Below are positions 1-64,000 of a DNA stretch of 64,000 nucleotides, piece by piece; position 1 is the first letter of the stretch; each line of letters opens with the position of its first letter. Below the pieces are notes generated by a model. It made no database searches, was not told the DNA's origin, and saw nothing but the letters and a program-made list of their open reading frames with translations. Location of the stretch: positions 1,736,001 to 1,800,000 of the forward strand of contig NZ_CP012623.1 of the NCBI RefSeq assembly GCF_001280305.1, given 5' to 3'. The translations under genes were made by a program, and so were the position numbers. This stretch comes from Hymenobacter sp. DG25A (GTDB lineage Bacteria > Bacteroidota > Bacteroidia > Cytophagales > Hymenobacteraceae).

Positions 1-1
1 G

Positions 2-1903
2 CTGGGCCAGATTGTGAAAGAACTGGAGCTGGACGATAAGCTTTACAAGCCCGCCATGGTGCTGGGGCGCATTTCTGCCGCCAAAAACAAGCTCATTTCC
101 GTCAATCAGTACGTGAATGACCCCGTTATCCGGCAGGACGACGAGGCAGCTTTGCGGCCCAAGATTGGCGCTATCTACCAGCAATACCAGCAGCGCTGCT
201 TCAAGGCCGGCGCTATGGACTTCGATGATCTGCTGTTCAACACCAATGTGCTGTTCAAAGACCATCCGGATGTACTCAACAAGTACCAGCACATCTTTAA
301 GTATGTGATGGTGGACGAGTACCAGGACACCAACTATTCCCAGTACCTCATCACGCGCAAGCTGGCCGCCAAAGACCGGAATATTTGCGTGGTGGGTGAT
401 GATGCGCAGAGCATCTACGCCTTCCGGGGCGCCGATATTCAGAACATCCTCAACTTCGAGAAAGACTACCCGGAGCTGCAGGTGTTCAAGCTGGAGCAGA
501 ACTACCGCTCTACCAAGAACATTGTTAAGGCGGCCAACTCCGTCATCAAAAACAACCAGGCCCAGCTGCGCAAAGACGTTTTCTCCGACAACGAGGAAGG
601 CCCGCTGATTGAGGTACTGAAAGCCGCTTCCGACAACGAAGAAGGCAAGCTGGTGGCCAACAGCATCTACGAGGACAAGATGAACCAGCATCTTTCCTTC
701 GATGACTTTGCCATTCTGTACCGCACCAACGCCCAGAGCCGGGCCATGGAAGAAGCCCTGCGCAAGCTCAACATCAAGTACAAAATCATTGGGGGTCTGA
801 GCTTCTACCAGCGCAAGGAAATCAAGGATTTGGTAGCCTATCTGCGCCTCACGGTAAACCCGAATGATGAGCAGGCCCTGCGCCGCGTGATTAACTACCC
901 CAAGCGCGGCATCGGGGATACCACAATCAGCAAGCTGATTAACGCGGCCGAGGAGTCCAACCACACCATCTGGGAAGTGGTAGCCAACGCCGACCAGTTC
1001 CTGCCCACCCGCGTGTCTAACCCGGTGGTAGACTTCGCCGAGAAAATCAAGAGCTACACGGCCGTGGCAGGCAAGGAAGATGCTTTTGAGGCGGCCAAGT
1101 TCATTGCCAAGAACTCGGGCATGATTGAGGAGTTGTATGCCGATAAGAGCATTGAAGGCCTCTCCCGCTACGAGAACATTCAGGAACTACTGAACGGTAT
1201 CAAGGCGTACACTGAGGATGCCGAGCGCGAGGACAAGACCCTGGGCGCCTTCCTGCAGGACATTGCCCTGGTAACGGACTCCGACCTGAAAGACGCCAAG
1301 GACGAAGGCGAATCCGTGACGCTGATGACGATTCACTCGGCCAAGGGCCTGGAGTTTCGCAACGTCTACATCGTAGGCATGGAGGAAAACCTCTTCCCCA
1401 GCCAGATGATGATTACCTCGCGGGCTGATCTGGAAGAAGAGCGCCGCTTGTTCTACGTGGCTATTACGCGGGCCGAGAAAAAGCTGACGCTGAGCTACGC
1501 TACCTCCCGCTACCAGTGGGGCAACCTGCGCAGCTGCGAGAAAAGCCGCTTTCTGGACGAAATCGACCCGCAGTACGTGGACTTCAAGTTCTCAGCGGGA
1601 CCGGGTTCCGGCCCCGGCGCGGGCGACTCCCCCTTCGGGCACGTGTTTGAGCGTCGCAGCAACCTGATTCCGCCGGCCCCACGCAAAACCGTAGCCACCA
1701 AGTACGTAGCGCCTTCTGATTTTCAGCCCTCGGATACCAGCAACCTGCAAACCGGGCAGCGCGTGGAGCATCCTAAGTTTGGCTTTGGCAAGGTAACCCA
1801 GCTGGAAACCCAGGCCGGCTCTACCAAGGCCATTATCCACTTTGAAGAAGTAGGCGAGAAAACGTTATTGCTGAGTTTTGCGAAATTGCGGGTACTGGGC
1901 TAG
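2..1903 (+). CDS. pcrA: ATP-dependent DNA helicase PcrA/UvrD, 5'-truncated by window edge
   Basis: SF1A 3'-5' DNA helicase of repair and replication. The frame is open from base 2, ahead of the first GTG (base 14), so the gene starts outside the window and the Walker A motif is missing only for that reason. Visible in order: motif II VDEYQDTN, motif III GDDAQSIYAFRGAD, motif IV LEQNYRS, motif V TIHSAKGLEF and motif VI RLFYVAITRAEKKL. A Gly/Pro-rich linker then leads to a C-terminal region with VEHPKFGFGKV, the Tudor-like tail typical of PcrA/UvrD that contacts RNA polymerase. All visible catalytic motifs are intact. It is followed by an intergenic palindrome. Confidence 0.95.
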   Translation: MGQIVKELELDDKLYKPAMVLGRISAAKNKLISVNQYVNDPVIRQDDEAALRPKIGAIYQQYQQRCFKAGAMDFDDLLFNTNVLFKDHPDVLNKYQHIFKYVMVDEYQDTNYSQYLITRKLAAKDRNICVVGDDAQSIYAFRGADIQNILNFEKDYPELQVFKLEQNYRSTKNIVKAANSVIKNNQAQLRKDVFSDNEEGPLIEVLKAASDNEEGKLVANSIYEDKMNQHLSFDDFAILYRTNAQSRAMEEALRKLNIKYKIIGGLSFYQRKEIKDLVAYLRLTVNPNDEQALRRVINYPKRGIGDTTISKLINAAEESNHTIWEVVANADQFLPTRVSNPVVDFAEKIKSYTAVAGKEDAFEAAKFIAKNSGMIEELYADKSIEGLSRYENIQELLNGIKAYTEDAEREDKTLGAFLQDIALVTDSDLKDAKDEGESVTLMTIHSAKGLEFRNVYIVGMEENLFPSQMMITSRADLEEERRLFYVAITRAEKKLTLSYATSRYQWGNLRSCEKSRFLDEIDPQYVDFKFSAGPGSGPGAGDSPFGHVFERRSNLIPPAPRKTVATKYVAPSDFQPSDTSNLQTGQRVEHPKFGFGKVTQLETQAGSTKAIIHFEEVGEKTLLLSFAKLRVLG

Positions 1904-1976
1904 CTGATGTAGCCCTTCGTCGCCGGAAAGCGTAAGTTGCAGCTCTTTGTAAATAACCAAAGCGCTTGTATAGAAT

Positions 1977-2058
1977 CTGTCATTCCGAGCAGCGCGAGGA
2001 ATCTGGCTATTGATTCCTTTCCGGGAATTCAGATTCCTCGCGCTGCTCGGAATGACAG
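1977..2058. repeat. Long perfect inverted repeat (29-bp arms)
   Basis: Arms 1977-2005 and 2030-2058 are perfect reverse complements of 29 bp, separated by 24 bp. The outer edge begins CTGTCATTCCGAGC. There is no T-tract, so it is not a simple terminator. It lies after the helicase gene. The edge resembles the repeat at 18782-18883 (TGTCATCCTGAGC), suggesting two members of one dispersed intergenic palindrome family. Confidence 0.9.
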
Positions 2059-2137
2059 GTTGTTTTTGTTTTTAAAAACCTGCTGTTTTTCGCGGCGGCA
2101 TTTACCCGGCATACCTAATTAATCAGATCAGCCATTG

Positions 2138-2145
2138 TATTTTTG
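2138..2145 (+). promoter_or_regulatory. Bacteroidota -7 element upstream of DUF4290 gene
   Basis: TATTTTTG matches TAnnTTTG and lies 17 bp before the ATG at 2163. I see no good TTG at the -33 position, so this is a half-promoter call. Confidence 0.4.
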
Positions 2146-2162
2146 GCCTCGCATTACCCCCT

Positions 2163-2891
2163 ATGGCATTACCTTCTCTTCATAAACACGAGCTGCTGCA
2201 GCGCGAATACGGCCAAAGCACCTTTCAACTGGTGCAGGGCCTGCGCGACATTGTCGACCGTGACGAGCGCACAAAACGCGCCCATCAGATTGTGCAGCTC
2301 ATTTTCCGCCTGCAGCCCGCCCTCCGCGACCAGCCCGATGCCCAGCAGAAGGTGTGGAACCACCTCTACGAAATGGCGGATGAGGATCTGGACATTGACG
2401 CGCCTTTCCCACTGCATGGCCTCAGCCAGTTGATGAAGGAGCCCAAGCCCCTGCCCTATCCGCGGCAGGCGCCCAAGCTGAAAGCCTATGGCCGCGCCGT
2501 GGAGCAGATGATTGAGAAGGCCATGTCGTTGGAAGATGCCACCGAGCGGGAACAGGCAGCCATTACCATTGGCCGCACCATGAAGTTCCTGTACCGCACC
2601 CATAACAAGGAAAACGCCAAGGATATCACCATCCTGAAGCACCTGAAAGACCTTTCCGGCGGCAAGCTGGAGCTGGATGCCGCGCAGGTAGAATCCCAGA
2701 ATCTGTTTGAAATGGCCACCAGTGGCCGCCCGGCCCCTTTCATTGTACCCCAGCCCCGCCAAGAGCGGCAAGAGCGGCCGGACCGCGAAATGCGCCGTGG
2801 CTCCGGTGGCGGAGGCAACAATAACCGCCGCGACAAGCAGCGCCGGGGCGGCAAGAAAAACCGCCAGGAGCCTCAGCAGCCCCCACAGTAA
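2163..2891 (+). CDS. DUF4290 domain-containing protein
   Basis: A 242-residue cytoplasmic protein of the DUF4290 family, which in Bacteroidota is commonly found next to murA, as here. The body (about residues 1-190) is predicted helical, with no signal peptide or membrane segment. The C-terminal 45 residues are a basic, Arg/Gly/Asn-rich tail (REMRRGSGGGG, RRDKQRRGGKKNRQ) of the kind that often binds nucleic acid. Function is unknown; a role linked to cell-wall synthesis is inferred only from the murA neighbourhood. The ATG at 2163 follows a -7 element. murA starts 87 bp downstream on the same strand, so the two may be co-transcribed. Confidence 0.85.
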   Translation: MALPSLHKHELLQREYGQSTFQLVQGLRDIVDRDERTKRAHQIVQLIFRLQPALRDQPDAQQKVWNHLYEMADEDLDIDAPFPLHGLSQLMKEPKPLPYPRQAPKLKAYGRAVEQMIEKAMSLEDATEREQAAITIGRTMKFLYRTHNKENAKDITILKHLKDLSGGKLELDAAQVESQNLFEMATSGRPAPFIVPQPRQERQERPDREMRRGSGGGGNNNRRDKQRRGGKKNRQEPQQPPQ

Positions 2892-2978
2892 TTTTACCGT
2901 AAGCGCTGGCTTACCTCTCTAATTCCTATTACCAACAGCTTGCGGCTTCCTGCTGACAGCTAGTAGCCGTCTTTTTTT

Positions 2979-4283
2979 ATGGCCTCTTTTGAAGTAATCG
3001 GCGGGAAACCGCTGAAGGGTGAAATTGTGCCACAGGGCGCAAAAAACGAAGCACTGCAAATACTTTGTGCTGTTCTGCTCACGGCGGAGCCCGTCACCAT
3101 TTCCAACATTCCCAACATCCGCGACGTCAACAAGCTCATTGAGCTGCTGCGCGATATGGGCGTGAAAGTGGAGCAGCTGGCCCCCGACACGTACCGCTTC
3201 CAGGCGGATGCGGTAAACGTGGACTACCTGAATTCTGCGGAATTTGTGGCCCAGGGCCGCGCCCTGCGTGGTTCGGTTATGATTCTGGGTCCTATGCTGG
3301 CGCGCTTTGGCAAGTGCCAGCTGCCTAAGCCAGGCGGCGACAAAATTGGCCGCCGGCCCATGGATACGCACTTCCTGGGCCTGGAGAAGCTGGGCGGCAA
3401 GCTCACCATGGATGGCCACGACTTCTACCGCATTACGGCCGAAAACGGCCTGCGCGGCACCCACATGCTGTTGGATGAAGCCTCGGTAACGGGCACCGCC
3501 AATATTGTCATGGCGGCCGTACTGGCTGAAGGCGTTACCACCATCTACAATGCGGCCTGTGAGCCGTATCTGCAGCAGCTTTGCAAAATGCTGGTGCGCA
3601 TGGGCGCTAAAATCAACGGCATCTGCTCCAACCTGCTGACCGTGGAAGGCGTGGAAAGCCTGGGTGGCACCGAGCACCGCATGCTTCCCGATATGATTGA
3701 AATCGGCTCTTTCATCGGCTTGGCCGCCATGACGGGCTCCGAAATCACGATTAAAGACTGTCAGATTGCGGAGTTGGGCCTTATCCCCGACACCTTCCGC
3801 AAGCTGGGCATTCAAATGGAATTCCGCGGCGACGATATTCATATTCCGGCGCAGGCCCACTATGAAATTGCCACTTACCTGGATGGCAGCATTCTGACGG
3901 TTTCCGACCACACCTGGCCCGGCTTCACGCCCGATCTGCTCAGCATTGTGCTGGTAGTGGCCACCCAGGCCCAGGGCACCGTGCTCATTCACCAGAAGAT
4001 GTTTGAGTCCCGCCTGTTCTTCGTAGACAAGCTCATTGACATGGGGGCCCAGATTATTCTCTGCGACCCGCACCGCGCCACCGTTATCGGGCTGGACCAG
4101 CGCACCAAGCTGCGCGGCATCACCATGACCTCGCCGGATATCCGGGCCGGGGTAGCGCTGCTCATTGCGGCGCTTTCCGCCGATGGCCGCAGCGTAATTG
4201 AAAACGTGGAGCAGATTGACCGCGGCTATCAGTACATTGATGAGCGCCTGCAGGCACTGGGCGCCCAGATTCGCCGCCTGTAA
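2979..4283 (+). CDS. murA: UDP-N-acetylglucosamine 1-carboxyvinyltransferase MurA
   Basis: Transfers enolpyruvate from PEP to UDP-GlcNAc, the first committed step of peptidoglycan synthesis in the cytoplasm. The 434 residues match the family's usual length. Lys22 sits in the AKNEALQ motif. The substrate loop reads KPGGDKIGRRPMDTH: the residue aligned with the reactive Cys115 of E. coli MurA is Asp121. Cys-to-Asp MurA enzymes are known to stay active and to be insensitive to fosfomycin, so natural resistance at the target is expected. Followed by an intrinsic terminator at 4331. Confidence 0.96.
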   Translation: MASFEVIGGKPLKGEIVPQGAKNEALQILCAVLLTAEPVTISNIPNIRDVNKLIELLRDMGVKVEQLAPDTYRFQADAVNVDYLNSAEFVAQGRALRGSVMILGPMLARFGKCQLPKPGGDKIGRRPMDTHFLGLEKLGGKLTMDGHDFYRITAENGLRGTHMLLDEASVTGTANIVMAAVLAEGVTTIYNAACEPYLQQLCKMLVRMGAKINGICSNLLTVEGVESLGGTEHRMLPDMIEIGSFIGLAAMTGSEITIKDCQIAELGLIPDTFRKLGIQMEFRGDDIHIPAQAHYEIATYLDGSILTVSDHTWPGFTPDLLSIVLVVATQAQGTVLIHQKMFESRLFFVDKLIDMGAQIILCDPHRATVIGLDQRTKLRGITMTSPDIRAGVALLIAALSADGRSVIENVEQIDRGYQYIDERLQALGAQIRRL

Positions 4284-4330
4284 GCTCAATACAATAGAGA
4301 AGATTCAGCTGGTTTTACTCACTAGCCATA

Positions 4331-4362
4331 AAAAAGCGCCCGGTTCACGCCGGGTGTTTTTT
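4331..4362 (+). terminator. Intrinsic terminator of murA
   Basis: Stem CCCGG/CCGGG (4339-4343 with 4350-4354), extended by wobble pairs, followed by a run of seven T. Confidence 0.8.
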
Positions 4363-4444
4363 TGTGCCTATGGGTTACCGTAGCCTTACATTGGCATAAA
4401 GGGAAGCGGCTGCGCAGCCAGATTTTCACTTAATCCTTACGGTC

Positions 4445-5296
4445 ATGAAACTTCACCTGAATGTTTTTCTAGGATTGGTCTTGCTATGCGCCAGTTGCAG
4501 CGAGCAAGAAAGCAATGAGTCGGGGGCAGCAGACAATACCCCCACCAGTACATCTGCAGACGGGTTTAGCGCAGAGGAAAATAGCAAGAGCGAAAGCGCT
4601 GAGGCCACTCCTTTAAAACCCGAAATGGCCGTTGCCCCAACGGCCCAGCTACTGGTTTACCACGCAGAAGTACGAGTAAAAACGGATAATCTGCGTCAGG
4701 CCACTGCACGGCTGGATAGTCTCGTACAGACAGGCGGTTTTGTAAGTGCGGCCACCGAAAACCGCGAGAACGGGCAATGGCGCACCGACATGACGATTCG
4801 GGTGGAGCCTGCCCGCTTTCAGGCTCTACTGGCTACTATTTGTAAGCTGGGTACCGTGGAAGAGAAAAAGTTAAACACTGATGACGTAACAGCCGAACAT
4901 GCTGATATAGCCGCGCGCTTACGAACCAAGCGGGCCGTTGAAGCCCGATACGTTGGTCTTTTAGCCAATGTAAAGAGCATCAAGGAAGTACTGCAAGTTG
5001 AAGAGAAAATCAGTGAGGTGCGGGAAGAGATAGAAGCAACGGAAAGTCGCCTGAAAGCCCTAAATGATGCCGTAGCGTATTCCACCATCACGGTAAGTCT
5101 CTATCAACCCATTGCGGAGACTATTCCGGATGCACCGGTGGTTTCCTGGAGCAGCCGGGTGGTGGAAGCTTTTTATGGTGGTTGGCAATTGCTCGCCTCC
5201 CTCCTGGTAGGCTTGGTTACGATTTGGCCGTTATGGGTATTTGGCTCTATTGGCTTCTGGCTTTGGCACCGCCGCAAGGCATGGCTAAATGGATAG
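4445..5296 (+). CDS. DUF4349 domain-containing lipoprotein
   Basis: Predicted envelope lipoprotein of 283 residues. The N-terminus has a hydrophobic stretch ending LLCASC with Cys18 as the likely lipidated residue, then an acidic Ser/Glu-rich linker. Residues about 75-235 form the DUF4349 body, including a long charged helix around EVLQVEEKISEVREEIE that suggests a coiled coil. One membrane segment follows near residues 243-268, ending in the basic WLWHRRKAW. Having both a lipid anchor and a C-terminal membrane helix is usual for DUF4349. Function unknown; single-gene transcription unit. Confidence 0.85.
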   Translation: MKLHLNVFLGLVLLCASCSEQESNESGAADNTPTSTSADGFSAEENSKSESAEATPLKPEMAVAPTAQLLVYHAEVRVKTDNLRQATARLDSLVQTGGFVSAATENRENGQWRTDMTIRVEPARFQALLATICKLGTVEEKKLNTDDVTAEHADIAARLRTKRAVEARYVGLLANVKSIKEVLQVEEKISEVREEIEATESRLKALNDAVAYSTITVSLYQPIAETIPDAPVVSWSSRVVEAFYGGWQLLASLLVGLVTIWPLWVFGSIGFWLWHRRKAWLNG

Positions 5297-5307
5297 TAGT
5301 AAAAACT

Positions 5308-5346
5308 GAAGTGGCGCCTAACTCAAATGGAGTTAGGCGCCACTTC
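5308..5346. terminator. 17-bp perfect hairpin between convergent genes
   Basis: Arms 5308-5324 and 5330-5346 pair perfectly around a 5-nt loop. On the minus strand a run of five T follows shortly after the stem, so it should end the transcript of the leftward gene 5368-5703; it may also block the rightward DUF4349 transcript. Confidence 0.75.
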
Positions 5347-5367
5347 GGCATTTGCGAGGATTCTTCC

Positions 5368-5703
5368 TTAGTCAATGACCATATCAATAACAGCCGTTAC
5401 CAGCGACAGCACCACGCTGAACAGTAAGGCTGACAGGAAGCCATCTACCTTAAAGCCGGGCAGAATCCAGTCGGCCAACAGTACGATAACGGCGTTGATA
5501 ACCAGCAGGAACAGGCCCAGGGTGATAATGGTGATAGGAAAGCCCAGAATCTTGAGAATGGGCTTCACCACCGCGTTCAATACGGCCAGCACCAGTACCA
5601 GCAGAATAGCATCAGAGAAACCCGCCAGATGCGCCCCGGGCAGGAACCTGGCCAGCACGTAGGTGATAATAGCAGTCAGCAAGAACTTGAGTATAAAGCC
5701 CAT
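5368..5703 (-). CDS. Phage holin family (Phage_holin_4_2/YvlD-like) membrane protein
   Basis: Small integral membrane protein of 111 residues made almost entirely of hydrophobic segments (FILKFLLTAIITYVLARF, AILLVLVLAVLNAVVKPIL, PITIITLGLFLLVINAVIVL and a last helix near LLFSVVLSLVTAVID). Residues KPILKILGFPITIITLG are the family signature. These are chromosomal proteins; the holin name is historical and no phage genes are nearby. Function unknown, possibly envelope stress or membrane integrity. Confidence 0.88.
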   Translation of the reverse strand: MGFILKFLLTAIITYVLARFLPGAHLAGFSDAILLVLVLAVLNAVVKPILKILGFPITIITLGLFLLVINAVIVLLADWILPGFKVDGFLSALLFSVVLSLVTAVIDMVID

Positions 5704-5818
5704 ATGCTTAAAGGTTAAAATGTGGAGAGAGGGTAGAATACCAGCGCGGGATATAGCGCCGGGCTAATGTACTCTTTCCGCCCGGTTTGGGTTATTCCCG
5801 GAGGCAGTATCCCTAAAT

Positions 5819-5855
5819 AAAAAGACCTGCTCCGGGTGCCGGAACAGGTCTTTTT
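5819..5855. terminator. Bidirectional intrinsic terminator
   Basis: Stem 5819-5835/5839-5855 with one mismatch, A-run on the left and T-run on the right, so it works on both strands. It ends the leftward agmatinase/che transcript. Confidence 0.85.
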
Positions 5856-5875
5856 ATTTATCGGGGAATATCAGC

Positions 5876-6961
5876 TTATGACGGCATACCGGTTGCTTTC
5901 AGCAAGCCCTGCGAAACGGCCATCCAGTTGCACATCTGATACAGCAGACGGGCACCCACGTTGCCATCCCAGTCAGTTTCGCCAGGCGCTACCTCGTTCA
6001 GGTCGCAGCCAATGATGGTGCGGCCGGAGCGCACAATGGTCCGGATCAGGTACAGGGCTTCCTCAAACTCCAGGCCGCCGGGCACGGGCGTACCGGTGCC
6101 GGGGCACAGCTTGGGGTCGAGACCATCAATATCAAAGCTCAGATACACCTTCTGGGGCAGCTGGGCAATAATTTTGCCGCACATCTTCTTCCAGGATTTT
6201 TTGGCGTACATCTCGTCGCGCAGGAAACGATGATGGAACATCACCACCCGGCCCCCGGACTGCGCAATCAGGTCGGCTTCCTGCTGACACAGGTCGCGGA
6301 TGCCTACCTGCACCAGCTTCTTCACCTGGGGCAGGTTCAGGGCATTGTACATGATGGAGGCGTGCGAGTACTCAAAGCCTTCGTAGGCGGGGCGCAGGTC
6401 GCAGTGGGCATCAATCTGCAGAATACCGAACTCCTCGTGGCGCTCGGCCAGCGCGTGCATGTAGCCCAGTGGGGTGCTGTGGTCGCCGCCAAGCACAACT
6501 ACAGCTTTGCCCGCATCCAGATAAGCGCCGGTTTTTTGCTTGAGCCAGTCCCGCAGTTCCTTGCCTTTGGCGGTTACCTTGGTTTGCACACTGGCGTGCC
6601 TGGCGGCGTCGGCGGCCGGCTGGCCTTCTTCCAGCCAGCTGATGTAATCGGCAGCCTGCACCCGAAGCTCATTGCTTTGCTGCGCCCAAGAGGCATCTTC
6701 ATCCTCCATGGCAATGCCCAGACGCCAGGCGTCTGCTACGTCCAGATCATACAGATCCACCTGCATGGAGGCGTCGCGGATGGCGGCCGGGCCCTGCGCC
6801 GTACCCGCCTGGTACGATACCGTAACTTCCCACGGCACGGGCACTATTACCAGTTGGGCTTCTTCCAGGGTGAAGGGCAAACCAAAAATGCCGCCGGAAG
6901 CATCACCTACCCCATTGGGGTCGAAGCTGGCCAGTTTTTTATCGAGAGCGGATGTAGACAT
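5876..6961 (-). CDS. Agmatinase-family ureohydrolase
   Basis: Binuclear-manganese amidinohydrolase of the arginase/agmatinase/formimidoylglutamase superfamily, 361 residues. All metal ligands are visible: His161 in GGDHS, Asp184/His186/Asp188 in DAHCD, and Asp277/Asp279 in SFDIDGLDP. An N-terminal part of about 130 residues with a charged insert precedes the core, as in the Bacteroidota agmatinase family proteins. Agmatine to putrescine plus urea is the likely reaction, but substrate cannot be settled from sequence; formimidoylglutamate is an alternative, and hutH lies far away at 52.8 kb. It starts 39 bp after cheC on the same strand and may be the last gene of the chemotaxis transcript. Confidence 0.88.
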   Translation of the reverse strand: MSTSALDKKLASFDPNGVGDASGGIFGLPFTLEEAQLVIVPVPWEVTVSYQAGTAQGPAAIRDASMQVDLYDLDVADAWRLGIAMEDEDASWAQQSNELRVQAADYISWLEEGQPAADAARHASVQTKVTAKGKELRDWLKQKTGAYLDAGKAVVVLGGDHSTPLGYMHALAERHEEFGILQIDAHCDLRPAYEGFEYSHASIMYNALNLPQVKKLVQVGIRDLCQQEADLIAQSGGRVVMFHHRFLRDEMYAKKSWKKMCGKIIAQLPQKVYLSFDIDGLDPKLCPGTGTPVPGGLEFEEALYLIRTIVRSGRTIIGCDLNEVAPGETDWDGNVGARLLYQMCNWMAVSQGLLKATGMPS

Positions 6962-7000
6962 AGGAGGGAAAAACGTGTGTACAACGACCCCGGCAGACGT

Positions 7001-7639
7001 TTACTCCGTCGGGTTGGGGCCGCCCAGGAAATTATAAGTGCGAATGATTTCGAGAATCTTGACGAAGGTGTCGCGGTCAAAAAACAGCATCAGGGGCAGC
7101 TCTACGGAGTTATTCTGGTCCGAGAACTGCGTAATAACGGAGAAGATGAGCGGCTTCCAGCCCGGATTGTGAATAATGAGGCCTTGCAGGGAATTGGCAA
7201 TATCCCCGCTGGGGGAAACCGGCGGCGCGCCGTACACATTGGCCTTCAGAATATTGGCCAGCTGCGTTACCAGTGCCCCCGTGATGATGTTACTCATCTC
7301 CAGCAACAACGATTCCTGCATGGCATCCACCTCCACTGATTCCGGAACATCCAGACGAAGACAGACTTTTGACAGCCGCTGCACATGCTGCCCCGAGAAG
7401 AGCATCAGCGTAGTACCATGAAAATCCCCCCGAATGTCGGACTGGATGATTTTATGCGTGTTCTCATACTTGCGTACCAGATCCACCATACTCTCCAACG
7501 GCATCAAATCCAGGTTGGGCACCTCCAAGAGTACTTTCTCCTGGGCAATTACGGCAAACGAATCTGCCGCCCGAGCCAGGCCGATGTTGAGAATCTCACG
7601 GATGATATCTCGCTCCAGTTCCGTCATGTGCAACTCCAT
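7001..7639 (-). CDS. cheC: CheC-family CheY-P phosphatase
   Basis: Chemotaxis phosphatase of the CheC/CheX/FliY family, 212 residues. It has two copies of the active-site helix pattern [DS]xxxExxN: DIIREILNIG with Glu15/Asn18 and SLLLEMSNII with Glu114/Asn117, so both centres look intact. Family members dephosphorylate CheY-P. In Bacillus CheC partners CheD, but no cheD is in this window. The start at 7639 is preferred; Met5 is an alternative. It follows cheA by 59 bp. Confidence 0.85.
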   Translation of the reverse strand: MELHMTELERDIIREILNIGLARAADSFAVIAQEKVLLEVPNLDLMPLESMVDLVRKYENTHKIIQSDIRGDFHGTTLMLFSGQHVQRLSKVCLRLDVPESVEVDAMQESLLLEMSNIITGALVTQLANILKANVYGAPPVSPSGDIANSLQGLIIHNPGWKPLIFSVITQFSDQNNSVELPLMLFFDRDTFVKILEIIRTYNFLGGPNPTE

Positions 7640-7698
7640 ACTATCATTCGGTTAACCATTGCCCTGATATAAGGGCAGCGGCATCTGCAATACGTAGG

Positions 7699-9327
7699 TT
7701 AAGGTCGTTTAGCCAGGAATACCCGCGTTAGTGCCGGAACATCTAACACAAGGCATACCTGCCCGTTACCCAGCAGCGTAACTCCCCCAAACAAATCAAT
7801 TGTATCGAGGGGTTGCGTCATGGGTTTAATCACAATGTTTTGCTGGCGCAAAAACCGGTCGACGATAAGGCCCAGCCGGCGGTTGTTGTAGTTGACGATG
7901 ATGATATCCTGCCGTCCGATGAGCTCTTCCGTATCGGCGGCGGGCAGGTTTTCATCCCCCCCATGCAGCAGTTGGCGCAGGCTCACTACCGGCACGTTTT
8001 CGCCCTGCACCTCGGCCAGCAGCATCCCTCCCACTACGTGGAGTTCCTCAGGCCAGAGCGATACAACGGAGTCAATGTGCATGAGCAGCAGCGCGTAGCT
8101 GCGTTCTTCCAGTTCAAAGAGCAAAGCTCCTTTCACGGCAATGGAAGTAGGCAGCACCAGGGTAAACGTGGTGCCTTTGCCCAACTCAGAATCGACGCGC
8201 AATTGCCCGCCCATCGAGTCGATGGCCAGTTTAACCACATCTAGGCCCACGCCCCGGCCGGATATTTCGGTTACTTCCTCGGCCATGGAAAAACCGGGCT
8301 CAAAAAGCAGCGCGCGCACCGCCGGGGCACTTAGAGAGGCCGCGGTCTGGGCGTTAATCAACCCGCGCGAAACGGCTTTGCTTCTTACTTTTTCTACATC
8401 AATACCCCGGCCGTCGTCGCGCACCTGAATCAGCACGTCGTCGCGCTCAATGGCCGCTTCCAAGGCTAGCTCGCCCATGGGGGGCTTACCGGCCTTGGTG
8501 CGCTCCTCCGGCGTTTCAATGCCGTGCCCAATGGCGTTGCGCACCAGGTGCAGCAAGGAGTCCGTGATGATCTGCAGAATGTTGCGGTCAATCTGGATGT
8601 CCTGGCCGCTGATGCTCAGGTTGACTTCCTTATGCTCGGTGGTAGCCACGTCGCGCACCACGCGGGGAAACTTGTTGAACAGCGAGCCGACGTTTACCAG
8701 GCGGGCATCCATTACGCTGTACTGCAGTTCATCGGCGATGCGGAACAGGTGCGCCGCTGCCGATTGCAGGGCCGGATTACCAATTTCCTGCCCCAGCGTA
8801 AAGATTCGGTCCCGGTCAATAATCAGCTCCCCTACCAGGTTCAGCAGGTGATCAAGCTTTTTTATCTGGATATAGACGAGGTCAGACAGCTCCAGCTTGC
8901 GGGAGTCATCAACGGCTATGTCTTCATCGGTGAGGATAGGCGCCTCCCCGCGTACCAGGCGGTCCAGGTTATCCAGCAGCGTCTCGGCATTGGGCAGTTC
9001 TTGGTTTTCGCCGATAGCGCGAACCATGGCCCCAATGGTATCAATGCCGGAGAACAATACGTTGGTGATAGAGCCGGAAAACTCCTTTTCCCTGCTCCGG
9101 ATCAACCCAAAGATGGTTTCCATCTGGTGAGCCACTTCCCCCAGATCCATAAAGCCCATGGCGCGGGCATTGGCCTTTAGGTTGTGCATCAGGCGGAACA
9201 ACTCGTTCAGCGCCTGTTCGCTTTGCGGGTTTTTCTCCAGCTCACTGATGTGGCGGCTCATGGCGTCGTAGTATTCGAGCGCCTCAGCCATAAATATTTC
9301 GCGGTACTCCTGCTCGCGTGACCTCAT
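7699..9327 (-). CDS. cheA: Chemotaxis histidine kinase CheA (no P2 domain)
   Basis: Receptor-coupled kinase of 542 residues. P1 HPt domain about 1-125 with His48 in RLMHNLKANARAMGF, where the usual HxxKG is HNLKA. P3 dimerisation about 145-205 (LLNLVGELIIDRDRI). P4 ATPase about 206-390 with N-box HLVRNAIGHGIE and G-boxes VRDDGRGID and GRGVGLDVV. P5 CheW-like about 395-540. The P1-P3 linker is too short for a CheY-binding P2 domain, so P1 must meet its receiver directly. The start ATG overlaps the cheB stop as ATGA (9324-9327), showing translational coupling. Confidence 0.93.
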   Translation of the reverse strand: MRSREQEYREIFMAEALEYYDAMSRHISELEKNPQSEQALNELFRLMHNLKANARAMGFMDLGEVAHQMETIFGLIRSREKEFSGSITNVLFSGIDTIGAMVRAIGENQELPNAETLLDNLDRLVRGEAPILTDEDIAVDDSRKLELSDLVYIQIKKLDHLLNLVGELIIDRDRIFTLGQEIGNPALQSAAAHLFRIADELQYSVMDARLVNVGSLFNKFPRVVRDVATTEHKEVNLSISGQDIQIDRNILQIITDSLLHLVRNAIGHGIETPEERTKAGKPPMGELALEAAIERDDVLIQVRDDGRGIDVEKVRSKAVSRGLINAQTAASLSAPAVRALLFEPGFSMAEEVTEISGRGVGLDVVKLAIDSMGGQLRVDSELGKGTTFTLVLPTSIAVKGALLFELEERSYALLLMHIDSVVSLWPEELHVVGGMLLAEVQGENVPVVSLRQLLHGGDENLPAADTEELIGRQDIIIVNYNNRRLGLIVDRFLRQQNIVIKPMTQPLDTIDLFGGVTLLGNGQVCLVLDVPALTRVFLAKRP

Positions 9328-10400
9328 AAGTTGGTGGCCTGAGATAAGGAATACCGGCTAGGACGCGGCGTAACTACCGGCGACAAATAGCGGCTGATAA
9401 AGTCGGAAATTTCGTGTACCGGCAGCACCTGCGAGGCAAATCCACCCTGGATTACAGCCTTCGGCATACTGAAAACAGCAGCCGAGGATTCATCCTGCGC
9501 GATAACCATACCGCCATGCTGCTGCACCGTTTGCGCCCCCAACGCTCCGTCGCGCCCCAGCCCACTCAGGACTACGCCTATTACCTTGCGCCCCATGGCG
9601 CGGGCCGCCGAGGACATGAGCATATCAACGGAAGGAACATCGGAAGTAGTGGCTGAATCGGCGGCAAACTCCATTTGCCAGGCCAGCCAGGGGCCGCCCG
9701 TTACCGGCTGCACCACCATATTGTGCCCACCGGGCGCCACCAGAATCCGGCCGGCTTCCAGCCGGGAGCCGGCGCAGGCAGCGTCAACGGGCAAGGGAGA
9801 AATGCGACGCAGGCGCTCTACAAACGAGTTTGTGAACTGCGCCGGCAGGTGCACAGCTACCAGGACAGCTTGCTTCAGATTGGGTGTGAGGCCTCGTACT
9901 ACTCTCTCTACGGCGCTGGCGCCCCCTGTGGAGCCTCCCAGAACAATGATTCCCCGCGGGGGAGCAAAGATGGAAGTGGCCGTTTTCCCGAGGCGGGATA
10001 TTAGCTGTTTGGGGCGTATCATCTGCACTTTGCGCCGTAGCTCTGAGTGCTGCGCAGCCGCCAGCGGGTGGTCTTCGGGCAGCAACGGAGTCAGATAATC
10101 ATACACGCCCCAGCGGGCTGCTTCCCGCATCAGACTAGGCAATGGAACCGCATTGGCATACAGCAGCACCGGTACGGGGCTGTGGGTGGCCAGCTGGTCC
10201 AGACCCGGCAAAACAGATTCCCCGGCAATAACCAGATCCGGCCGGAGGGCGCGGGCTTTCCGCACCAGATCCTCGCCACTCAGCGCTGAGCCTACTACCC
10301 GCACGTGGGGGGTAGCAGCCAACAGCTTTGCCAACGCCAGCCGGGTAAGGCCAGGAAGTTCGCCGAGCAGAATAGCTAAAGGTTCGGTGATACGGGACAC
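9324..10400 (-). CDS. cheB: CheB-type methylesterase with degenerate receiver
   Basis: Protein-glutamate methylesterase/deamidase for MCPs, 358 residues from GTG 10400; a longer frame to 10532 would overlap cheY by 71 bp and reads as low-complexity sequence, so I reject it. The C-terminal catalytic domain is intact: Ser157 in GGSTGG, His184 in VAVHLPAQFTNSF, Asp284 in SGLGRDGA. The N-terminal receiver keeps its fold-like pattern but has lost its acidic pair (ILLGELPG, Gly13/Glu14) and its phospho-acceptor Asp (DLVIAGESVLPG, Gly60/Glu61), so CheA cannot activate it in the usual way. The stop overlaps cheA's start by 4 bp. Confidence 0.88.
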   Translation of the reverse strand: MSRITEPLAILLGELPGLTRLALAKLLAATPHVRVVGSALSGEDLVRKARALRPDLVIAGESVLPGLDQLATHSPVPVLLYANAVPLPSLMREAARWGVYDYLTPLLPEDHPLAAAQHSELRRKVQMIRPKQLISRLGKTATSIFAPPRGIIVLGGSTGGASAVERVVRGLTPNLKQAVLVAVHLPAQFTNSFVERLRRISPLPVDAACAGSRLEAGRILVAPGGHNMVVQPVTGGPWLAWQMEFAADSATTSDVPSVDMLMSSAARAMGRKVIGVVLSGLGRDGALGAQTVQQHGGMVIAQDESSAAVFSMPKAVIQGGFASQVLPVHEISDFISRYLSPVVTPRPSRYSLSQATNL

Positions 10401-10461
10401 GAAAAAAAGAGAGGAATAAGCGAAAGCTGCGCCACGGCTATGCGTGGCCAGAAGAAAAAGA

Positions 10462-10923
10462 CTACGCCTGGGGTGTAGACTCAGACGAAGTATCGGATGC
10501 GGCGGTGTCCGTAGCGTCGGATGCCGGAGCATCGGCGGCAGTTTCAGCTTCGCTATCAGCCTGCTGCAGCATGGTGCCTACAATTTCCAGTACTTTTTCC
10601 TCGGAGAAGGGCTTCACAATGTAAGCCACGGCGCCGCTTTCCAGCGCTTCGTTTACAATCACCTCCTGGCCCACGGCGCTGCACATTACAATGCGCACGT
10701 TGGGCTGCTCCTGCCGAATGCCTTTCAGCACATCCAGACCGGTATTATCTGGCAGGATAACGTCCAGCGTGATGAGGTCAGGGCGGGTGGCGGCGGCCAT
10801 TTCCAGCGCTTGCTGGCCGTTGGCTGCCTCGCCTACCACGTCGTAACCGGCGTCGGTAAGCATATTCTTAAGCATCGTGCGCATGTAGAACGAGTCGTCC
10901 ACGATGAGGATGCGGTTTTTCAT
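10462..10923 (-). CDS. cheY: CheY-like response regulator with acidic tail
   Basis: Stand-alone receiver. Residues 1-120 carry all five key positions: Asp9/Asp10 (ILIVDDS), phospho-acceptor Asp54 (LITLDVILP), Ser82 and Lys104 (YIVKPFS). An extra tail of about 30 residues rich in Ala, Asp, Glu, Ser and Thr follows, which is unusual for CheY and probably disordered. It is the only phosphorylatable receiver in this operon, so the likely target of CheA and CheC. cheW ends 51 bp upstream and cheB starts 61 bp downstream. Confidence 0.92.
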   Translation of the reverse strand: MKNRILIVDDSFYMRTMLKNMLTDAGYDVVGEAANGQQALEMAAATRPDLITLDVILPDNTGLDVLKGIRQEQPNVRIVMCSAVGQEVIVNEALESGAVAYIVKPFSEEKVLEIVGTMLQQADSEAETAADAPASDATDTAASDTSSESTPQA

Positions 10924-10974
10924 ATAGTTGGGGTAAGTCGGTCAGAAAATGAAATGGGCGGAAAACGTGTAGGC

Positions 10975-11514
10975 CTAGGTACGGCTGCGTGCGGTAGAAG
11001 ATTCCGCCCGGGGGTTTAATTGCATGATTTCCGATGGGGTCAGCAGCTTCATCATGTCCAGTACAATAATGATGCGGTTGTCGAATCGGGCAATTCCCTC
11101 GATATACTTCTCCTGAATGTTGCTGTCCTGCAGGAACTCCGGGGCCCGCTCTATGGCAGAAACCGGCAAGGAAAGCGGCTGGGGCACCTCGCGCACCACA
11201 ATACCAATGGTATAGTCGTGGGCTTCGATGGCCAGTGTGTAGGTAATACCCGTGCTGAGGTCACCTTTGCCCCGGCGCAGGCCAAAACGCTCTTCCAGGT
11301 CAATAATAGCAATGATGTCGCCGCGCAGATTGGCAATGCCTTTCACGAAGGCCGGGGTTTTGGGCATGCGCGCAATATCCGGGGTAATGGTTACCTCCTT
11401 CACCTGCTCAATGCGTACGCCGTACTCCTCGGTGCCTAGGCGGAAAACAATCAGCTGCACCAGTGCTTCCTGCACAATGGGCTTCCGTTCGCCGCTGCTT
11501 TCTGTTTGAACCAT
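10975..11514 (-). CDS. cheW: CheW coupling protein
   Basis: Adaptor joining receptors to CheA, 179 residues, one CheW/SH3-like domain (about residues 18-160). Typical segments are LIVFRLGTEEYGVRIEQVKE, IANLRGDIIAIIDLEERFGL and GIARFDNRIIIVLDMMKLL. A short polar N-terminus and an Arg/Ser tail flank it. It sits directly after the MCP gene with a hairpin in the 61-bp gap. Confidence 0.94.
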   Translation of the reverse strand: MVQTESSGERKPIVQEALVQLIVFRLGTEEYGVRIEQVKEVTITPDIARMPKTPAFVKGIANLRGDIIAIIDLEERFGLRRGKGDLSTGITYTLAIEAHDYTIGIVVREVPQPLSLPVSAIERAPEFLQDSNIQEKYIEGIARFDNRIIIVLDMMKLLTPSEIMQLNPRAESSTARSRT

Positions 11515-11531
11515 AGCTGAAAACAGGAAAA

Positions 11532-11566
11532 CCTACGCTGCCGCCGTATGAGAGGCGCAGCGTAGG
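11532..11566 (-). other. Hairpin in the MCP-cheW intercistronic gap
   Basis: CCTACGCTGC (11532-11541) pairs perfectly with GCAGCGTAGG (11557-11566). There is no T-tract after it on the minus strand, so it looks more like an mRNA-processing or 3'-stabilising structure between the very long MCP cistron and cheW than a terminator. Confidence 0.55.
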
Positions 11567-11575
11567 AATCCGGGT

Positions 11576-14500
11576 TTATTTAGACGTTGATTTTTTGCCT
11601 TTGCCTGCCTGAGCGGGAGCTGCTTTGGCCTCCTTGGCCGCTGCTGCTTTTGCCTTGCCATTATTGGAAGGCTCGGCTTTTACCACGGCCTGCCGTGGAG
11701 CTGCGGGGGCCGGTGCCTCCGGCCGGGGCCGGGCGGCTGTCCGCTCCCGCTTCACCGTGGCCGGAGCAGGTACCGGAGCCGTAGCGCGCGCCATGTGGCG
11801 TGTGCGCACCGGAGCTTCTACTTTGGCAACGGGCTGTTCAATCCGACGAACGGTGCGGCGCAGTACCGGGGCGGGCTCAGGCTCCACGTACTCAATCAGC
11901 TGGAAGGCCGACAGACCTACCTGCAGGTCATCCGCAATGTCGGTCAGCTTCTGGCTGGAAGCCGTGAGCTCCTGCATGGAAGACGACAGCTGCTTGGCAG
12001 TGCCAGCCACTTGCTGCGTACCAGATGCCGTTTGCTCGGCAATGGCTACTACTTCCTCTACGTACTTTACTACGTCGCCAATCGAGGTTTTCTGAATCTC
12101 GGTAGCTGTGAGAATGTCGCGGGAGGTGCGCAGCGTTTCACCGCTGGAAGTGGCAATGTTCTTAAAGGCGCTGGATGCTTCAAACGTAGCGTTCTTGCCT
12201 TTCAGTACCCGGCCTTCCATGGTTGAAATAGCGGTTGCGGCAGAGATGGTGTCTTTCTTAACATCCTCTACCAGCGTGGCAATTTCGTTGGCCGATTTGC
12301 GGGAGCCTTCGGCCAGTTTCCGGATTTCTTCGGCTACTACGGCAAAACCACGGCCGGCTTCCCCGGCACGGGCTGCTTCGATGGCCGCGTTCAGTGCCAG
12401 CAGGTTGGTTTGCGAGGCAATGTCCGTGATAACACCCAGCGACTTGCTGATTTCTCCCGAACGGGTACTCAGTACTTCAATGGTACGGGCCGTTTGCGCA
12501 GCCGCGTTGGAGATTTCCTCCATGTTCTTTACCACCTCGGCCACCGTTTTCAGACCCAGCTGCGAGGTTTGCTCACCCAGGATAGCCGATTTGTTTACCA
12601 CGTCAGCTTTGCCGGCCGTTTCCTTGGTGGCCTGCATGATTTCTTCAATCAGCTTAAAGGCTTGGTCTGTTTTCAATGCCTGGTTCTGAGCACCTTCTGC
12701 CATCTGCTGCATGGCCAAAGCCACATCAACCGTAACCCGGCTCATTTCCTGACCTTTACCGGCCATTTCTTCCGAGGAAGTTCCTACTACCAGCGAGGAA
12801 TCGTTGATTTCGCCCAGCAGCTCGTTCAGGTTTTCAACGGCAAGGTTAAGAGCGTCGGACATGGCCAGGATGTCGCCGGCGGTGGGTACTTCCACGCGCT
12901 GGGTCAGGTCACCTTCCGAGATGGCTCGCACCACGCGCGATACTTCCAGTACCGGTGAGGCAATGGATTCCAGCAGGGCGTTGAGCGTGTCTACCAGTTC
13001 TTTCCAGCTGCCCGATACGCCGCCTACCGTAGCCCGTTCTGTCAGCTTGCCTTCCACACCGGCCACTTTGGCCACGCGGCTAACTTCTACTGCCAGTCGG
13101 TTCAGGTCATCCACCATTCGGTTAATGGTGTCGGCTAGCTCGGCCACTTCGCCTTTGGCTTCCAGAGTCAGCTTTTGGGTCAAGTCACCTTTGGATACCG
13201 CCGTTACTACTTTCACAATGCCCCGTACCTGAGTGGTCAGGTTGGAGGCCATGGTGTTTACGTTGTCGGTGAGGTCTTTCCAAACGCCGCTTACGCTTGG
13301 CACATTGGCCTGGCCACCGAGGCGGCCTTCCGTTCCTACTTCCTGCGCCACACGGGTTACCTCGCCGGCGAAGATGTTCAGGGAGTCCACCATTCGGTTG
13401 ATGTTGTCTTTCAGGTCGAGCAGCTCGCCTTTAACATCTACCGAAACTTTCTGGCTTAGGTCGCCGCGGGCTACCGCGGTGGTTACGTTGGCAATGTCCC
13501 GTACCTGAGAGGTAAGCGAGGCGGCCATGGTATTTACGTTGTCGGTGAGGTCTTTCCAGGTACCGCGTACGTTAGGTACTACGGCCTGGCCACCCAGTTT
13601 ACCCTCGGTGCCTACTTCGCGGGCCACGCGGGTTACTTCGTCACCGAACGTGTTCAGGGAGTCCACCATCTGGTTGAGGTTTTCCTTCAACTGGAGCAGC
13701 TCGCCTTTTACATCTACTTTGATTTTCTGCGACAAGTCACCGCGGGCTACCGCGGTTGCCACGTTAGCAATGTCCCGCACCTGAGAGGTCAGGTTGCTGG
13801 CCATTGTATTTACGTTGTCGGTCAAGTCCTTCCAAGTACCCGAAACGTTTGGCACGTTGGCCTGACCGCCCAGAATACCCTCGGTACCTACTTCCCTTGC
13901 CACACGAGTTACCTCGCCAGCGAAGATGTTCAGGGAGTCCACCATCTGGTTCAGAATGTTCTTCAGATCCAGCAGCTCGCCTTTTACATCTACCGTGATT
14001 TTCTGGGTCAGGTCACCCTTTGCTACCGCGGTTGCTACGTTAGCAATGTCTCGTACCTGAGAGGTCAGGTTGGAGGCCATCGTGTTTACGTTGTCCGTCA
14101 GCTCTTTCCAGGTACCACCTACGCGGGGCACGTTGGCCTGGCCGCCCAGCTTTCCTTCCGTACCAACTTCCCTTGCCACACGAGTTACCTCGCCGGCGAA
14201 GATGTTCAGGGAGTCCACCATCTGGTTCAAGATATTCTTGAGCTCCAGGATTTCGCCCTTCACGTTCACCGTCATCTTCTGGCTCAAGTCACCGCGGGCT
14301 ACGGCCGTTGCCACGTTGGCAATGTCCCGTACCTGGCTCGTTAAGTTCGAGGCCATGTAGTTTACATTGTCTGTCAGCTCCTTCCAAACCCCGGCCACGT
14401 TGGGCACCGATGCCTGACCACCCAGTTTTCCTTCGGCCCCTACTTCCAGTGCCACACGAGTTACCTCGCCGGCGAAGAGGTTGAGCGAGTCCACCATTTG

Positions 14501-15937
14501 GTTCAGGTTCTGCTTCAGTTGCAGAAGCTCGCCCTTTACATCTACCGTAATCTTCTGGCTTAGGTCGCCGCGGGCTACCGCAGTAGCTACGTTGGCAATA
14601 TCTCGCACCTGAGAAGTCAGGTTGCTGGCCATGTTATTTACGTTGTCCGTCAGCTCTTTCCATACGCCGCCTACATTCGGTACCACGGCCTGACCACCAA
14701 GGCGTCCTTCCGTACCTACCTCCTGCGCCACGCGGGTTACTTCGCCGGCAAACAGGTTGAGCGAGTCCACCATCTGGTTCAGGTTCTGCTTCAGTTGGAG
14801 AAGCTCCCCTTTAACGTCAACGGTGATTTTCTGCGACAAGTCGCCTTTTGCTACGGCGGTTGCTACGTTGGCAATGTCCCGCACCTGAGAAGTCAGGTTG
14901 CTGGCCATGTTGTTTACGTTGTCGGTGAGGTCCTTCCAAACCCCGCCTACGTTTGGCACGCTGGCCTGACCGCCCAGTTTACCCTCAGTACCTACCTCCT
15001 GTGCCACACGAGTTACCTCGCCGGCGAAGAGGTTGAGCGAGTCCACCATTTGGTTCAGGTTCTGCTTCAGTTGCAGCAGTTCCCCCTTTACATCTACCGT
15101 AATCTTCTGGGTGAGGTCACCCTTTGCCACGGCGGTTGCTACGTTGGCAATATCTCGTACCTGAGAGGTCAGGTTCGAGGCCATGTTGTTTACGTTGTCT
15201 GTCAGCTCTTTCCAGATACCACCCACGTTTGGTACGGAGGCCTGGCCACCCAGCTTTCCTTCCGTACCTACTTCCTGCGCCACCCGGGTTACTTCCCCCG
15301 CGAATACGTTCAGGTTGTCGATGGTTTTGTTGATGGTTTCGGCCATCACCTTGAAGTCACCCGACACTGGAATCTGGAAGGACTCATCCAGATTCCCCTT
15401 GCTGATGTTCTTCAGTACTTTGCCTACTTCCAATACCGGCACGGCAATGCTATCCACCAGGCCGTTGATATTGTTGATCATGTCGCGCCAGAAACCGGCG
15501 GCATTCTCAGCCGAGGCCCGCGCCTTCAGGTTGCCTTCCACCCCGGCCACCTTGGAAATGCGCGATACCTCGCCTCCTACCCCGCCAATCATCTCCACCA
15601 TGGAGTTGTAGGCTTCGGCAATTTCGGCGAAGATGTCGTCGTTCTGCTTGGTCAGGCGTACCGATACGTCCCCTTTCTTAAAGGCATCGAGGGCGTAGAG
15701 CACGCGGTTCAGCTGCTCGTTAACGTACTCCGGATCCTGCTCATCGGTAATGCCGCGGGCAACCCCGCGCTTGCGGGTACTGTTGCTCCCAGGGGTACTG
15801 AGCTGAACAATAGGTTCGGAGGAAGCTGGGGCACCACCCCGACGGGTGGTGACAGCTGCCGTTGCCTGGTCAGCGGCGGCAGGCTGCGCGGGGCTTGCCG
15901 TAGTAGAAGAGGAACGTGAATTTTTGCCGGATGCCAT
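11576..15937 (-). CDS. Soluble poly-HAMP methyl-accepting chemotaxis protein
   Basis: Cytoplasmic chemoreceptor of 1453 residues without membrane segment or signal peptide. ATG 15937 is chosen because the longer frame (16030) would run through the -7 element at 16019-16026. Order: Ser/Ala/Pro-rich linker (1-75); one HAMP (about 78-117); ten consecutive 92-residue units (118-1037), each made of two HAMP-like modules ([16 protein letters not shown]... and [16 protein letters not shown]...); MCP signalling domain (about 1050-1330) with the hairpin tip [18 protein letters not shown]; Pro/Ala/Lys-rich tail. [10 protein letters not shown] fits the consensus methylation site. The tail lacks a CheR-tethering NWETF pentapeptide. 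The repeat is the type known from fungal group III (Nik1/Os1) histidine kinases. No separate sensor domain is visible, so the array itself or a partner must sense the input. Confidence 0.93.
12827..15310 (-). repeat. Nine in-frame 276-bp tandem repeats inside the MCP gene
   Basis: Units of exactly 92 codons begin at 15310, 15034, 14758, 14482, 14206, 13930, 13654, 13378 and 13102. Units 1-8 are near-identical in protein; the ninth (and a tenth, upstream at 15586-15311) is diverged. There is no length variation between units. Confidence 0.93.
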
Positions 15938-16297
15938 AAAGGAGCGGGTGGTAGCGAGCCAGATAAAAATAGGCGATGCAAAGGTTACTGTGCGGCTAAA
16001 AGCTAAGCGCAGTACTGACAAAGTTAACAACTAAGAAGTAATACTCTACTGCTGATTACTGGCGGCTCCTTTCTTTTTCTTTTCTGCTGATCTGTTTTAA
16101 AGGCTTCTGCCCTATTTATCAGCGTTTAAGAACCTAGTACCCCGTACTGGTGTATTGCTATCACTCCTGTTTTATATAGAGCTTTAAAAATAAGACCGGA
16201 ATATTCCAGCATCTTTGCGGCAAAATTCAACTCCTTTGCGCTGCTTCTCGTTTCTCTACCGAAACACGCCCAGCATCCCGCCCTGCTTTTACATCAT
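15938..16297. other. Divergent intergenic region between MCP operon and topA
   Basis: 360 bp without a gene, AT-richer than its flanks. It holds the MCP-operon -7 element (16019-16026, minus) and, for topA, a near-consensus CATCTTTG at 16210-16217 (plus). I see no other structure. Confidence 0.7.
16019..16026 (-). promoter_or_regulatory. -7 element of the chemotaxis operon
   Basis: Minus-strand TAACTTTG matches TAnnTTTG; it predicts a leader of about 75 nt before ATG 15937. No clear TTG is placed 20 bp upstream. Confidence 0.4.
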
Positions 16298-18760
16298 ATG
16301 GTTAAGAACCTAGTCATAGTAGAGTCTCCTGCCAAAGCCAAAACCATTGAAGGGTACTTGGGCAAGGACTTTATCGTCAAATCCAGCTTTGGGCACGTCC
16401 GCGACCTGCCCAAGGACAATAATGCTATTGATATTGCCAACGGCTTCAAACCCACCTACGTAGTCTCACCTGATAAGCGGGAAATCATCTCCCAGCTGAA
16501 AAAGCTAGCCAAGGAAGCCGAAATGGTGTGGTTAGCAAGTGACGATGACCGGGAGGGCGAAGCCATTTCCTGGCATCTTTCCGAGACGCTGAACCTGACG
16601 GAGGCCAAGACCAAGCGCATTGTTTTCCGTGAAATCACGAAAAATGCCATTCTCAACGCCATTGCCAATCCCCGGGAAATCGACCTGAATCTGGTAAATG
16701 CCCAGCAGGCCCGCCGCGTGCTGGACCGCCTGGTAGGCTTTGAGTTGAGCCCGGTGCTCTGGAAAAAGGTGAAAGCCGGCCTTTCAGCGGGCCGTGTGCA
16801 AAGTGTGGCCGTGCGACTGGTGGTGGAGCGGGAACGGGAAATCAACCAGTTCAAAACCTCTTCGGCCTACCGCGTAGTAGCCAAATTTGATGCCGGCCAG
16901 GGCGCCGTATTGGAGGCCGAGCTGCCCACCCGCTACAAAACCCGCGAAGAGGCCGAGGCCTTCCTGGCGCGCTGCGTTGGCGCCGCCTACCGCATTGAGA
17001 ACCTGGAGAAGAAGCCGGGCAAACGCACACCGGCGCCACCGTTTACCACTTCTACCCTGCAGCAGGAAGCCTCGCGCAAGCTGGGCTTCTCGGTAGCGCA
17101 GACCATGAGCGTGGCCCAGAAGCTGTATGAAGCAGGTAGAATCAGCTACATGCGTACCGACTCTCTGAACCTCTCGCAGGACGCCATAGCAGCGGCCAAG
17201 GAGGAGATTACGCGGGCCTACGGTACTGAATATGCGCACACCCGTCAGTTTAAGACTAAATCCGCCTCCGCGCAGGAAGCCCACGAAGCCATTCGCCCCA
17301 CGGATTTTGCGCTGGCCAAGGCCGGCTCCGATTCGGCGGAGCAGCGCCTGTATGATTTGATCCGCAAACGGGCTATGGCTTCTCAGATGGCCGATGCCAC
17401 CGTGGAGCGTACCGTAGCCACCATTGGCATCAGCACGCAGCCGGGCGTTACGCTCACGGCTACCGGCGAAGTCATTACGTTTGAGGGCTTTCTGAAGGCG
17501 TACAGTGAGTCGAAGGACGAGGATGAGCAGGATGGCGAGTCGTCGTTTTCACGCGGTTTGCCGCCAATTTCAGTGGGCCAGGTGCTGCCGCTGCAGCAGC
17601 TGCGCGCTACGGAGCGCTACGCTTCGCCGACTGCCCGCTACACGGAAGCTTCGCTGGTGAAAAAACTGGAGGAAATGGGCATTGGTCGTCCTTCTACCTA
17701 TGCCCCTACTATCAGCACCATTCAGAAGCGCGGCTACGTGGAAAAAGACACCCGGGAGGGCAAGGAGCGCAAGTTCCATGTGCTGACGCTGGATGGCGAC
17801 ACGGTAAAAACCGAAGTGAAAACGGAAACCTACGGGGCCGACAAAGCCAAGCTGTTCCCCACGGATACGGCCATGGTGGTAAACGACTTTCTGGTGGAGC
17901 ATTTCCCCGTGATTGTAGACTATAAGTTTACGGCCAAGGTGGAAGACGAATTCGACCAGATTGCCAACGGCCATGAGCAGTGGGAAAAGATGATTGCCGG
18001 GTTCTATGGCACTTTCCACGAAACCGTGGAGCGCGGCCAGGATATTGAGCGCAGCACGCTGGGCTCTACCCGCGTTATCGGCCTGCACCCGGAAACCGGC
18101 CAGAAGCTGACGGCCCGCCTGGGCCGCTTTGGGCCTTACGTGCAGATTGAGCCCAAAGAAGGTGCACCGGAGGGTGAAAAGGCCGTGTACGCCAGCCTGC
18201 GCAAAGGCCAGTTTATCGAGAATATCACGCTGGAAGATGCCTTGGAGCTGTTTAAGCTGCCGCGCAACGTGGGGCAGTTTGAGGACAAGGACATGACGGC
18301 CGCCCTCGGCCGCTTTGGTCCGTACATCCGCCACGACAGCAAGTTCTACTCCCTCACTAAGGAGCAGGATCCGCACACCATCACTGCCGACGAAGCCGTA
18401 GCTCTCATTGAAAACAAGCGCAAAACCGACGCGGAACGCCTGATTAAGGAGTTCCCCGGCCGCGAAGACGTGCAGGTTCTCAATGGCCGCTTCGGTCCCT
18501 ACATTGTGGTGGGCAAGAAAAATGTAAAGATTCCGAAGGGCGAAGAGCCGGCGGATCTGACGCTGGAACGCTGCCTGGAGCTGGCAGAGGCTACCCCCGA
18601 CAAGCCCGCCAAAGGCGGCCGCTTTGCCAAGAAAGCCGCTCCGGCCGCCAGCGAAAAGACCGATACGCCGGTGAAAAAGGCCGCCGCCAAGAAACCCGCC
18701 GCTAAAAAGCCGGCGGCCAAAAAACCTGCCGCAACGAAAGCTGCTGGTAAGCCTAAGTAG
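16298..18760 (+). CDS. topA: DNA topoisomerase I
   Basis: Type IA topoisomerase that relaxes negative supercoils, 820 residues. TOPRIM domain at 1-145 with Glu9 (VESPAKAK) and acidic triad DDDREGE at 82-88. Catalytic Tyr284 lies in RISYMRTDS. The family core ends near 590. In place of zinc fingers it has TopoI C-terminal repeats with the signature GRFGPY (three copies near 605, 670 and 730), then a Lys/Ala/Pro-rich tail of repeated KKPAA units, likely DNA-binding. A palindromic repeat and terminator follow. Confidence 0.96.
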   Translation: MVKNLVIVESPAKAKTIEGYLGKDFIVKSSFGHVRDLPKDNNAIDIANGFKPTYVVSPDKREIISQLKKLAKEAEMVWLASDDDREGEAISWHLSETLNLTEAKTKRIVFREITKNAILNAIANPREIDLNLVNAQQARRVLDRLVGFELSPVLWKKVKAGLSAGRVQSVAVRLVVEREREINQFKTSSAYRVVAKFDAGQGAVLEAELPTRYKTREEAEAFLARCVGAAYRIENLEKKPGKRTPAPPFTTSTLQQEASRKLGFSVAQTMSVAQKLYEAGRISYMRTDSLNLSQDAIAAAKEEITRAYGTEYAHTRQFKTKSASAQEAHEAIRPTDFALAKAGSDSAEQRLYDLIRKRAMASQMADATVERTVATIGISTQPGVTLTATGEVITFEGFLKAYSESKDEDEQDGESSFSRGLPPISVGQVLPLQQLRATERYASPTARYTEASLVKKLEEMGIGRPSTYAPTISTIQKRGYVEKDTREGKERKFHVLTLDGDTVKTEVKTETYGADKAKLFPTDTAMVVNDFLVEHFPVIVDYKFTAKVEDEFDQIANGHEQWEKMIAGFYGTFHETVERGQDIERSTLGSTRVIGLHPETGQKLTARLGRFGPYVQIEPKEGAPEGEKAVYASLRKGQFIENITLEDALELFKLPRNVGQFEDKDMTAALGRFGPYIRHDSKFYSLTKEQDPHTITADEAVALIENKRKTDAERLIKEFPGREDVQVLNGRFGPYIVVGKKNVKIPKGEEPADLTLERCLELAEATPDKPAKGGRFAKKAAPAASEKTDTPVKKAAAKKPAAKKPAAKKPAATKAAGKPK

Positions 18761-18781
18761 AGACAGGCGTAAAAACACAAG

Positions 18782-18883
18782 TGTCATCCTGAGCTCTGCG
18801 AAGGACCTTGTTACGCCTGAACGAGTTGTTTTTTCGACTAATGTTCTAGCGTGAGAAGGTCCTTCGCAGAGCTCAGGATGACA
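18782..18883. repeat. Long perfect inverted repeat (28-bp arms)
   Basis: Arms 18782-18809 and 18856-18883 are perfect reverse complements of 28 bp around 46 bp. The edge TGTCATCCTGAGC parallels the repeat at 1977-2058. It lies just after topA, upstream of a separate normal terminator. Confidence 0.9.
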
Positions 18884-18905
18884 AAGGTTTATTTGTTCTT
18901 TTAAA

Positions 18906-18943
18906 AAGAAGCCCTGGCCATAAAAGGCCGGGGCTTCTTTTGG
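18906..18943 (+). terminator. Intrinsic terminator after topA
   Basis: 16-bp stem (18906-18921 with 18928-18943, one wobble) ending in TTTT. The A-rich left side makes it symmetrical. Confidence 0.85.
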
Positions 18944-19020
18944 TTTAAGGCGTAAAATACTTATCCCGAATTGGCGTTCTTGTTGCCTCTATCCTATGCC
19001 TAATTCGATTTTTTATCTTG

Positions 19021-19917
19021 ATGAAAGCTGCCTTTCCGTTTCTCATCCTGCTCTTCTGCTGCTCCAGTCCTAAGGCAGAATCTGAAACGATGGCCGCCTC
19101 CGCTCCACCAACTCCGGATTTGGCGGAGGGCAGCCGGAACACTTATCCGTGGCTGGCGGCCGGCCGCTATAACCCCCGCCAGACCGTAGCCGCACGCATT
19201 CTTCCCCCCAAAGGCTACCAGCGGGTGGAGCTTATGCCGGGCTCCTTCGGGAACTGGCTGCGCTACCTGCCGCTGCTGCCCGCCGGCACTCCGGTTAAGC
19301 TTTACAACGGCCACCTCAAAGACCGGCAGGATGTACATGCCGCTGTGCTGGACCTGGACGTAGGCACCCGCGACCTGCAGCAGTGCGCCGATGCCGTTAT
19401 CCGCCTGCGGGCCGAATATCAATTCAGCCAGGACCCCAATCAAGTGCATTTTCACCTGACCAGCGGCGACGACATCCGGTTTCAGGATTGGTACTCGGGC
19501 ACTGGTTTTCGCATAAGCGGCAATAGCGCGCAACCCGCGCCCAAGGCGGTGGAGCAGCCCACCCACGCCGTTCTGCGCCGCTACCTGGACCAGATTTTTA
19601 CGTATGCCGGCACCCTTTCCCTTAGCCAGGAACTGCGGCCCATGCCGCTGGCCCAGGTGCAGCCCGGCGACATTTTAATCCGGGGCGGTTCGCCGGGCCA
19701 CGCGGTGCTGGTGCTGGACGTGGCCGTGCAGCCCGAAACCGGGCGGCGGGCAGCGCTGCTGGCGCAAAGCTATATGCCCGCGCAGCAGATGCACGTGCTG
19801 GAAAATGTGTGGGATGAAACCGGGCTGGGAGCCTGGTTTCTGCTTGACCCGCAGGCGGCCCATGTCAGTACCCCGGAATGGACGTTCCGGCGGGAGGAGC
19901 TGGGCCGCTTTGAGTAA
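19021..19917 (+). CDS. DUF4846 domain-containing protein
   Basis: Predicted exported protein of 298 residues. ATG 19021 is chosen over the TTG directly before it. The hydrophobic N-terminus FPFLILLFCCSS resembles a lipoprotein signal (Cys near residue 13-14). The rest matches the DUF4846 family: YPWLAAG near the start, PGSFGNWLRYLPL, DVGTRDLQQCADAVIRLRAEY, FHLTSGDDIRFQDW, and near the end GDILIRGGSPGHAVLVLDVA and LAQSYMPAQQMHVL. The GxPGHA/D/SYMPAQ pattern recalls NlpC/P60-like folds, but no function is established. Monocistronic. Confidence 0.88.
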   Translation: MKAAFPFLILLFCCSSPKAESETMAASAPPTPDLAEGSRNTYPWLAAGRYNPRQTVAARILPPKGYQRVELMPGSFGNWLRYLPLLPAGTPVKLYNGHLKDRQDVHAAVLDLDVGTRDLQQCADAVIRLRAEYQFSQDPNQVHFHLTSGDDIRFQDWYSGTGFRISGNSAQPAPKAVEQPTHAVLRRYLDQIFTYAGTLSLSQELRPMPLAQVQPGDILIRGGSPGHAVLVLDVAVQPETGRRAALLAQSYMPAQQMHVLENVWDETGLGAWFLLDPQAAHVSTPEWTFRREELGRFE

Positions 19918-20211
19918 CGTGGCAGACTATAATTTGCCTTAAGGGTTTATCAATATGACGACTTACTTTAGTCATCAAGTCAAAGCAAATCGGCTGGTAA
20001 AAGAACTCAACCCGCAGTTGGAGTAGGCAGCGCAACGCCAAGTGGCCCAGCAGCACACACGCCAAGCTGGGCAGCAACACAGCCGCGGCAGTTGAGTAAG
20101 CACGTAGGAAATAAAGGTATTAGAGTGTTTTCGGCGCTTCGCTGGTAAGAGCACCTCGTTTAGTCGTCTTCTCCATGCTTGCAAAAGTTTAAATTCTTCC
20201 ATTGATTCCCC

Positions 20212-21360
20212 ATGAAGAACTACTTGCTCCTGCTGCTGCTGGTACCAAGCCTAGCCGCTGCGCAAACGCCTATTCCCTTCATGCTGAAGGGGCGCCTGGG
20301 TTCGGATACGTACCGCGGCAAGCCGACCTACGTGTATTTGCGTGGTGGGAGTATGTCAGATTCTGCGCTGGTCAAGAACGGGCGCTTCAAACTAAAGGGT
20401 ACTGTGGATGAACCCACGAAAGCATATCTCACTATGCGGCGGCATAGGGACGATATGTCAGATCACAAGGCGGTCTTTTGGCTCGAACTAGGCACGCTCG
20501 TCTTCACCAGCCCCGATTCGCTCAGGAACTCGCAGGTGGGCGGCTCGCCGCTGACCGACGCCTGGCAGGAATTATGGGCGTCTCATGAACCGGTAGACAA
20601 GCAACTCAAGGCGCTGGAGAAGGAGCGGCAGGCCGCTACGCCGGCGCAGCAGGAGTCGCCGGCCTTCCGGCCGGGCCTGCAGGCCCGGCGCGCGGCATTG
20701 CTGCAAGAGCGCACCCGCCTGGATTCTGTTTTCGTCCGCGCCCACCCTACGTCGTTCATCAGCCTGACGGTCCTGAACCCGATGAGCCGAGATCCAAAGA
20801 ACGCCGCGCTGGTGCTGGCCCTGCTCCCAACCCTGTCACCCGAAGTGTTCAACAATCCGCGGGCCAAGGAGCTCCGGCGGACCATCCGGCAGAACGCGCT
20901 GGGCCTCAAGCCCGAGTCGAAAGCAAATACGGCCCTGCAGGTAGGGCAACTGGCCCCCGACTTCACCCAAACCACGCCCGACGGCCGGTCCGTATCGCTC
21001 AGCGACTACCGCGGCAAGTACGTGCTGGTCGACTTCTGGGCCTCGTGGTGTGGCCCCTGCCGTGCCGAAAACCCCAACCTGGTGAAATCCTACCACGCCT
21101 ACAAAGCCAAGAACTTCGACGTGCTCAGCGTCTCGCTCGACGAGGCTCGGGACCGGGCCAAATGGCTGAAAGCCATTGAGGCTGACCAGCTGCCTTGGAC
21201 GCAGGTAGCCGAGCTGAAAGGCTGGCACAGCCAGGCAGCCACCGCCTATTCCATTACGTTCATTCCGCAGAATGTCCTGGTAGACCCCACGGGTAAAATT
21301 ATCGCCCTGAACCTGCGCGGCGACGCGCTGCCGGAGGCACTGGCGCGGCTATTGAAGTAG
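20212..21360 (+). CDS. TlpA/ResA-like thioredoxin with DUF4369 N-terminus
   Basis: Periplasmic thiol-disulfide oxidoreductase of 382 residues. Sec signal peptide [18 protein letters not shown], cleaved near residue 18. Residues about 22-120 fit DUF4369, followed by a helical charged linker (125-235) and an AhpC/TlpA-type thioredoxin domain (243-382). The redox motif is WCGPC (Cys280/Cys283) and the cis-Pro lies in [11 protein letters not shown]. Bacteroidota carry many such proteins for envelope reduction or cytochrome maturation; the substrate cannot be inferred. The 294 bp upstream contain no convincing gene. Confidence 0.9.
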
Positions 21361-21778
21361 GAAGCCAGCCAAAACAGTTAACGCCGGAAGTTGGCTAGTC
21401 TTTTAGTATTAAGCTTGTGAAAACTCAGCACTTTAGGTATCACTGGTCTAATGCCCATCTTGAAAAAAGGGCTTTCACGCCATGATGCTTTAGGAGTGTC
21501 AAAGGCGGCGACTCGACCCAGCCTAAGCCGCCCGTCACGCAAAGAACTTTGCACTGACCGAGGTGGCCTTGGTCGAAAGTCAGCAACGCAAACAAGGCCC
21601 CGACCGGAAAAGTACCACATTCATTGGATAGGGGCAATGGGGCAAAAACCACCACTATTCCGAAATCCCGCTTATAACGTACATTATGATAAGAGTCTAG
21701 AACTAGATATAATTCTCTTCCCTATACTATGTATCGTTACTAAGATTGTTTTTAATAGCAAAAAATTACATCGAGTAT
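21361..21778. other. Gene-free region upstream of the sirtuin
   Basis: 418 bp. The left half is GC-rich with short unsupported frames on both strands; the right part (about 21670-21780) is strongly AT-rich, which fits a promoter region, but no TAnnTTTG motif is exact. Nothing else is recognisable. Confidence 0.5.
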
Positions 21779-22471
21779 ATGAAAAAGAAACTGGTAGCCC
21801 TTACCGGGGCCGGTATTTCGGCGGAAAGCGGGCTGGCTACATTCCGGGGTTTTGATGGGCTGTGGGAAGGGCACCGCGTGGAGGATGTGGCTTCGCCGGA
21901 AGGCTGGGCGCGCAACCCGGAACTGGTGCTCGATTTTTATAATCAGCGGCGCGCAGCGGCCCGGGCGGCCCAGCCTAACGCGGGCCATAAAGCCTTGGTG
22001 GCTCTGGAGCAAGCCTACGAAGTGGTTATCATCACACAGAATGTGGATGAGCTGCACGAGCGGGCCGGTAGCAGCCACGTTATTCATTTGCATGGCAAGC
22101 TGTTTGAAGCCCGCAGCTCCCGGCACGAAGAGCTGGTTTACCCTATGACTTCGGACCGGATTGAGCTGGGCGAGCTGTGTGAGAAAGGCTCGCAGCTGCG
22201 CCCCAACATTGTGTGGTTTGGGGAGGCCGTGCCGCTCATGGAGCGCGCCATGGAAGAAGCCGCCACCGCCGACGTTTTTGCGGTAATCGGGACTTCCCTG
22301 CAGGTATATCCGGCCGCTAACCTAGTGCACTACGCCCCTACCAATTGCCCACTCTACATAATTGACCCGCACCAGCCGCCGCTTACGGCGCGCCGCAACC
22401 TGCATTTTATAACCGAGCCCGCCACCACCGGCGTGCCCCGGCTGGCCGCACAGCTCTTGGCAGAACTCTAG
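21779..22471 (+). CDS. cobB: Class III (SIRT5/CobB-like) NAD-dependent protein deacylase
   Basis: Sirtuin of 230 residues removing acyl groups from lysines at the expense of NAD. ATG 21779 is chosen; the longer frame begins at a weak TTG. Motifs: GAGISAESGLATFRG (NAD), TQNVDELHERAG, catalytic His in HLHGKLFE, and VVIGTSLQVYPAA-type end (VIGTSLQVYPAANL). FYNQRR carries the Tyr-x-x-Arg pair that in SIRT5/CobB reads succinyl- and malonyl-lysine. The zinc-binding Cys quartet is absent: the region ARSSRHEELVYPMTSDRIEL holds none, as I recall for other Bacteroidota homologues. Its stop codon overlaps the convergent monooxygenase stop in the palindrome CTAG (22468-22471). Confidence 0.9.
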   Translation: MKKKLVALTGAGISAESGLATFRGFDGLWEGHRVEDVASPEGWARNPELVLDFYNQRRAAARAAQPNAGHKALVALEQAYEVVIITQNVDELHERAGSSHVIHLHGKLFEARSSRHEELVYPMTSDRIELGELCEKGSQLRPNIVWFGEAVPLMERAMEEAATADVFAVIGTSLQVYPAANLVHYAPTNCPLYIIDPHQPPLTARRNLHFITEPATTGVPRLAAQLLAEL

Positions 22472-24021
22472 CGCATGGCCCCCACCGACAGCACCCGGAA
22501 GGGCGCTTTCCCTACGCCCCACTGGTCAGCGTAGGCCGTAAACTGGGTTTCTTCAAACTGAGGCGCTACCAGGCCCAGGTAACCATCGGGGCGCAGCAGG
22601 TAAACGGTGCCGGGCGTTTCAGCGGGCATAGGTCGGATAACGGTGAGGGGAAGCTCCCGCAGGCTGGCCCATTCCTTTATTTCAGTTGAGGGTTCCGCTA
22701 CCGTGAATAGATGCCAGCCCGCTGGGCGCAGTGCCTCAAAACGCCCATCGGCCTGCCAGGGCAGCCTTTCGCCCGCATCAACATGGGAAGCAGCCCCCAC
22801 GCTTAAGGGCGAATCAGGATAGGCAATGCTGATTTGAGAAACAGTACGGAATACCAACTGCCGCATGAATGGAAGCCGAGCCAGCAATGGCAGTAGAATG
22901 GGCAGAATCCGTAACCGCCCAAAGTTGGCTGCTTTAGAAGGGCGCGTTGCCACGGAAAAGGCGCGGTCGGTGGTGGCCACCAGCTTCTGGGCAAAGGGAA
23001 TCCGCTCCAGGGAATACGTTGGCAGCAAGGCGCTGGAGGATGCGCCGCGCAGCACGGCCGCCAGTTTCCAGCCCAGATTCACGGCATCGCCCATGCCGGT
23101 GTTCATGCCCTGCCCACCCGCCGGACTATGCACGTGGGCAGCATCGCCGGCCAGAAAAACCGGGCCCTGCTGAAAACTGGCCGCTACCCGATGATGGACT
23201 TTGTAGGTGGAAAACCAGAATACCTCGTCCACTTTTACCTTCTCCGAGGTTTCCAGCCGGGGCCGCACATCTTCAAAAGTGGCGGCTTCCGGCGCTACTC
23301 CATCCGGCAATACCCCAATAATGCGTGTGCGCTGCTCCTGCATAGGGAAAAAGGCATAAAATGCCTCCGGTTGCACGGCCACCTGTAAATACCGCTCCTT
23401 GTCGTGGTTGCCGGTCAGCCCCGAAACCCGGGTATCGGCTACAAAGAACACCTGCTTGTAGGTGCCGCCCGGAAATTTGATATCCAAGGCCCGGCGGGTA
23501 GCGGAGTTGGCGCCATCACAGCCCGCCAAAAAGCGAAAATGAGCGGTTTCCGGCTGGGTTTCCTGATGCAGCTGTACCGTAACGCCTTCCTCCGGCGGGG
23601 GATTAATCTGCAGCGAGGTCAGCTCGGTATGCCACTCCACCTGTATTCCCTGCGCGGCCAATGCTTCGCGCAATAGTCGCTCCGTCTGGTCTTGCGAGAC
23701 AATGAGCAGGTAAGGAAACGGGCTAAGGGTGGCTCCTATCCGGCCCAGCGGCACATGTGCTACCACCCGACCCCTTATCCGCAGGTTTAGGCCTGCTACC
23801 AGCTGCCCCTGCCGCCCAAAAGCCTCCGCCAGACCGTGCCGGTCCAGCAGCTCCAGCGTGCGGGCATGCACCACCAGGGCTCGGCTTAGTGGAGACGGCC
23901 CCGGCCGGGCGTCAATAATTCTGGGGGCAATGCCGTGGCGCACCAGCTCCAGCGCCAGCATCAGGCCGGTAGGGCCGGCCCCAACCACCAGCACGGGCCT
24001 ATCGGGTAGCGGAATATTCAT
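22468..24021 (-). CDS. FAD-dependent aromatic-type monooxygenase
   Basis: Class A flavoprotein hydroxylase (PHBH/PheA/TetX fold), 517 residues, cytoplasmic. Rossmann motif VVGAGPTGLMLALELVRHG at 12-30, the DG motif around FLAGCDGANSATRRAL, and the GD motif FLAGDAAHVHSPAGGQGMN. The C-terminal 120 residues match the thioredoxin-like domain of phenol-hydroxylase relatives, without obvious catalytic Cys. Substrate unknown; aromatic compound or antibiotic oxidation are both possible. It converges on the sirtuin with overlapping stops. Confidence 0.88.
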   Translation of the reverse strand: MNIPLPDRPVLVVGAGPTGLMLALELVRHGIAPRIIDARPGPSPLSRALVVHARTLELLDRHGLAEAFGRQGQLVAGLNLRIRGRVVAHVPLGRIGATLSPFPYLLIVSQDQTERLLREALAAQGIQVEWHTELTSLQINPPPEEGVTVQLHQETQPETAHFRFLAGCDGANSATRRALDIKFPGGTYKQVFFVADTRVSGLTGNHDKERYLQVAVQPEAFYAFFPMQEQRTRIIGVLPDGVAPEAATFEDVRPRLETSEKVKVDEVFWFSTYKVHHRVAASFQQGPVFLAGDAAHVHSPAGGQGMNTGMGDAVNLGWKLAAVLRGASSSALLPTYSLERIPFAQKLVATTDRAFSVATRPSKAANFGRLRILPILLPLLARLPFMRQLVFRTVSQISIAYPDSPLSVGAASHVDAGERLPWQADGRFEALRPAGWHLFTVAEPSTEIKEWASLRELPLTVIRPMPAETPGTVYLLRPDGYLGLVAPQFEETQFTAYADQWGVGKAPFRVLSVGAMR

Positions 24022-24129
24022 AGGATTTTTGGGGAGGGATGGAGCTCAATATTGGCAAAATATGCAATTGTTATTCCCTGGGCTCCAACTGAAACCGGGC
24101 TGCGTCAATTAACTGGATTATGGGGTGAA

Positions 24130-24137
24130 TACTTTTG
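24130..24137 (+). promoter_or_regulatory. -7 element upstream of the phosphoesterase-barrel fusion
   Basis: TACTTTTG matches TAnnTTTG and is followed by C; the ATG lies 38 bp downstream. The -33 TTG is not evident. Confidence 0.5.
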
Positions 24138-24175
24138 CACCGATACTACGTATGTGAGCATTCACTCCACGCTCT

Positions 24176-27100
24176 ATGCGAAAAATCTCCTCTTTCTGGC
24201 TGCTGGCCGGTCTGCTTATAAGTACCCCATTGTATGCCCAAACGCCAGGGCCGGCGCATACGGTTTATCTGCTGGGCAATACCGCTACCACGGCTCCCTC
24301 CCCGGCGCATCTGCAGGCTCTTAGGCACACGCTGGAACAGGAATCCGGCCCCTTCACCGTAGTACATCTGGGCGATATTGTAGGTCCGGATGGTATGGGC
24401 AGCAAGCAGGATAGCGCCTCGGCCCAAACCGCCCGCGCCGATGCCCTGATTGCGCTGGTGAGCGGCCTGCCCAACGGCAAGCTCTATTTTATACCCGGGG
24501 ATAAAGACTGGGCAAATTCCGGCCCCGATGGCCTGAAGCGGGTGCGGCGCCTGGAGAAATACATTGAAAGCAAGCTGCCCGGCCAGAACGCCTTTGCGCC
24601 TACGGGCGGCTGCCCCGGCCCGGAGGTAATTGATGTGGCCCCGCTGGTGCGGCTGGTAGCCATTAACTCGCCCTGGTGGACGCACCCTTATGACCGGCCC
24701 GAAGCCCCCGACACGGAGTGCAAAACCCTGACCAGGGAAGAATTCCGCGAACAGCTTCAGGATATTCTCACTGATACCAAGGGCACCAATGTGCTGCTGG
24801 TAGGTCATCAGCCCATTATCAGCAACGGTATCTATGGGGGTCGCATGCCACTCTCCCGTCACCTGCTGCCGCCGGTATTTGGCACGCTCTACGCCGCCTT
24901 CCGCCAGAACATAGGCACCCCCCGCGACATGGCCTACCCGGCCTACCAGGATTTCCGCAAGGAAATGCTCAGCACCCTGCGCGAAAACCCCGGCGTTATT
25001 TACGCTTCCTCGCACGAGTACAGTCTGCAGCTCAACCAGATTCAGCAGCAGGCAAACTACCAGCTTATTGCCGGCAGCTTCACGGAATCCCAACACGTGG
25101 GCGCCAATGCCCAAGCCCTGTATAATAAGGCCGAACAAGGCTTCTCCAAGATTCAATACTTTGCCGATGGCACGGTGAAGACCGTGTTCTACACCTTTGG
25201 CCCTACTGCCGAAACCGCCCGGGAAGCCTTTTCTGCTACGGTTTTTCAATCGGCCTGCACGGAGCCTCGCCTGCCTAAGGTGCCGGTTAATTCCTTTATT
25301 TCAGAATGCCCCGGCGCCTCGCCGCGCGTGGCGGCGGCTAAACCCGATGCCCCTTTTCAGCTCACGGTAACCGTAGCGGCCGGACCGGAATACAAGGATG
25401 GCGCCGCCCGTAATTTCTTCCTGGGGCGGCTGTACCGGACTACCTGGGCCCAGCCGGTGCAGGTACCCACGCTTAATCTAAGCACAGAAAAAGGTGGCCT
25501 GTTCCCGTATGGCCGGGGCGGTGGCCGGCAAACCACTTCCCTCAAGCTGATAGCGGCCGATAGCACGGAATATGTGTTCCGGTCCGTAGATAAAGACGTT
25601 ACCAAGATTCTGCCGCCCGAGCTGCGCAAATCCATTGCCGGTGATGTGCTCCGCGACATCACCCCCACGGCTCACCCCTACTCGGCGCTGGCTATCAGCT
25701 CCCTGCTTGATCAGACTGATATTCTGCACGCGCGGCCCCGCCTGTTTGTGCTGCCCGATAACCAGCAGCTGGGCCCCTACCGCGAGGAATACGCCGGCCT
25801 GCTGGGCACGCTGGAAGATGACCCCTGGGACCCGAAATCCAATACGCCGGGGTTTGGCGGGGCCAATGATATCCGCCGGTCTTTCAGCTTCATTCGGCAG
25901 CTTTATAAAGACCACGACAGCCGCGTAGATGCGCAGGCCCTGGGCCGCGCCCGCGCCTTTGATATGCTGGTTGCCGACTTTGGCAAGCACGAAGACAACT
26001 GGAAATGGGCGGGCTATAAGCAGGATGGCGTAACTATTTACAAACCCATTCCCCGCGACCGGGACCAGAGCTTTACCCTGTGGAATGGCCTGCTGACGTG
26101 GACGGCTAACCGGGAATGGGCCGTGCCCAGCATTGAGGATTTCCAGGCCAAATTTCACGATTTGGAAAGCCTGAACTGGCCTGCTCGCCACCTGGACCGT
26201 TTCCTGCTGCAGTCTCTCACGCGGGAGCAGTGGCAGGACATTGGCCACTACCTGCAGGAGAAAATTACCCCGGCCGCCATCGACCAGGCAACGGCCCAGT
26301 TTCCGGCCGAGATTCAGCCGCTTTCCGGGCAGGAAATCAACCGCAAGCTGAAATCCCGCATTCAGGAATTGCCAAAGGCTTTGGATGAATATTATCTGAT
26401 GCTGGCCAAGCGCGTGGACGTAGTAGGCTCCAACAAAAGCGAGGTATTTCAGGTGGACCGCCTGCCCGACGGCAACGTGCGGGTGCGCATGTTTGATAAG
26501 GCCAAAGGCACGGATGCTCCCGAAGGCGAGCCATTGTTCGACCGCACCTTCAAGCGCGGAGAAACCGAGGAAATTGCGCTGTACGGGCTCGATGAACAGG
26601 ACATTTTTACCGTAACCGGCTCCGCCCCCAAAAGCATTCTGGTGCGCATCATTGGCGGCGACGGCAAAGACCGGATTACCGATAACTCCCAGGTGCAGGG
26701 TCTGCGTACCCTCACCAAGGTGTATGACGTGCCGGAAACCCAGCTGCAGGCCAGCTCCGAAACCGATAACCGCACCTCCAACAAGCAAGGCATCAACCGC
26801 TACGACCGGGAAGCCTTTGAGTATGATGGTTACAACCCGCGGGCCACGCTCATCTTCAACCAGAGCGACGGTTTTGGAATTGGCGTCGGGTTCGATGTAG
26901 TGCACCAGGGGTTCCGTAAGCCCGGCTTCAAGAACCTGTATGGCATCGATATTCAGGGCTCCAGCAACGGCAACTTTCAGGTGGCGCTTAATTCCCGGTA
27001 CCGCTACGCCATCAAGAAGTGGGATATCGGGCTTCGAACGGAGTACGGCAACTATTTCCAGTTCTACAATTTCTTTGGGCTGGGTAATAACACCGTGAAG

Positions 27101-27898
27101 AATGACGGGCTTTACAATGATAATTTCTACAAGGCCCGCTACAAAGGCTTTACGGCCAATGCCTTCACGGAGCACACTTTCCTGCATCGGAGCCTGGTGC
27201 GTTTTGGTCCCACCTATGAGCAGTACACCACCAATTTTGCCGGCAACAGCTACCTGGGCCAGCTGCAGCAGGAGCCAAACTCTGACACGCCTACCCCCAA
27301 TACCGCTTTCCAGCGCCTGGTGGGCCTGAATGCGTTGGTAGACTTGGATTTGCGCGACCGGAAAACCTATGCCCGGCGGGGTGTGCGGCTGCTGGCCCGG
27401 CACGACAGCTACCGGCAGCTGAACCGCAGCAAGTCATACTTCGGGCTTACGCAGGCCTTCGGCGAGTTCTATACCACCGCCCGCATTGCCATTCCCGTTA
27501 CGCTGGTGATAAAAGGGGGCGGCGCGAAAAACTACGGCAGCCAGGATGACATTCCTTTCTACAAATATGCACTGCTGGGTCAGCGCGAAAACCTGCGCGG
27601 CTACGTTCGCAACCGCTTCACCGGCGACGCCAGCCTGTACCTGAACACGGAGGTGCGCCTAGCCCTGGGCCGCAGCAGCAACTCCATTCTGCCGTTCTAC
27701 TATGGCTTATTCGGGCTCTATGACCGGGGCCGCGTGTACTACAAAGGCGACTCACCGGGCGGCTGGCATACGGGCTACGGGGCAGGCTTTTACGTAGCAC
27801 CCGTATCTGAGCAGCTGGCGTTGTCCGTTTCCTATCAGGTTTCAAAGGAGGAAAGCGCCCTGTTGCAATTTGGCCTCGGCTTCAATATTGATCAGTAG
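24176..27898 (+). CDS. Degenerate metallophosphoesterase / kinase-like / BamA-type outer-membrane fusion protein
   Basis: 1240 residues with a signal peptide (cleavage after STPLYAQ). Residues 25-330 are calcineurin-like: GD motif HLGDIVG (Asp67) and GHQP are kept, but the first metal motif reads LLGNTA and the GNHD box reads PGDKDW (Asp109/Lys110), so catalysis is doubtful. Residues about 380-830 include DFGKHEDNWKWA (Asp601, His605, Asp607, Asn608) and PIPRDRDQSF (Asp628, Asp630), a pattern like the catalytic and metal motifs of HipA/FAM20/CotH-type atypical kinases. Residues about 880-1240 are a BamA/TamA-type barrel with LRGYVRNRFTGD and a terminal strand ending near FGLGFNIDQ. Architecture implies a periplasmic part hung on an outer-membrane barrel. 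The role is unknown; the kinase suggestion is inference. Confidence 0.85.
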   Translation: MRKISSFWLLAGLLISTPLYAQTPGPAHTVYLLGNTATTAPSPAHLQALRHTLEQESGPFTVVHLGDIVGPDGMGSKQDSASAQTARADALIALVSGLPNGKLYFIPGDKDWANSGPDGLKRVRRLEKYIESKLPGQNAFAPTGGCPGPEVIDVAPLVRLVAINSPWWTHPYDRPEAPDTECKTLTREEFREQLQDILTDTKGTNVLLVGHQPIISNGIYGGRMPLSRHLLPPVFGTLYAAFRQNIGTPRDMAYPAYQDFRKEMLSTLRENPGVIYASSHEYSLQLNQIQQQANYQLIAGSFTESQHVGANAQALYNKAEQGFSKIQYFADGTVKTVFYTFGPTAETAREAFSATVFQSACTEPRLPKVPVNSFISECPGASPRVAAAKPDAPFQLTVTVAAGPEYKDGAARNFFLGRLYRTTWAQPVQVPTLNLSTEKGGLFPYGRGGGRQTTSLKLIAADSTEYVFRSVDKDVTKILPPELRKSIAGDVLRDITPTAHPYSALAISSLLDQTDILHARPRLFVLPDNQQLGPYREEYAGLLGTLEDDPWDPKSNTPGFGGANDIRRSFSFIRQLYKDHDSRVDAQALGRARAFDMLVADFGKHEDNWKWAGYKQDGVTIYKPIPRDRDQSFTLWNGLLTWTANREWAVPSIEDFQAKFHDLESLNWPARHLDRFLLQSLTREQWQDIGHYLQEKITPAAIDQATAQFPAEIQPLSGQEINRKLKSRIQELPKALDEYYLMLAKRVDVVGSNKSEVFQVDRLPDGNVRVRMFDKAKGTDAPEGEPLFDRTFKRGETEEIALYGLDEQDIFTVTGSAPKSILVRIIGGDGKDRITDNSQVQGLRTLTKVYDVPETQLQASSETDNRTSNKQGINRYDREAFEYDGYNPRATLIFNQSDGFGIGVGFDVVHQGFRKPGFKNLYGIDIQGSSNGNFQVALNSRYRYAIKKWDIGLRTEYGNYFQFYNFFGLGNNTVKNDGLYNDNFYKARYKGFTANAFTEHTFLHRSLVRFGPTYEQYTTNFAGNSYLGQLQQEPNSDTPTPNTAFQRLVGLNALVDLDLRDRKTYARRGVRLLARHDSYRQLNRSKSYFGLTQAFGEFYTTARIAIPVTLVIKGGGAKNYGSQDDIPFYKYALLGQRENLRGYVRNRFTGDASLYLNTEVRLALGRSSNSILPFYYGLFGLYDRGRVYYKGDSPGGWHTGYGAGFYVAPVSEQLALSVSYQVSKEESALLQFGLGFNIDQ

Positions 27899-27919
27899 AC
27901 CCGCCTAGCAATTGTTTGT

Positions 27920-27956
27920 AAAAAGCCGCGGCCGGGTGAACCCGCCGCGGCTTTTT
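27920..27956 (+). terminator. Intrinsic terminator after the fusion gene
   Basis: AAAAAGCCGCGG (27920-27931) pairs with 27945-27956, with inner GGG/CCC pairs and a TGAA loop; ends in five T. Confidence 0.88.
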
Positions 27957-28015
27957 GCATGGAATAGCAGCAGCGTATATCGAGAATAGCTGCTAGTGGA
28001 GAAAACACAATCAAC

Positions 28016-28023
28016 TATCTTTG
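28016..28023 (+). promoter_or_regulatory. -7 element of ppx; fixes the start codon
   Basis: TATCTTTG is an exact TAnnTTTG. It lies inside the longer frame that begins at 27996 and 30 bp before ATG 28053, so 28053 is the likely start. Confidence 0.55.
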
Positions 28024-28052
28024 ATTTTCCCTATTCATTCTACCCCTACTTC

Positions 28053-29051
28053 ATGCAGTATCCGCTCCTGAAACTGGCCGCTATTGATATTGGATCCAAT
28101 GCCGTACGGTGTCAGATTTCGGCGGTGCTCCACTACGGCGACCGGTACCGGCTTAAGCGGGTGGAATATGTGCGCTACCCTTTGCGCTTAGGCGAAGATG
28201 TTTTCGCCTCGGGCAATATTTCCCAGCCCCGGCAGGACAAGTTTGTAAAGCTGCTGCACGCACTCAAGCTGCTGATGGAGGTGCACGATGTGGCCCCGAA
28301 TCATTACCTGATATGCGCCACCTCCGCCATGCGCACCGCCAAAAACGGCCAGGAAGTAGCCGACCGGATTGAGCGCGAGCTGGGCATGAAGGTACAGGTG
28401 ATTGACGGCCAGGCCGAAGCCGCCTTCATCAACCGCGTCATCGAGCAGCTGCTGGAAGATAAAAAGCACTACCTGCACATAGATGTAGGCGGAGGCAGCA
28501 CCGAGTTCAACATCTACCACGACCGGCGCAAAGTAGCCTCCCAGTCCTTTGAGGTAGGCTCTATCCGGCGCATGCAGCAGGAAGAATCCGGCCTGGATAC
28601 CGATGCCCTGAACGGCACCTGGAAGCGCATGGAAGACTGGGTAACGGAAAACGCCCGTCGCTTCCACGTAACGCGCGCCATTGGCACGGGCGGCAACATC
28701 AATAAGCTCTACAGCATGGCCCAGCCCCAGTTGGACAAGCCCGTTACCCGCGCCCGCATTGCCACCGTGCTGGACCACCTCACCAGCATGAGCATGGATG
28801 AGCGGGTGAACGTAGCCATGCTGAACCCCGACCGCGCCGATGTGATTGTGCCCGCCGGCCACATTTACCTGGCGGCCATGGAATGGGCCAACATCCATAC
28901 CATGCTGGTCCCGGATATCGGCCTGAAAGACGGCATGCTCCAGTCCCTGTTCGAAGAGCATTTCGATGAGATTGAGCCCTCAGCCCTGCTCCGCAAGGGT
29001 CCTAAGCCCAAGCTCACCGTGCAAAGCCGCGACAACGACGAAGCCAGCTAA
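28053..29051 (+). CDS. ppx: Ppx/GppA-family exopolyphosphatase
   Basis: Hydrolyses terminal phosphates of polyphosphate or pppGpp; 332 residues, the short two-domain form without the HD extension. ASKHA-fold motifs: AAIDIGSNAVRCQIS at the N-terminus, ATSAMRTAKNG, the catalytic-Glu region and HIDVGGGSTEFNIY. IGTGGNINKLY marks the second domain. It converges on ppk1 at 29137 with a shared terminator between them, pairing breakdown and synthesis of polyphosphate at one locus. Which of polyphosphate or pppGpp it prefers is not decidable from sequence. Confidence 0.9.
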   Translation: MQYPLLKLAAIDIGSNAVRCQISAVLHYGDRYRLKRVEYVRYPLRLGEDVFASGNISQPRQDKFVKLLHALKLLMEVHDVAPNHYLICATSAMRTAKNGQEVADRIERELGMKVQVIDGQAEAAFINRVIEQLLEDKKHYLHIDVGGGSTEFNIYHDRRKVASQSFEVGSIRRMQQEESGLDTDALNGTWKRMEDWVTENARRFHVTRAIGTGGNINKLYSMAQPQLDKPVTRARIATVLDHLTSMSMDERVNVAMLNPDRADVIVPAGHIYLAAMEWANIHTMLVPDIGLKDGMLQSLFEEHFDEIEPSALLRKGPKPKLTVQSRDNDEAS

Positions 29052-29079
29052 AACGCTGCTTCTCTTTCATCCAAAATAG

Positions 29080-29113
29080 AAAGCCCCGCCCGATTTGAAT
29101 CGGGCGGGGCTTT
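29080..29113. terminator. Shared bidirectional terminator of ppx and ppk1
   Basis: 16-bp perfect arms (29080-29095 and 29098-29113), A-run on one side and T-run on the other, in the 85-bp gap between convergent stops. Confidence 0.88.
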
Positions 29114-29136
29114 ATCGTTTACGAGGAACTTGCCAG

Positions 29137-31431
29137 CTACGCGCAGGTAGGAGTAGTCCCGGGAGTTTCTACGGTTTCCGCATCCTCCACTTCACCGGTA
29201 TCAATGGGCGTCAGACATTCCACCACTACGTCCTCGGAGTCTTCGTCGGAGGCCGTGACGGGTGGCGTGGCTTCCTCTACCACGGTGTTGGCTATGGCTT
29301 TGGGCGTGAGGTAGTCCTGATACAGTCCTCCTTCATCTACCAGGCTGTAGTTTTTGTGATAGAACTCCTTGTGCACGTTAAACACGGGCTCATCTAGGCC
29401 GGGCTGGCGGCGCACGTAGGCCCCGTCCTCGCGCATGAGGTAGGTGTTCTGGTTGTCGCGCAGGTTGAAGTAGAGGATGTTGATGGCCTCGCGCTTCAGC
29501 TGCGGATTTACAATACTGAAGAGCGCCTCAATGCGGCGGTCGAAGGAGCGCACCATGATATCGGCGGAACCAGCATACATCAGCGGATTGCCGGCGTGGT
29601 GGAAGTAGAATAGGCGGGCGTGTTCCAGGTACTCGCCCACAATGCTGCGCACCTCAATATTGTCGCTCAGGCCGGGGCGGCCCGGGCGCAGGCAACAGAT
29701 GCCCCGCACCACCAGCCGAATAGGAACCCCGGCTTTGGAGGCTTTGTACAGCTCGTCAATTACCTCCTTGTCTTCCAGGGAGTTCATCTTCATCACGATG
29801 CCGCTCGGAATGCCTTTTTTGGCATTCTTGCCTTCCTCCCGAATCAGGTGAATGAGCTGCTGGCGCATGTCCTTGGGCGCCGTAATCAGGTACTCGTAGT
29901 TATCGGGCTGGGAGTGACCGGTAATTACGTTGAAGAACTCCGATACATCGTGGCCATACACCTCGTTGGTGGTCAGCAGGCTCACATCGGTGTAAATCTT
30001 GCTGGTTTGCTCGTTGTAGTTGCCGGAGCCGATGTGCACGTAGCGCGTCACCTTGTCGCCCTCCTTCCGGATGATCATCAGCATCTTGGTGTGCGTCTTG
30101 TATTTCGACACGCCATAGATGACAAAGCAGCCCGCCTTTTCCAGACGGCCGCCTTCCCGGATGTTGCGCTCCTCATCAAAGCGGGCCTTCACCTCAAACA
30201 GCACCGAAACGTGCTTGCCGTTTTCCGCCGCCTTCAGCAGCGCCGCTGTCACGCGGGAATCATCGGCGAGGCGGTAGATGGTTTGCTTGATGCCCAGCAC
30301 GTGCGGGTCTTCGGCGGCCTGCTCCAGCAGGCGTACCACCGGCTCAATGCTGTTGTAGGGGTGGTTCAGCAGCACATCGTGGTGCTTCAGGTATTCGAAA
30401 AGGTTGTCCTCGGCGCCTTCGGGCAGGCTAAGCGGCGTAACCGGCGAGGGCTGTTTGCTGCTTTTGCCGCGCAGGTTGGGGTGCTTGAGAATCTGCAGGA
30501 AGCCCCGCATATCCATCAGTGCGCTGATGACGAAGACGTTGCCGTTATCAATTTTCCAGCGCTCCTTAAGCACGTTCATCAGCACCGGCGAGGCGTCGCG
30601 CTCCACTTCCAGGCGTACTACGCGGCCCTTCTTGCGGGTTTTGAGGCCCACCTGAATTTCCTTGATGAAGTCGACGTCAATGTCTTCCGATTCTTCTAGC
30701 GTAAAGTCGCCGTTGCGGGTGATGCGGAACAGATTGGCCGATACGATATCAATGTTGCGGAACAGCTTGGGCAGGTTTTCCCGCACAATTTCCTCAATGG
30801 GCACAAAGATGACTTTGTCTTTGCGCGTGAGCTCAAAGAAGCGCGAGAGGTTCTGCGGAATCTGCACAAACGTGAGGCGCTCCTGCCCTTTCTCCGCATC
30901 GGTATCCGGGCCCGTACGCGTGACTACCCCAAAGATGAGCATCTGGTTCATCATCAGCGGGAAGCCGTGGTAGGAGTCGTATACCATGGGCGTGAGCAGC
31001 GGGTAGAGCGTGTGCTTGAAGTAGCCCTCGGCTTTCTTCAGCTCCAGCTCTGTGAGCTCATCCATGCGCAGAATGTTGAAGCCATTCTTCTCGAAATTTG
31101 GCTTCAGCTCGTGCAGATAGGTCAGCGACTGGTCGTTGACAAAACGGTGCGCAAAGTCCAGCAGTTTGCGCCGGAACGGCAGCTCCCGCAGCCCGGAGTA
31201 GTCTACCCGCTCCTTGCCGTAGTCAATATAGTTATACAGCGAGCCCACCCGAATCATGAAGAACTCATCGAGGTTGCTGCTGGTGATGCTCAGGAACCGC
31301 AGCCGGTCGAACACCGACTTGCTGGTGTCCTTGGCCTGATCCAGCACGCGGTAGTTAAACCGCAGCCAGCTCAGGTCGCGGCTGATGTATTTACTTTTCC
31401 GGATGAGGTCGGCGGATTTGAAGATTTTCAT
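29137..31431 (-). CDS. ppk1: Polyphosphate kinase 1
   Basis: Reversibly makes polyphosphate from ATP at the membrane; 764 residues. N-terminal signature YISRDLSWLRFNYRVLDQA and ITSSNLDEFFMIRVGSL. The autophosphorylated His447 is in YKTHTKM, and the second catalytic His604 in EYLEHARLFYF; their spacing of 157 equals that of E. coli His435/His592. GSGNYNEQTSKIYTD and GSADIMVRSFDRRIE are also typical. An acidic tail of about 60 residues (ASDEDSEDVVVE...) extends past the usual end. ridA lies upstream on the same strand, 60 bp away. Confidence 0.96.
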   Translation of the reverse strand: MKIFKSADLIRKSKYISRDLSWLRFNYRVLDQAKDTSKSVFDRLRFLSITSSNLDEFFMIRVGSLYNYIDYGKERVDYSGLRELPFRRKLLDFAHRFVNDQSLTYLHELKPNFEKNGFNILRMDELTELELKKAEGYFKHTLYPLLTPMVYDSYHGFPLMMNQMLIFGVVTRTGPDTDAEKGQERLTFVQIPQNLSRFFELTRKDKVIFVPIEEIVRENLPKLFRNIDIVSANLFRITRNGDFTLEESEDIDVDFIKEIQVGLKTRKKGRVVRLEVERDASPVLMNVLKERWKIDNGNVFVISALMDMRGFLQILKHPNLRGKSSKQPSPVTPLSLPEGAEDNLFEYLKHHDVLLNHPYNSIEPVVRLLEQAAEDPHVLGIKQTIYRLADDSRVTAALLKAAENGKHVSVLFEVKARFDEERNIREGGRLEKAGCFVIYGVSKYKTHTKMLMIIRKEGDKVTRYVHIGSGNYNEQTSKIYTDVSLLTTNEVYGHDVSEFFNVITGHSQPDNYEYLITAPKDMRQQLIHLIREEGKNAKKGIPSGIVMKMNSLEDKEVIDELYKASKAGVPIRLVVRGICCLRPGRPGLSDNIEVRSIVGEYLEHARLFYFHHAGNPLMYAGSADIMVRSFDRRIEALFSIVNPQLKREAINILYFNLRDNQNTYLMREDGAYVRRQPGLDEPVFNVHKEFYHKNYSLVDEGGLYQDYLTPKAIANTVVEEATPPVTASDEDSEDVVVECLTPIDTGEVEDAETVETPGTTPTCA

Positions 31432-31491
31432 AGCGGAGTAAAAAACCGGGGTAAGATACGTACGTGGCGGCCTCCCCGGCGCATATGCAGG

Positions 31492-31878
31492 TCAGGAAAT
31501 AATAGCAGTGGCCTCAATTTCGACCAACAAGCGCGAATCAATCAGGGCGCGCACCTCCACCATGCTGGTAGCCGGGCGAATCCGGCTGAATACCTCAGCA
31601 TGGGCGCGGCCTACCGCTTCCCACTCCGAAATATCGGTGACGTAGATGCGGGTGCGCACTACATCCTGCAACGTAGCGCCGGCCTGGGTTAGTGCCGCCG
31701 CAATTTTTTCCAGAATACGCACGGTTTGCCGGTAGGCGTCGCCGCCGGCTACGGAGTCACCATCCTGCGCGGTGGTGCCGGACACTTCCACCACGTTGCC
31801 CACCCGCACGGCCCGGGAATAGCCTACTACTGCCTCCCACGGAGCACCGGAAGAAATGAGTTGTCGGGATGTTGTCAT
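31492..31878 (-). CDS. ridA: RidA family enamine/imine deaminase
   Basis: 128-residue hotdog-like trimeric protein of the YjgF/YER057c/UK114 family that hydrolyses reactive enamines from PLP enzymes. ATG 31878 ([11 protein letters not shown]) is chosen; the longer frame runs back through the gyrB terminator. Signature segments: [22 protein letters not shown], and [21 protein letters not shown], whose Arg aligns with the substrate-carboxylate Arg of RidA. Same strand as gyrB and ppk1. Confidence 0.87.
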
Positions 31879-31903
31879 AGCGAAATAATGGTCGGCATAC
31901 CGA

Positions 31904-31931
31904 CAAAAAAAAGCTCGCCGGGGCGAGCTTT
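31904..31931 (-). terminator. Intrinsic terminator of gyrB
   Basis: AAAGCTCGCC (31910-31919) pairs with 31922-31931; on the minus strand it is followed by a run of T from 31911 to 31904. Confidence 0.85.
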
Positions 31932-31965
31932 CTTTTGTCAGATCCAATAAGGAACGGAAGGCAGC

Positions 31966-33951
<1,986 letters not shown>

Positions 33952-33977
33952 TTAGTTCAGCACTATTTATTACTAAA

Positions 33978-33985
33978 CAAAGATA
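33978..33985 (-). promoter_or_regulatory. -7 element of gyrB
   Basis: Minus-strand TATCTTTG, exact TAnnTTTG, 35 bp upstream of the gyrB ATG. Confidence 0.5.
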
Positions 33986-34186
33986 CCGATTTTATCCGGT
34001 TTTTGCCAGAAAAAACCCCTGCCAATCCTGTTTTCCCTCATGGGGCTTCTCACTAAAACCCTTGGGCTTTTCCGGATGCTTTGGGGAGAAAAGCAAGAAA
34101 ACCACCTTCTGGCAGAAGTGCTATTCCTCCTCTCTTTTTTGATAGTTACAAGCTCCTCCTCAACCATTTAACTTTACTTACCGAAG

Positions 34187-34217
34187 TTGATGGAAAGCCG
34201 AAAATTCCTTATCTTAA
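34187..34217 (+). promoter_or_regulatory. Possible promoter of a small ORF
   Basis: TTG (34187-34189), 20 bp, TATCTTAA (34210-34217). The -7 has two mismatches to TAnnTTTG. The ATG at 34240 lies 22 bp downstream. Confidence 0.3.
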
Positions 34218-34239
34218 AGGACACCTTATTCCGGCAGCC

Positions 34240-34449
34240 ATGAAACCTCAGCAGATGCCTGTTTCTCCACAGCCCGGGGTTTGGGCCACACCCAATACCA
34301 GTGGCCAGCGCGTTACCTCTACGCCTCCTCCCCCGGCACCTGCCTCACACAACTCCCATCCCGCCGCCCGTTCCTCCGCGGACGCGGAGGACCCTAACTT
34401 TCCGACCGCCTGGGTTAGCGCCTGCGAGGCCATGGGCTCCATTTTCTAG
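34240..34449 (+). CDS. Small Pro/Ser/Ala-rich hypothetical protein
   Basis: 69 codons from ATG 34240 after a possible promoter. The product is low in complexity (PPPPAPAS, HNSHPAARSSADAED) with an ordered-looking end FPTAWVSACEAMGSIF. A longer in-frame start at 34081 is less likely because it would include the promoter. I do not recognise it, and chance is possible. Confidence 0.35.
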   Translation: MKPQQMPVSPQPGVWATPNTSGQRVTSTPPPPAPASHNSHPAARSSADAEDPNFPTAWVSACEAMGSIF

Positions 34450-35062
34450 ACGCCAACGATAGGCTCAACACGAGAATAAGCGAAGGCTCAATTTCGGCGG
34501 AGAGGCTACAATCAATACAGCGGTGTGCATAAAGAGGCGGTCATTTTATTGGCTGTCCGGAATGCCTGTTACCCTCCACTCAGCCGGGTCTACCACTGGC
34601 AAGCAACCGATACTTCTCCTATGCCTTCCTGCACTATCGAATCCGCCTCAAAAGCAGGGTTAGTACTTCTGAGGCGCCCTCCGGCTGGAGTTATAAGCCT
34701 GCTGCCAGCCTAGGCGCAGTTAGTAACAAACAGGTGCAAAGCAGTCCTGATTACCATTGGCGAGGAAAAAAACACGGGGGTTTGCGCCTGCGGAAAACAC
34801 GGTTTTTTGAGCTACGGGTTTTCCGCAGTTACACTCTTATTTCTTGATAAAAACACGTATACCCTCACTAACATAAAGTGGCAGAACGTTAAAAATTAAG
34901 GTTTTAGCGCGGGGTTGGCTGTTGATTACTGTTGAGGTTTAGGTAAGGTCTTTCTCTCTGGTTTTTACACCAGCACGGCCTTCTGCCGGCCCCATGTTAT
35001 TCGTGCCGAGAAAGTAGGAACTTCAAGGCTTGATACCCCTTTTCTTCCCTTTTCCTGAAACC
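34450..35062. other. Gene-free region before the sensor kinase
   Basis: 613 bp with only short unsupported frames (for example 34525-34713). It contains an 11-bp inverted repeat (34788-34828) and AT-rich sequence to about 34910. I see no exact promoter motif. Confidence 0.5.
34788..34828. repeat. 11-bp inverted repeat upstream of the sensor kinase
   Basis: CTGCGGAAAAC (34788-34798) and GTTTTCCGCAG (34818-34828) are perfect reverse complements around 19 bp. It could be a regulator site; it lacks a T-tract. Confidence 0.6.
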
Positions 35063-37243
35063 ATGCAGCAGGATGGCCGCCCCTTTGGTTCAGACAACGC
35101 CGTAGCGGCACCGGGCCACGGGCTTCCGCCGGATGGCATGGTACAGTTGTGCAGCACCATGCCCTGGGGGGTATTTGCGTTGGATGCCGCCGGGGCGTTT
35201 ACGCTCATCAACGCCAAGGCGGAAGAGTTATGGGGTATTCCTGCGGCTGAATTTATGGGTCGGCAGCTTTGGCAAAACCTACCGGCCGAATTTCCCGCTG
35301 AGCTGCTGCAGTGCCTGCAAGAGGCCATTGCGCAGGGCAGCCGTTTGGAAGGCCAGTTTCAGCTTCCTCACCGTAAACTGTGGCTCCAGGTTTCAACGGC
35401 TCCCTATGCCGGGGGCCTCCTGGTATATGCCCACGATGTTACGGACTTTAAGCAGCAGGAAATCCAGTACCGCACCCTTACCAATAACACCCCGGATGTA
35501 ATTACGCGCTGGGACCGGAACCTGCGACTGGTGTACGCCAACAAAGCCCTGGTAGAAAAGTCTGGGCAGCCGCTGCTTTCGTTGCTGGGCAAAACCAACC
35601 TGGAAATGGGGCATCCCGGCTACATTGCCGGGCCCTGGATGGCCAGCCTGCGCCGCACTTTTGACAGCCAGGAGGCCCAGGAGCACTACAACAGCGTGGC
35701 AACCGCTACCGATACCAAGCATTATTTCTCCCGGCTGGTCCCCGAGTTTGTAGACGGAAAGGTAGATACGGTACTGGCCATTGCCCGCGAGATTACGGAG
35801 CTAAAGCAGGCCGAGGTCGAGATTCAGCAAAGCCAGCAGTTTCTGCAGGCCATTCTGGATAGCTCCCGCAACATGATTCAGGTGATGCAAGCGGTGCGGG
35901 ACAAGCAGGGTACCATCATTGATTTCGAGTGGCGGGTACTAAACTCGCTCAGCCTGCAGTCTTTGGGGCAGGTTATTGGCAAAACACTGCTGGAACATAA
36001 TCCGTCTGTCATTCCCACCGGGCTTTTTCAGCGCTTTGTAGCCGTTATGGAAACCGGCGTGCCGGCCCAGTTCGATATTGAGTACCGGCACGAGCAGTTT
36101 AATGGCTGGTATAATCTGTCTCTGGTAAAGCTGGAGGATGGCGTAGTGATTACTACTACTGATATCACCGAGCGCAAACAAACTGAGCTGCAGCTGCGGG
36201 AAAGCCAGGAGCTGCTGCAAAACGCCTTCGATGTTTCGACCATGGCGTTTGCGGTGCTGCAGGCCGTGTATGAGGGCGCCGCGCTGATGGACTTTGTGTA
36301 CATAGTGGTTAACAAAGCCACCCGCGACCTGCAGCCCCACAAAAACCTGGTGGGCATGCGCTACGCAGAAATGCACCCCGGCGTCCGCAAAAACGGAGTT
36401 TTCGACCACTTTAAACGCGTGATGAAAACCGGCGAGTTGCTGGATATGGAGCAGTCTTATCAGGGCGAAGCAGGGCAGAGCTGGTTTCGGATAACTGCGC
36501 GCCGAATCGGGGACCTCCTCGTAACCAGCGCCGAGGATATTACGGCCCGTAAGCAGGCCGAGGCCAACAAGCTGGCCCAGCAGCAACACTTGGTAAATGC
36601 CGTACTGGAGGCCCAGGAAACCGAGCGCCGTCGCATTGCCGAAGACCTGCACAATGGCCTGGGCCAGCTCTTATATGCCACCAAGCTGCACCTGAATCAA
36701 CTGGAACAACCCCTTCCCGCTGCCCGCTTCACCGAGCTCAAGCACAAGACCGTGCATCTGCTGTCTTCGGCTATTTCCCAAACCCGCACGCTCTCCCATC
36801 AGCTTACCCCTACCGCCCTCAAAGAGCTGGGACTGGAAGCCGTGCTGCGCGACATCTGCCACGATTACAGCAACCGCCAGCTACGCATGCACTGCTGGGT
36901 AGCCGCCTTGCCCACGGCAATGCACCTCACCCTGCAGCTGGCTATATACCGCATGGCGCAGGAGCTGGCCAACAACATTGTGAAACACGCCGATGCCACG
37001 GAGGCCTGGATGCACGTGCGCATGGAGCAGGACAATATTATTCTGGAAGTTACCGATAACGGGCGCGGTTTTACTCCCGAGCAAACCAAAGCCAAGGGCA
37101 TTGGCCTGCGCACACTACATGATCGAGTAAACCTGCTTAATGGCACCCTGCACATTGATTCTACCTCGGAACACGGTACCAGTATTCGCATTGAGGTGCC
37201 GCTGACCGGGCCTTTATACCCCCTTGCTACCATTATCTCTTAA
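35063..37243 (+). CDS. Multi-PAS NarL/DegS-type sensor histidine kinase
   Basis: 726 residues from ATG 35063; the frame is open to a TTG at 35030, which I consider less likely. No membrane segment, so a cytoplasmic sensor. Four PAS-like domains lie about 25-130, 131-250, 251-370 and 375-490 (for example PWGVFALDAAGAFTLINAKA and TPDVITRWDRNLRLVYANKA). HisKA_3 dimerisation helix follows with His530 in RRRIAEDLHNGLGQ. HATPase with QELANNIVKHADA, VTDNGRGF and GIGLRTLHDRVNLL. Its response regulator starts 112 bp downstream, so they form a two-component pair. Ligand unknown. Confidence 0.9.
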   Translation: MQQDGRPFGSDNAVAAPGHGLPPDGMVQLCSTMPWGVFALDAAGAFTLINAKAEELWGIPAAEFMGRQLWQNLPAEFPAELLQCLQEAIAQGSRLEGQFQLPHRKLWLQVSTAPYAGGLLVYAHDVTDFKQQEIQYRTLTNNTPDVITRWDRNLRLVYANKALVEKSGQPLLSLLGKTNLEMGHPGYIAGPWMASLRRTFDSQEAQEHYNSVATATDTKHYFSRLVPEFVDGKVDTVLAIAREITELKQAEVEIQQSQQFLQAILDSSRNMIQVMQAVRDKQGTIIDFEWRVLNSLSLQSLGQVIGKTLLEHNPSVIPTGLFQRFVAVMETGVPAQFDIEYRHEQFNGWYNLSLVKLEDGVVITTTDITERKQTELQLRESQELLQNAFDVSTMAFAVLQAVYEGAALMDFVYIVVNKATRDLQPHKNLVGMRYAEMHPGVRKNGVFDHFKRVMKTGELLDMEQSYQGEAGQSWFRITARRIGDLLVTSAEDITARKQAEANKLAQQQHLVNAVLEAQETERRRIAEDLHNGLGQLLYATKLHLNQLEQPLPAARFTELKHKTVHLLSSAISQTRTLSHQLTPTALKELGLEAVLRDICHDYSNRQLRMHCWVAALPTAMHLTLQLAIYRMAQELANNIVKHADATEAWMHVRMEQDNIILEVTDNGRGFTPEQTKAKGIGLRTLHDRVNLLNGTLHIDSTSEHGTSIRIEVPLTGPLYPLATIIS

Positions 37244-37355
37244 TCCTTTTAGGCCGCCCTGGTCACGCTTTCTACCGTACATGAGTATATCAGCCAATTC
37301 TACCGCGGTTTCCCCGCAGGCATTAAGCTTTAGTCGCCTATTTTCACCTACTGCC

Positions 37356-38018
37356 ATGATCAGGATATTTTTGGTTGATGACCACACTATTGTTCGGGAA
37401 GGGCTGCGGGCTGTTTTAAGCACCGAGCCCTCGCTGGAGGTAGTAGGCGAAGCCAATAATGGGCAGGAGCTTTTAGAACTGCTTCCCACTATCCCCACTG
37501 ATGTGGTATTGCTGGATATGAACATGCCCGTACTGGATGGCCTGGCAACCACTACCCGCCTGCGGGAAGAGTTTCCCGATGTTCGGATTCTGGTTCTCTC
37601 CATGATCAGCCACGAACGCAGCATTGGGCAGCTGCTGGAAGCCGGCGCCCAGGGCTACGTGCTGAAGAATGCCGACCGGGGAGAAATTATTGTGGCCATT
37701 CATACCGTGGCAGCCGGCAAGCAGTTTCTGTGCAGTGAAGTAGGCCTGACCATGCTGCGCAAAGTGCTGACCATGGAAGCCAGTACCCCTGAAGAAGAAA
37801 AAAAGCCCGGAGGCCTCTCATTCCGGGAACGGGAAGTATTGCAGCTCATTGCCGAAGGCATGACGACCAATGAAATTGCCGAAAAACTCTTCACCAGCCG
37901 GCGCACCATTGAAACTCACCGGCAAAACCTGATTGAAAAAACGAAAGTAAAGAACACGGCGGCCCTCATCCGGTATGCCATGGAACAAGGTATCATTCGG
38001 CACGATAAGGCCGAGTAA
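37356..38018 (+). CDS. NarL/FixJ-family response regulator
   Basis: Transcription factor of 220 residues. Receiver with Asp8/Asp9 (IFLVDDH), phospho-acceptor Asp54 (VVLLDMNMP) and Lys in GYVLKNAD. LuxR-type HTH near residues 150-215: LSFREREVLQLIAEGMTTNE, then TSRRTIETHRQNL. ATG 37356 begins MIRIFLVDDH, the usual family start; in-frame starts at 37224 and 37281 would add unmatched residues. Output partner of the preceding kinase. Confidence 0.92.
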   Translation: MIRIFLVDDHTIVREGLRAVLSTEPSLEVVGEANNGQELLELLPTIPTDVVLLDMNMPVLDGLATTTRLREEFPDVRILVLSMISHERSIGQLLEAGAQGYVLKNADRGEIIVAIHTVAAGKQFLCSEVGLTMLRKVLTMEASTPEEEKKPGGLSFREREVLQLIAEGMTTNEIAEKLFTSRRTIETHRQNLIEKTKVKNTAALIRYAMEQGIIRHDKAE

Positions 38019-38284
38019 CCCATTTCTGGTCTGGCAATAGGTTTTGTTAAGCTGGGAATAGGGCCCTTTTGGTGAGGTATATTTATTATATAACGGGATA
38101 CTTTCCGCAGCCACTGCTCAGGTCCGTATTTATCCTGATGATGAGCTAAAACCCGCTGTCCAGCCTCAGTAAAAGTCGGTATTTTGCTTATAATGAGGCA
38201 TTTTACTACCTAAAAGAGCAACCATTCGGAGAAAGAAAGGCGTTAAGGTAAGACAAGTTTTTCCACCTTAAATCCCTTTTTATC

Positions 38285-38617
38285 ATGCCAAACTCAAAAG
38301 GAAATAAGCGCGGCGGCAGTTCTGAGCAGCATGCCGCAGCCAGCCGCAAAGGCGGCATGGCAAGCAGTGGTGGTAATGGCCATAATAACAGCAACAAAGG
38401 CAGCAGTAACCGCGGCTTTGCCGCCATGGACCCCGAAGAGCAGCGGCGCATCGCCAGTGAAGGCGGTAAGGCCTCGCACGAAAGTGGCCGTGGCCACGAA
38501 TGGACTTCAGCAGAAGCCCGCGAAGCCGGCCGTAAAGGCGGTATGGCCAGCCATGGTGGTGGCAACCACGGCAGCAGTGGAAGACAAGGTGGCAGCAGCC
38601 AAGGTGGCGGACGCTAG
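38285..38617 (+). CDS. KGG-motif general stress protein
   Basis: 110-residue hydrophilic protein, Gly/Ser/Asn-rich, of the KGG (YciG/GsiB/con-10-like) stress family. Visible repeats: SRKGGMASSGG, then GFAAMDPEEQRRIASEGG, the family's best signature, then EAREAGRKGGMASHGG. Such proteins are usually general-stress or desiccation induced and intrinsically disordered. The 266 bp before it hold no exact TAnnTTTG. A terminator follows at 38688. Confidence 0.87.
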   Translation: MPNSKGNKRGGSSEQHAAASRKGGMASSGGNGHNNSNKGSSNRGFAAMDPEEQRRIASEGGKASHESGRGHEWTSAEAREAGRKGGMASHGGGNHGSSGRQGGSSQGGGR

Positions 38618-38687
38618 TTAAAAGCTACCGTTGCCTTTAAAGCCTCAACTACCGAACCAGCATAGCATGTACGCTCAATCCCAAGGG

Positions 38688-38720
38688 GGAAAGCCCCGGG
38701 ATTTCGTCCCAGGGCTTTCC
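38688..38720 (+). terminator. Hairpin after the KGG gene
   Basis: 14-bp arms 38688-38701/38707-38720 with one wobble pair, then TAATTCTTT. Probably ends the KGG transcript. Confidence 0.65.
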
Positions 38721-38743
38721 TAATTCTTTCTCATAAGTTATTC

Positions 38744-39178
38744 ATGCAGTTTCTTCGCTATGCCTGGTATGCTTGTCCCACCTCCGGCAGCTTACTTTAT
38801 TTAGCCGTTTTTGCCGGCAATCGTTGCCTAGTACAGTGGCAAATCACACGTCCCGTGCGGGGTTGCCGCGAAGAAAAGCCAACTGCTGGTATTTGGCAGC
38901 AAATAGAAGAAACTCCGCCTTTACTAGAAGCTGCCCGTGTGGGGCGCTGCTTTCTCCCCGGTACCGCCACGGAAGGATCCCACTCCCAGCGGTTTCAGCA
39001 GGCCTTAAATAGTGGTCGGCTACTCCTGCAATTGATTGACTCTGTATCGGGGGCCGTTAACACGTATTCCCTGATTCGGATGCGTACCGGCGGTACCGCC
39101 TGGCTGTTTGGGGAAGTATTTTATTTACCTTATGCTGCTGCCACTTCTAAGCCTGTTTCGGCATTGGTTTTGCGGTAG
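38744..39178 (+). CDS. Hypothetical protein, 144 aa
   Basis: I do not recognise this protein. It has no clear signal peptide, though the N-terminus is weakly hydrophobic (GSLLYLAVFAG). Four Cys are scattered and the end is hydrophobic (TAWLFGEVFYLPYAAATSKPVSALVL). Codon use resembles its neighbours and no overlapping frame is better, so I keep it as a probable gene. ATG 38744 lies 24 bp after the KGG terminator. Confidence 0.5.
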   Translation: MQFLRYAWYACPTSGSLLYLAVFAGNRCLVQWQITRPVRGCREEKPTAGIWQQIEETPPLLEAARVGRCFLPGTATEGSHSQRFQQALNSGRLLLQLIDSVSGAVNTYSLIRMRTGGTAWLFGEVFYLPYAAATSKPVSALVLR

Positions 39179-39771
39179 CCTGACCCGCTTTCTGTTTTAC
39201 CTCCCGCATATTTATGTAATAAGATAAGAGAGTGTTAGAGCTTAATACAGTACCCTATTTCTATGGATCTCCCGGCGTCGGCAAATCATTTGCCGGCTGT
39301 TCTTCCTGGTTCACATTAGGTACGCGCTACAGGTAATTCATCCACAAATGATTTTATGAGCTGCCAATGCCTGAATGTGCTTAACTGGATGGAGTTGTAT
39401 AGCTGATGAAGAAGCATCAGCCCTTGTATTAATCTCTCTCCTACTTACTTATTCTACAGCATATTTATGTGTTAATTATCCAAGCAACACTTTATGATTT
39501 AGAAGAAAAGCCTGGTTAAGTCGCAACTGACACATTGCGGGTTAGCCAGGCTTTTTTGTTGGCTGATTACTAATTTCAGGCCTCTTATCTCCTTCGGGCT
39601 AACACCAGAATAGTCACCGGAGCACGGCTTCAAATATGTTTAGTGCTTAATCCGGGGAAGCCTGATATTGCCTTATTAAAGGCCTTACTGTCCAGAATGC
39701 GCACGGGCGGCAGCATACAACCTGAAGCGTAGTCGGCACGTAGAAGCCGGACTCGTCTTTTACCCTAGTAA
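39179..39771. other. 593-bp region without a protein gene
   Basis: AT-rich in its middle. It has no frame of note but contains a strong terminator-like hairpin at 39506-39556, which may end the upstream gene or an unrecognised small RNA. Confidence 0.5.
39506..39556 (+). terminator. Terminator-like hairpin without an adjacent gene
   Basis: AAAAGCCTGG (39506-39515) pairs with CCAGGCTTTT (39546-39555), extended by further pairs, followed by T. The nearest upstream gene ends 328 bp before it. Confidence 0.65.
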
Positions 39772-40038
39772 ATGGCTTCTCCTGAATTCACTCCTTTTCC
39801 ACCCGATCTGCCCCCTGCCGAGCGCCAGGCGCGCCTCAAGCGGCAGAGCCACGTTACGTGGGGAGTAGCCATTGCTACCATAGCCGGAGCCGCCCCCAGC
39901 CCCATAGTGCTGGACGCCCTGCAAGGCTATATTGATGGCGAACAAAGCCTGGAAGACCTGATGGCGTTGTATAACCCGTCTGAAGCAGACACCCAGGCCC
40001 TGGCTGCCACGGTCCGCCGCGAGAAGTTTACCCGCTAA
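39772..40038 (+). CDS. Solo VbhA-like antitoxin-domain protein
   Basis: 88 residues. The centre GVAIATIAGAAPSPIVLDAL followed by YIDGEQSLEDLMALY resembles the antitoxin VbhA family (second helix ending PSP, then YxxGExSLEE). VbhA inhibits Fic AMP-transferases through [S/T]xxxE[G/N]; here the Glu position reads Ala, so the inhibitory motif is lost. No Fic/Doc gene is adjacent, only tRNAs. An unrelated small helical protein is possible. Confidence 0.5.
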   Translation: MASPEFTPFPPDLPPAERQARLKRQSHVTWGVAIATIAGAAPSPIVLDALQGYIDGEQSLEDLMALYNPSEADTQALAATVRREKFTR

Positions 40039-40204
40039 TTACTCCCAGCTTATCGGCCTGTATTCGGCATCTAAACGAGTACGGAATCTACTGCACATCT
40101 ACCTTACTACCTTGGCGTATTCGGGGTTCATTGTGGGTACCACCGTGGGCACGATCAACAAAAAAACCACTCAGCAAATAAGCTAAGTGGCTTTTTTAAT
40201 GGCG

Positions 40205-40278
40205 TGGCCCCGTTTGGATTCGAACCAAAGACCGGCTGCTTAGAAGGCAGCTGCTCTATCCAGCTGAGCTACGGGGTC
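40205..40278 (-). tRNA. tRNA-Arg (anticodon TCT)
   Basis: Minus-strand cloverleaf starting GACCCCGTAGCTCAGC. Anticodon loop CTTCTAA closed by GCTGC/GCAGC, T-loop GGTTCGAATCC. The acceptor arm as I pair it (GACCCCG/CGGGGCC) has an A2-C71 mismatch. CCA is not encoded. Confidence 0.92.
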
Positions 40279-40329
40279 AAAAACAAATAGCCGCCCGCCC
40301 CAAAGGTGGGCTGACGGCTATTCGAAGGG

Positions 40330-40403
40330 TCGGGGTGGCAGGATTCGAACCTGCGGCCTCCTGCTCCCAAAGCAGGCGCGATACCGGGCTACGCTACACC
40401 CCG
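40330..40403 (-). tRNA. tRNA-Pro (anticodon TGG)
   Basis: Acceptor CGGGGTG/CACCCCG is fully paired, anticodon loop TTTGGGA between CCTGC and GCAGG, T-loop GGTTCGAATCC. 74 nt, CCA not encoded. Confidence 0.95.
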
Positions 40404-40450
40404 AAAAAAATTCAGAACCCTGGTGTGGGAATCCTGAACTACACATGGTG

Positions 40451-40538
40451 CGGAGAGAGGGGGATTCGAACCCCCGGTAGCCTTTAGAGCTACGGCAGTT
40501 TAGCAAACTACTGGTTTCAGCCACTCACCCATCTCTCC
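40451..40538 (-). tRNA. tRNA-Ser (anticodon GCT)
   Basis: Acceptor GGAGAGA/TCTCTCC, anticodon loop centred on GCT, long class II variable arm, T-loop GGTTCGAATCC. 88 nt. First of three tRNAs read leftward, probably one transcript. Confidence 0.95.
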
Positions 40539-40569
40539 AGATATGAGTCTCTTCCGGTTAAAGAGTGCA

Positions 40570-40577
40570 CAAATATA
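40570..40577 (-). promoter_or_regulatory. Promoter of the tRNA cluster
   Basis: Minus-strand TATATTTG, exact TAnnTTTG, with a TTG-like CAA (plus strand 40596-40598) about 18 bp upstream. Lies 32 bp before tRNA-Ser. Confidence 0.5.
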
Positions 40578-40655
40578 CGACTAGGTAACAGAAACCAATA
40601 CTTTGGTTGAAAATATCTACCTCAGATATTCCTTCTGCGGCCACAATCAGGCTGT

Positions 40656-40663
40656 TATATTTG
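40656..40663 (+). promoter_or_regulatory. -7 element of batB
   Basis: TATATTTG, exact TAnnTTTG, 31 bp before ATG 40695, back to back with the tRNA promoter. Confidence 0.5.
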
Positions 40664-40694
40664 TCGCAATGGTGCAGCTTACCTCAGTACATAT

Positions 40695-41669
40695 ATGAAT
40701 TGGGCCTATCCCTGGGGGTGGCCGGAGGTGGTAGCCATCGTTTTAGTGGTAGTACTCTACACCGGATTTGTCCTGCGCACCCGCCGACTGGCTGCGCCCT
40801 TTGGGCAGCGGGGCTGGCGGCTGGCGTGGAAACTACCTTTGCGCCTGACTTACTTTGCATTGCTGCTGATAGCACTGCTGGGGCCCGCCTATGGCGTGAC
40901 CAAGCAAGCAGTGCGCACAGCTGGCAAGGATGTATGGCTGCTGGTGGACTTGTCGCGCTCCATGGATGCGCCGGATGTAGCCCCTACCCGCCTACAGAAA
41001 GCCCGGGCCGAGCTTTCCCGCCTGGTCAGCCGCTTTCAGGCCGACCGGATCGGGCTCATCGTATTTTCTAATACGGCTTATGTGCAGTGCCCCCTTACCT
41101 ACGACCAAGGCGCGTTGCAGCTTTTCCTCTCTACCCTGCAAACCAATCTGGTGCCCGGGGGCAGCACGGATCTGGCACCGGCGCTGCAGCTGGCCCTAAG
41201 GCGCTTTACCGCCAATCCGCGGGCCCAGGGAGCCCCGCCCCGCGCGCTAACGCTGGTGCTGGTGAGCGACGGTGAGGATTTTGGCGAGAACCTGGAGCCC
41301 GTGCTGCGGGAGTTGTCGCGCACCGGGGTGCATTTGTTTACCGTGGGAGTAGGCACCACAGAAGGCAGCCGCATTCCCAGGGCGGGCGGCGGCTTTGTGC
41401 GGGATGCCAAAGGCCGGGATGCCGTAACCCAATTGCAGCCCACGGTGCTCCGCCGGCTGGCTGCGCAGGCCGAGGGGCAATACTTTGAGCTGAGCGACCA
41501 GCGCAATGAGTTTCCGCAGCTGGTAAATGCGCTGAACCGCGTAGAAGGCAAGGCAGAACAGGTACGCACGGTTTCCGTGGCCGATAACCGGTATCGATAC
41601 CCGCTCCTGCTGGCGTTGGCTTTCATGATGCTGGATGTAATAGTAACGGTGAGAGTGATTCGCCCATGA
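40695..41669 (+). CDS. batB: BatB-like VWA-domain membrane protein
   Basis: 324 residues. Two N-terminal membrane segments (about 11-27 and 53-68), a VWA domain (about 78-290) and a C-terminal helix (LLLALAFMMLDVIV). The MIDAS metal site is complete: DLSRSMD (DxSxS), the Thr of GGSTDL and the Asp of VSDGED. Bat (Bacteroides aerotolerance) proteins are envelope proteins thought to act in complexes with TPR partners. Its stop overlaps the next start as ATGA (41666-41669). batA, batD, moxR and the DUF58 gene usually found with it are not adjacent. Confidence 0.88.
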   Translation: MNWAYPWGWPEVVAIVLVVVLYTGFVLRTRRLAAPFGQRGWRLAWKLPLRLTYFALLLIALLGPAYGVTKQAVRTAGKDVWLLVDLSRSMDAPDVAPTRLQKARAELSRLVSRFQADRIGLIVFSNTAYVQCPLTYDQGALQLFLSTLQTNLVPGGSTDLAPALQLALRRFTANPRAQGAPPRALTLVLVSDGEDFGENLEPVLRELSRTGVHLFTVGVGTTEGSRIPRAGGGFVRDAKGRDAVTQLQPTVLRRLAAQAEGQYFELSDQRNEFPQLVNALNRVEGKAEQVRTVSVADNRYRYPLLLALAFMMLDVIVTVRVIRP

Positions 41670-42658
41670 GAGCCACGCTGCTTTTTCTGCTGGTACTGCT
41701 GGGGGGCTGGCGCGGCCTTACCTGGGTGCACGACCGTAACGAAGCCGTGCGGGCCGGTACGCAGGCCTATGCCCAGCAGAATTTTGCGCGGGCTGCGCAG
41801 GAGTTTCGAAAGGCCCTTGTGGCCGAAAAAGCCTCTCGCCCTACGGAAGCTATTCTCCTGAACCTGGCCCATGCCAGTAACCGGGCCGAGCAGCTTCCGG
41901 CCGCCCGCGCCTACTACGGTCGGCTATTAACCAGCCCGGTACCCCGAGTGCGCAGCGTGGCGCATCAGCAGTTGGGCGTGCTGAGCGCGCAACGGGGCGA
42001 TTATGCCCAAGCCGTGCGCCTCCTGCGGCTGGCGCTGGTGGCCAACCCTACCAATGCCGCGGCCCGCTACAACTACGAAATAGTTAGCCGGTTCCTGAAA
42101 CGCCAGCCCGACCCTACGATTCCGCCCCCGCAGACCGATAAGCCGGAGTCCCCCAAGCCAAAACCACCCGCCGACAAGAAAGCCGACGACAAAGAGCCCA
42201 GCCAGCAATCCAAGCCGAAGCCGGGCCAGGACCGGCCGGGCGAAGCGAATGACGAAAACCAGCCGGATAACCCGGACCAGCCGCCCCAGTCCCGCCCCAA
42301 CGCGCAAGGCCAGCCTAAGGCGCAGCAGCCCGGCAACCCGGCGGGAACCGGTGCCGATGGCAGCGTGAAACCCGGCGCGGGCCCCGAAAAGCAAATGGCC
42401 CAGGGCCAGCAGCCAGGCAATACCCGCGGGCTCAGCTCCTCTGACGCGCCAGGCGCAAATAGAGGGGCAGGCACGGAAAATGCCGCCACTGACGCCGCTC
42501 AAATGAAAACCCAGCGGGCGCGCCTCCAGCAAATGCAGCTAAACCCCGCGCAGGCCCGGCAGATTCTGGACGCACTGCGCGCCACTGAGCAGCAGTATAT
42601 TCAGCAGCTGCCCCGCAAAGCACCCCCGAAAGCGTCCTCGGATAAACCAGCCTGGTAG
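41666..42658 (+). CDS. batC: BatC-like TPR protein
   Basis: 330 residues. Hydrophobic N-terminus (ATLLFLLVLLGGW), then two to three TPR-like helical pairs (about 25-145, including AYAQQNFARAAQEFRKAL and GDYAQAVRLLRLALVANP). A long disordered Pro/Gln/Lys/Gly linker follows (150-275), then a helical end (QARQILDALRATEQQYIQQL). Matches BatC in layout. It is translationally coupled to batB, supporting a BatB-BatC complex. Confidence 0.85.
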   Translation: MRATLLFLLVLLGGWRGLTWVHDRNEAVRAGTQAYAQQNFARAAQEFRKALVAEKASRPTEAILLNLAHASNRAEQLPAARAYYGRLLTSPVPRVRSVAHQQLGVLSAQRGDYAQAVRLLRLALVANPTNAAARYNYEIVSRFLKRQPDPTIPPPQTDKPESPKPKPPADKKADDKEPSQQSKPKPGQDRPGEANDENQPDNPDQPPQSRPNAQGQPKAQQPGNPAGTGADGSVKPGAGPEKQMAQGQQPGNTRGLSSSDAPGANRGAGTENAATDAAQMKTQRARLQQMQLNPAQARQILDALRATEQQYIQQLPRKAPPKASSDKPAW

Positions 42659-42722
42659 CTGGTATCGGCTTCCATTAAATAGCCCAAAAATGCCCTGGCG
42701 CAGGTGCTTGTAATCGGGTGCG

Positions 42723-42753
42723 TTGGCTAAGCCGACGCAGAAGCGTACTTTTA
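42723..42753 (+). promoter_or_regulatory. Probable promoter of the thiolase gene
   Basis: TTG (42723-42725), 20 bp, TACTTTTA (42746-42753; one mismatch to TAnnTTTG). It lies within the longer frame starting 42718 and supports ATG 42814. Confidence 0.45.
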
Positions 42754-42813
42754 TCCGCCGGAAGAGCCCACGCGGCCTTTCCGGCATTCCCTCACCCCCA
42801 CCCAACCCTCTAT

Positions 42814-43995
42814 ATGCAAATTAAAGAAGTAGTAATCGTTGCTGCGGTGCGTACGCCCATCGGTTCTTTTGGCGGCAGCCTGGCTTCCCTCTCGGCTACT
42901 GATCTGGGCGCTATTGCCCTGAAAGGCGCGCTGGAGAAAGCCGGCGTCGATCCGAAAGAAGTGCAGCAGGTTATCATGGGCAACGTTATTTCGGCCAACC
43001 TGGGCCAGGCTCCGGCACGCCAGGCCGCCAAGAAAGCCGGCCTGCCCGATACCGTAGAGTGCACTACCGTGAATAAAGTATGCGCTTCCGGCAGCAAAGC
43101 CATTATGTATGCCTCCCAGGCCATCATGCTGGGTCAGGCCGATGTGATTCTGGCTGGCGGCATGGAGAGCATGTCGAATGTGCCTTACTACCTGGATAAA
43201 GCCCGTTTTGGCGCCAAGTACGGCCACGGCCAGATGATTGATGGCCTGGTGCGCGACGGTCTGTGGGACCCTTACCACGACTACGCCATGGGCAACGCGG
43301 CCGATAACACGGCCAAGGAAATGAACATTACCCGCGAAGAGCAGGATGCTTTTGCGCAGGAGTCGTACACCCGCAGCGCCAACGCGGCCAAAGCCGGCAA
43401 AAAGAAGGATGAGATTGTGCCCGTAACGGTAACCGTGCGCGGCAAATCCACGGTGGTGGAAGACGACGAGGAGTACACCAAAGCCGACTTCGCCAAGTTT
43501 GCTACCCTGAAGCCTGCCTTCACGAAAGAAGGCTCGGTAACGGCAGCCAACGCCTCTACCCTGAACGACGGCGCCGCCGCCGTGCTGCTGATGAGCCGCG
43601 AAAAAGCCGAGCAGCTGGGCATTAAGCCGCTGGCTATTATCCGGGGCTTCGCCGATGCGGAGCAGGCACCCGAGTGGTTTACGACCACCCCTTCCCTGGC
43701 TATTCCAAAGGCGCTGAAAAATGCTGGTCTAGATGCTAAAGACGTTGATTTCTACGAAATCAATGAGGCTTTCTCCGTGGTTTCGTTGGCTAACAACAAG
43801 CTACTGAATCTGGAAGGCACTAAGGTAAACGTGTACGGCGGTGCCGTATCGTTGGGCCACCCACTGGGGGCTTCCGGCGCGCGCATCGTTACTACCCTGC
43901 TGAACGTGCTGCAGAATGAAGGCGGCAAGATTGGCGTAACAGGTATTTGCAACGGCGGCGGTGGCGCCAGCAGCATTGTACTGGAGAAAATCTAA
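42814..43995 (+). CDS. atoB: Acetyl-CoA C-acyltransferase (thiolase)
   Basis: Condenses or cleaves acetoacetyl-CoA/3-ketoacyl-CoA; 393 residues from ATG 42814, which matches the family start. Nucleophile Cys90 in NKVCASGSKA; His in VSLGHPLGASG and the second Cys in GICNGGGGAS complete the active site. EAFSVV precedes the His loop. Biosynthetic (acetoacetyl-CoA) or degradative use is not decidable; no beta-oxidation genes are adjacent. Confidence 0.95.
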   Translation: MQIKEVVIVAAVRTPIGSFGGSLASLSATDLGAIALKGALEKAGVDPKEVQQVIMGNVISANLGQAPARQAAKKAGLPDTVECTTVNKVCASGSKAIMYASQAIMLGQADVILAGGMESMSNVPYYLDKARFGAKYGHGQMIDGLVRDGLWDPYHDYAMGNAADNTAKEMNITREEQDAFAQESYTRSANAAKAGKKKDEIVPVTVTVRGKSTVVEDDEEYTKADFAKFATLKPAFTKEGSVTAANASTLNDGAAAVLLMSREKAEQLGIKPLAIIRGFADAEQAPEWFTTTPSLAIPKALKNAGLDAKDVDFYEINEAFSVVSLANNKLLNLEGTKVNVYGGAVSLGHPLGASGARIVTTLLNVLQNEGGKIGVTGICNGGGGASSIVLEKI

Positions 43996-44054
43996 CCCTG
44001 AATTCCACTGCCTGAGCGGATAGTCCGGCATATCGTGCTTTCATCTTCGGCGTT

Positions 44055-44092
44055 AAAAGCCCTGCGGCAATTTTTGCGGCAGGGCTTTTGTT
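44055..44092 (+). terminator. Intrinsic terminator of the thiolase gene
   Basis: AAAAGCCCTGC (44055-44065) pairs with 44079-44089, loop contains TTTTT, followed by GTTTT. Confidence 0.8.
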
Positions 44093-44179
44093 TTCATTCT
44101 AAATCTGACTGGCCCTACGGACTAACTCGGCCAGGCACAGCTTGAAAAATACTTTTCTATTTCCTCCGTTCTTGCGGCT

Positions 44180-45586
44180 ATGAAACTACTTGCCTTTGCT
44201 TTCCTGCTGGTGCTCTCTACAACGGCAGCACAGGCCCAGAAGCTCCGCCGAATCATCACCTATCAGGATTCTTCCCGCCAGCGTATCCGGGAGGTGTACT
44301 CGGCAACGGTAGGGGCCGATACCGTTATGGAGGGTCCGTACAAGCGGTTTTACCGCTCGGGCAAGCTGGAGGCGCAAACCCGCTTTACAGCCGGTAAGCG
44401 CGACAGTGCCTACGTGGAGTTCTTTGAAACCGGCAAGCCCCGGCTGGAGGTCACCTACCAGCAAGGGCAGCGGCAGGGCCCTTTCAAAACGTATTATAAA
44501 ACCGGGCAGCTGGCCCAAGAGGGCACTTATGAGAACGACCAGCCTTCCGGCACGCTTACCTACTATCATCCCAACGGCGAGGTGAAGTTGAAAACCACGC
44601 TTGCCAAGGGCCAGCCCAGCGGCGTGGTGCAGGAGCTGTACCCCTCGGGCAAGCCCCGGTCGGAAATCACTTATGTCAATGGCCAGGCCAGCGGGCCGGT
44701 GAAAACCTACCACCCCAACGGCCAGCTGCAGAGCGAAGCTACCTACCGCGGTGGCCTGCTCACCGGCTCCTACAAAACCTATTATGATAACGGCCAGGTA
44801 GAAACCGAGGTGCTGACGGACAAAACAGGCCGGGGCTCTTACAAGAGCTACTACCCTTCCGGAAAACTCCGCACCGAGGGCACGTACGTAGCGGCCGCGC
44901 AGGCCAACCGGGCCGTGAAAAACCCGCTGGGCGATGATATGACCAAAAACACGGCAGCCCTCTCCACTCCTACTTCCAACCTGGATGGCCCGGCCAAGGC
45001 CTACTACGAAAGCGGGGCGGTGAAAAGCAAGATGAACTACCGCAACGGGGTCCTCACCGGCAGTACCCAGAACTTCTATCCCTCCGGCAAGCTGGAGCAG
45101 GAAATTGAGTACGCCAACCAGGCCCGCGACCGGAAGCTGACCATGTACCAGGAAGATGGCTCCGTGCGCGAAGAGCAGCAGTTTAAAAACGGACAGCCCG
45201 CCGGCACCTGGCGCACTTTCTACCCCGGCACCAAACAGGTAAAAACCCAGACCAGCTATGTAAATGGCCGCTTGAGCGGAGAACAGCTTTCTTACTACCC
45301 CACGGGTACCGTGGAGAGCCGGGTAACCAATGAAAACGGCCACGCCACCGGCCTGAAGCAGGAATACTATGCCTCGGGCAAGCTGAAAGCGGAAACCACC
45401 TATGTGAAAGGTCTTCGCCTGGGTGCCTACAAACAGCTGCGCGAAGATGGCACCCTGGAAGTAACCGGCTCCTTCCGCAACGACCGGGAAACCGGCCTCT
45501 GGACGTATTTTGGGCCAGATGGCAAAACCGTGAAGGAAAAGAAAACCTACCGCAATGGGCAGGTAGTAACCCCGGGCACCAAATAA
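44180..45586 (+). CDS. Exported MORN_2-repeat protein (YwqK-like)
   Basis: 468 residues. Signal peptide MKLLAFAFLLVLSTTAAQAQ, then about sixteen repeats of 22-24 residues of the type GxYKTYYxNGQLxxExTYxxG (for example GPFKTYYKTGQLAQEGTYEN). After the eighth repeat a non-repeat spacer of about 25 residues (VKNPLGDDMTKN...) interrupts the array. MORN_2 proteins are often annotated as YwqK antitoxins, but no toxin is adjacent and this one is exported, so an envelope beta-sheet scaffold is more likely. Monocistronic, with a terminator at 45611. Confidence 0.9.
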   Translation: MKLLAFAFLLVLSTTAAQAQKLRRIITYQDSSRQRIREVYSATVGADTVMEGPYKRFYRSGKLEAQTRFTAGKRDSAYVEFFETGKPRLEVTYQQGQRQGPFKTYYKTGQLAQEGTYENDQPSGTLTYYHPNGEVKLKTTLAKGQPSGVVQELYPSGKPRSEITYVNGQASGPVKTYHPNGQLQSEATYRGGLLTGSYKTYYDNGQVETEVLTDKTGRGSYKSYYPSGKLRTEGTYVAAAQANRAVKNPLGDDMTKNTAALSTPTSNLDGPAKAYYESGAVKSKMNYRNGVLTGSTQNFYPSGKLEQEIEYANQARDRKLTMYQEDGSVREEQQFKNGQPAGTWRTFYPGTKQVKTQTSYVNGRLSGEQLSYYPTGTVESRVTNENGHATGLKQEYYASGKLKAETTYVKGLRLGAYKQLREDGTLEVTGSFRNDRETGLWTYFGPDGKTVKEKKTYRNGQVVTPGTK

Positions 45587-45610
45587 ACCGGAGCATTTCC
45601 TCTGCCTCGT

Positions 45611-45642
45611 AAGCGGGCCTCCTGGGGAGGCCCGCTTTTTTT
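45611..45642 (+). terminator. Intrinsic terminator of the MORN gene
   Basis: AAGCGGGCCTCC (45611-45622) pairs with 45626-45637 around TGG, followed by TTTTT. Confidence 0.88.
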
Positions 45643-45877
45643 ATGCACTCAGGCAACCCTTTGCAGGAGGCATTCATCTGACCTACGCCAGCCGGAGCCT
45701 GCCTTCTATACTCTGTCACCGCAGGCATCTCCGCACTGCATGATGCTTGCAAAAACTAGAACAGCAGCAGGAAAATAGGTTTCTGATTTTTCAGCGCACG
45801 GCGGTAGCACAAAAATCAACTATTTGTCAATCAACAACTTAACAGATTATTATACTGATTAGCAAAATTTTTCAATA

Positions 45878-45902
45878 CAGTACCTTGCGTCACAAAGTAC
45901 TG
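45878..45902 (+). promoter_or_regulatory. Palindromic operator overlapping the -33 element
   Basis: CAGTACCTTG, 5 bp, CAAAGTACTG: 10-bp arms with one mismatch. The TTG of the -33 element (45885-45887) lies inside the left arm, so a bound dimer would block or position RNA polymerase. The same layout occurs at 49048-49070. The shape fits a PadR- or GntR-like dimer; the protein is not in this window. Confidence 0.7.
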
Positions 45903-45915
45903 TATCCTATATTTG
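45885..45915 (+). promoter_or_regulatory. Promoter of the outer-membrane barrel gene
   Basis: TTG (45885-45887), 20 bp, TATATTTG (45908-45915), an exact Bacteroidota promoter. It predicts a leader of about 210 nt. Confidence 0.75.
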
Positions 45916-45921
45916 TTCCAT

Positions 45922-46134
45922 CAACTTCACTATAGCATTGAGGTAGACCAGTTTCCAAACGGGAGACATGCCGCCGAGGTAACATCCGCAGCCGCTGGCT
46001 GCAGCCCGGGCTAACCGCCAGAGCTTCCTTTCCCTTCTGAGTTTTAGAACCCCTGTACGGGGCTCCAGCGGTACCGCGGCCGACTGGGACAGCCCCTTAT
46101 TGCCTGTTTCTACCCTCCACTCCCTTTCTGACTT
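45922..46134 (+). other. Long 5' leader with conserved element
   Basis: Transcribed untranslated leader with stable hairpins (GCAGCC/GGCTGC at 45988-46002; CCCC/GGGG at 46050-46062). Its segment 46065-46082 (CCAGCGGTACCGCGGCCG) recurs with two changes at 49239-49256, at nearly the same distance from the start codon (53 and 55 bp), and both end in CTTTCTGA just before ATG. Confidence 0.6.
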
Positions 46135-48594
46135 ATGAAAACACAACTTCTCCCTGGCCGGGCACTTTGGTGCCTGGGGCTCCTGCTTATGTTCTTTCCA
46201 CTGGGTCTGCGCGCTCAGAATACTGGCTCAGTTTCGGGCAAACTGATGGACCAGGCCACAAAGCAGGCTTTGCCGTTTGTGAACGTGGTATTGCTGCGGG
46301 CCCAGGACTCTACGCTGGTAACCGGGGCGCAAACCACCGAAGATGGCGCTTTCCTGCTGGAGAAAGTGGCGCTGGGACGTTATATGCTGCGCGCTACAGT
46401 TATCGGCTATCAGCCTATTAAGCGCACCATAGTGCTGGCCGCGGAAGCGCCGTCCCTGCAGTTGGGCACGCTGGCACTGAACCCAATCGTAACCCAGCTG
46501 AAAGGGGTGACGGTGACGGGCCAGAAGGAAACGGTGCAAAACGAGTTGGGCAAGCGCGTCATCAACGTGGAAAAGGATCTGAGTAGCGTGGGCGGCACTG
46601 CAGTTAACGTGCTGCAGAATGTACCCTCGGTGGCGGTGGATGCCAATGGCACCATCAGCCTGCGCGGCTCCTCCAACCTCACTATTCTGATTGACGGCAA
46701 GCCCAGCGGCACGAGCAACGGCGGCAGCGGCTCCAAGCTGGACCAGATACCGGCCTCGCGCATTTCGCAGGTCGAAATCATCACCAACCCCTCGGCCAAG
46801 TATGATGCCTCTGGGGCGGGTGTGATTAATATTATCACCAAGAAAGAGCGCAAAAACGGTATAAACGGGCAGGTGGGGCTGGTGGTAGGCAACGGGGAGA
46901 AGTATGCTCCCACCTTTAGCCTGAATCGCCGCCAGGGAGCGGCCAACTGGAACTTCAGCTACAACGGCCGCGACCAGCGCTTCTCGGACAAGTCTCGCGG
47001 CACGCAAACGGCTTTGCTGCCCACTGGCGAAACCATACGCACCAGCCAGGAGGGCTCTGGCGTTGAGCGGCGCATGAATCACTCCCTCAACCTGGGCGTG
47101 GAGTATGATCTGAATGAGGAGCAGAACCTGAGCTTCAGCCTGTCGCCCTCCATGGAAGGTGAGCGGAATCTGAACAAGCAAACGCTGACTACAGCCATTA
47201 ACAACGAGCAGCAGCCCAACCAGCTGGGGCAGCAGGCAGTAGATGTGGATGTGCTGGTATGGAATGCCGATGCCTCTTACCGCCGGACATGGAAAGAGCA
47301 AAAAGGACGGGAGCTGTCCTCTAATGCCGGTTGGGTCAAGATAACGGCCGATGTACCGTTCACGCAACGGCTGAGCGACGCGCCTTCGCAGCGTCAGGAG
47401 TTTGCCGTGAATGCTACTATTGCCTATGGCACGCTGGATTATGTGCGGCCCCTGGCCGATGGCAAAAGCCGCCTCGAAACCGGCCTGAAGGTGCAGACCA
47501 CCTGGAACGATGGCTCCGCCGACCAGCTCACCGCGCCCACCGACCGTCCCAACGACTTCGTGCTAAACCCCGCCCGCGCCATTCAGTACGACTTCCGGGA
47601 AGTGCTGCCGGCGGGTTATGTGACTTACCAGCGCCCCCTGGGCAAAAACTATAACGTGCAGGGCGGCCTGCGGGCCGAATACACCAATCTATCGGGTGCC
47701 GTGCAGGGTGGTCAGGGCCAGGTGAAACTGGACTATCTGAGCTTTTTCCCTTCCGCCACCCTTAGCCGGGAGCTGGGCAAGGAGCCCGGCCAGAACCGCC
47801 TGCAGCTGAGCTATGCCCGCCGCATCAATCGGCCCAACTTTATGCAGCAATTGCCCTTCCAGCTTTTCCAGGATGCCCGCAACTACCGCTTAGGCAACCC
47901 CTCGCTGCGCGCTGAATTCAGCCATAACGTAGAGCTGGGCCAGCAGCTGAACCTAAGCAATGGCACTGCCCTCACGGGTACTTTATTCGGCCGTTTCACG
48001 GATGATGTGATTCAGCGCATCCGCACCATTGATACCACGGCTACGCGCCTGAACCAGGCCGGCATTGTAACCGCCGAGACTTACCGCAACGTGGGCCGCA
48101 CCACCAACCTGGGAGCCGAAATGACTTGGAACCAGCCCCTGGCCAAATGGTGGCGCGTGGGCCTCACCGGCTCCCTCTACCGCAGCCAGATTGCCAGCAA
48201 TGCTTCCGTTGACAAGCAGCGCAGCGCGCTGGCAGGCACCCTGCGGCTGAACAACAGCTTCACGCCCCGCCCCTCCCTGGATGTACAGCTCACCGGCTCC
48301 TGGCGCTCGGCCACGCTCACGGCCCAGGGCCGGCAGCTGGCTTACGGCGGCCTGGATGTGGCCGTGCGCCAGCGCCTGTTCCAAGACCGCGCCGCCCTCA
48401 CACTGCGCGTATCTGATTTGTTTGACACCCAGGTAAGCCGCTCCGAGATTGACACGGAGACTTTGCAAACCACGGCACGCTATAAAAACGAAACCCGCGT
48501 GGGCTGGCTGGGCTTCACCTGGTACATAGGGGCTACCAAGCCCCCCAAGAAAATTGAGCAGCTGCAGAATGGTGGTGGCGGCTTCGGTGGCTAA
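46135..48594 (+). CDS. Outer-membrane beta-barrel protein with CarboxypepD_reg-like and plug domains
   Basis: 819 residues of the TonB-dependent-receptor-like OMP_b-brl_3 family. Signal peptide to about residue 28 (PLGLRAQ). CarboxypepD_reg-like beta-sandwich (about 32-118: GSVSGKLMDQATKQALPFVN). Plug domain (about 125-235) with NVLQNVPSVAVDANGTISLR, ILIDGKPSG and ASGAGVINIITKK. Barrel from about 245 to the end, finishing with RVGWLGFTWYIG and a Gly-rich tail. No SusD partner follows. The substrate is unknown. Its promoter, operator and leader are mirrored upstream of 49311. Confidence 0.92.
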   Translation: MKTQLLPGRALWCLGLLLMFFPLGLRAQNTGSVSGKLMDQATKQALPFVNVVLLRAQDSTLVTGAQTTEDGAFLLEKVALGRYMLRATVIGYQPIKRTIVLAAEAPSLQLGTLALNPIVTQLKGVTVTGQKETVQNELGKRVINVEKDLSSVGGTAVNVLQNVPSVAVDANGTISLRGSSNLTILIDGKPSGTSNGGSGSKLDQIPASRISQVEIITNPSAKYDASGAGVINIITKKERKNGINGQVGLVVGNGEKYAPTFSLNRRQGAANWNFSYNGRDQRFSDKSRGTQTALLPTGETIRTSQEGSGVERRMNHSLNLGVEYDLNEEQNLSFSLSPSMEGERNLNKQTLTTAINNEQQPNQLGQQAVDVDVLVWNADASYRRTWKEQKGRELSSNAGWVKITADVPFTQRLSDAPSQRQEFAVNATIAYGTLDYVRPLADGKSRLETGLKVQTTWNDGSADQLTAPTDRPNDFVLNPARAIQYDFREVLPAGYVTYQRPLGKNYNVQGGLRAEYTNLSGAVQGGQGQVKLDYLSFFPSATLSRELGKEPGQNRLQLSYARRINRPNFMQQLPFQLFQDARNYRLGNPSLRAEFSHNVELGQQLNLSNGTALTGTLFGRFTDDVIQRIRTIDTTATRLNQAGIVTAETYRNVGRTTNLGAEMTWNQPLAKWWRVGLTGSLYRSQIASNASVDKQRSALAGTLRLNNSFTPRPSLDVQLTGSWRSATLTAQGRQLAYGGLDVAVRQRLFQDRAALTLRVSDLFDTQVSRSEIDTETLQTTARYKNETRVGWLGFTWYIGATKPPKKIEQLQNGGGGFGG

Positions 48595-48617
48595 TTTTCA
48601 GCGTGATTAATCCCAAA

Positions 48618-48652
48618 AGTGCCCCGGCCGGTAATAAACCAGCCGGGGCACT
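48618..48652 (+). terminator. Hairpin after the barrel gene
   Basis: AGTGCCCCGGC (48618-48628) pairs perfectly with 48642-48652. There is no T-tract, so termination may be weak or factor-dependent. Confidence 0.6.
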
Positions 48653-48727
48653 ATGCTTATGGGCTTTTAGCAGCTGGTCCCCATGGGGCGTTCAGCGGAT
48701 AATCACCTGTATCACATCAATATGCGG

Positions 48728-48758
48728 TTGACGCGCCGGGAAGCCAGCTGTACTTTTG
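48728..48758 (+). promoter_or_regulatory. Exact promoter without a known gene
   Basis: TTG (48728-48730), 20 bp, TACTTTTG (48751-48758). It points at the small frame 48788-48946. Confidence 0.55.
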
Positions 48759-48787
48759 TGCAACTACTTCTCAATAAAAAACCAGAG

Positions 48788-48946
48788 ATGAGCGTTCTAC
48801 CATCAGCGGCCTGCTCCTTGGGCGCGGGAAATCAACCCGCCAGCTGGACAGAAAGATTCGAAGAAATATTTTTCTGTTTTCAGGCAACCCTCCCCATCGG
48901 TTGCTCATCTAATACCACAGAAAGCCAATCGGCTTTAGCAGACTAA
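48788..48946 (+). CDS. Possible small protein, 52 aa
   Basis: ATG 48788 lies 29 bp after an exact promoter. The product has three Cys and a SWTERFEEIFFCF segment. I do not recognise it; the segment weakly recalls the first helix of ECF sigma factors but nothing follows it, so a gene remnant or a non-coding RNA are alternatives. Confidence 0.3.
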   Translation: MSVLPSAACSLGAGNQPASWTERFEEIFFCFQATLPIGCSSNTTESQSALAD

Positions 48947-49047
48947 AACCCTGTTCCCTCCTTCCTTTCCCAGATTTATACTCATCGTTCCTCCACTTCA
49001 TCCCCTCTGGAACGGGTAAAAAACAGAAGCAGAAAAAAAATATCAAA

Positions 49048-49070
49048 GGTACCTTGCAAAACATAGTACT
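49048..49070 (+). promoter_or_regulatory. Second copy of the palindromic operator
   Basis: GGTACCTTG, 5 bp, CATAGTACT: same arm length, spacer and position over the -33 TTG as at 45878-45902, with more mismatches between arms. Confidence 0.6.
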
Positions 49071-49084
49071 AAATATTATCTTTG
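49054..49084 (+). promoter_or_regulatory. Promoter of the small CarboxypepD_reg-like gene
   Basis: TTG (49054-49056), 20 bp, TATCTTTG (49077-49084). The leader to ATG 49311 is about 220 nt. Confidence 0.75.
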
Positions 49085-49310
49085 ATCTGTACTTCAAGCC
49101 CACCCTCGCTGCTGACACCTGTCACGGCAGAGACTGGGCCCCGGCCTTCGGGCTGGAATAGTTCGGTTGGTAACCAAGGGCTTCTGTCCCGCACTGGCCG
49201 GCAAAACTTGTCACTAACAACAGGGCTGCGGAGCCCGCCCAGCGGAACCGCGGCTGCTTCGGCACTCTTCAGCCCTATCACGCACTTCCATTCTTTGTCC
49301 TTTCTGAGCT

Positions 49311-49748
49311 ATGAAAACCTCCTTTTTGAACCGCATTTCTTTGGGCATCATCCTGGCACTTACTGGCCTGCAGGTATCGGCCCTCACTTTCTACAACGGC
49401 AAAGTTTCGGGCGTTATCCGTGATGCTGAGACCAACGAGCCCATTCCCAGCGCCACAGTAGCTATTCTGCGTGCCGAAGACAACGCCCTTATCCGCACGG
49501 TTTCCACCAATGCCGATGGCTCTTTTAGCGTAGATAAGGTTCCTTTCGGCAAATACAAAGTAACCACTACGGTACTGGGCTTCCGCCAGCACAACCCTGC
49601 TTTTGTGGTGAATGGGCTTACTACCCGCATTGCCATGGGCAACGTAGCGCTGCAGCCGGTATATGCCAGCCAGTTCCGGAAAGATGCTCACGTGAAACCT
49701 GAAGCAATGGCTGTTAAAGCCCCGGTAGCAACCCGTCAGGGCTCCTAA
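49311..49748 (+). CDS. Small exported CarboxypepD_reg-like domain protein
   Basis: 145 residues: signal peptide (cleavage near LQVSA, about residue 24), then one Ig-like carboxypeptidase-regulatory fold (30-115) with GKVSGVIRDAETNEPIPSAT, ADGSFSVDKVPFGKYKVTTT and VLGFRQHNP, then a short polar tail. It resembles the N-terminal domain of the barrel protein at 46135 (both have VSG..D..T...P...V..LRA and G.F...V..G.Y...TTV.G), but with no plug or barrel. Shared promoter, operator and leader suggest joint control. A periplasmic partner or competitor of the barrel protein is inference. Confidence 0.85.
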   Translation: MKTSFLNRISLGIILALTGLQVSALTFYNGKVSGVIRDAETNEPIPSATVAILRAEDNALIRTVSTNADGSFSVDKVPFGKYKVTTTVLGFRQHNPAFVVNGLTTRIAMGNVALQPVYASQFRKDAHVKPEAMAVKAPVATRQGS

Positions 49749-49896
49749 GCTTCCCTTCCGGCGTTCCGCCCACTCAGGCATCTCTGCCGCCCGTCCTGGT
49801 GTTTCCCTCGCGAAACCCCACGGCGGGCGGCCTGCGTTTCCCCCTATTCAAACTGCGCATAGGGTTTTCGGTGGAAAGTATGCTAGGTTTATAGGC

Positions 49897-50535
49897 ATGA
49901 CGGCGGCCCTGGCTTTTCTGCTTTTCCTGCTCACGGGCACTCTGGTACCGCGCAACCACCAGTTCCGGGAAACGCCCCAAGGCATTCCGGTTTATGTGGT
50001 GTCCAATGGGTTTCACACTGAGATTATCGTACCCCTGCGGGAGCCGCGCACCGGGCAGGACTGGCTCCTGAGCTTACAGGATACCAGCCTGAGCCAGCAG
50101 TTTACCTCCAATCAGTACATCGGCTTTGGCTGGGGCAACGAAGGCTTTTACCGCGCCTCCTACGGCGGCCGATTCCCCGGGCCGGGCATTATTCTGCGCG
50201 CTTTGCTGCCGGCTCCTACCTTGGTGCATGTTTCCTTTTACCCTGGGGCGCCGCAACCTGCGCGCCGGGTAATCAGCCTGCATATTTCGGAGGATGAATA
50301 CCGCCAGCTGTGCGCCGGGCTGCGGTCAACTTTTGCCGCGGCCACCACGCCGCCCCGGCGCAGCACCGCACAGGACGTTTTCTTTCAGGGCAGCGGCCGC
50401 TACCATGCTTTTCATACCTGTAACGACTGGACCAACCGGACCCTCAGTTCGGCTGGTGTGCGGGCAGCCTGGAAAGCTCCTTTCGCCTTTTCAGTGCTGT
50501 ATCAGCTACGCCGGGCAAGGCGACTTTCCCCTTAG
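49897..50535 (+). CDS. DUF2459 (TIGR02117-type) protein
   Basis: 212 residues. N-terminal membrane anchor (MTAALAFLLFLLTGTLV), then a DUF2459 domain with VVSNGFHTEIIVPL, YIGFGWGNEGFY and FHTCNDWTNRTLSSAG. The conserved His and Cys (HTE, TCNxWT) recall NlpC/P60-like papain-fold hydrolases, but no activity is known to me. Convincing gene, function unknown. Confidence 0.85.
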   Translation: MTAALAFLLFLLTGTLVPRNHQFRETPQGIPVYVVSNGFHTEIIVPLREPRTGQDWLLSLQDTSLSQQFTSNQYIGFGWGNEGFYRASYGGRFPGPGIILRALLPAPTLVHVSFYPGAPQPARRVISLHISEDEYRQLCAGLRSTFAAATTPPRRSTAQDVFFQGSGRYHAFHTCNDWTNRTLSSAGVRAAWKAPFAFSVLYQLRRARRLSP

Positions 50536-50787
50536 CCAGGGAGAAGTACTGCCAGCCTATATCTAAAATTATTAGTTGGTTTTAACATAAATAAAATATA
50601 ACTTTATTATTATGATTTATATTTTACTATCACTGATTCACCTCCTCTTTTAATTTCATTTTCTGTACTTAAATAGCTGATATATAATGTTTTTTAACTA
50701 TATATTAGTTAAAACATATGTACATATATAATCCAGAAATTACAAACCTAACTGTCACTTTTCTCATGGCGCTTACGTTAAAGGGCC
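50536..50787. other. Strongly AT-rich intergenic block
   Basis: About 200 bp (50565-50765) is very AT-rich against GC-rich flanks, with TA steps and a 9-bp inverted repeat TTTTAACTA/TAGTTAAAA (50692-50700/50706-50714). It may be a promoter/UP region, a protein-binding site or a transfer scar. No gene. Confidence 0.7.
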
Positions 50788-51141
50788 ATGCTAGATGTAC
50801 AGCGTGAATTACTCCCGGATAGCTACCTGCTCATTGTAGCTCCGGAAACAACCGATGCTCCCGAGCATAAGCTGGCGCGTGGCCTGCACCGGGCTACCCG
50901 GAGTGGCCGGCGCCTTATTTGGGTTGACTGCAGCTTACTGAAAGAGATACCCATTGAAGCCATTGACCTGCTGCTGGCTTATGATTTCCATTTGCGCCAG
51001 CAGAGCCGGGAGCTGGTGCTTTGCCACCTGCCGGAATCGGCACTAAATTATTTTAGCGGCATTGCACCTACTCAGCGGCCGGCTTTGGCGGCCAACCTGC
51101 TCGATGCCCACGGCATATATTTCAACGGCTCCCTGGGCTAA
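50788..51141 (+). CDS. STAS-like domain protein
   Basis: 117 residues with the secondary-structure rhythm of a STAS/anti-sigma-factor-antagonist domain: SYLLIVAPETT, LARGLHRATRSGRRLIWVDC, IPIEAIDLLLAYDFHLRQQS and RELVLCHLPESALNYF. The usual phospho-acceptor Ser (DSSG-type) is replaced by EIPIEAI, so switching by an anti-sigma kinase is unlikely. No kinase or sigma gene adjoins. The family call is by pattern only. Confidence 0.55.
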   Translation: MLDVQRELLPDSYLLIVAPETTDAPEHKLARGLHRATRSGRRLIWVDCSLLKEIPIEAIDLLLAYDFHLRQQSRELVLCHLPESALNYFSGIAPTQRPALAANLLDAHGIYFNGSLG

Positions 51142-51170
51142 AACCCATAGCAGCCCTTAAGCCAGAAGAG

Positions 51171-51202
51171 AAGCCCGGGCGGTTAGTTACCCGGGCTTTT
51201 TT
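51171..51202 (+). terminator. Intrinsic terminator after the STAS-like gene
   Basis: AAGCCCGGG (51171-51179) pairs with 51190-51198, followed by six T in total. Confidence 0.85.
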
Positions 51203-51345
51203 GTGGGCTTTGCCGGCTGGCAGCTTCCTGGCTGCAGAGCGGCTAGTCTAAAAGGGCTGTCCTGCATTACCCGCGGCAACGCTACCAGATTGCGGCAATT
51301 AGCGAGTACCTTCGCGGGCAAATTTTCGCATCCTGAGACGAGACG

Positions 51346-52743
51346 ATGAGCGTTCAGAAACCCAGCATTCCTAAAGGTACCCGTGATTTTGGCCCGGCCG
51401 TGGTGGCCCGCCGCAACTATATATTCGGCGTTATCCGGCCCGTGTTCGAGAAGTTCGGCTATGCCCCGCTCGAAACGCCGACCATGGAAAACCTATCGGT
51501 GCTCACGGGGAAATACGGCGACGAAGGTGATCAGCTGCTGTTTAAGATTGTGAACTCCGGTGATTTCGCCAAAGACGTTACCGCCGATGACCTGGCGGCC
51601 GGCTCCAAAAAAATCCTGCCCAAAATTGCCGAAAAAGGCCTGCGCTACGACCTCACCGTGCCCTTTGCGCGCTACGTGGTCATGAACCGGGGCACGCTCA
51701 CTTTCCCCTTCAAGCGCTACCAGATTCAGCCGGTGTGGCGCGCCGACCGCCCCCAGCGGGGCCGCTACCGCGAGTTCTACCAGTGCGACGCCGACGTGGT
51801 AGGCACCGATTCTCTGCTCTGCGAGGCGGAAATTGTGCTGATGATGAGCGAGGTGCTGAACACGCTGGGCCTTACTGAGCACACCATTAAAATAAACCAC
51901 CGCCGCGTACTGGGTGCCTTTTACCAGGCTCTGAGCGGCGAAGGCACCGAAACCGACCTGTTTGTAGCAATTGATAAGCTGGACAAAATTGGTCGGGAAG
52001 GCGTAAGCAATGAGCTGTTGGAGCGCGGTTTCTCGGCCGGCGCCATTGATACTCTGTTTCAGCTGCTAACAGTGGAAGGTGGTTTTGGCGAAAAGCTGCA
52101 GCGCCTGCAGGCAGCCTTTGCGCAGGCCGGCGTGCCCACCGAGGCCGATGGCCAGTACAAAGGTCTGCAGGAACTGCGCCAGGTGCAGGAGATACTGCAA
52201 GGCTTCGGCTTCACCCAGTTCGACCACCTCGAATTTGACCCCACGTTGGCCCGCGGGCTGAGCTACTACACGGGCTGCATCTTCGAAATCAAGATCAACA
52301 ACGTGAACATGGGCAGCGTGAGTGGCGGCGGCCGCTACGATAACCTCACGGGCTCTTTTGGCCTGCCGGGCGTATCCGGCGTGGGCTTCTCCTTCGGCGT
52401 AGACCGCCTCTACGACTGCCTGGACGAGCTGAACCTGTTCCCGGAAGGCGCGGCCGCCATCACCCGCTGCCTGGTGGCCAATTTCGATGCCGACTCCATG
52501 GCCGGGATGCTGCCAGTGCTGCGCCAGCTGCGCGAGGCCAACGTGCCCAGCGAGCTGTACCCAGAAAGCACCAAGCTGGCCAAGCAGTTTAAGTACGCCG
52601 ATGCCAAAGGCATTCCTTTTGTGCTGCTGCAGGGCTCGGAGGAGCGCGCCGCCCGGCAGTTTAAGCTGAAAGACCTGCGCACCGGGCAGGAGCAGCAGCT
52701 CTCCCTGGAAGATGTCATCCAACTCCTGACGAACGGTAACTAG
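51346..52743 (+). CDS. hisS: Histidine-tRNA ligase
   Basis: Class II aminoacyl-tRNA synthetase, 465 residues. Start IPKGTRDFGP; motif 2 around PVWRADRPQRGRYREFYQCD; histidine-binding LARGLSYYTGCIFEI; motif 3 SGGGRYDNL and GVGFSFGVDRLYD. The C-terminal anticodon domain is about 370-465. No attenuator is evident. hutH follows 105 bp downstream. Confidence 0.97.
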   Translation: MSVQKPSIPKGTRDFGPAVVARRNYIFGVIRPVFEKFGYAPLETPTMENLSVLTGKYGDEGDQLLFKIVNSGDFAKDVTADDLAAGSKKILPKIAEKGLRYDLTVPFARYVVMNRGTLTFPFKRYQIQPVWRADRPQRGRYREFYQCDADVVGTDSLLCEAEIVLMMSEVLNTLGLTEHTIKINHRRVLGAFYQALSGEGTETDLFVAIDKLDKIGREGVSNELLERGFSAGAIDTLFQLLTVEGGFGEKLQRLQAAFAQAGVPTEADGQYKGLQELRQVQEILQGFGFTQFDHLEFDPTLARGLSYYTGCIFEIKINNVNMGSVSGGGRYDNLTGSFGLPGVSGVGFSFGVDRLYDCLDELNLFPEGAAAITRCLVANFDADSMAGMLPVLRQLREANVPSELYPESTKLAKQFKYADAKGIPFVLLQGSEERAARQFKLKDLRTGQEQQLSLEDVIQLLTNGN

Positions 52744-52848
52744 CCCGGTACCAAAAACTCCGTTTGAATTACCCAACTTTGAAACCGGCGGGCCTCCTCC
52801 CCACTCAGGCCCGCCAGTTTTTCTGCGCTTCCCCGTTCTCCCCCACCC

Positions 52849-54345
52849 ATGTCTGCTGATTTTTCGCTTACTCCCTCCCACCATTTCACCCTCCAGGAAC
52901 TGGGCCAGCTGGTAGCCAGCGGCCGCCGCGTAGTCCTCAGCGACGAAGCCCGCCAGCGCATCGAAAGCTGCCACACCTACCTGCGGGAGCGGCTGGAGCA
53001 TTCAGATGCCCCCATTTATGGCATCAATACCGGCTTTGGAGCGCTCTGCGATAAAAGCATTCCGCCCGCCGACCGGGAGCAGCTGCAGGTGAATCTGATG
53101 ATGTCGCACGCCTGCGGCACGGGCGAGGAAGTGCCTAGTGAGCTGGTGAAGCTGATGCTGCTGCTGAAAGCCCAGAGCCTCAGCTACGGGCACAGCGGCG
53201 TGCAGGTGGCCACGGTGCAGCGCCTGCTCGATTTCTATAACCGCGACATTCTGCCGGTGGTTTACCAGCAGGGTTCCTTGGGTGCCAGCGGCGACCTGGC
53301 TCCGCTGGCGCATTTGTGCCTGCCGCTGCTGGGTTTGGGAGAAGTAAACTACCAGGGCTACCGCCTGCAGGCCGCCGATGCGCTGCACTTATTCAGCTGG
53401 GAACCGGTGCGGTTGGGCGCCAAAGAAGGCCTGGCATTGCTGAATGGCACCCAGTTTATGCTGGCTTACGGGGTACACAGCCTGATGCGCGCCCAGCGCC
53501 TGGCCCAGGCCGCGGATGTGATTGGGGCCCTGTCGTTGGAAGCGTTTGATGGGCGGCCGGAGCCGTTTGATGTCCGGCTGCACCAGATTCGGCCGCACGC
53601 CGGGCAGCTCACGGTGGCTGCGCGCATTCGGGAATTGCTGGCGGGCAGCGAGCTGCAGCAGCAGCCCAAAAAGGCCGTGCAGGACCCCTACTCCTTCCGC
53701 TGCCAGCCCCAGGTGCACGGCGCCTCCCGCGACGCCCTGGCCTACGTGGCCCAGGTGATGGAAACGGAGTGCAACGCCGTAACCGACAACCCCAACATCT
53801 TCCCCGAGGACGACACTATTCTTTCCGGTGGCAACTTCCACGGGCAGCCGCTGGCTTTGGCGCTTGATTTTATGGCCATTGCCGTAGCCGAGCTGGGCAG
53901 CATCTCAGAGCGCCGTACCTATCAGCTGATTTCCGGGCAGCGCGGCCTGCCGCCCTTCCTGGTGGCCGAGCCTGGCCTCAACTCGGGCTTCATGATTCCG
54001 CAATACACCGCCGCCAGCATCGTAAGCCAAAGCAAACAGCTGTGCACTCCGGCTTCCGTTGACAGCATTGTAAGCAGCAACGGGCAGGAAGACCACGTGA
54101 GCATGGGCGCCAACGCCGCTACCAAGGGCCTGCGCGTTATCCAGAATACGGAGCAGGTTTTGGGCATTGAGCTGCTGAACGCCGCCCAGGCCCTGGCCTT
54201 CCGCCGCCCGGCCCGCACCTCCCCGCAGCTGGAGCAGGTAGTAGAGGCTTTCCGCCAGAAAGTACCCTTCAACGGGCACGACCGGGTGCTCTACCCCGAC
54301 CTGCACGCGGCCGCGGCCTTTGTGCGCACCTACGAGTGGCGCTAG
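52849..54345 (+). CDS. hutH: Histidine ammonia-lyase
   Basis: Deaminates histidine to urocanate; 498 residues. The self-forming MIO cofactor triad Ala146-Ser147-Gly148 is in GSLGASGDLAPLAH. Tyr57 in IYGINTGFG, and Gln/Glu-rich region SSNGQEDHVSMGANAA are conserved. No hutU, hutI or hutG is adjacent, so the rest of the pathway must lie elsewhere; the ureohydrolase at 5876 is 46 kb away and of agmatinase type. Possibly co-transcribed with hisS. Confidence 0.95.
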   Translation: MSADFSLTPSHHFTLQELGQLVASGRRVVLSDEARQRIESCHTYLRERLEHSDAPIYGINTGFGALCDKSIPPADREQLQVNLMMSHACGTGEEVPSELVKLMLLLKAQSLSYGHSGVQVATVQRLLDFYNRDILPVVYQQGSLGASGDLAPLAHLCLPLLGLGEVNYQGYRLQAADALHLFSWEPVRLGAKEGLALLNGTQFMLAYGVHSLMRAQRLAQAADVIGALSLEAFDGRPEPFDVRLHQIRPHAGQLTVAARIRELLAGSELQQQPKKAVQDPYSFRCQPQVHGASRDALAYVAQVMETECNAVTDNPNIFPEDDTILSGGNFHGQPLALALDFMAIAVAELGSISERRTYQLISGQRGLPPFLVAEPGLNSGFMIPQYTAASIVSQSKQLCTPASVDSIVSSNGQEDHVSMGANAATKGLRVIQNTEQVLGIELLNAAQALAFRRPARTSPQLEQVVEAFRQKVPFNGHDRVLYPDLHAAAAFVRTYEWR

Positions 54346-54414
54346 AATTTGCCCTTCGTCTCTTACCTTCCGCTTTTGCGGCCGCTGCTATACTGCCTCC
54401 GTGCCGGCCGCGTT

Positions 54415-56355
54415 ATGCCCATGGTGAAGCTTTTTACCCCATATTTTGTGCTGCTCTGGGCCCTGCTGCTGGCCCAGTGGCCCGCCCATGCGCAGGCTCC
54501 CTGTACCGACACGCCTAACTCCGGCGCCTGTTTCCGGGTGTATGATGCCGATACCCGGCAGCCGGTAACGGCCTTGTGCACGGGCCAGCGCATCCGCCTG
54601 CGGGACTGCAGCGGACGCCCCCTCGACCCCCGAAAAACCTACTACCGGCTTTCCACGGCCACCGTCTGCAGCTTTGCCGAAGGGGATACTGTGACCACGC
54701 TAACGGTTCCTGCTACCCCGGGCAATATCGTCATCACCCAAAACACCCCTAACCTGCTGGTACCTGGCACGGGCATTATCTACTCGCGCACCCTGCGGGT
54801 ATATGCTGCTCCGGAACCGGTTTTCACCGTGGCAACCTGTGCCCCCGGCTTTGTGCAGGTATCCATTACCGACCGCACCTATGACCGGTTTACCGTGCAG
54901 TTGGGCAATGGCACACCGCAGCCTGCCAGCGCGGGCACCACTACCTATGCCGTTCCCAACGGCACTAACTCTGTTACCGTGCAGGGCAGCTATGCGGCGG
55001 CCTCTTTGTGCAGCGGCACCCGCACCATCAGCTTCACGCCCGCCGCAGCGCCCCAGATACCCCAGCTTAAGCAGCTAACGGTGCAGGGAAGCTCCCTGGA
55101 ATTTCAATGGGGCACCCTGCAAGCAGAATATCAATATGTGCTGGAAGTGGCAGATGCAGCCAGTCCGGGTGGTTTTCGGCAGGTGGCGAATATCCCGGCG
55201 TCCAGCACCAGCCTAACGCTGCCCGCTGCTACTCTGCCCGGTTGCTACCGTCTGCGCCTCACCGATGCCTGCCAGTCTACCGGCACCCGGTATGTTTCTG
55301 CCACAGGCTGTACCGTGCAGCTTTCCGCTACCTCCGCCGATGGCCGCAACGAGCTGCGCTGGACTACCGGGGCAGCAGCCACCGGCTTTGAAATTACCCG
55401 CAACGGCACGCTGCTGGCTCGCACGGGCGCTGGCACCAGCGGCACCTACCTGGATAAAGACGTGGTATGCGGCATGGAGTACACTTACCGCATAACTGCA
55501 AGCAGCAACGGCGTGACTTCTGTTTCTGATGCCCGGACGCTAAAAACCGCTTCCACCCAAACTCCCCCCGCTCCCGTTATTCTGGCCTCGTTTGATTTAC
55601 GCAACCGGGTAGAGCTAACGACCACCGACCCTGTTTCTCCGGGTAGCTCGGTGGTGTACACGCGCCTGCAGGATGGCACCAGCACTGTGGTGGGCACCGC
55701 CTCCGGTAAGCTGCTGGATTCCTTGGCGCTGTTATCCGTCGATACGCCTCCCTGCTACACCGCCCGGTTCCAGGACCCTTGTGGTAATACATCTGTAGCT
55801 AGCGCGTCGGTATGCCCGGTTATTCTGGAAGCAACGCCTACAAAAGATAATACCGATGCCGTGCAGCTGCGGTGGTCGGCGCTTAATGGTGCTGCTACGG
55901 CCACTTACCAACTACTGCTACTGGGCCCCGCCGGACAGGTTTTGCGTACCCAAACGGTTTCTGGATTCACGTATGTTGATCTGACTCCACCCACGGACCG
56001 GCAGGTGTTGCGTTACCGGCTGGAAGCCACTGCGCCCGGTGGCGGGCGCAGCTATTCCAATGTAGTATCCGTGACGCGGCCTTTACGGGTGGTGCTTCCC
56101 ACGGCCTTTACGCCCAACGGGGATGGTCTGAACGATGTATTAGAGATAAAAGGACGGTTCATTACCACCTACCGGCTGGTTATCCGGGACCGAAACGGGC
56201 AGGAAGTGTTTACTTCCACCAGTCCGGCACAGCGTTGGGATGGGCGCATCAAGGGAGCTACCCCAGTGCCGGGCGTGTACGTATATCGGTTTGAAGCCGC
56301 TGATGAAATGGGGCAGCCTTTTGTCCAAACAGGCTCCGTCACCATTCTGCGCTAA
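54415..56355 (+). CDS. Secreted protein with type B (CHU_C) sorting domain
   Basis: 646 residues from ATG 54415 (54421 is an alternative; the frame is open further up without a good start). Signal peptide ending PAHAQA. Several fibronectin-III-like or Ig-like segments (about 230-320, 325-400, 410-490 and 495-575, for example NELRWTTGAAATGFEITRN). The C-terminus is the gliding-motility-associated domain: LPTAFTPNGDGLNDVLEIKG, then VIRDRNGQEVF, RWDG and PGVYVYRFE. It should be exported by the type IX system and surface-bound or released. Probably an adhesin-like protein; its ligand is unknown. Confidence 0.9.
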   Translation: MPMVKLFTPYFVLLWALLLAQWPAHAQAPCTDTPNSGACFRVYDADTRQPVTALCTGQRIRLRDCSGRPLDPRKTYYRLSTATVCSFAEGDTVTTLTVPATPGNIVITQNTPNLLVPGTGIIYSRTLRVYAAPEPVFTVATCAPGFVQVSITDRTYDRFTVQLGNGTPQPASAGTTTYAVPNGTNSVTVQGSYAAASLCSGTRTISFTPAAAPQIPQLKQLTVQGSSLEFQWGTLQAEYQYVLEVADAASPGGFRQVANIPASSTSLTLPAATLPGCYRLRLTDACQSTGTRYVSATGCTVQLSATSADGRNELRWTTGAAATGFEITRNGTLLARTGAGTSGTYLDKDVVCGMEYTYRITASSNGVTSVSDARTLKTASTQTPPAPVILASFDLRNRVELTTTDPVSPGSSVVYTRLQDGTSTVVGTASGKLLDSLALLSVDTPPCYTARFQDPCGNTSVASASVCPVILEATPTKDNTDAVQLRWSALNGAATATYQLLLLGPAGQVLRTQTVSGFTYVDLTPPTDRQVLRYRLEATAPGGGRSYSNVVSVTRPLRVVLPTAFTPNGDGLNDVLEIKGRFITTYRLVIRDRNGQEVFTSTSPAQRWDGRIKGATPVPGVYVYRFEAADEMGQPFVQTGSVTILR

Positions 56356-56420
56356 CGGCTGGTTGTCTGCGACACTAAGCGGGTGTAGCAGCTCATTTAT
56401 GGCGGGCGGGTACCATGAAC

Positions 56421-56428
56421 TACCTTTG
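56421..56428 (+). promoter_or_regulatory. -7 element upstream of ybaB
   Basis: TACCTTTG, exact TAnnTTTG, with TTTA at 56396-56399 as a weak -33. The ATG lies 77 bp downstream. Confidence 0.45.
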
Positions 56429-56505
56429 CGCGTTAAAGCAGGCAACCGGCTGCACCTGGCTGGTATCTAAGAATACACACAACCACGCAACTAAACGAGA
56501 AGCAT

Positions 56506-56841
56506 ATGTTTGATATGATGGGCATGATGGGGAAGGTAAAAGAGCTCCAAGATAAAATGAAGCAGGCGCAGGACGAACTGCAGCACCTCACGGTTACCGC
56601 CGAATCGGGCGGGGGCCTAGTGAAGGCTACGGTGAATGGCCAGCGCCGCGTACTGAAGCTGGATATCGATGAAAGCCTGCTCTCCGGCCCCGACCGCGAC
56701 ATGATGGCCGACCTGGTGGTAGCCGCCGTGAACAAAGCCCTGGAAGAAGTAGGCGAAAAAGCCAAGGAAGAGCTCAAGAACAAAACCTCCGGCCTGCTGC
56801 CCAACATTCCCGGCCTCGATTTCGGCAACCTTGGCCTCTAG
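56506..56841 (+). CDS. ybaB: YbaB/EbfC nucleoid-associated protein
   Basis: 111-residue DNA-binding dimer. Met-rich start FDMMGMMGKVKELQDKMKQA, then LTVTAESGGGLVKATVNGQR and the DLVVAAVNKALEEV helix, all typical. The usual partners dnaX and recR are absent. Its last 11 bases overlap the start of the glycosyltransferase. Confidence 0.93.
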   Translation: MFDMMGMMGKVKELQDKMKQAQDELQHLTVTAESGGGLVKATVNGQRRVLKLDIDESLLSGPDRDMMADLVVAAVNKALEEVGEKAKEELKNKTSGLLPNIPGLDFGNLGL

Positions 56842-57979
56842 TCAGCCCGCAGATAATGTAGGATCCTGCGCTGATGTAGCCGTCGTTATTCTGAACTGGA
56901 ATGGCTTGCGCTGGCTGCAGCAGTTTCTGCCGGAGGTAGTGGCGCAGGCCGATGGAGCCACCATTGTAGTAGCAGATAATGCTTCTACCGATGAGTCGGT
57001 GGCCTGGCTGCGGGTGCAGTTCCCATCCGTTCGGGTGCTGGTACACGCTACCAACCTCGGTTTCTGTGAAGGCTACAACCAGGCGTTGCGCCAGCTGAAT
57101 TTCCGGTACTATGTGCTGCTGAATTCGGATGTGGCCGTAACCCCGGGCTGGCTGCGCCCCCTGCGCCAGCTGCTGGAAGAGCGGCCGGCCGCGGCTGCCT
57201 GTCAGCCCAAAATCCTGGCCCAGCTACAGCCCACGCATTTTGAATATGCCGGCGCCGGCGGGGGCTACCTCGACCGGCTGGGCTACCCCTTCTGCCGGGG
57301 GCGCCTGTTTGATACCCTGGAGGAAGACCACGGTCAGTACAACGATGCCCGACCGGTAGCCTGGGCCTCCGGCGCCTGCATGATGGTGCGCGCCAGCGCC
57401 TGGCACGCGCTGGGCGGCCTGGAGCCGGAGTTCTTTGCCCACATGGAGGAAATTGACCTGTGCTGGCGCCTGCAGAATGCGGGCCATGAAGTCTGGTACC
57501 AAGGCGGCAGCACCGTTTACCACGTGGGCGGGGGCACATTGCACAAAAGCAACCCGCGCAAAACATACCTCAACTTCCGCAACGGGCTGGCCTTGGTGTA
57601 CAAGAACACGGCGCCGACAGAGCTAACCAGCACCATGGTGCAACGCCTGTTACTGGACTGGGTGGCTGCTGCCCGGTTTCTGACCCAGGGGGCTACTGGG
57701 GATTTTAAAGCGGTACTACGGGCACACCGGGACGTGCTCAGGAAGCTTTCCTATTGGAAAACTCAGCGCCGGGCGGCCCGGCCACACCTTTCCGTAGCCC
57801 AACGGGCCGGCACCTACCAGGGCAGTCTGGTATGGGCATATTTTGTACAGGGAAAGCGGACGTTTGCGGAGCTACAAATCCCAGACGGTGCTGCGCTGCC
57901 GGCGCAAAGCCTGGCGCACGTTCATCCAGAACGCCAGCGCGAAGTAGAGCACCACGGGGGAGCCAAACGTGAAGAATGA
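56831..57979 (+). CDS. Family 2 glycosyltransferase (rhamnosyltransferase-like)
   Basis: 382 residues with TTG start at 56831, inside the 3' end of ybaB; no ATG or GTG occurs before the first core strand VAVVILNWNG. GT-A fold: ADNASTDES, NLGFCEGYNQAL, the metal motif in LLNSDVAVTPGWL, GACMMVRASAW and FFAHMEEIDLCWRL (catalytic Asp region). A C-terminal helix region precedes the final 36 residues (hydrophilic, His/Arg/Glu-rich), which are coded opposite pspC (57872-57979) and look unlike the rest. Substrate unknown; surface polysaccharide synthesis is likely. Confidence 0.88.
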   Translation: MASSQPADNVGSCADVAVVILNWNGLRWLQQFLPEVVAQADGATIVVADNASTDESVAWLRVQFPSVRVLVHATNLGFCEGYNQALRQLNFRYYVLLNSDVAVTPGWLRPLRQLLEERPAAAACQPKILAQLQPTHFEYAGAGGGYLDRLGYPFCRGRLFDTLEEDHGQYNDARPVAWASGACMMVRASAWHALGGLEPEFFAHMEEIDLCWRLQNAGHEVWYQGGSTVYHVGGGTLHKSNPRKTYLNFRNGLALVYKNTAPTELTSTMVQRLLLDWVAAARFLTQGATGDFKAVLRAHRDVLRKLSYWKTQRRAARPHLSVAQRAGTYQGSLVWAYFVQGKRTFAELQIPDGAALPAQSLAHVHPERQREVEHHGGAKREE

Positions 57980-58090
57980 GGCGTACACAAACGAGAGGCG
58001 CACACTGCTGGTAGAAAACCCTAGCCGCTCGCCCAGCGCATTGCAAACGCCGAAGCTTTGCTTTTCAATAAAGTCGGTTAGTCGTCTCAT
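57872..58090 (-). CDS. PspC-domain protein
   Basis: 72 residues from ATG 58090 (MRRLTDFIEK). PspC domain: SFGVCNALGERLGFSTSSVR, then the membrane helix FVYASFFTFGSPVVLYFALAF. Small stress-responsive membrane protein related to phage-shock PspC. Its 3' end lies antisense within the last 108 bp of the glycosyltransferase. Confidence 0.85.
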   Translation of the reverse strand: MRRLTDFIEKQSFGVCNALGERLGFSTSSVRLSFVYASFFTFGSPVVLYFALAFWMNVRQALRRQRSTVWDL

Positions 58091-58249
58091 AGCCCTTACT
58101 ATCAACAGCTGCCTTTAGTGGCTAACCCGGTCTAAGGTAACAAGATACGCCGTATGGCGCAACTTCTCCCGGCATTTTGCCCCAAGATACGCCCCTTATC
58201 AGGAGTTTTTCGTTTGTTGTCTGAAATTAGCCTACCACGTTTTCAATAC

Positions 58250-60061
58250 ATGATCAGCCTATCTGTGCGCATTGTACCACTTATTCTAGCGGCCACTCTT
58301 GGCGTCACCTTGTCGGGTTGTACGCTTACCCGGATGATGAAGGTTGCGGGTGAGGGTCAACAAATTACCGTTCAGCCTTCGGTGCTGGACACCAACGGCG
58401 AAAATGTTCTGTTTGAGGTGAAGGCGAAAGTACCCGCAGCGCACCTGCGCAAGGGGAAAGCCTACAACCTGAACCTTAGCTACCGCTACGATAATGGACT
58501 GCGGGAAGACACCGTGGGCCGCCTCAGCTTTGTATCCGGCGAGTACGTGTACGATGAGGACCGCAAAGACCAGCTGGTAGCAACCAGGCAGTTTTCGTTT
58601 CCCTTTACGCCCCGCAAAAACCCGGGCCAGCTGCTGGCCACTCCCGAAGCCCGCCAGTTGCGAAAGGGTGGCAAAGTGCGCACCGGCAAGCCTTTCCAGA
58701 TAGCCCGCGGCATCGTCACCACCAGCCGGCTGGTGGTACGCCAGGATACACTTATACCTTACCTGCCGGAAACGGCCAGCCTGGAAGGGGGCGGCACCCG
58801 CGTGTTGCCGTTCTTTTTTGATACCGGCGAAAGCAAAATCCGCAATTATCTGGGCACCAACGTGGCCGCGCTGGAAGAATTCATCGAAGCCAATCAGAAA
58901 ACCGAGCTGGTGATGGTGGTGGCCGGCAACTCGCCGGAGCCGGCCGAAACCAAAAACCCGCACCTGGCCGACCAGCGCGTGCAGGCCCTGGTGAAGTACT
59001 ATAAAAACCGCGTCGACGTCAGCTCCTATCTGAACTCGGTGAAAGCTATTCAATTTGACACCCGCGCCTACCGCAACCGTTGGGACTTGTTCGTGAACAA
59101 GGTGCAGGAGTCGGCGCTGCAGCCGGCGCAGATAGACTCGGTGCTCACCATTCTGAACGAATCAGAAGGGACGTTTGCTGAGCGGGAGCTGCAGCTGCAC
59201 CAGCTTTCCTTCTTCGATTATCTGGAGCAATACATTTACCCGGTAATGCGCTTTGGCACGGTGGCCGTGAAGTACAGCGCCCCCAAACGCTACGAATCAG
59301 AAATCTACCTGCTCTCCAAAAAGATTGTGGAGAAGCAGATGGAAGCCGATGCGCTGACGCCCGAGGAGCTGCGGTATTCGGCCACGCTCACGCCGCTGCT
59401 GGCCGAAAAGCAGCGCATCTATGAAATGGCCATTGCCACCACGGGCCGCTGGGAAGCCTACCATAACCTGGGCGTAGTGCTGGCTGCCCGGGCCGAAAAG
59501 GAAGTGAATCTGCGCGTGAAGCGGGCCTATCAGCGCCGGGCCGCTACTAACTTTACCCTGGCCGCACACCGCAACCCCACGGCCCTCACCTTCTACCGCA
59601 CCGCCACCGCTTACCACCGCGCCGGCGACAAGCTGGAGGCCCTGCAGAACTACGACTACGCCATTAAGCTGGGCGGCCCCCGCCCTATTCTGAACAAGGT
59701 ATTTGCCGATAAAGCTGCGCTGGAAATTGAAGTTGGTCAGCCCGATGATGCCCTGCGCAGCCTCAGCTTCAGCGACAAATCCTACCAGAATACCATGAAC
59801 CGCGCGCTGATTTACCTGCTGAAGGAGAACTACGAAGGCGCAGCCCAGATTTACCAGGAAGCCCTCACCCTGAAGCCCAACGATGCTATGGCGTACTATT
59901 GCCTGGCCCTGGTAGCAGCCCGTCAGAAAGACGAAGCGCAAATGGGACTACACCTGCGCCGGGCCGTGCAGTTGGACCGCCAGTTTGCCCAGCGGGCCGT
60001 GGAAGACCTGGAGTTCCGGGATTTTGTCGCCAGCAAAACGTTTGTGGAGGCCTTGAAGTAG
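58250..60061 (+). CDS. OmpA-like and TPR lipoprotein
   Basis: 603 residues from ATG 58250. Lipoprotein signal with LSGC (Cys24). An N-terminal beta-rich region (30-200) is followed by a divergent OmpA-like peptidoglycan-binding segment (about 205-290: PFFFDTGESKIRNYLGTNVA, then HLADQRVQALVKYY). The second half is TPR-like (about 390-590, for example NYEGAAQIYQEALTLKPNDAMAYY-type units). Likely an outer-membrane scaffold facing the periplasm; similar layouts occur in PorE-like proteins of type IX machinery, but I cannot assign it there. Confidence 0.8.
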   Translation: MISLSVRIVPLILAATLGVTLSGCTLTRMMKVAGEGQQITVQPSVLDTNGENVLFEVKAKVPAAHLRKGKAYNLNLSYRYDNGLREDTVGRLSFVSGEYVYDEDRKDQLVATRQFSFPFTPRKNPGQLLATPEARQLRKGGKVRTGKPFQIARGIVTTSRLVVRQDTLIPYLPETASLEGGGTRVLPFFFDTGESKIRNYLGTNVAALEEFIEANQKTELVMVVAGNSPEPAETKNPHLADQRVQALVKYYKNRVDVSSYLNSVKAIQFDTRAYRNRWDLFVNKVQESALQPAQIDSVLTILNESEGTFAERELQLHQLSFFDYLEQYIYPVMRFGTVAVKYSAPKRYESEIYLLSKKIVEKQMEADALTPEELRYSATLTPLLAEKQRIYEMAIATTGRWEAYHNLGVVLAARAEKEVNLRVKRAYQRRAATNFTLAAHRNPTALTFYRTATAYHRAGDKLEALQNYDYAIKLGGPRPILNKVFADKAALEIEVGQPDDALRSLSFSDKSYQNTMNRALIYLLKENYEGAAQIYQEALTLKPNDAMAYYCLALVAARQKDEAQMGLHLRRAVQLDRQFAQRAVEDLEFRDFVASKTFVEALK

Positions 60062-60075
60062 TGTTGCCTCCGGCA

Positions 60076-60107
60076 TTTGCCCGTCCCGTCTGAGCGTTGT
60101 AGCTTTA
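60076..60107 (+). promoter_or_regulatory. Promoter of pdhB
   Basis: TTTG (60076-60079), 20 bp, TAGCTTTA (60100-60107; one mismatch). It overlaps the longer frame and supports ATG 60170. Confidence 0.5.
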
Positions 60108-60169
60108 CGGGCCGGAAATCCTCCGGCTTTTTTCATTCTGATTTTTCGACTTTCTGTCAACTGACGACT

Positions 60170-61153
60170 ATGCGGACCATCCAATTCCGGGAAGCCCTGC
60201 GTGAAGCCATGTCTGAAGAAATGCGCCGCGACCCGCGCGTATTTCTTATGGGCGAAGAAGTAGCTGAGTATAACGGCGCTTACAAAGTAAGCCAGGGCAT
60301 GCTCGACGAATTCGGCCCGGAGCGCGTAATTGATACGCCTATTGCTGAGCTGGGCTTTGCCGGCATTGGGGTAGGCGCGGCCATCAACGGCCTGCTGCCC
60401 ATCATCGAGTTCATGACCTTCAACTTCTCCCTGGTAGCTATTGACCAGGTGATTAACTCGGCGGCCAAGATTTATTCGATGTCGGGTGGTCAGTACTCCT
60501 GCCCTATCGTTTTCCGTGGCCCTACCGGCAACGCCGGCATGCTTTCCTCGCAGCACTCGCAGAACTTCGAGAACTGGTACGCCAACTGCCCCGGCCTGAA
60601 AGTGGTGGTTCCCTCCACCCCTTACGATGCCAAAGGCCTGCTGAAATCCGCCATCCGCGACGCCGACCCGGTGATTTTCATGGAGTCGGAGCTGATGTAC
60701 GGCGACAAAGGCGAAGTGCCGGAAGAAGAGTACCTGATTCCGATTGGCAAAGCCAACGTAGTGCGTCAGGGCGACAGTGTGACGCTGGTGAGCTTCGGCA
60801 AAATGATGAAAGTAGCTTTGGCTGCGGCCGATGAGCTGGCGAAAGACGGCATCAACGCCGAAGTAATCGACCTGCGCTCGGTACGTCCTATCGACTACGA
60901 CACCCTGATTGAATCAGTAAAGAAAACCAACCGCATGGTGGTGGTAGAAGAAGCATGGCCCCTGGCCAGCATCAGCTCGGAGCTGGCCTACATGGTACAG
61001 CGCCGCGCCTTTGACTACCTCGATGCCCCCGTAGTGCGCATTACCTGCCAGGACGTGCCCCTGCCCTATGCGCCTACCCTCATTGAGGCCTCGCTGCCCA
61101 ATGTGGCCCGCACCGTAGCGGCTGTTAAGGAAGTAACTTATCAGAAAGCCTAG
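60170..61153 (+). CDS. pdhB: Pyruvate dehydrogenase E1 component beta subunit
   Basis: 327 residues of the ThDP-dependent E1-beta family. MRTIQFREALREAMSEEMRR, VAEYNGAYKVSQG, DTPIAELGFAGIGVGAA, EFMTFNFSLVAIDQ and the C-terminal transketolase domain VVVEEAWPLASISSEL are all present. The alpha subunit is coded elsewhere, which is common in Bacteroidota. A branched-chain 2-oxoacid dehydrogenase role is less likely. Confidence 0.94.
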   Translation: MRTIQFREALREAMSEEMRRDPRVFLMGEEVAEYNGAYKVSQGMLDEFGPERVIDTPIAELGFAGIGVGAAINGLLPIIEFMTFNFSLVAIDQVINSAAKIYSMSGGQYSCPIVFRGPTGNAGMLSSQHSQNFENWYANCPGLKVVVPSTPYDAKGLLKSAIRDADPVIFMESELMYGDKGEVPEEEYLIPIGKANVVRQGDSVTLVSFGKMMKVALAAADELAKDGINAEVIDLRSVRPIDYDTLIESVKKTNRMVVVEEAWPLASISSELAYMVQRRAFDYLDAPVVRITCQDVPLPYAPTLIEASLPNVARTVAAVKEVTYQKA

Positions 61154-61172
61154 CTTTCCGCATTCCACTAAC

Positions 61173-61208
61173 AAAAAGCCCCGCTGGTGTTTTCCGGCGG
61201 GGCTTTTT
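61173..61208 (+). terminator. Intrinsic terminator of pdhB
   Basis: AAAAAGCCCCGC (61173-61184) pairs perfectly with 61197-61208, ending in five T. Confidence 0.9.
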
Positions 61209-61327
61209 GTTTGATTTCGCAGAAGCGACGTTAGCTATGGAATGGGTTCCCCGCGCAGGAGGATTATCCTTTGATTTGGGCCCAAATTTGTAGTTTACGC
61301 ATCCCTATCCATCACCCCCGCCCTTTT

Positions 61328-61879
61328 ATGAATCACCGCTTACACTTACGCTTTGAGCAGTTGGAACAGGCTACAAACCGCCTGCTGGCTTCGGCAGCCG
61401 TTTTGGGAGAGCAGGCATACCAGTCGCCGGGTCCGGGCCATTGGTCGGCGGCCCAGGTAGTGCAGCATTTGGTAGTAGCCGAAACGGGTATTGGGCTGTA
61501 TGTGGAGAAAAAAGTATTGCAGGCCGAAGGATTGCAAAAAGGCGGGGTGGCTTCGTTTCTGAAGTCACGGCTGCTGCGGGTGCTGCTGCGCCTGCCGTTT
61601 ACCCGCTTTAAAGCGCCCACTTCGCTTACCAAGCTAACCCCGGAAACAGTTCCGCCGCTGGCGGAGCTTCGTGCTGAGTGGGAAGCCACCCGCCGCCGTA
61701 TGGAGCGTACGCTGAACGAATACCCCGGCAAACTTATGGACCGGGCCATTTTTAAGCACCCCCGCTCCGGCATGCTCACCATCACCCAGACCATGGACTT
61801 CATGCTGGATCATATCCTGCATCACCAAAAGCAGATGGAGCGCATTACCAAGCAGGTAGCTCAGAAAGCCGTCAAGTAG
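61328..61879 (+). CDS. DinB-like metal-dependent four-helix protein
   Basis: 183 residues from ATG 61328. DinB/YfiT fold: first helix HLRFEQLEQATNRLL, WSAAQVVQHLVVAETG with the first metal His, and near the end DHILHHQKQMERI with the other His pair. These proteins are often thiol transferases or stress proteins; the exact activity is unknown. It converges on the thioesterase with a 14-bp gap. Confidence 0.85.
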   Translation: MNHRLHLRFEQLEQATNRLLASAAVLGEQAYQSPGPGHWSAAQVVQHLVVAETGIGLYVEKKVLQAEGLQKGGVASFLKSRLLRVLLRLPFTRFKAPTSLTKLTPETVPPLAELRAEWEATRRRMERTLNEYPGKLMDRAIFKHPRSGMLTITQTMDFMLDHILHHQKQMERITKQVAQKAVK

Positions 61880-61893
61880 AGTAGCAGTCAGCC

Positions 61894-62352
61894 TTAGACC
61901 TTTTCCTCGCTTTTTCGAACGATGTCGGCGTAGGAAGCGTGGCGGGAAAGCTGCCGCATAACGGCGGTTATTTCTACCGGCGGTACTGCCAGCTTTCGGG
62001 CGCGCAAATCCAGCCAGGCGCCATCTACGGTTACGGTGGCGGCTAGCCGGTCGTCGGCTTTGTAAATGCTGTGCACAATGCGCCAGCGGGTGCCATCTTC
62101 GTTGATGCCTGCCAGCTCGGCCGTAACGCGAATTACCTCGCTCAAACCCACTTCCTTGAAGAAGCGGGTGTCTTCCCGAAACAGAATGGGGCCAATGGCC
62201 AGCTTGGCAAATTGCGCCATGGTAAAGCCATGTTCGGCCAGGTACTCCAGGCGCACCTGCGCGGCATAATCGGTGTAGGCCGAGTGGCGCATGTGGATGT
62301 TGGGGTCGAGGTCGGCCCAACGGACGGTGTAGGTTTTCGCGAAGTCTGTCAT
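61894..62352 (-). CDS. Acyl-CoA thioesterase (4HBT hotdog fold)
   Basis: 152 residues. YbgC/FatA-like motif VRWADLDPNIHMRHSAYTDY, with the catalytic Asp (WADLD) and HMRH in the place of the common HVNN. TRFFKEVGLSEVIRVTAEL and an acidic-basic tail follow. Probably hydrolyses acyl-CoA thioesters; chain length unknown. It starts 19 bp after the methyltransferase stop, a two-gene operon. Confidence 0.87.
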   Translation of the reverse strand: MTDFAKTYTVRWADLDPNIHMRHSAYTDYAAQVRLEYLAEHGFTMAQFAKLAIGPILFREDTRFFKEVGLSEVIRVTAELAGINEDGTRWRIVHSIYKADDRLAATVTVDGAWLDLRARKLAVPPVEITAVMRQLSRHASYADIVRKSEEKV

Positions 62353-62371
62353 GAACGGTAGTTTAATACGG

Positions 62372-63094
62372 CTAGCGCACGGTTAGACGCACTAAGTACT
62401 GTTCTTGTTCGTCCTCGGCCACAAATTCCACCTCGTAACCGGCGGCCTCCGCGTAGTCCTGCACAATGCCGGCGCCGGCAAAAAGCCAGTGAAAAGGTGC
62501 GCCGGTTTCGCCTTTATACGTCATGCGGTATTCTACCTCCCCGTGGTAGGGGCCGTTCAGGTTGAATACCAGGGCACCGTCTTCGTCCTCAAACAGATAA
62601 GCTATATCGGAGGAAGTAGCCAGAATCTGGCCGCCCGGTAGTAGCAGGGTGCGCGCATACGCCAGAAACTGCTCCAGCCCATCCAGAGTGCCTACTAGGC
62701 CCAGGCCGTTCATAAGCATCAGAATGGTATCGTAGTGCGCGGCCGGCACCGAGAACAGATCGTGGCAGGCTACTTCGCGCACGCCCCGCTCCTCCATTAC
62801 CTGCACCGCCCCGGGCGATACGTCCACGGCTTTTACCTGAAAGCCGCGGCTTTGCAGCTCCAGGGCGTGGCAGCCGGCCCCGGCGCCCAGATCCAGAATA
62901 CGGCCACGGCACTCCTCCAGGGCGGTGCGCTCCAGTTCCGGCATCTCCCAGAGGCTGCGAAAGAAGTACTGGGCCGGCAGCTCTTCGTCATCGGCTACGT
63001 TGGAATGCACCACCAGCGCCGCCTTCGGATCGGTGTTGTGGAGGTAAGCAAGCAGGGCGTGGCCCAGGGGGTCGGGAGAAGCAGTAGCAGACAT
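62372..63094 (-). CDS. SAM-dependent class I methyltransferase
   Basis: 240 residues. The SAM-binding motif I is ILDLGAGAGCHALEL; VKAVDVSPGAVQVM supplies the acidic motif II, and LLPGGQILATSSD follows. N-terminal about 60 residues are helical. Substrate unknown. First gene of an operon with the thioesterase; a near-consensus -7 (minus-strand TATCTTCG, 63099-63106) lies too close to the ATG to be certain. Confidence 0.87.
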   Translation of the reverse strand: MSATASPDPLGHALLAYLHNTDPKAALVVHSNVADDEELPAQYFFRSLWEMPELERTALEECRGRILDLGAGAGCHALELQSRGFQVKAVDVSPGAVQVMEERGVREVACHDLFSVPAAHYDTILMLMNGLGLVGTLDGLEQFLAYARTLLLPGGQILATSSDIAYLFEDEDGALVFNLNGPYHGEVEYRMTYKGETGAPFHWLFAGAGIVQDYAEAAGYEVEFVAEDEQEQYLVRLTVR

Positions 63095-63192
63095 GGGGCG
63101 AAGATAGAAAGGTTGACGACCAAAGTGGGCACCGTATCCTTTCGCGCCGGCTCTTCGTTGACATCAGCATTCCTCCCTTTTGCCTTTTCGCC

Positions 63193-63576
63193 ATGTCCGT
63201 TAATCTAGATTACCTCGACCCTGCCCTCCTTCCGCTGGAAGAGAAAGTAGAAGCTTACCTCAGCGCCAAAGAAGACTTGCAGAAAGCCATTGTAGCCGCC
63301 CACACCCGGGAAGGCCAACCCGTACCGGAGGAGTTTGAACAGCGCTCTGCCGCCGGCTCCTTCGATCAGCAGGCAGATGAAGTGGAAAATGCGGTTGAAA
63401 ATCTGCAGGCTGACCTGGCCATCCTGCGCCGGGAAATTATTGGAATGCTGCCCGTGCGCGATGAATGGGTGAAAGTAAACCTGGGCTACGGCCCCAGCCG
63501 TGTGGGGGCCTTCCGCAACGAGAAAAAACCGCTGCCCGAGGGCGAGGACGAGTACATTCTGCGGGTGGTGCAATAG
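63193..63576 (+). CDS. Hypothetical protein, 127 aa
   Basis: I do not recognise this protein. It is acidic and mostly helical, with a likely coiled coil at about 55-92 (DQQADEVENAVENLQADLAI) and a C-terminal beta-like part (VKVNLGYGPSRVGAF) ending in an acidic-to-hydrophobic tail. No signal peptide or membrane segment. Clear start (ATG 63193) and downstream hairpin support a real gene. Confidence 0.65.
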   Translation: MSVNLDYLDPALLPLEEKVEAYLSAKEDLQKAIVAAHTREGQPVPEEFEQRSAAGSFDQQADEVENAVENLQADLAILRREIIGMLPVRDEWVKVNLGYGPSRVGAFRNEKKPLPEGEDEYILRVVQ

Positions 63577-63600
63577 GGCTACCCTATCAGGCACAAAAAA

Positions 63601-63621
63601 GGACGATACATAGTATCGTCC
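63601..63621. terminator. Hairpin after the hypothetical gene
   Basis: GGACGATAC (63601-63609) pairs with GTATCGTCC (63613-63621), preceded by A6 and followed by CTTTC; weak terminator on the plus strand. Confidence 0.6.
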
Positions 63622-63874
63622 CTTTCACACAACCAAAACACCTAAAAAACTATTCTTTCGAGGAAGAAAAAGCAATTAAGGTGCCATAGTTGATGAGGTT
63701 TAAAAAAACTGTAAAATATTTATTGTTTACAGCAGCCCGATGTGCTGAGTACGAATCCTCACTTAACTGGAAAAAGCTTTCTGAAGCGTTTTAGCTGGTA
63801 TTTACAAGCTCTACCGTTTGCCAACAGTTTCTCCTTAAACTCGGCGTGGCTACCTTGCACCCTTAATTAGAACC

Positions 63875-64000
63875 ATGATGCAAGAGCCCAATCCTGAGTT
63901 TATGCGGGAGGCCATTCGCCTCTCAATAGAGAAGATGCAAGCCGGTTTTGGCGGCCCGTTTGGAGCCGTTATTGTGAAAGACGGCCAGATTATCGCCCGG
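63875..64000 (+). CDS. Nucleoside/cytidine-type deaminase, 3'-truncated by window edge
   Basis: Only the first 42 codons are in the window. FMREAIRLSIEKMQAGFGGP and FGAVIVKDGQIIAR match the N-terminus of the CMP/dCMP deaminase superfamily, closest to guanine or tRNA-adenosine deaminases. The zinc motifs (HAE, PCxxC) lie beyond the window. ATG 63875 or the adjacent ATG 63878 is the start. Confidence 0.8.
   Translation, partial: MMQEPNPEFMREAIRLSIEKMQAGFGGPFGAVIVKDGQIIAR

Follow-up and report, generated by a model that had tools for sequence, protein, structure and literature searches.

We describe a soluble MCP from Hymenobacter sp. DG25A in which the signalling hairpin follows one HAMP and ten di-HAMP units of 92 residues each, a total of 21 HAMP-like modules. 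Sequence comparisons across the Hymenobacteraceae indicate that this fusion of array and MCP is the usual architecture of the family and not a single-strain curiosity. No other MCP was found in the organism, and the genomes sampled suggest that the protein is the sole chemoreceptor of the family; in four sister receptors from other Cytophagales, PAS domains occupy the place of the array. We tentatively propose, at somewhat short of even confidence, that the array senses, alone or with the tails of the protein, and drives CheA-CheY signalling, possibly toward T9SS gliding. The gene lies in a 64,000-nucleotide stretch of genomic DNA, here called the window, whose relevant features are collected in Table 1.

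Modular architecture of the receptor

The receptor consists of an N-terminal tail, a first HAMP (H1), ten di-HAMP units, an MCP hairpin, and a C-terminal tail. The units start at residues 120, 212, and so on to 948, and each is exactly 92 residues long, which together with H1 gives the count of 21 modules (1 + 10 × 2). Core units 2 to 8 share 77 to 96% of their residues and 72 to 85% of their nucleotides in pairwise comparison; unit 9 shares 67 to 71% identity with them, and for units 1 and 10 the figure is just 26 to 41%. This divergence argues that the array is neither a recent repeat nor one made by assembly, and an origin from assembly or recent duplication was also rejected on the ground that independent assemblies show the same architecture. 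In the first halves of the units, 11 residues are invariant across all ten. On the output side, hairpin residues 1046 to 1331 match residues 9 to 294 of 2ch7 over equal lengths.

Table 1. Features of the receptor gene and its neighbourhood (window positions)
Feature	Position	Strand	Remarks
Poly-HAMP chemoreceptor gene	11576..15937	-	1453 aa, ATG start
N-terminal tail	15719..15937	-	residues 1-73; low complexity, MASGK-type start; only sub-threshold matches
H1, first HAMP	15581..15718	-	residues 74-119 (about); Pfam 17.1 bits vs cut-off 25; hhalign 89.6 to unit second halves
Unit 1, N-cap di-HAMP	15305..15580	-	residues 120-211; identity 92-100% in six orthologs compared
Units 2-8, core di-HAMP repeats of 92 aa	13373..15304	-	residues 212-855; core number varies among orthologs
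Unit 9, penultimate di-HAMP	13097..13372	-	residues 856-947; identity 84-100% in six orthologs compared
Unit 10, C-cap di-HAMP	12821..13096	-	residues 948-1039; adjoins hairpin; identity 81-100% in six orthologs compared
MCP signalling hairpin	11891..12820	-	residues 1040-1349; tip E1193
Basic C-terminal tail	11576..11890	-	residues 1350-1453; net about +15, pI 11.4; no Pfam match
cheW	10975..11514	-	Pfam CheW 101 bits; 79/80 orthologous loci
cheY, single receiver domain	10462..10923	-	Pfam Response_reg 107 bits; 80/80 loci
cheB, start codon uncertain	9324..10532	-	Pfam CheB_methylest 178 bits; 50/80 loci
cheA	7699..9327	-	Hpt, dimerisation, ATPase, CheW-like domains (Pfam); 80/80 loci
cheC-like phosphatase	7001..7639	-	PF04509 33.9 bits, cut-off 22; 80/80 loci
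topA, divergent neighbour (context only)	16298..18760	+	marks conserved locus; named from sequence reading; 75/80 loci

In the whole receptor, Pfam finds PF00672 in nine stretches and PF18947 (HAMP_2) in ten, together with MCPsignal (PF00015, 131 bits against a cut-off of 34.6). The HAMP matches coincide with the second halves of the units, and that of unit 1, scanned as a fragment, reaches 60.1 bits for HAMP_2 (cut-off, 24.3). A single first half, when scanned by itself, had no match to HAMP, and H1 by itself stayed under its cut-off. Profile-profile comparison aligned first with second halves at a probability of 95.5 (E 1.4e-8, 41 of 48 columns) and H1 with second halves at 89.6 (E 1.9e-6), whereas H1 against first halves reached no more than 1.1; the control, a segment of MCP coil, scored 0.1 in both tests. 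The solved poly-HAMP kinase chains 9trk and 9trj of the PDB match the receptor (E 4e-84 and 3e-40, respectively) and also the first halves of the units (E 2e-57 and 1e-29). Profiles and structures thus support the view that the first halves and H1 are HAMP-like, and the tandem alternating HAMPs in 92-residue units make the receptor a poly-HAMP array. Matches of ATG17_like, DUF3829, and SpoIIID to the array exceeded their Pfam cut-offs yet had no individually passing stretch, and we dismissed them as noise. The AlphaFold monomer models were poor (mean pLDDT of 38.4 for residues 70 to 400 and 55.6 for residues 940 to 1453) and were used only for helix-loop periodicity and for the unstructured tail. 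The receptor is presumably a dimer with the shape of a rod, for which about 46 residues per HAMP would give an estimated length of some 70 to 75 nm.

A start motif could be recognised in 75 of 80 ortholog loci, and 14 of these carry a stop codon in the same frame 1 to 4 residues upstream of the motif, so a TTG start at 16030 is unlikely, and a transmembrane N terminus gained through it was rejected on the same evidence. For the ATG form, to which this value applies, 19-residue hydropathy peaks at 1.35, which indicates no transmembrane segment. A separate scan of the first 78 residues yielded only a Pfam match of 12.6 bits (E 0.091; cut-off, 26.3) and one phrog match (E 0.077), and no recognised sensor domain. 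The first-pass annotation, made from the DNA sequence alone, had read this gene as a soluble MCP with one HAMP and ten double-HAMP units, free of transmembrane segments and of any other sensor domain, and all of these points hold; its expectation that profile searches would call the modules HAMP was confirmed for the second half of each unit but not, by Pfam, for H1 and the first half that was tested.

Distribution, sister receptors, and the che cluster

PF00015 matches once in the genome of Hymenobacter sp. DG25A and once, no more and no less, in all 150 of the Hymenobacteraceae genomes sampled, and a query made of units 9 and 10 plus the hairpin likewise found one match per genome in all 150, at 85 to 100% identity. 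Unit counting was possible in 72 of 80 loci, the other 8 being omitted; in all 72, the array divides without remainder into units of 92 residues (8 to 15 of them), and its distance to the hairpin tip is constant. The cap units are conserved in the six orthologs compared (Table 1). Core unit number varies between species, an observation that speaks against array sensing and also fits a spacer. The first-pass annotation had asked how common the fusion is and whether many identical receptors had been described: orthologs are many, but among the papers listed by a search of titles and abstract openings, with subscription journals mostly outside its scope, there was no description of a poly-HAMP MCP in the Hymenobacteraceae.

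In other Cytophagales, four receptors from the corresponding che clusters (L119, L121, L122, and L123) carry PAS domains (3 to 13 PAS_3 stretches) together with a single HAMP_2 match and a hairpin of the same kind, which is preceded by a related HAMP stretch. Three of the four begin with a MALG-N start, found also in 31 of 80 Hymenobacteraceae loci, all outside Hymenobacter. Three have tails of 1, 1, and 2 residues, and L122 ends in FKLL. The PAS domains of these sister receptors place the HAMP array in the position of a sensor. In the sample of the order, a query spanning the junction was matched from its first residue by just 2 genomes outside the Hymenobacteraceae, which suggests that the swap to an array is rare.

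The neighbouring cheW-cheY-cheB-cheA-cheC genes support the proposed coupling to CheA: the hairpin has a CheA/CheW-binding tip, and CheA and CheW are encoded with the receptor at nearly all loci (Table 1). The cheC-like product scores 74 bits with the NCBIfam CheC model, under its cut-off of 250. The hairpin tip and the putative adaptation residues (EE and QQ pairs) do not vary among 22 sequences that were aligned, the majority of rows from other loci ending one residue short. In 24 genomes of the same genus, no CheR of dedicated size was found, CheR occurring only in frames of at least 720 residues and being absent altogether in 4; CheB is absent from 30 of the 80 receptor clusters. Our best reading is a cytoplasmic receptor that is probably methylation-poor.

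What the array may sense, and other readings

HAMP domains are generally regarded as relays. In the mechanism we favour, the receptor would be a soluble, rod-like dimer with a short N-terminal tail, 21 serial HAMP modules, an MCP hairpin, and a disordered-looking basic tail, and its input would most likely be read by the array, alone or together with the tails, because the array occupies the place of the PAS sensors in the sister receptors. Its HAMP bundles, each with two states, could act as a chain, and some cytoplasmic property would shift their collective balance, candidate stimuli being osmolarity, crowding, or a small molecule. The signal would then reach CheA via the fixed last units, with the hairpin engaging CheA and CheW; CheA would phosphorylate CheY, and CheC would remove the phosphate. 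A likely target of CheY is the T9SS gliding machinery, since GldK, GldL, GldM, GldN, and GldJ_short exceed their NCBIfam cut-offs in the genome and no PilB/PilT-like ATPase does so (PF00437, 19.7 bits against 24.9); the latter score also led us to disfavour a type IV pilus output. The CheY-like domain of PorX is reported to bind GldL in two-hybrid tests (PMC10951265), and we found nothing that links the CheY of the receptor cluster to GldL. The first-pass suggestion that the array may itself be the sensor gains from its position, whereas the osmotic response of fungal TcsC is described as requiring the non-HAMP N terminus (PMC11253588), which implies that an array alone may not sense. A bolder version, which we consider quite improbable, holds that the family exchanged the PAS sensors of its only chemoreceptor for a self-sensing HAMP chain that reads osmolarity or crowding, is anchored to the nucleoid by its basic tail, works largely without CheR and CheB, and uses CheY and GldL to steer T9SS gliding.

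The basic tail invites a different, though unlikely, reading, in which the tail, with the N-terminal one, binds the nucleoid and uses DNA as a scaffold, the array mainly controls oligomerisation like the di-HAMP of FrzCD, and the signal is array assembly on DNA or another partner. The C-terminal tail is net positive in all 79 ortholog loci measured (+3 to +18; pI 10.1 to 12.0), and its last 52 residues carry at least +6 in 94% of these 79 receptors, compared with 14% of 868 further ORFs that were chosen mechanically within those loci; in the AlphaFold model it has no helix and a pLDDT below 50 for nearly all residues, and it looks disordered. A receptor from outside the family (G334) has a tail of +25 over 130 residues, and the near absence of a tail in three PAS-type receptors points the same way, as does FrzCD itself, which is described as having a positively charged N terminus, two HAMPs, and no obvious sensor domain (PMC12077210). 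Yet the DNA-binding stretch of FrzCD is N-terminal, while the N-terminal tail here is weakly charged (-4 to +7 across orthologs where a start could be picked); the tail of an outgroup receptor (G257) has a net charge of only +1; and a tail rich in Lys, Ala, and Pro could instead bind membrane or RNA. A pattern for a basic patch ahead of H1 gave 0 matches and carries no weight.

More doubtful still is that the array is a spacer or ruler, setting the length of a cytosolic rod that holds CheA at a tuned constitutive level, with sensing left to another protein or to none. Exact multiples of a unit in variable number and near-identical core units are what such a ruler would show, and receptor geometry matters in cytoplasmic arrays, which are described as two baseplates around opposed receptors (PMC3964821). 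A simple coiled coil would suffice for this purpose, however, and the 11 invariant residues of the first halves, the specialised caps, and the shared position with the PAS sensors argue for more than length. We regard as very improbable that the array is a small-molecule receptor that binds a compound, as has been suggested for fungal Nik1 and, with ambruticin, for the Ask kinases of myxobacteria. The response of Myxococcus to ambruticin VS-3 has been studied with AskA and AskB, both of them hybrid kinases with poly-HAMP arrays (PMC7643160), and HAMP pairs are reported to determine the fungicide sensitivity of CaNik1 (PMC3848655), but direct binding to NIK1 had, according to the former source, not been demonstrated at that time, and fludioxonil reportedly does not act directly on the kinase (PMC6433957).

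Array sensing, the reading we prefer, is open to experiment. In fungi, the question of poly-HAMP sensing is entangled with hybrid kinases and fungicide action, whereas here the array sits on a separable and well-understood CheA readout. With an array in the only MCP found, natural lengths of 8 to 15 units, and PAS sisters at the same place, sensing by a chain could be tested cleanly by array swaps and CheA activity. The system is also relevant to possible steering by T9SS gliders and to chemosensing in which methylation contributes little or nothing to adaptation.

Comparison with poly-HAMP kinases and other receptors

Serial 92-residue units of the same type occur in the group III kinases of fungi (Nik1/TcsC/Bos1) and in bacterial poly-HAMP hybrid kinases (AskA/AskB, 9trk). 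Among the best 120 homologues listed, 85 have a kinase H-box, with about 60 to 66% identity over the array, and 92 is the commonest unit spacing in all 85; all of those listed under an organism name come from bacteria, and the two named fungal matches reach 57%. Judged by these matches, the array is nearer to bacterial hybrid kinases than to the fungal ones and is not specifically fungal, so that the first-pass label of a fungal Nik1 type was right about the kind of unit but too narrow. The hybrid kinases are described as soluble and without a transmembrane region (PMC7643160), like the receptor here. They differ in output, an attached kinase and receiver as opposed to an MCP hairpin with separate CheA and CheW; no HisKA, HATPase, or receiver domain is among the Pfam matches of the receptor, which is thus not a group III hybrid kinase. 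In fungal Nik1 kinases, deletions of HAMPs are reported to alter both output and fungicide response (PMC3848655).

Two soluble MCPs invite comparison. FrzCD of Myxococcus xanthus is likewise a cytoplasmic MCP with HAMPs, a charged tail, and a surface-moving host (PMC12077210), but it has 2 HAMPs against 21, its charge lies at the opposite end, and it is partnered by the CheR and CheB homologues FrzF and FrzG. Aer2 of Pseudomonas aeruginosa is described as a soluble MCP with poly-HAMP segments, three and two HAMPs flanking a haem PAS sensor (PMC3570549); the receptor here has no Pfam PAS match, and the NCBIfam Aer2 model gives 295 bits against a cut-off of 1200. The PAS-type MCPs of other Cytophagales share with it a similar cluster, the hairpin and its preceding HAMP stretch, and often the MALG-N start of its family relatives, and they have PAS sensors where the receptor described here has its HAMP array.

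Modular architecture of the receptor

The receptor is real, conserved and unusual, a chemoreceptor (MCP) by its signalling domain and poly-HAMP by its input. The first-pass annotation had described one HAMP module followed by ten double-HAMP units and an MCP domain, and this architecture is borne out by the first single module (H1), ten units of constant length and the hairpin. In each unit it is the second half that Pfam matches as HAMP; one first half scanned by itself stayed without a HAMP match, and H1 by itself reached 17.1 bits, short of the cut-off. The earlier count of 21 HAMP-like modules is correct, with about half of them divergent, because in profile-profile comparison the second halves align with the first halves (probability 95.5) and with H1 (89.6; H1 against first halves only 1.1, MCP coil as control 0.1), and because solved poly-HAMP kinase chains match both the whole receptor (9trk, E 4e-84; 9trj, E 3e-40) and the first halves (2e-57 and 1e-29, respectively).

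Receptor residues 1046-1331 pair with residues 9-294 of 2ch7, equal in length. We take 2ch7 to be TM1143, of the 44H class, with which the ∼153 residues counted on either side of the hairpin tip of the receptor agree. The N-terminal 78 residues alone yield no Pfam match near a cut-off, as expected from the earlier claim that no sensor domain lies there, and neither do the C-terminal 104 residues. Pfam's SpoIIID model passes its cut-off over the whole array (window 11576-15937), no single stretch passing; partial HTH matches of similar kind are read as possible DNA-binding domains in passages of the Myxococcus Ask paper (PMC7643160), and such matches may arise from the HAMP repeats themselves.

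Coordinates of the receptor, its parts and associated genes
Feature	Position	Strand	Remark
Receptor frame	window 15937-11576	minus	1453 aa
H1 module	receptor residues about 74-119		
Ten di-HAMP units	receptor residues 120, then every 92 up to 948 (starts)		each exactly 92 residues
MCP hairpin	receptor residues 1040-1349		
Basic tail	C-terminal 104 residues of receptor		after MCP hairpin
CheB	window 9324-10532		
CheA	window 7699-9327		
Agmatinase-like gene	window 5876-6961		name from sequence reading
Poly-HAMP receptor gene of G257	L120, about 8800-12800	minus	outside family; stop in array
CheB-CheR-PAS-like hybrid protein	L082, 556-3579		only CheR domain found in genome; other domain names read from sequence

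Spread of the fusion and length of the array

The genome, a single contig of 3.78 Mb, holds a single PF00015 match, and exactly one occurs in each of 150/150 Hymenobacteraceae genomes (each at least 90% complete). A junction query of 494 aa (units 9 and 10 plus the hairpin) finds one match per genome in the same 150/150, at 85-100% identity, beginning at query residue 1 in 149 and at residue 29 in the short frame of G096; in nine of the 150 the frame is shorter than 1100 aa and the whole array is not visible. The nearest named relative among the matches listed is Hymenobacter sp. BT730 (98%), which points to Hymenobacter as the genus. Across a sample of 242 Cytophagales genomes, PF00015 matches in 92 (88 over the cut-off) and the junction query in 81 at E 1e-60 or better, 41 from the family and 40 from outside it. 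Only two of these 40, G257 (80%) and G334 (73%), begin at query residue 1; the remaining 38 begin at residue 35 or later, at 36-50%. In a phylum-wide sample, at least 125 of 392 genomes match at 1e-10 in a scan that scored three candidates per genome and may miss rarer cases; among the matches listed, those outside the genus are 29-39% alignments or cover the array part only (59-73%), in frames as long as hybrid kinases (1887-2233 aa).

At least 570 of 599 stretches from the genome collection encode a relative. Of the 80 loci kept, 72 were readable by patterns (five of the excluded eight are open at the locus 5' end, three lack a tip match), and in all 72 the first unit is separated from the hairpin tip by a whole number of units: 8 (one locus), 9 (1), 10 (44), 11 (16), 12 (3), 13 (1), 14 (5) or 15 (1). 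Compared unit by unit in six orthologs, the first, penultimate and last units are 92-100%, 84-100% and 81-100% identical to those of the window receptor, and the core units are mutually alike and variable in number. Conserved ends around a variable core point to the core as the place where the array would grow and shrink, by whole di-HAMP units; such steps would be expected if helix phase has to be kept.

Sensor position, tails, adaptation and output

In the clusters of six other Cytophagales (L118 to L123), the MCP gene stands beside cheW, cheY and cheA on a single strand in 6/6, with cheC in L118 to L121 and cheB in L121 to L123. Two receptors are of the array type: that of G334 (L118) has 12 units, remainder 0, and that of G257 (L120) carries one in-frame stop, for which pseudogene, sequence error and split gene cannot be told apart. 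The other four (L119, L121, L122 and L123) carry PAS domains (13, 3, 4 and 3 PAS_3 stretches), each with one HAMP_2 match and a hairpin, and three start with MALG-N; a MALGKN start is found in 31/80 family loci, none Hymenobacter. Given these hairpins and starts, the receptor ends look common to both types, the middle being either a PAS block or a HAMP array. This pattern supplies the main new argument for the array standing in for a sensor, a comparison drawn from four of 38 such receptors; either type may be the ancestral one.

Beyond the hairpin the receptor continues for 38-155 aa, a stretch that is basic in 79/79 loci (net charge +3 to +18, pI 10.1-12.0; L073, whose frame ends before the hairpin does, was dropped). 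The last 52 residues carry at least +6 in 94% of these 79 receptors; in a control set of 868 further ORFs, drawn mechanically from those loci, 14% reach this charge. Among the 37 ORFs of the window only topA ranks above the receptor by this measure. Tails measure 1, 1 and 2 residues in three PAS-type receptors, and the fourth (L122), outside the tail pattern, ends in FKLL. Of the non-family array receptors, G334 has +25 over 130 aa and G257 only +1 over 55.

Loci of the family hold cheY, cheA and cheC in 80/80, cheW in 79/80 and cheB in 50/80. Where cheB is missing (30 loci), 471-600 bases separate the start of the cheY match from that of the cheA match, a gap that we read as too short for a gene of about 1.1 kb. 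The sole CheR domain of the genome lies away from the window, in a frame of about 1000 aa. CheR matches occur in 70/80 family genomes: in the 24 of the same genus every match is in a frame of at least 720 aa, four having none. Matching frames as short as a dedicated CheR (276-285 aa) are seen in other genera, in 23 genomes; one further genome there has a frame of 288 aa that matches weakly. This CheR pattern and the missing cheB suggest that Hymenobacter has little methylation adaptation or none. A counter-argument is that all 22 aligned sequences keep the EE and QQ pairs of the putative adaptation region, pairs that hybrid CheR proteins could modify. The N-terminal region of CheB is receiver-like by eye, although Pfam calls none there, and may be a degenerate receiver; CheA has no Pfam domain between Hpt and dimerisation, where P2 is expected. 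In 77/80 loci the che cluster is followed by the agmatinase-like gene.

For output, GldK, L, M, N and a short-type GldJ pass their NCBIfam thresholds in the genome, unlike the long GldJ model, and PilB/PilT-like ATPases stay under cut-off in the genome search. Passages on PorX report that its CheY-like domain binds GldL in two-hybrid tests, phosphorylation site permitting (PMC10951265), and others that GldJ truncation reverses T9SS rotation (PMC12239597). By analogy, we infer that CheY might act on GldL in this organism.

Comparison with known poly-HAMP systems

Among the best 120 of 7998 scored homologues, an MCP tip is present in 31 and a kinase H-box in 85; four have neither, two of these four being fungal. 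The label "fungal Nik1 type" given at first pass was therefore too narrow: the array shares its kind of unit with bacterial poly-HAMP hybrid kinases as well as fungal group III kinases. Two Coemansia proteins (P0001 and P0002) are poly-HAMP kinases with 18-19 unit anchors and 57% identity to the receptor array; this similarity points to transfer of the gene between bacterial and fungal lineages.

The first-pass proposal that the array may itself be the sensor is plausible. Excerpts on TcsC disfavour it, since without its N-terminus this kinase loses the osmotic stress response, while the fludioxonil response is kept (PMC11253588). In the parts consulted, HAMP deletion alters the unstimulated output of CaNik1 (PMC3848655), and ambruticin sensing has been studied on two bacterial poly-HAMP kinases, AskA and AskB (PMC7643160). 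FrzCD is described as binding DNA through a positively charged N-terminus, with its di-HAMP holding oligomerisation in check (sections of PMC12077210), whereas the basic tail here is C-terminal and its DNA binding conjectural. Aer2 is likewise a soluble poly-HAMP MCP, in which HAMP conformers set opposite outputs, but it is described as carrying a PAS domain (portions of PMC3570549).
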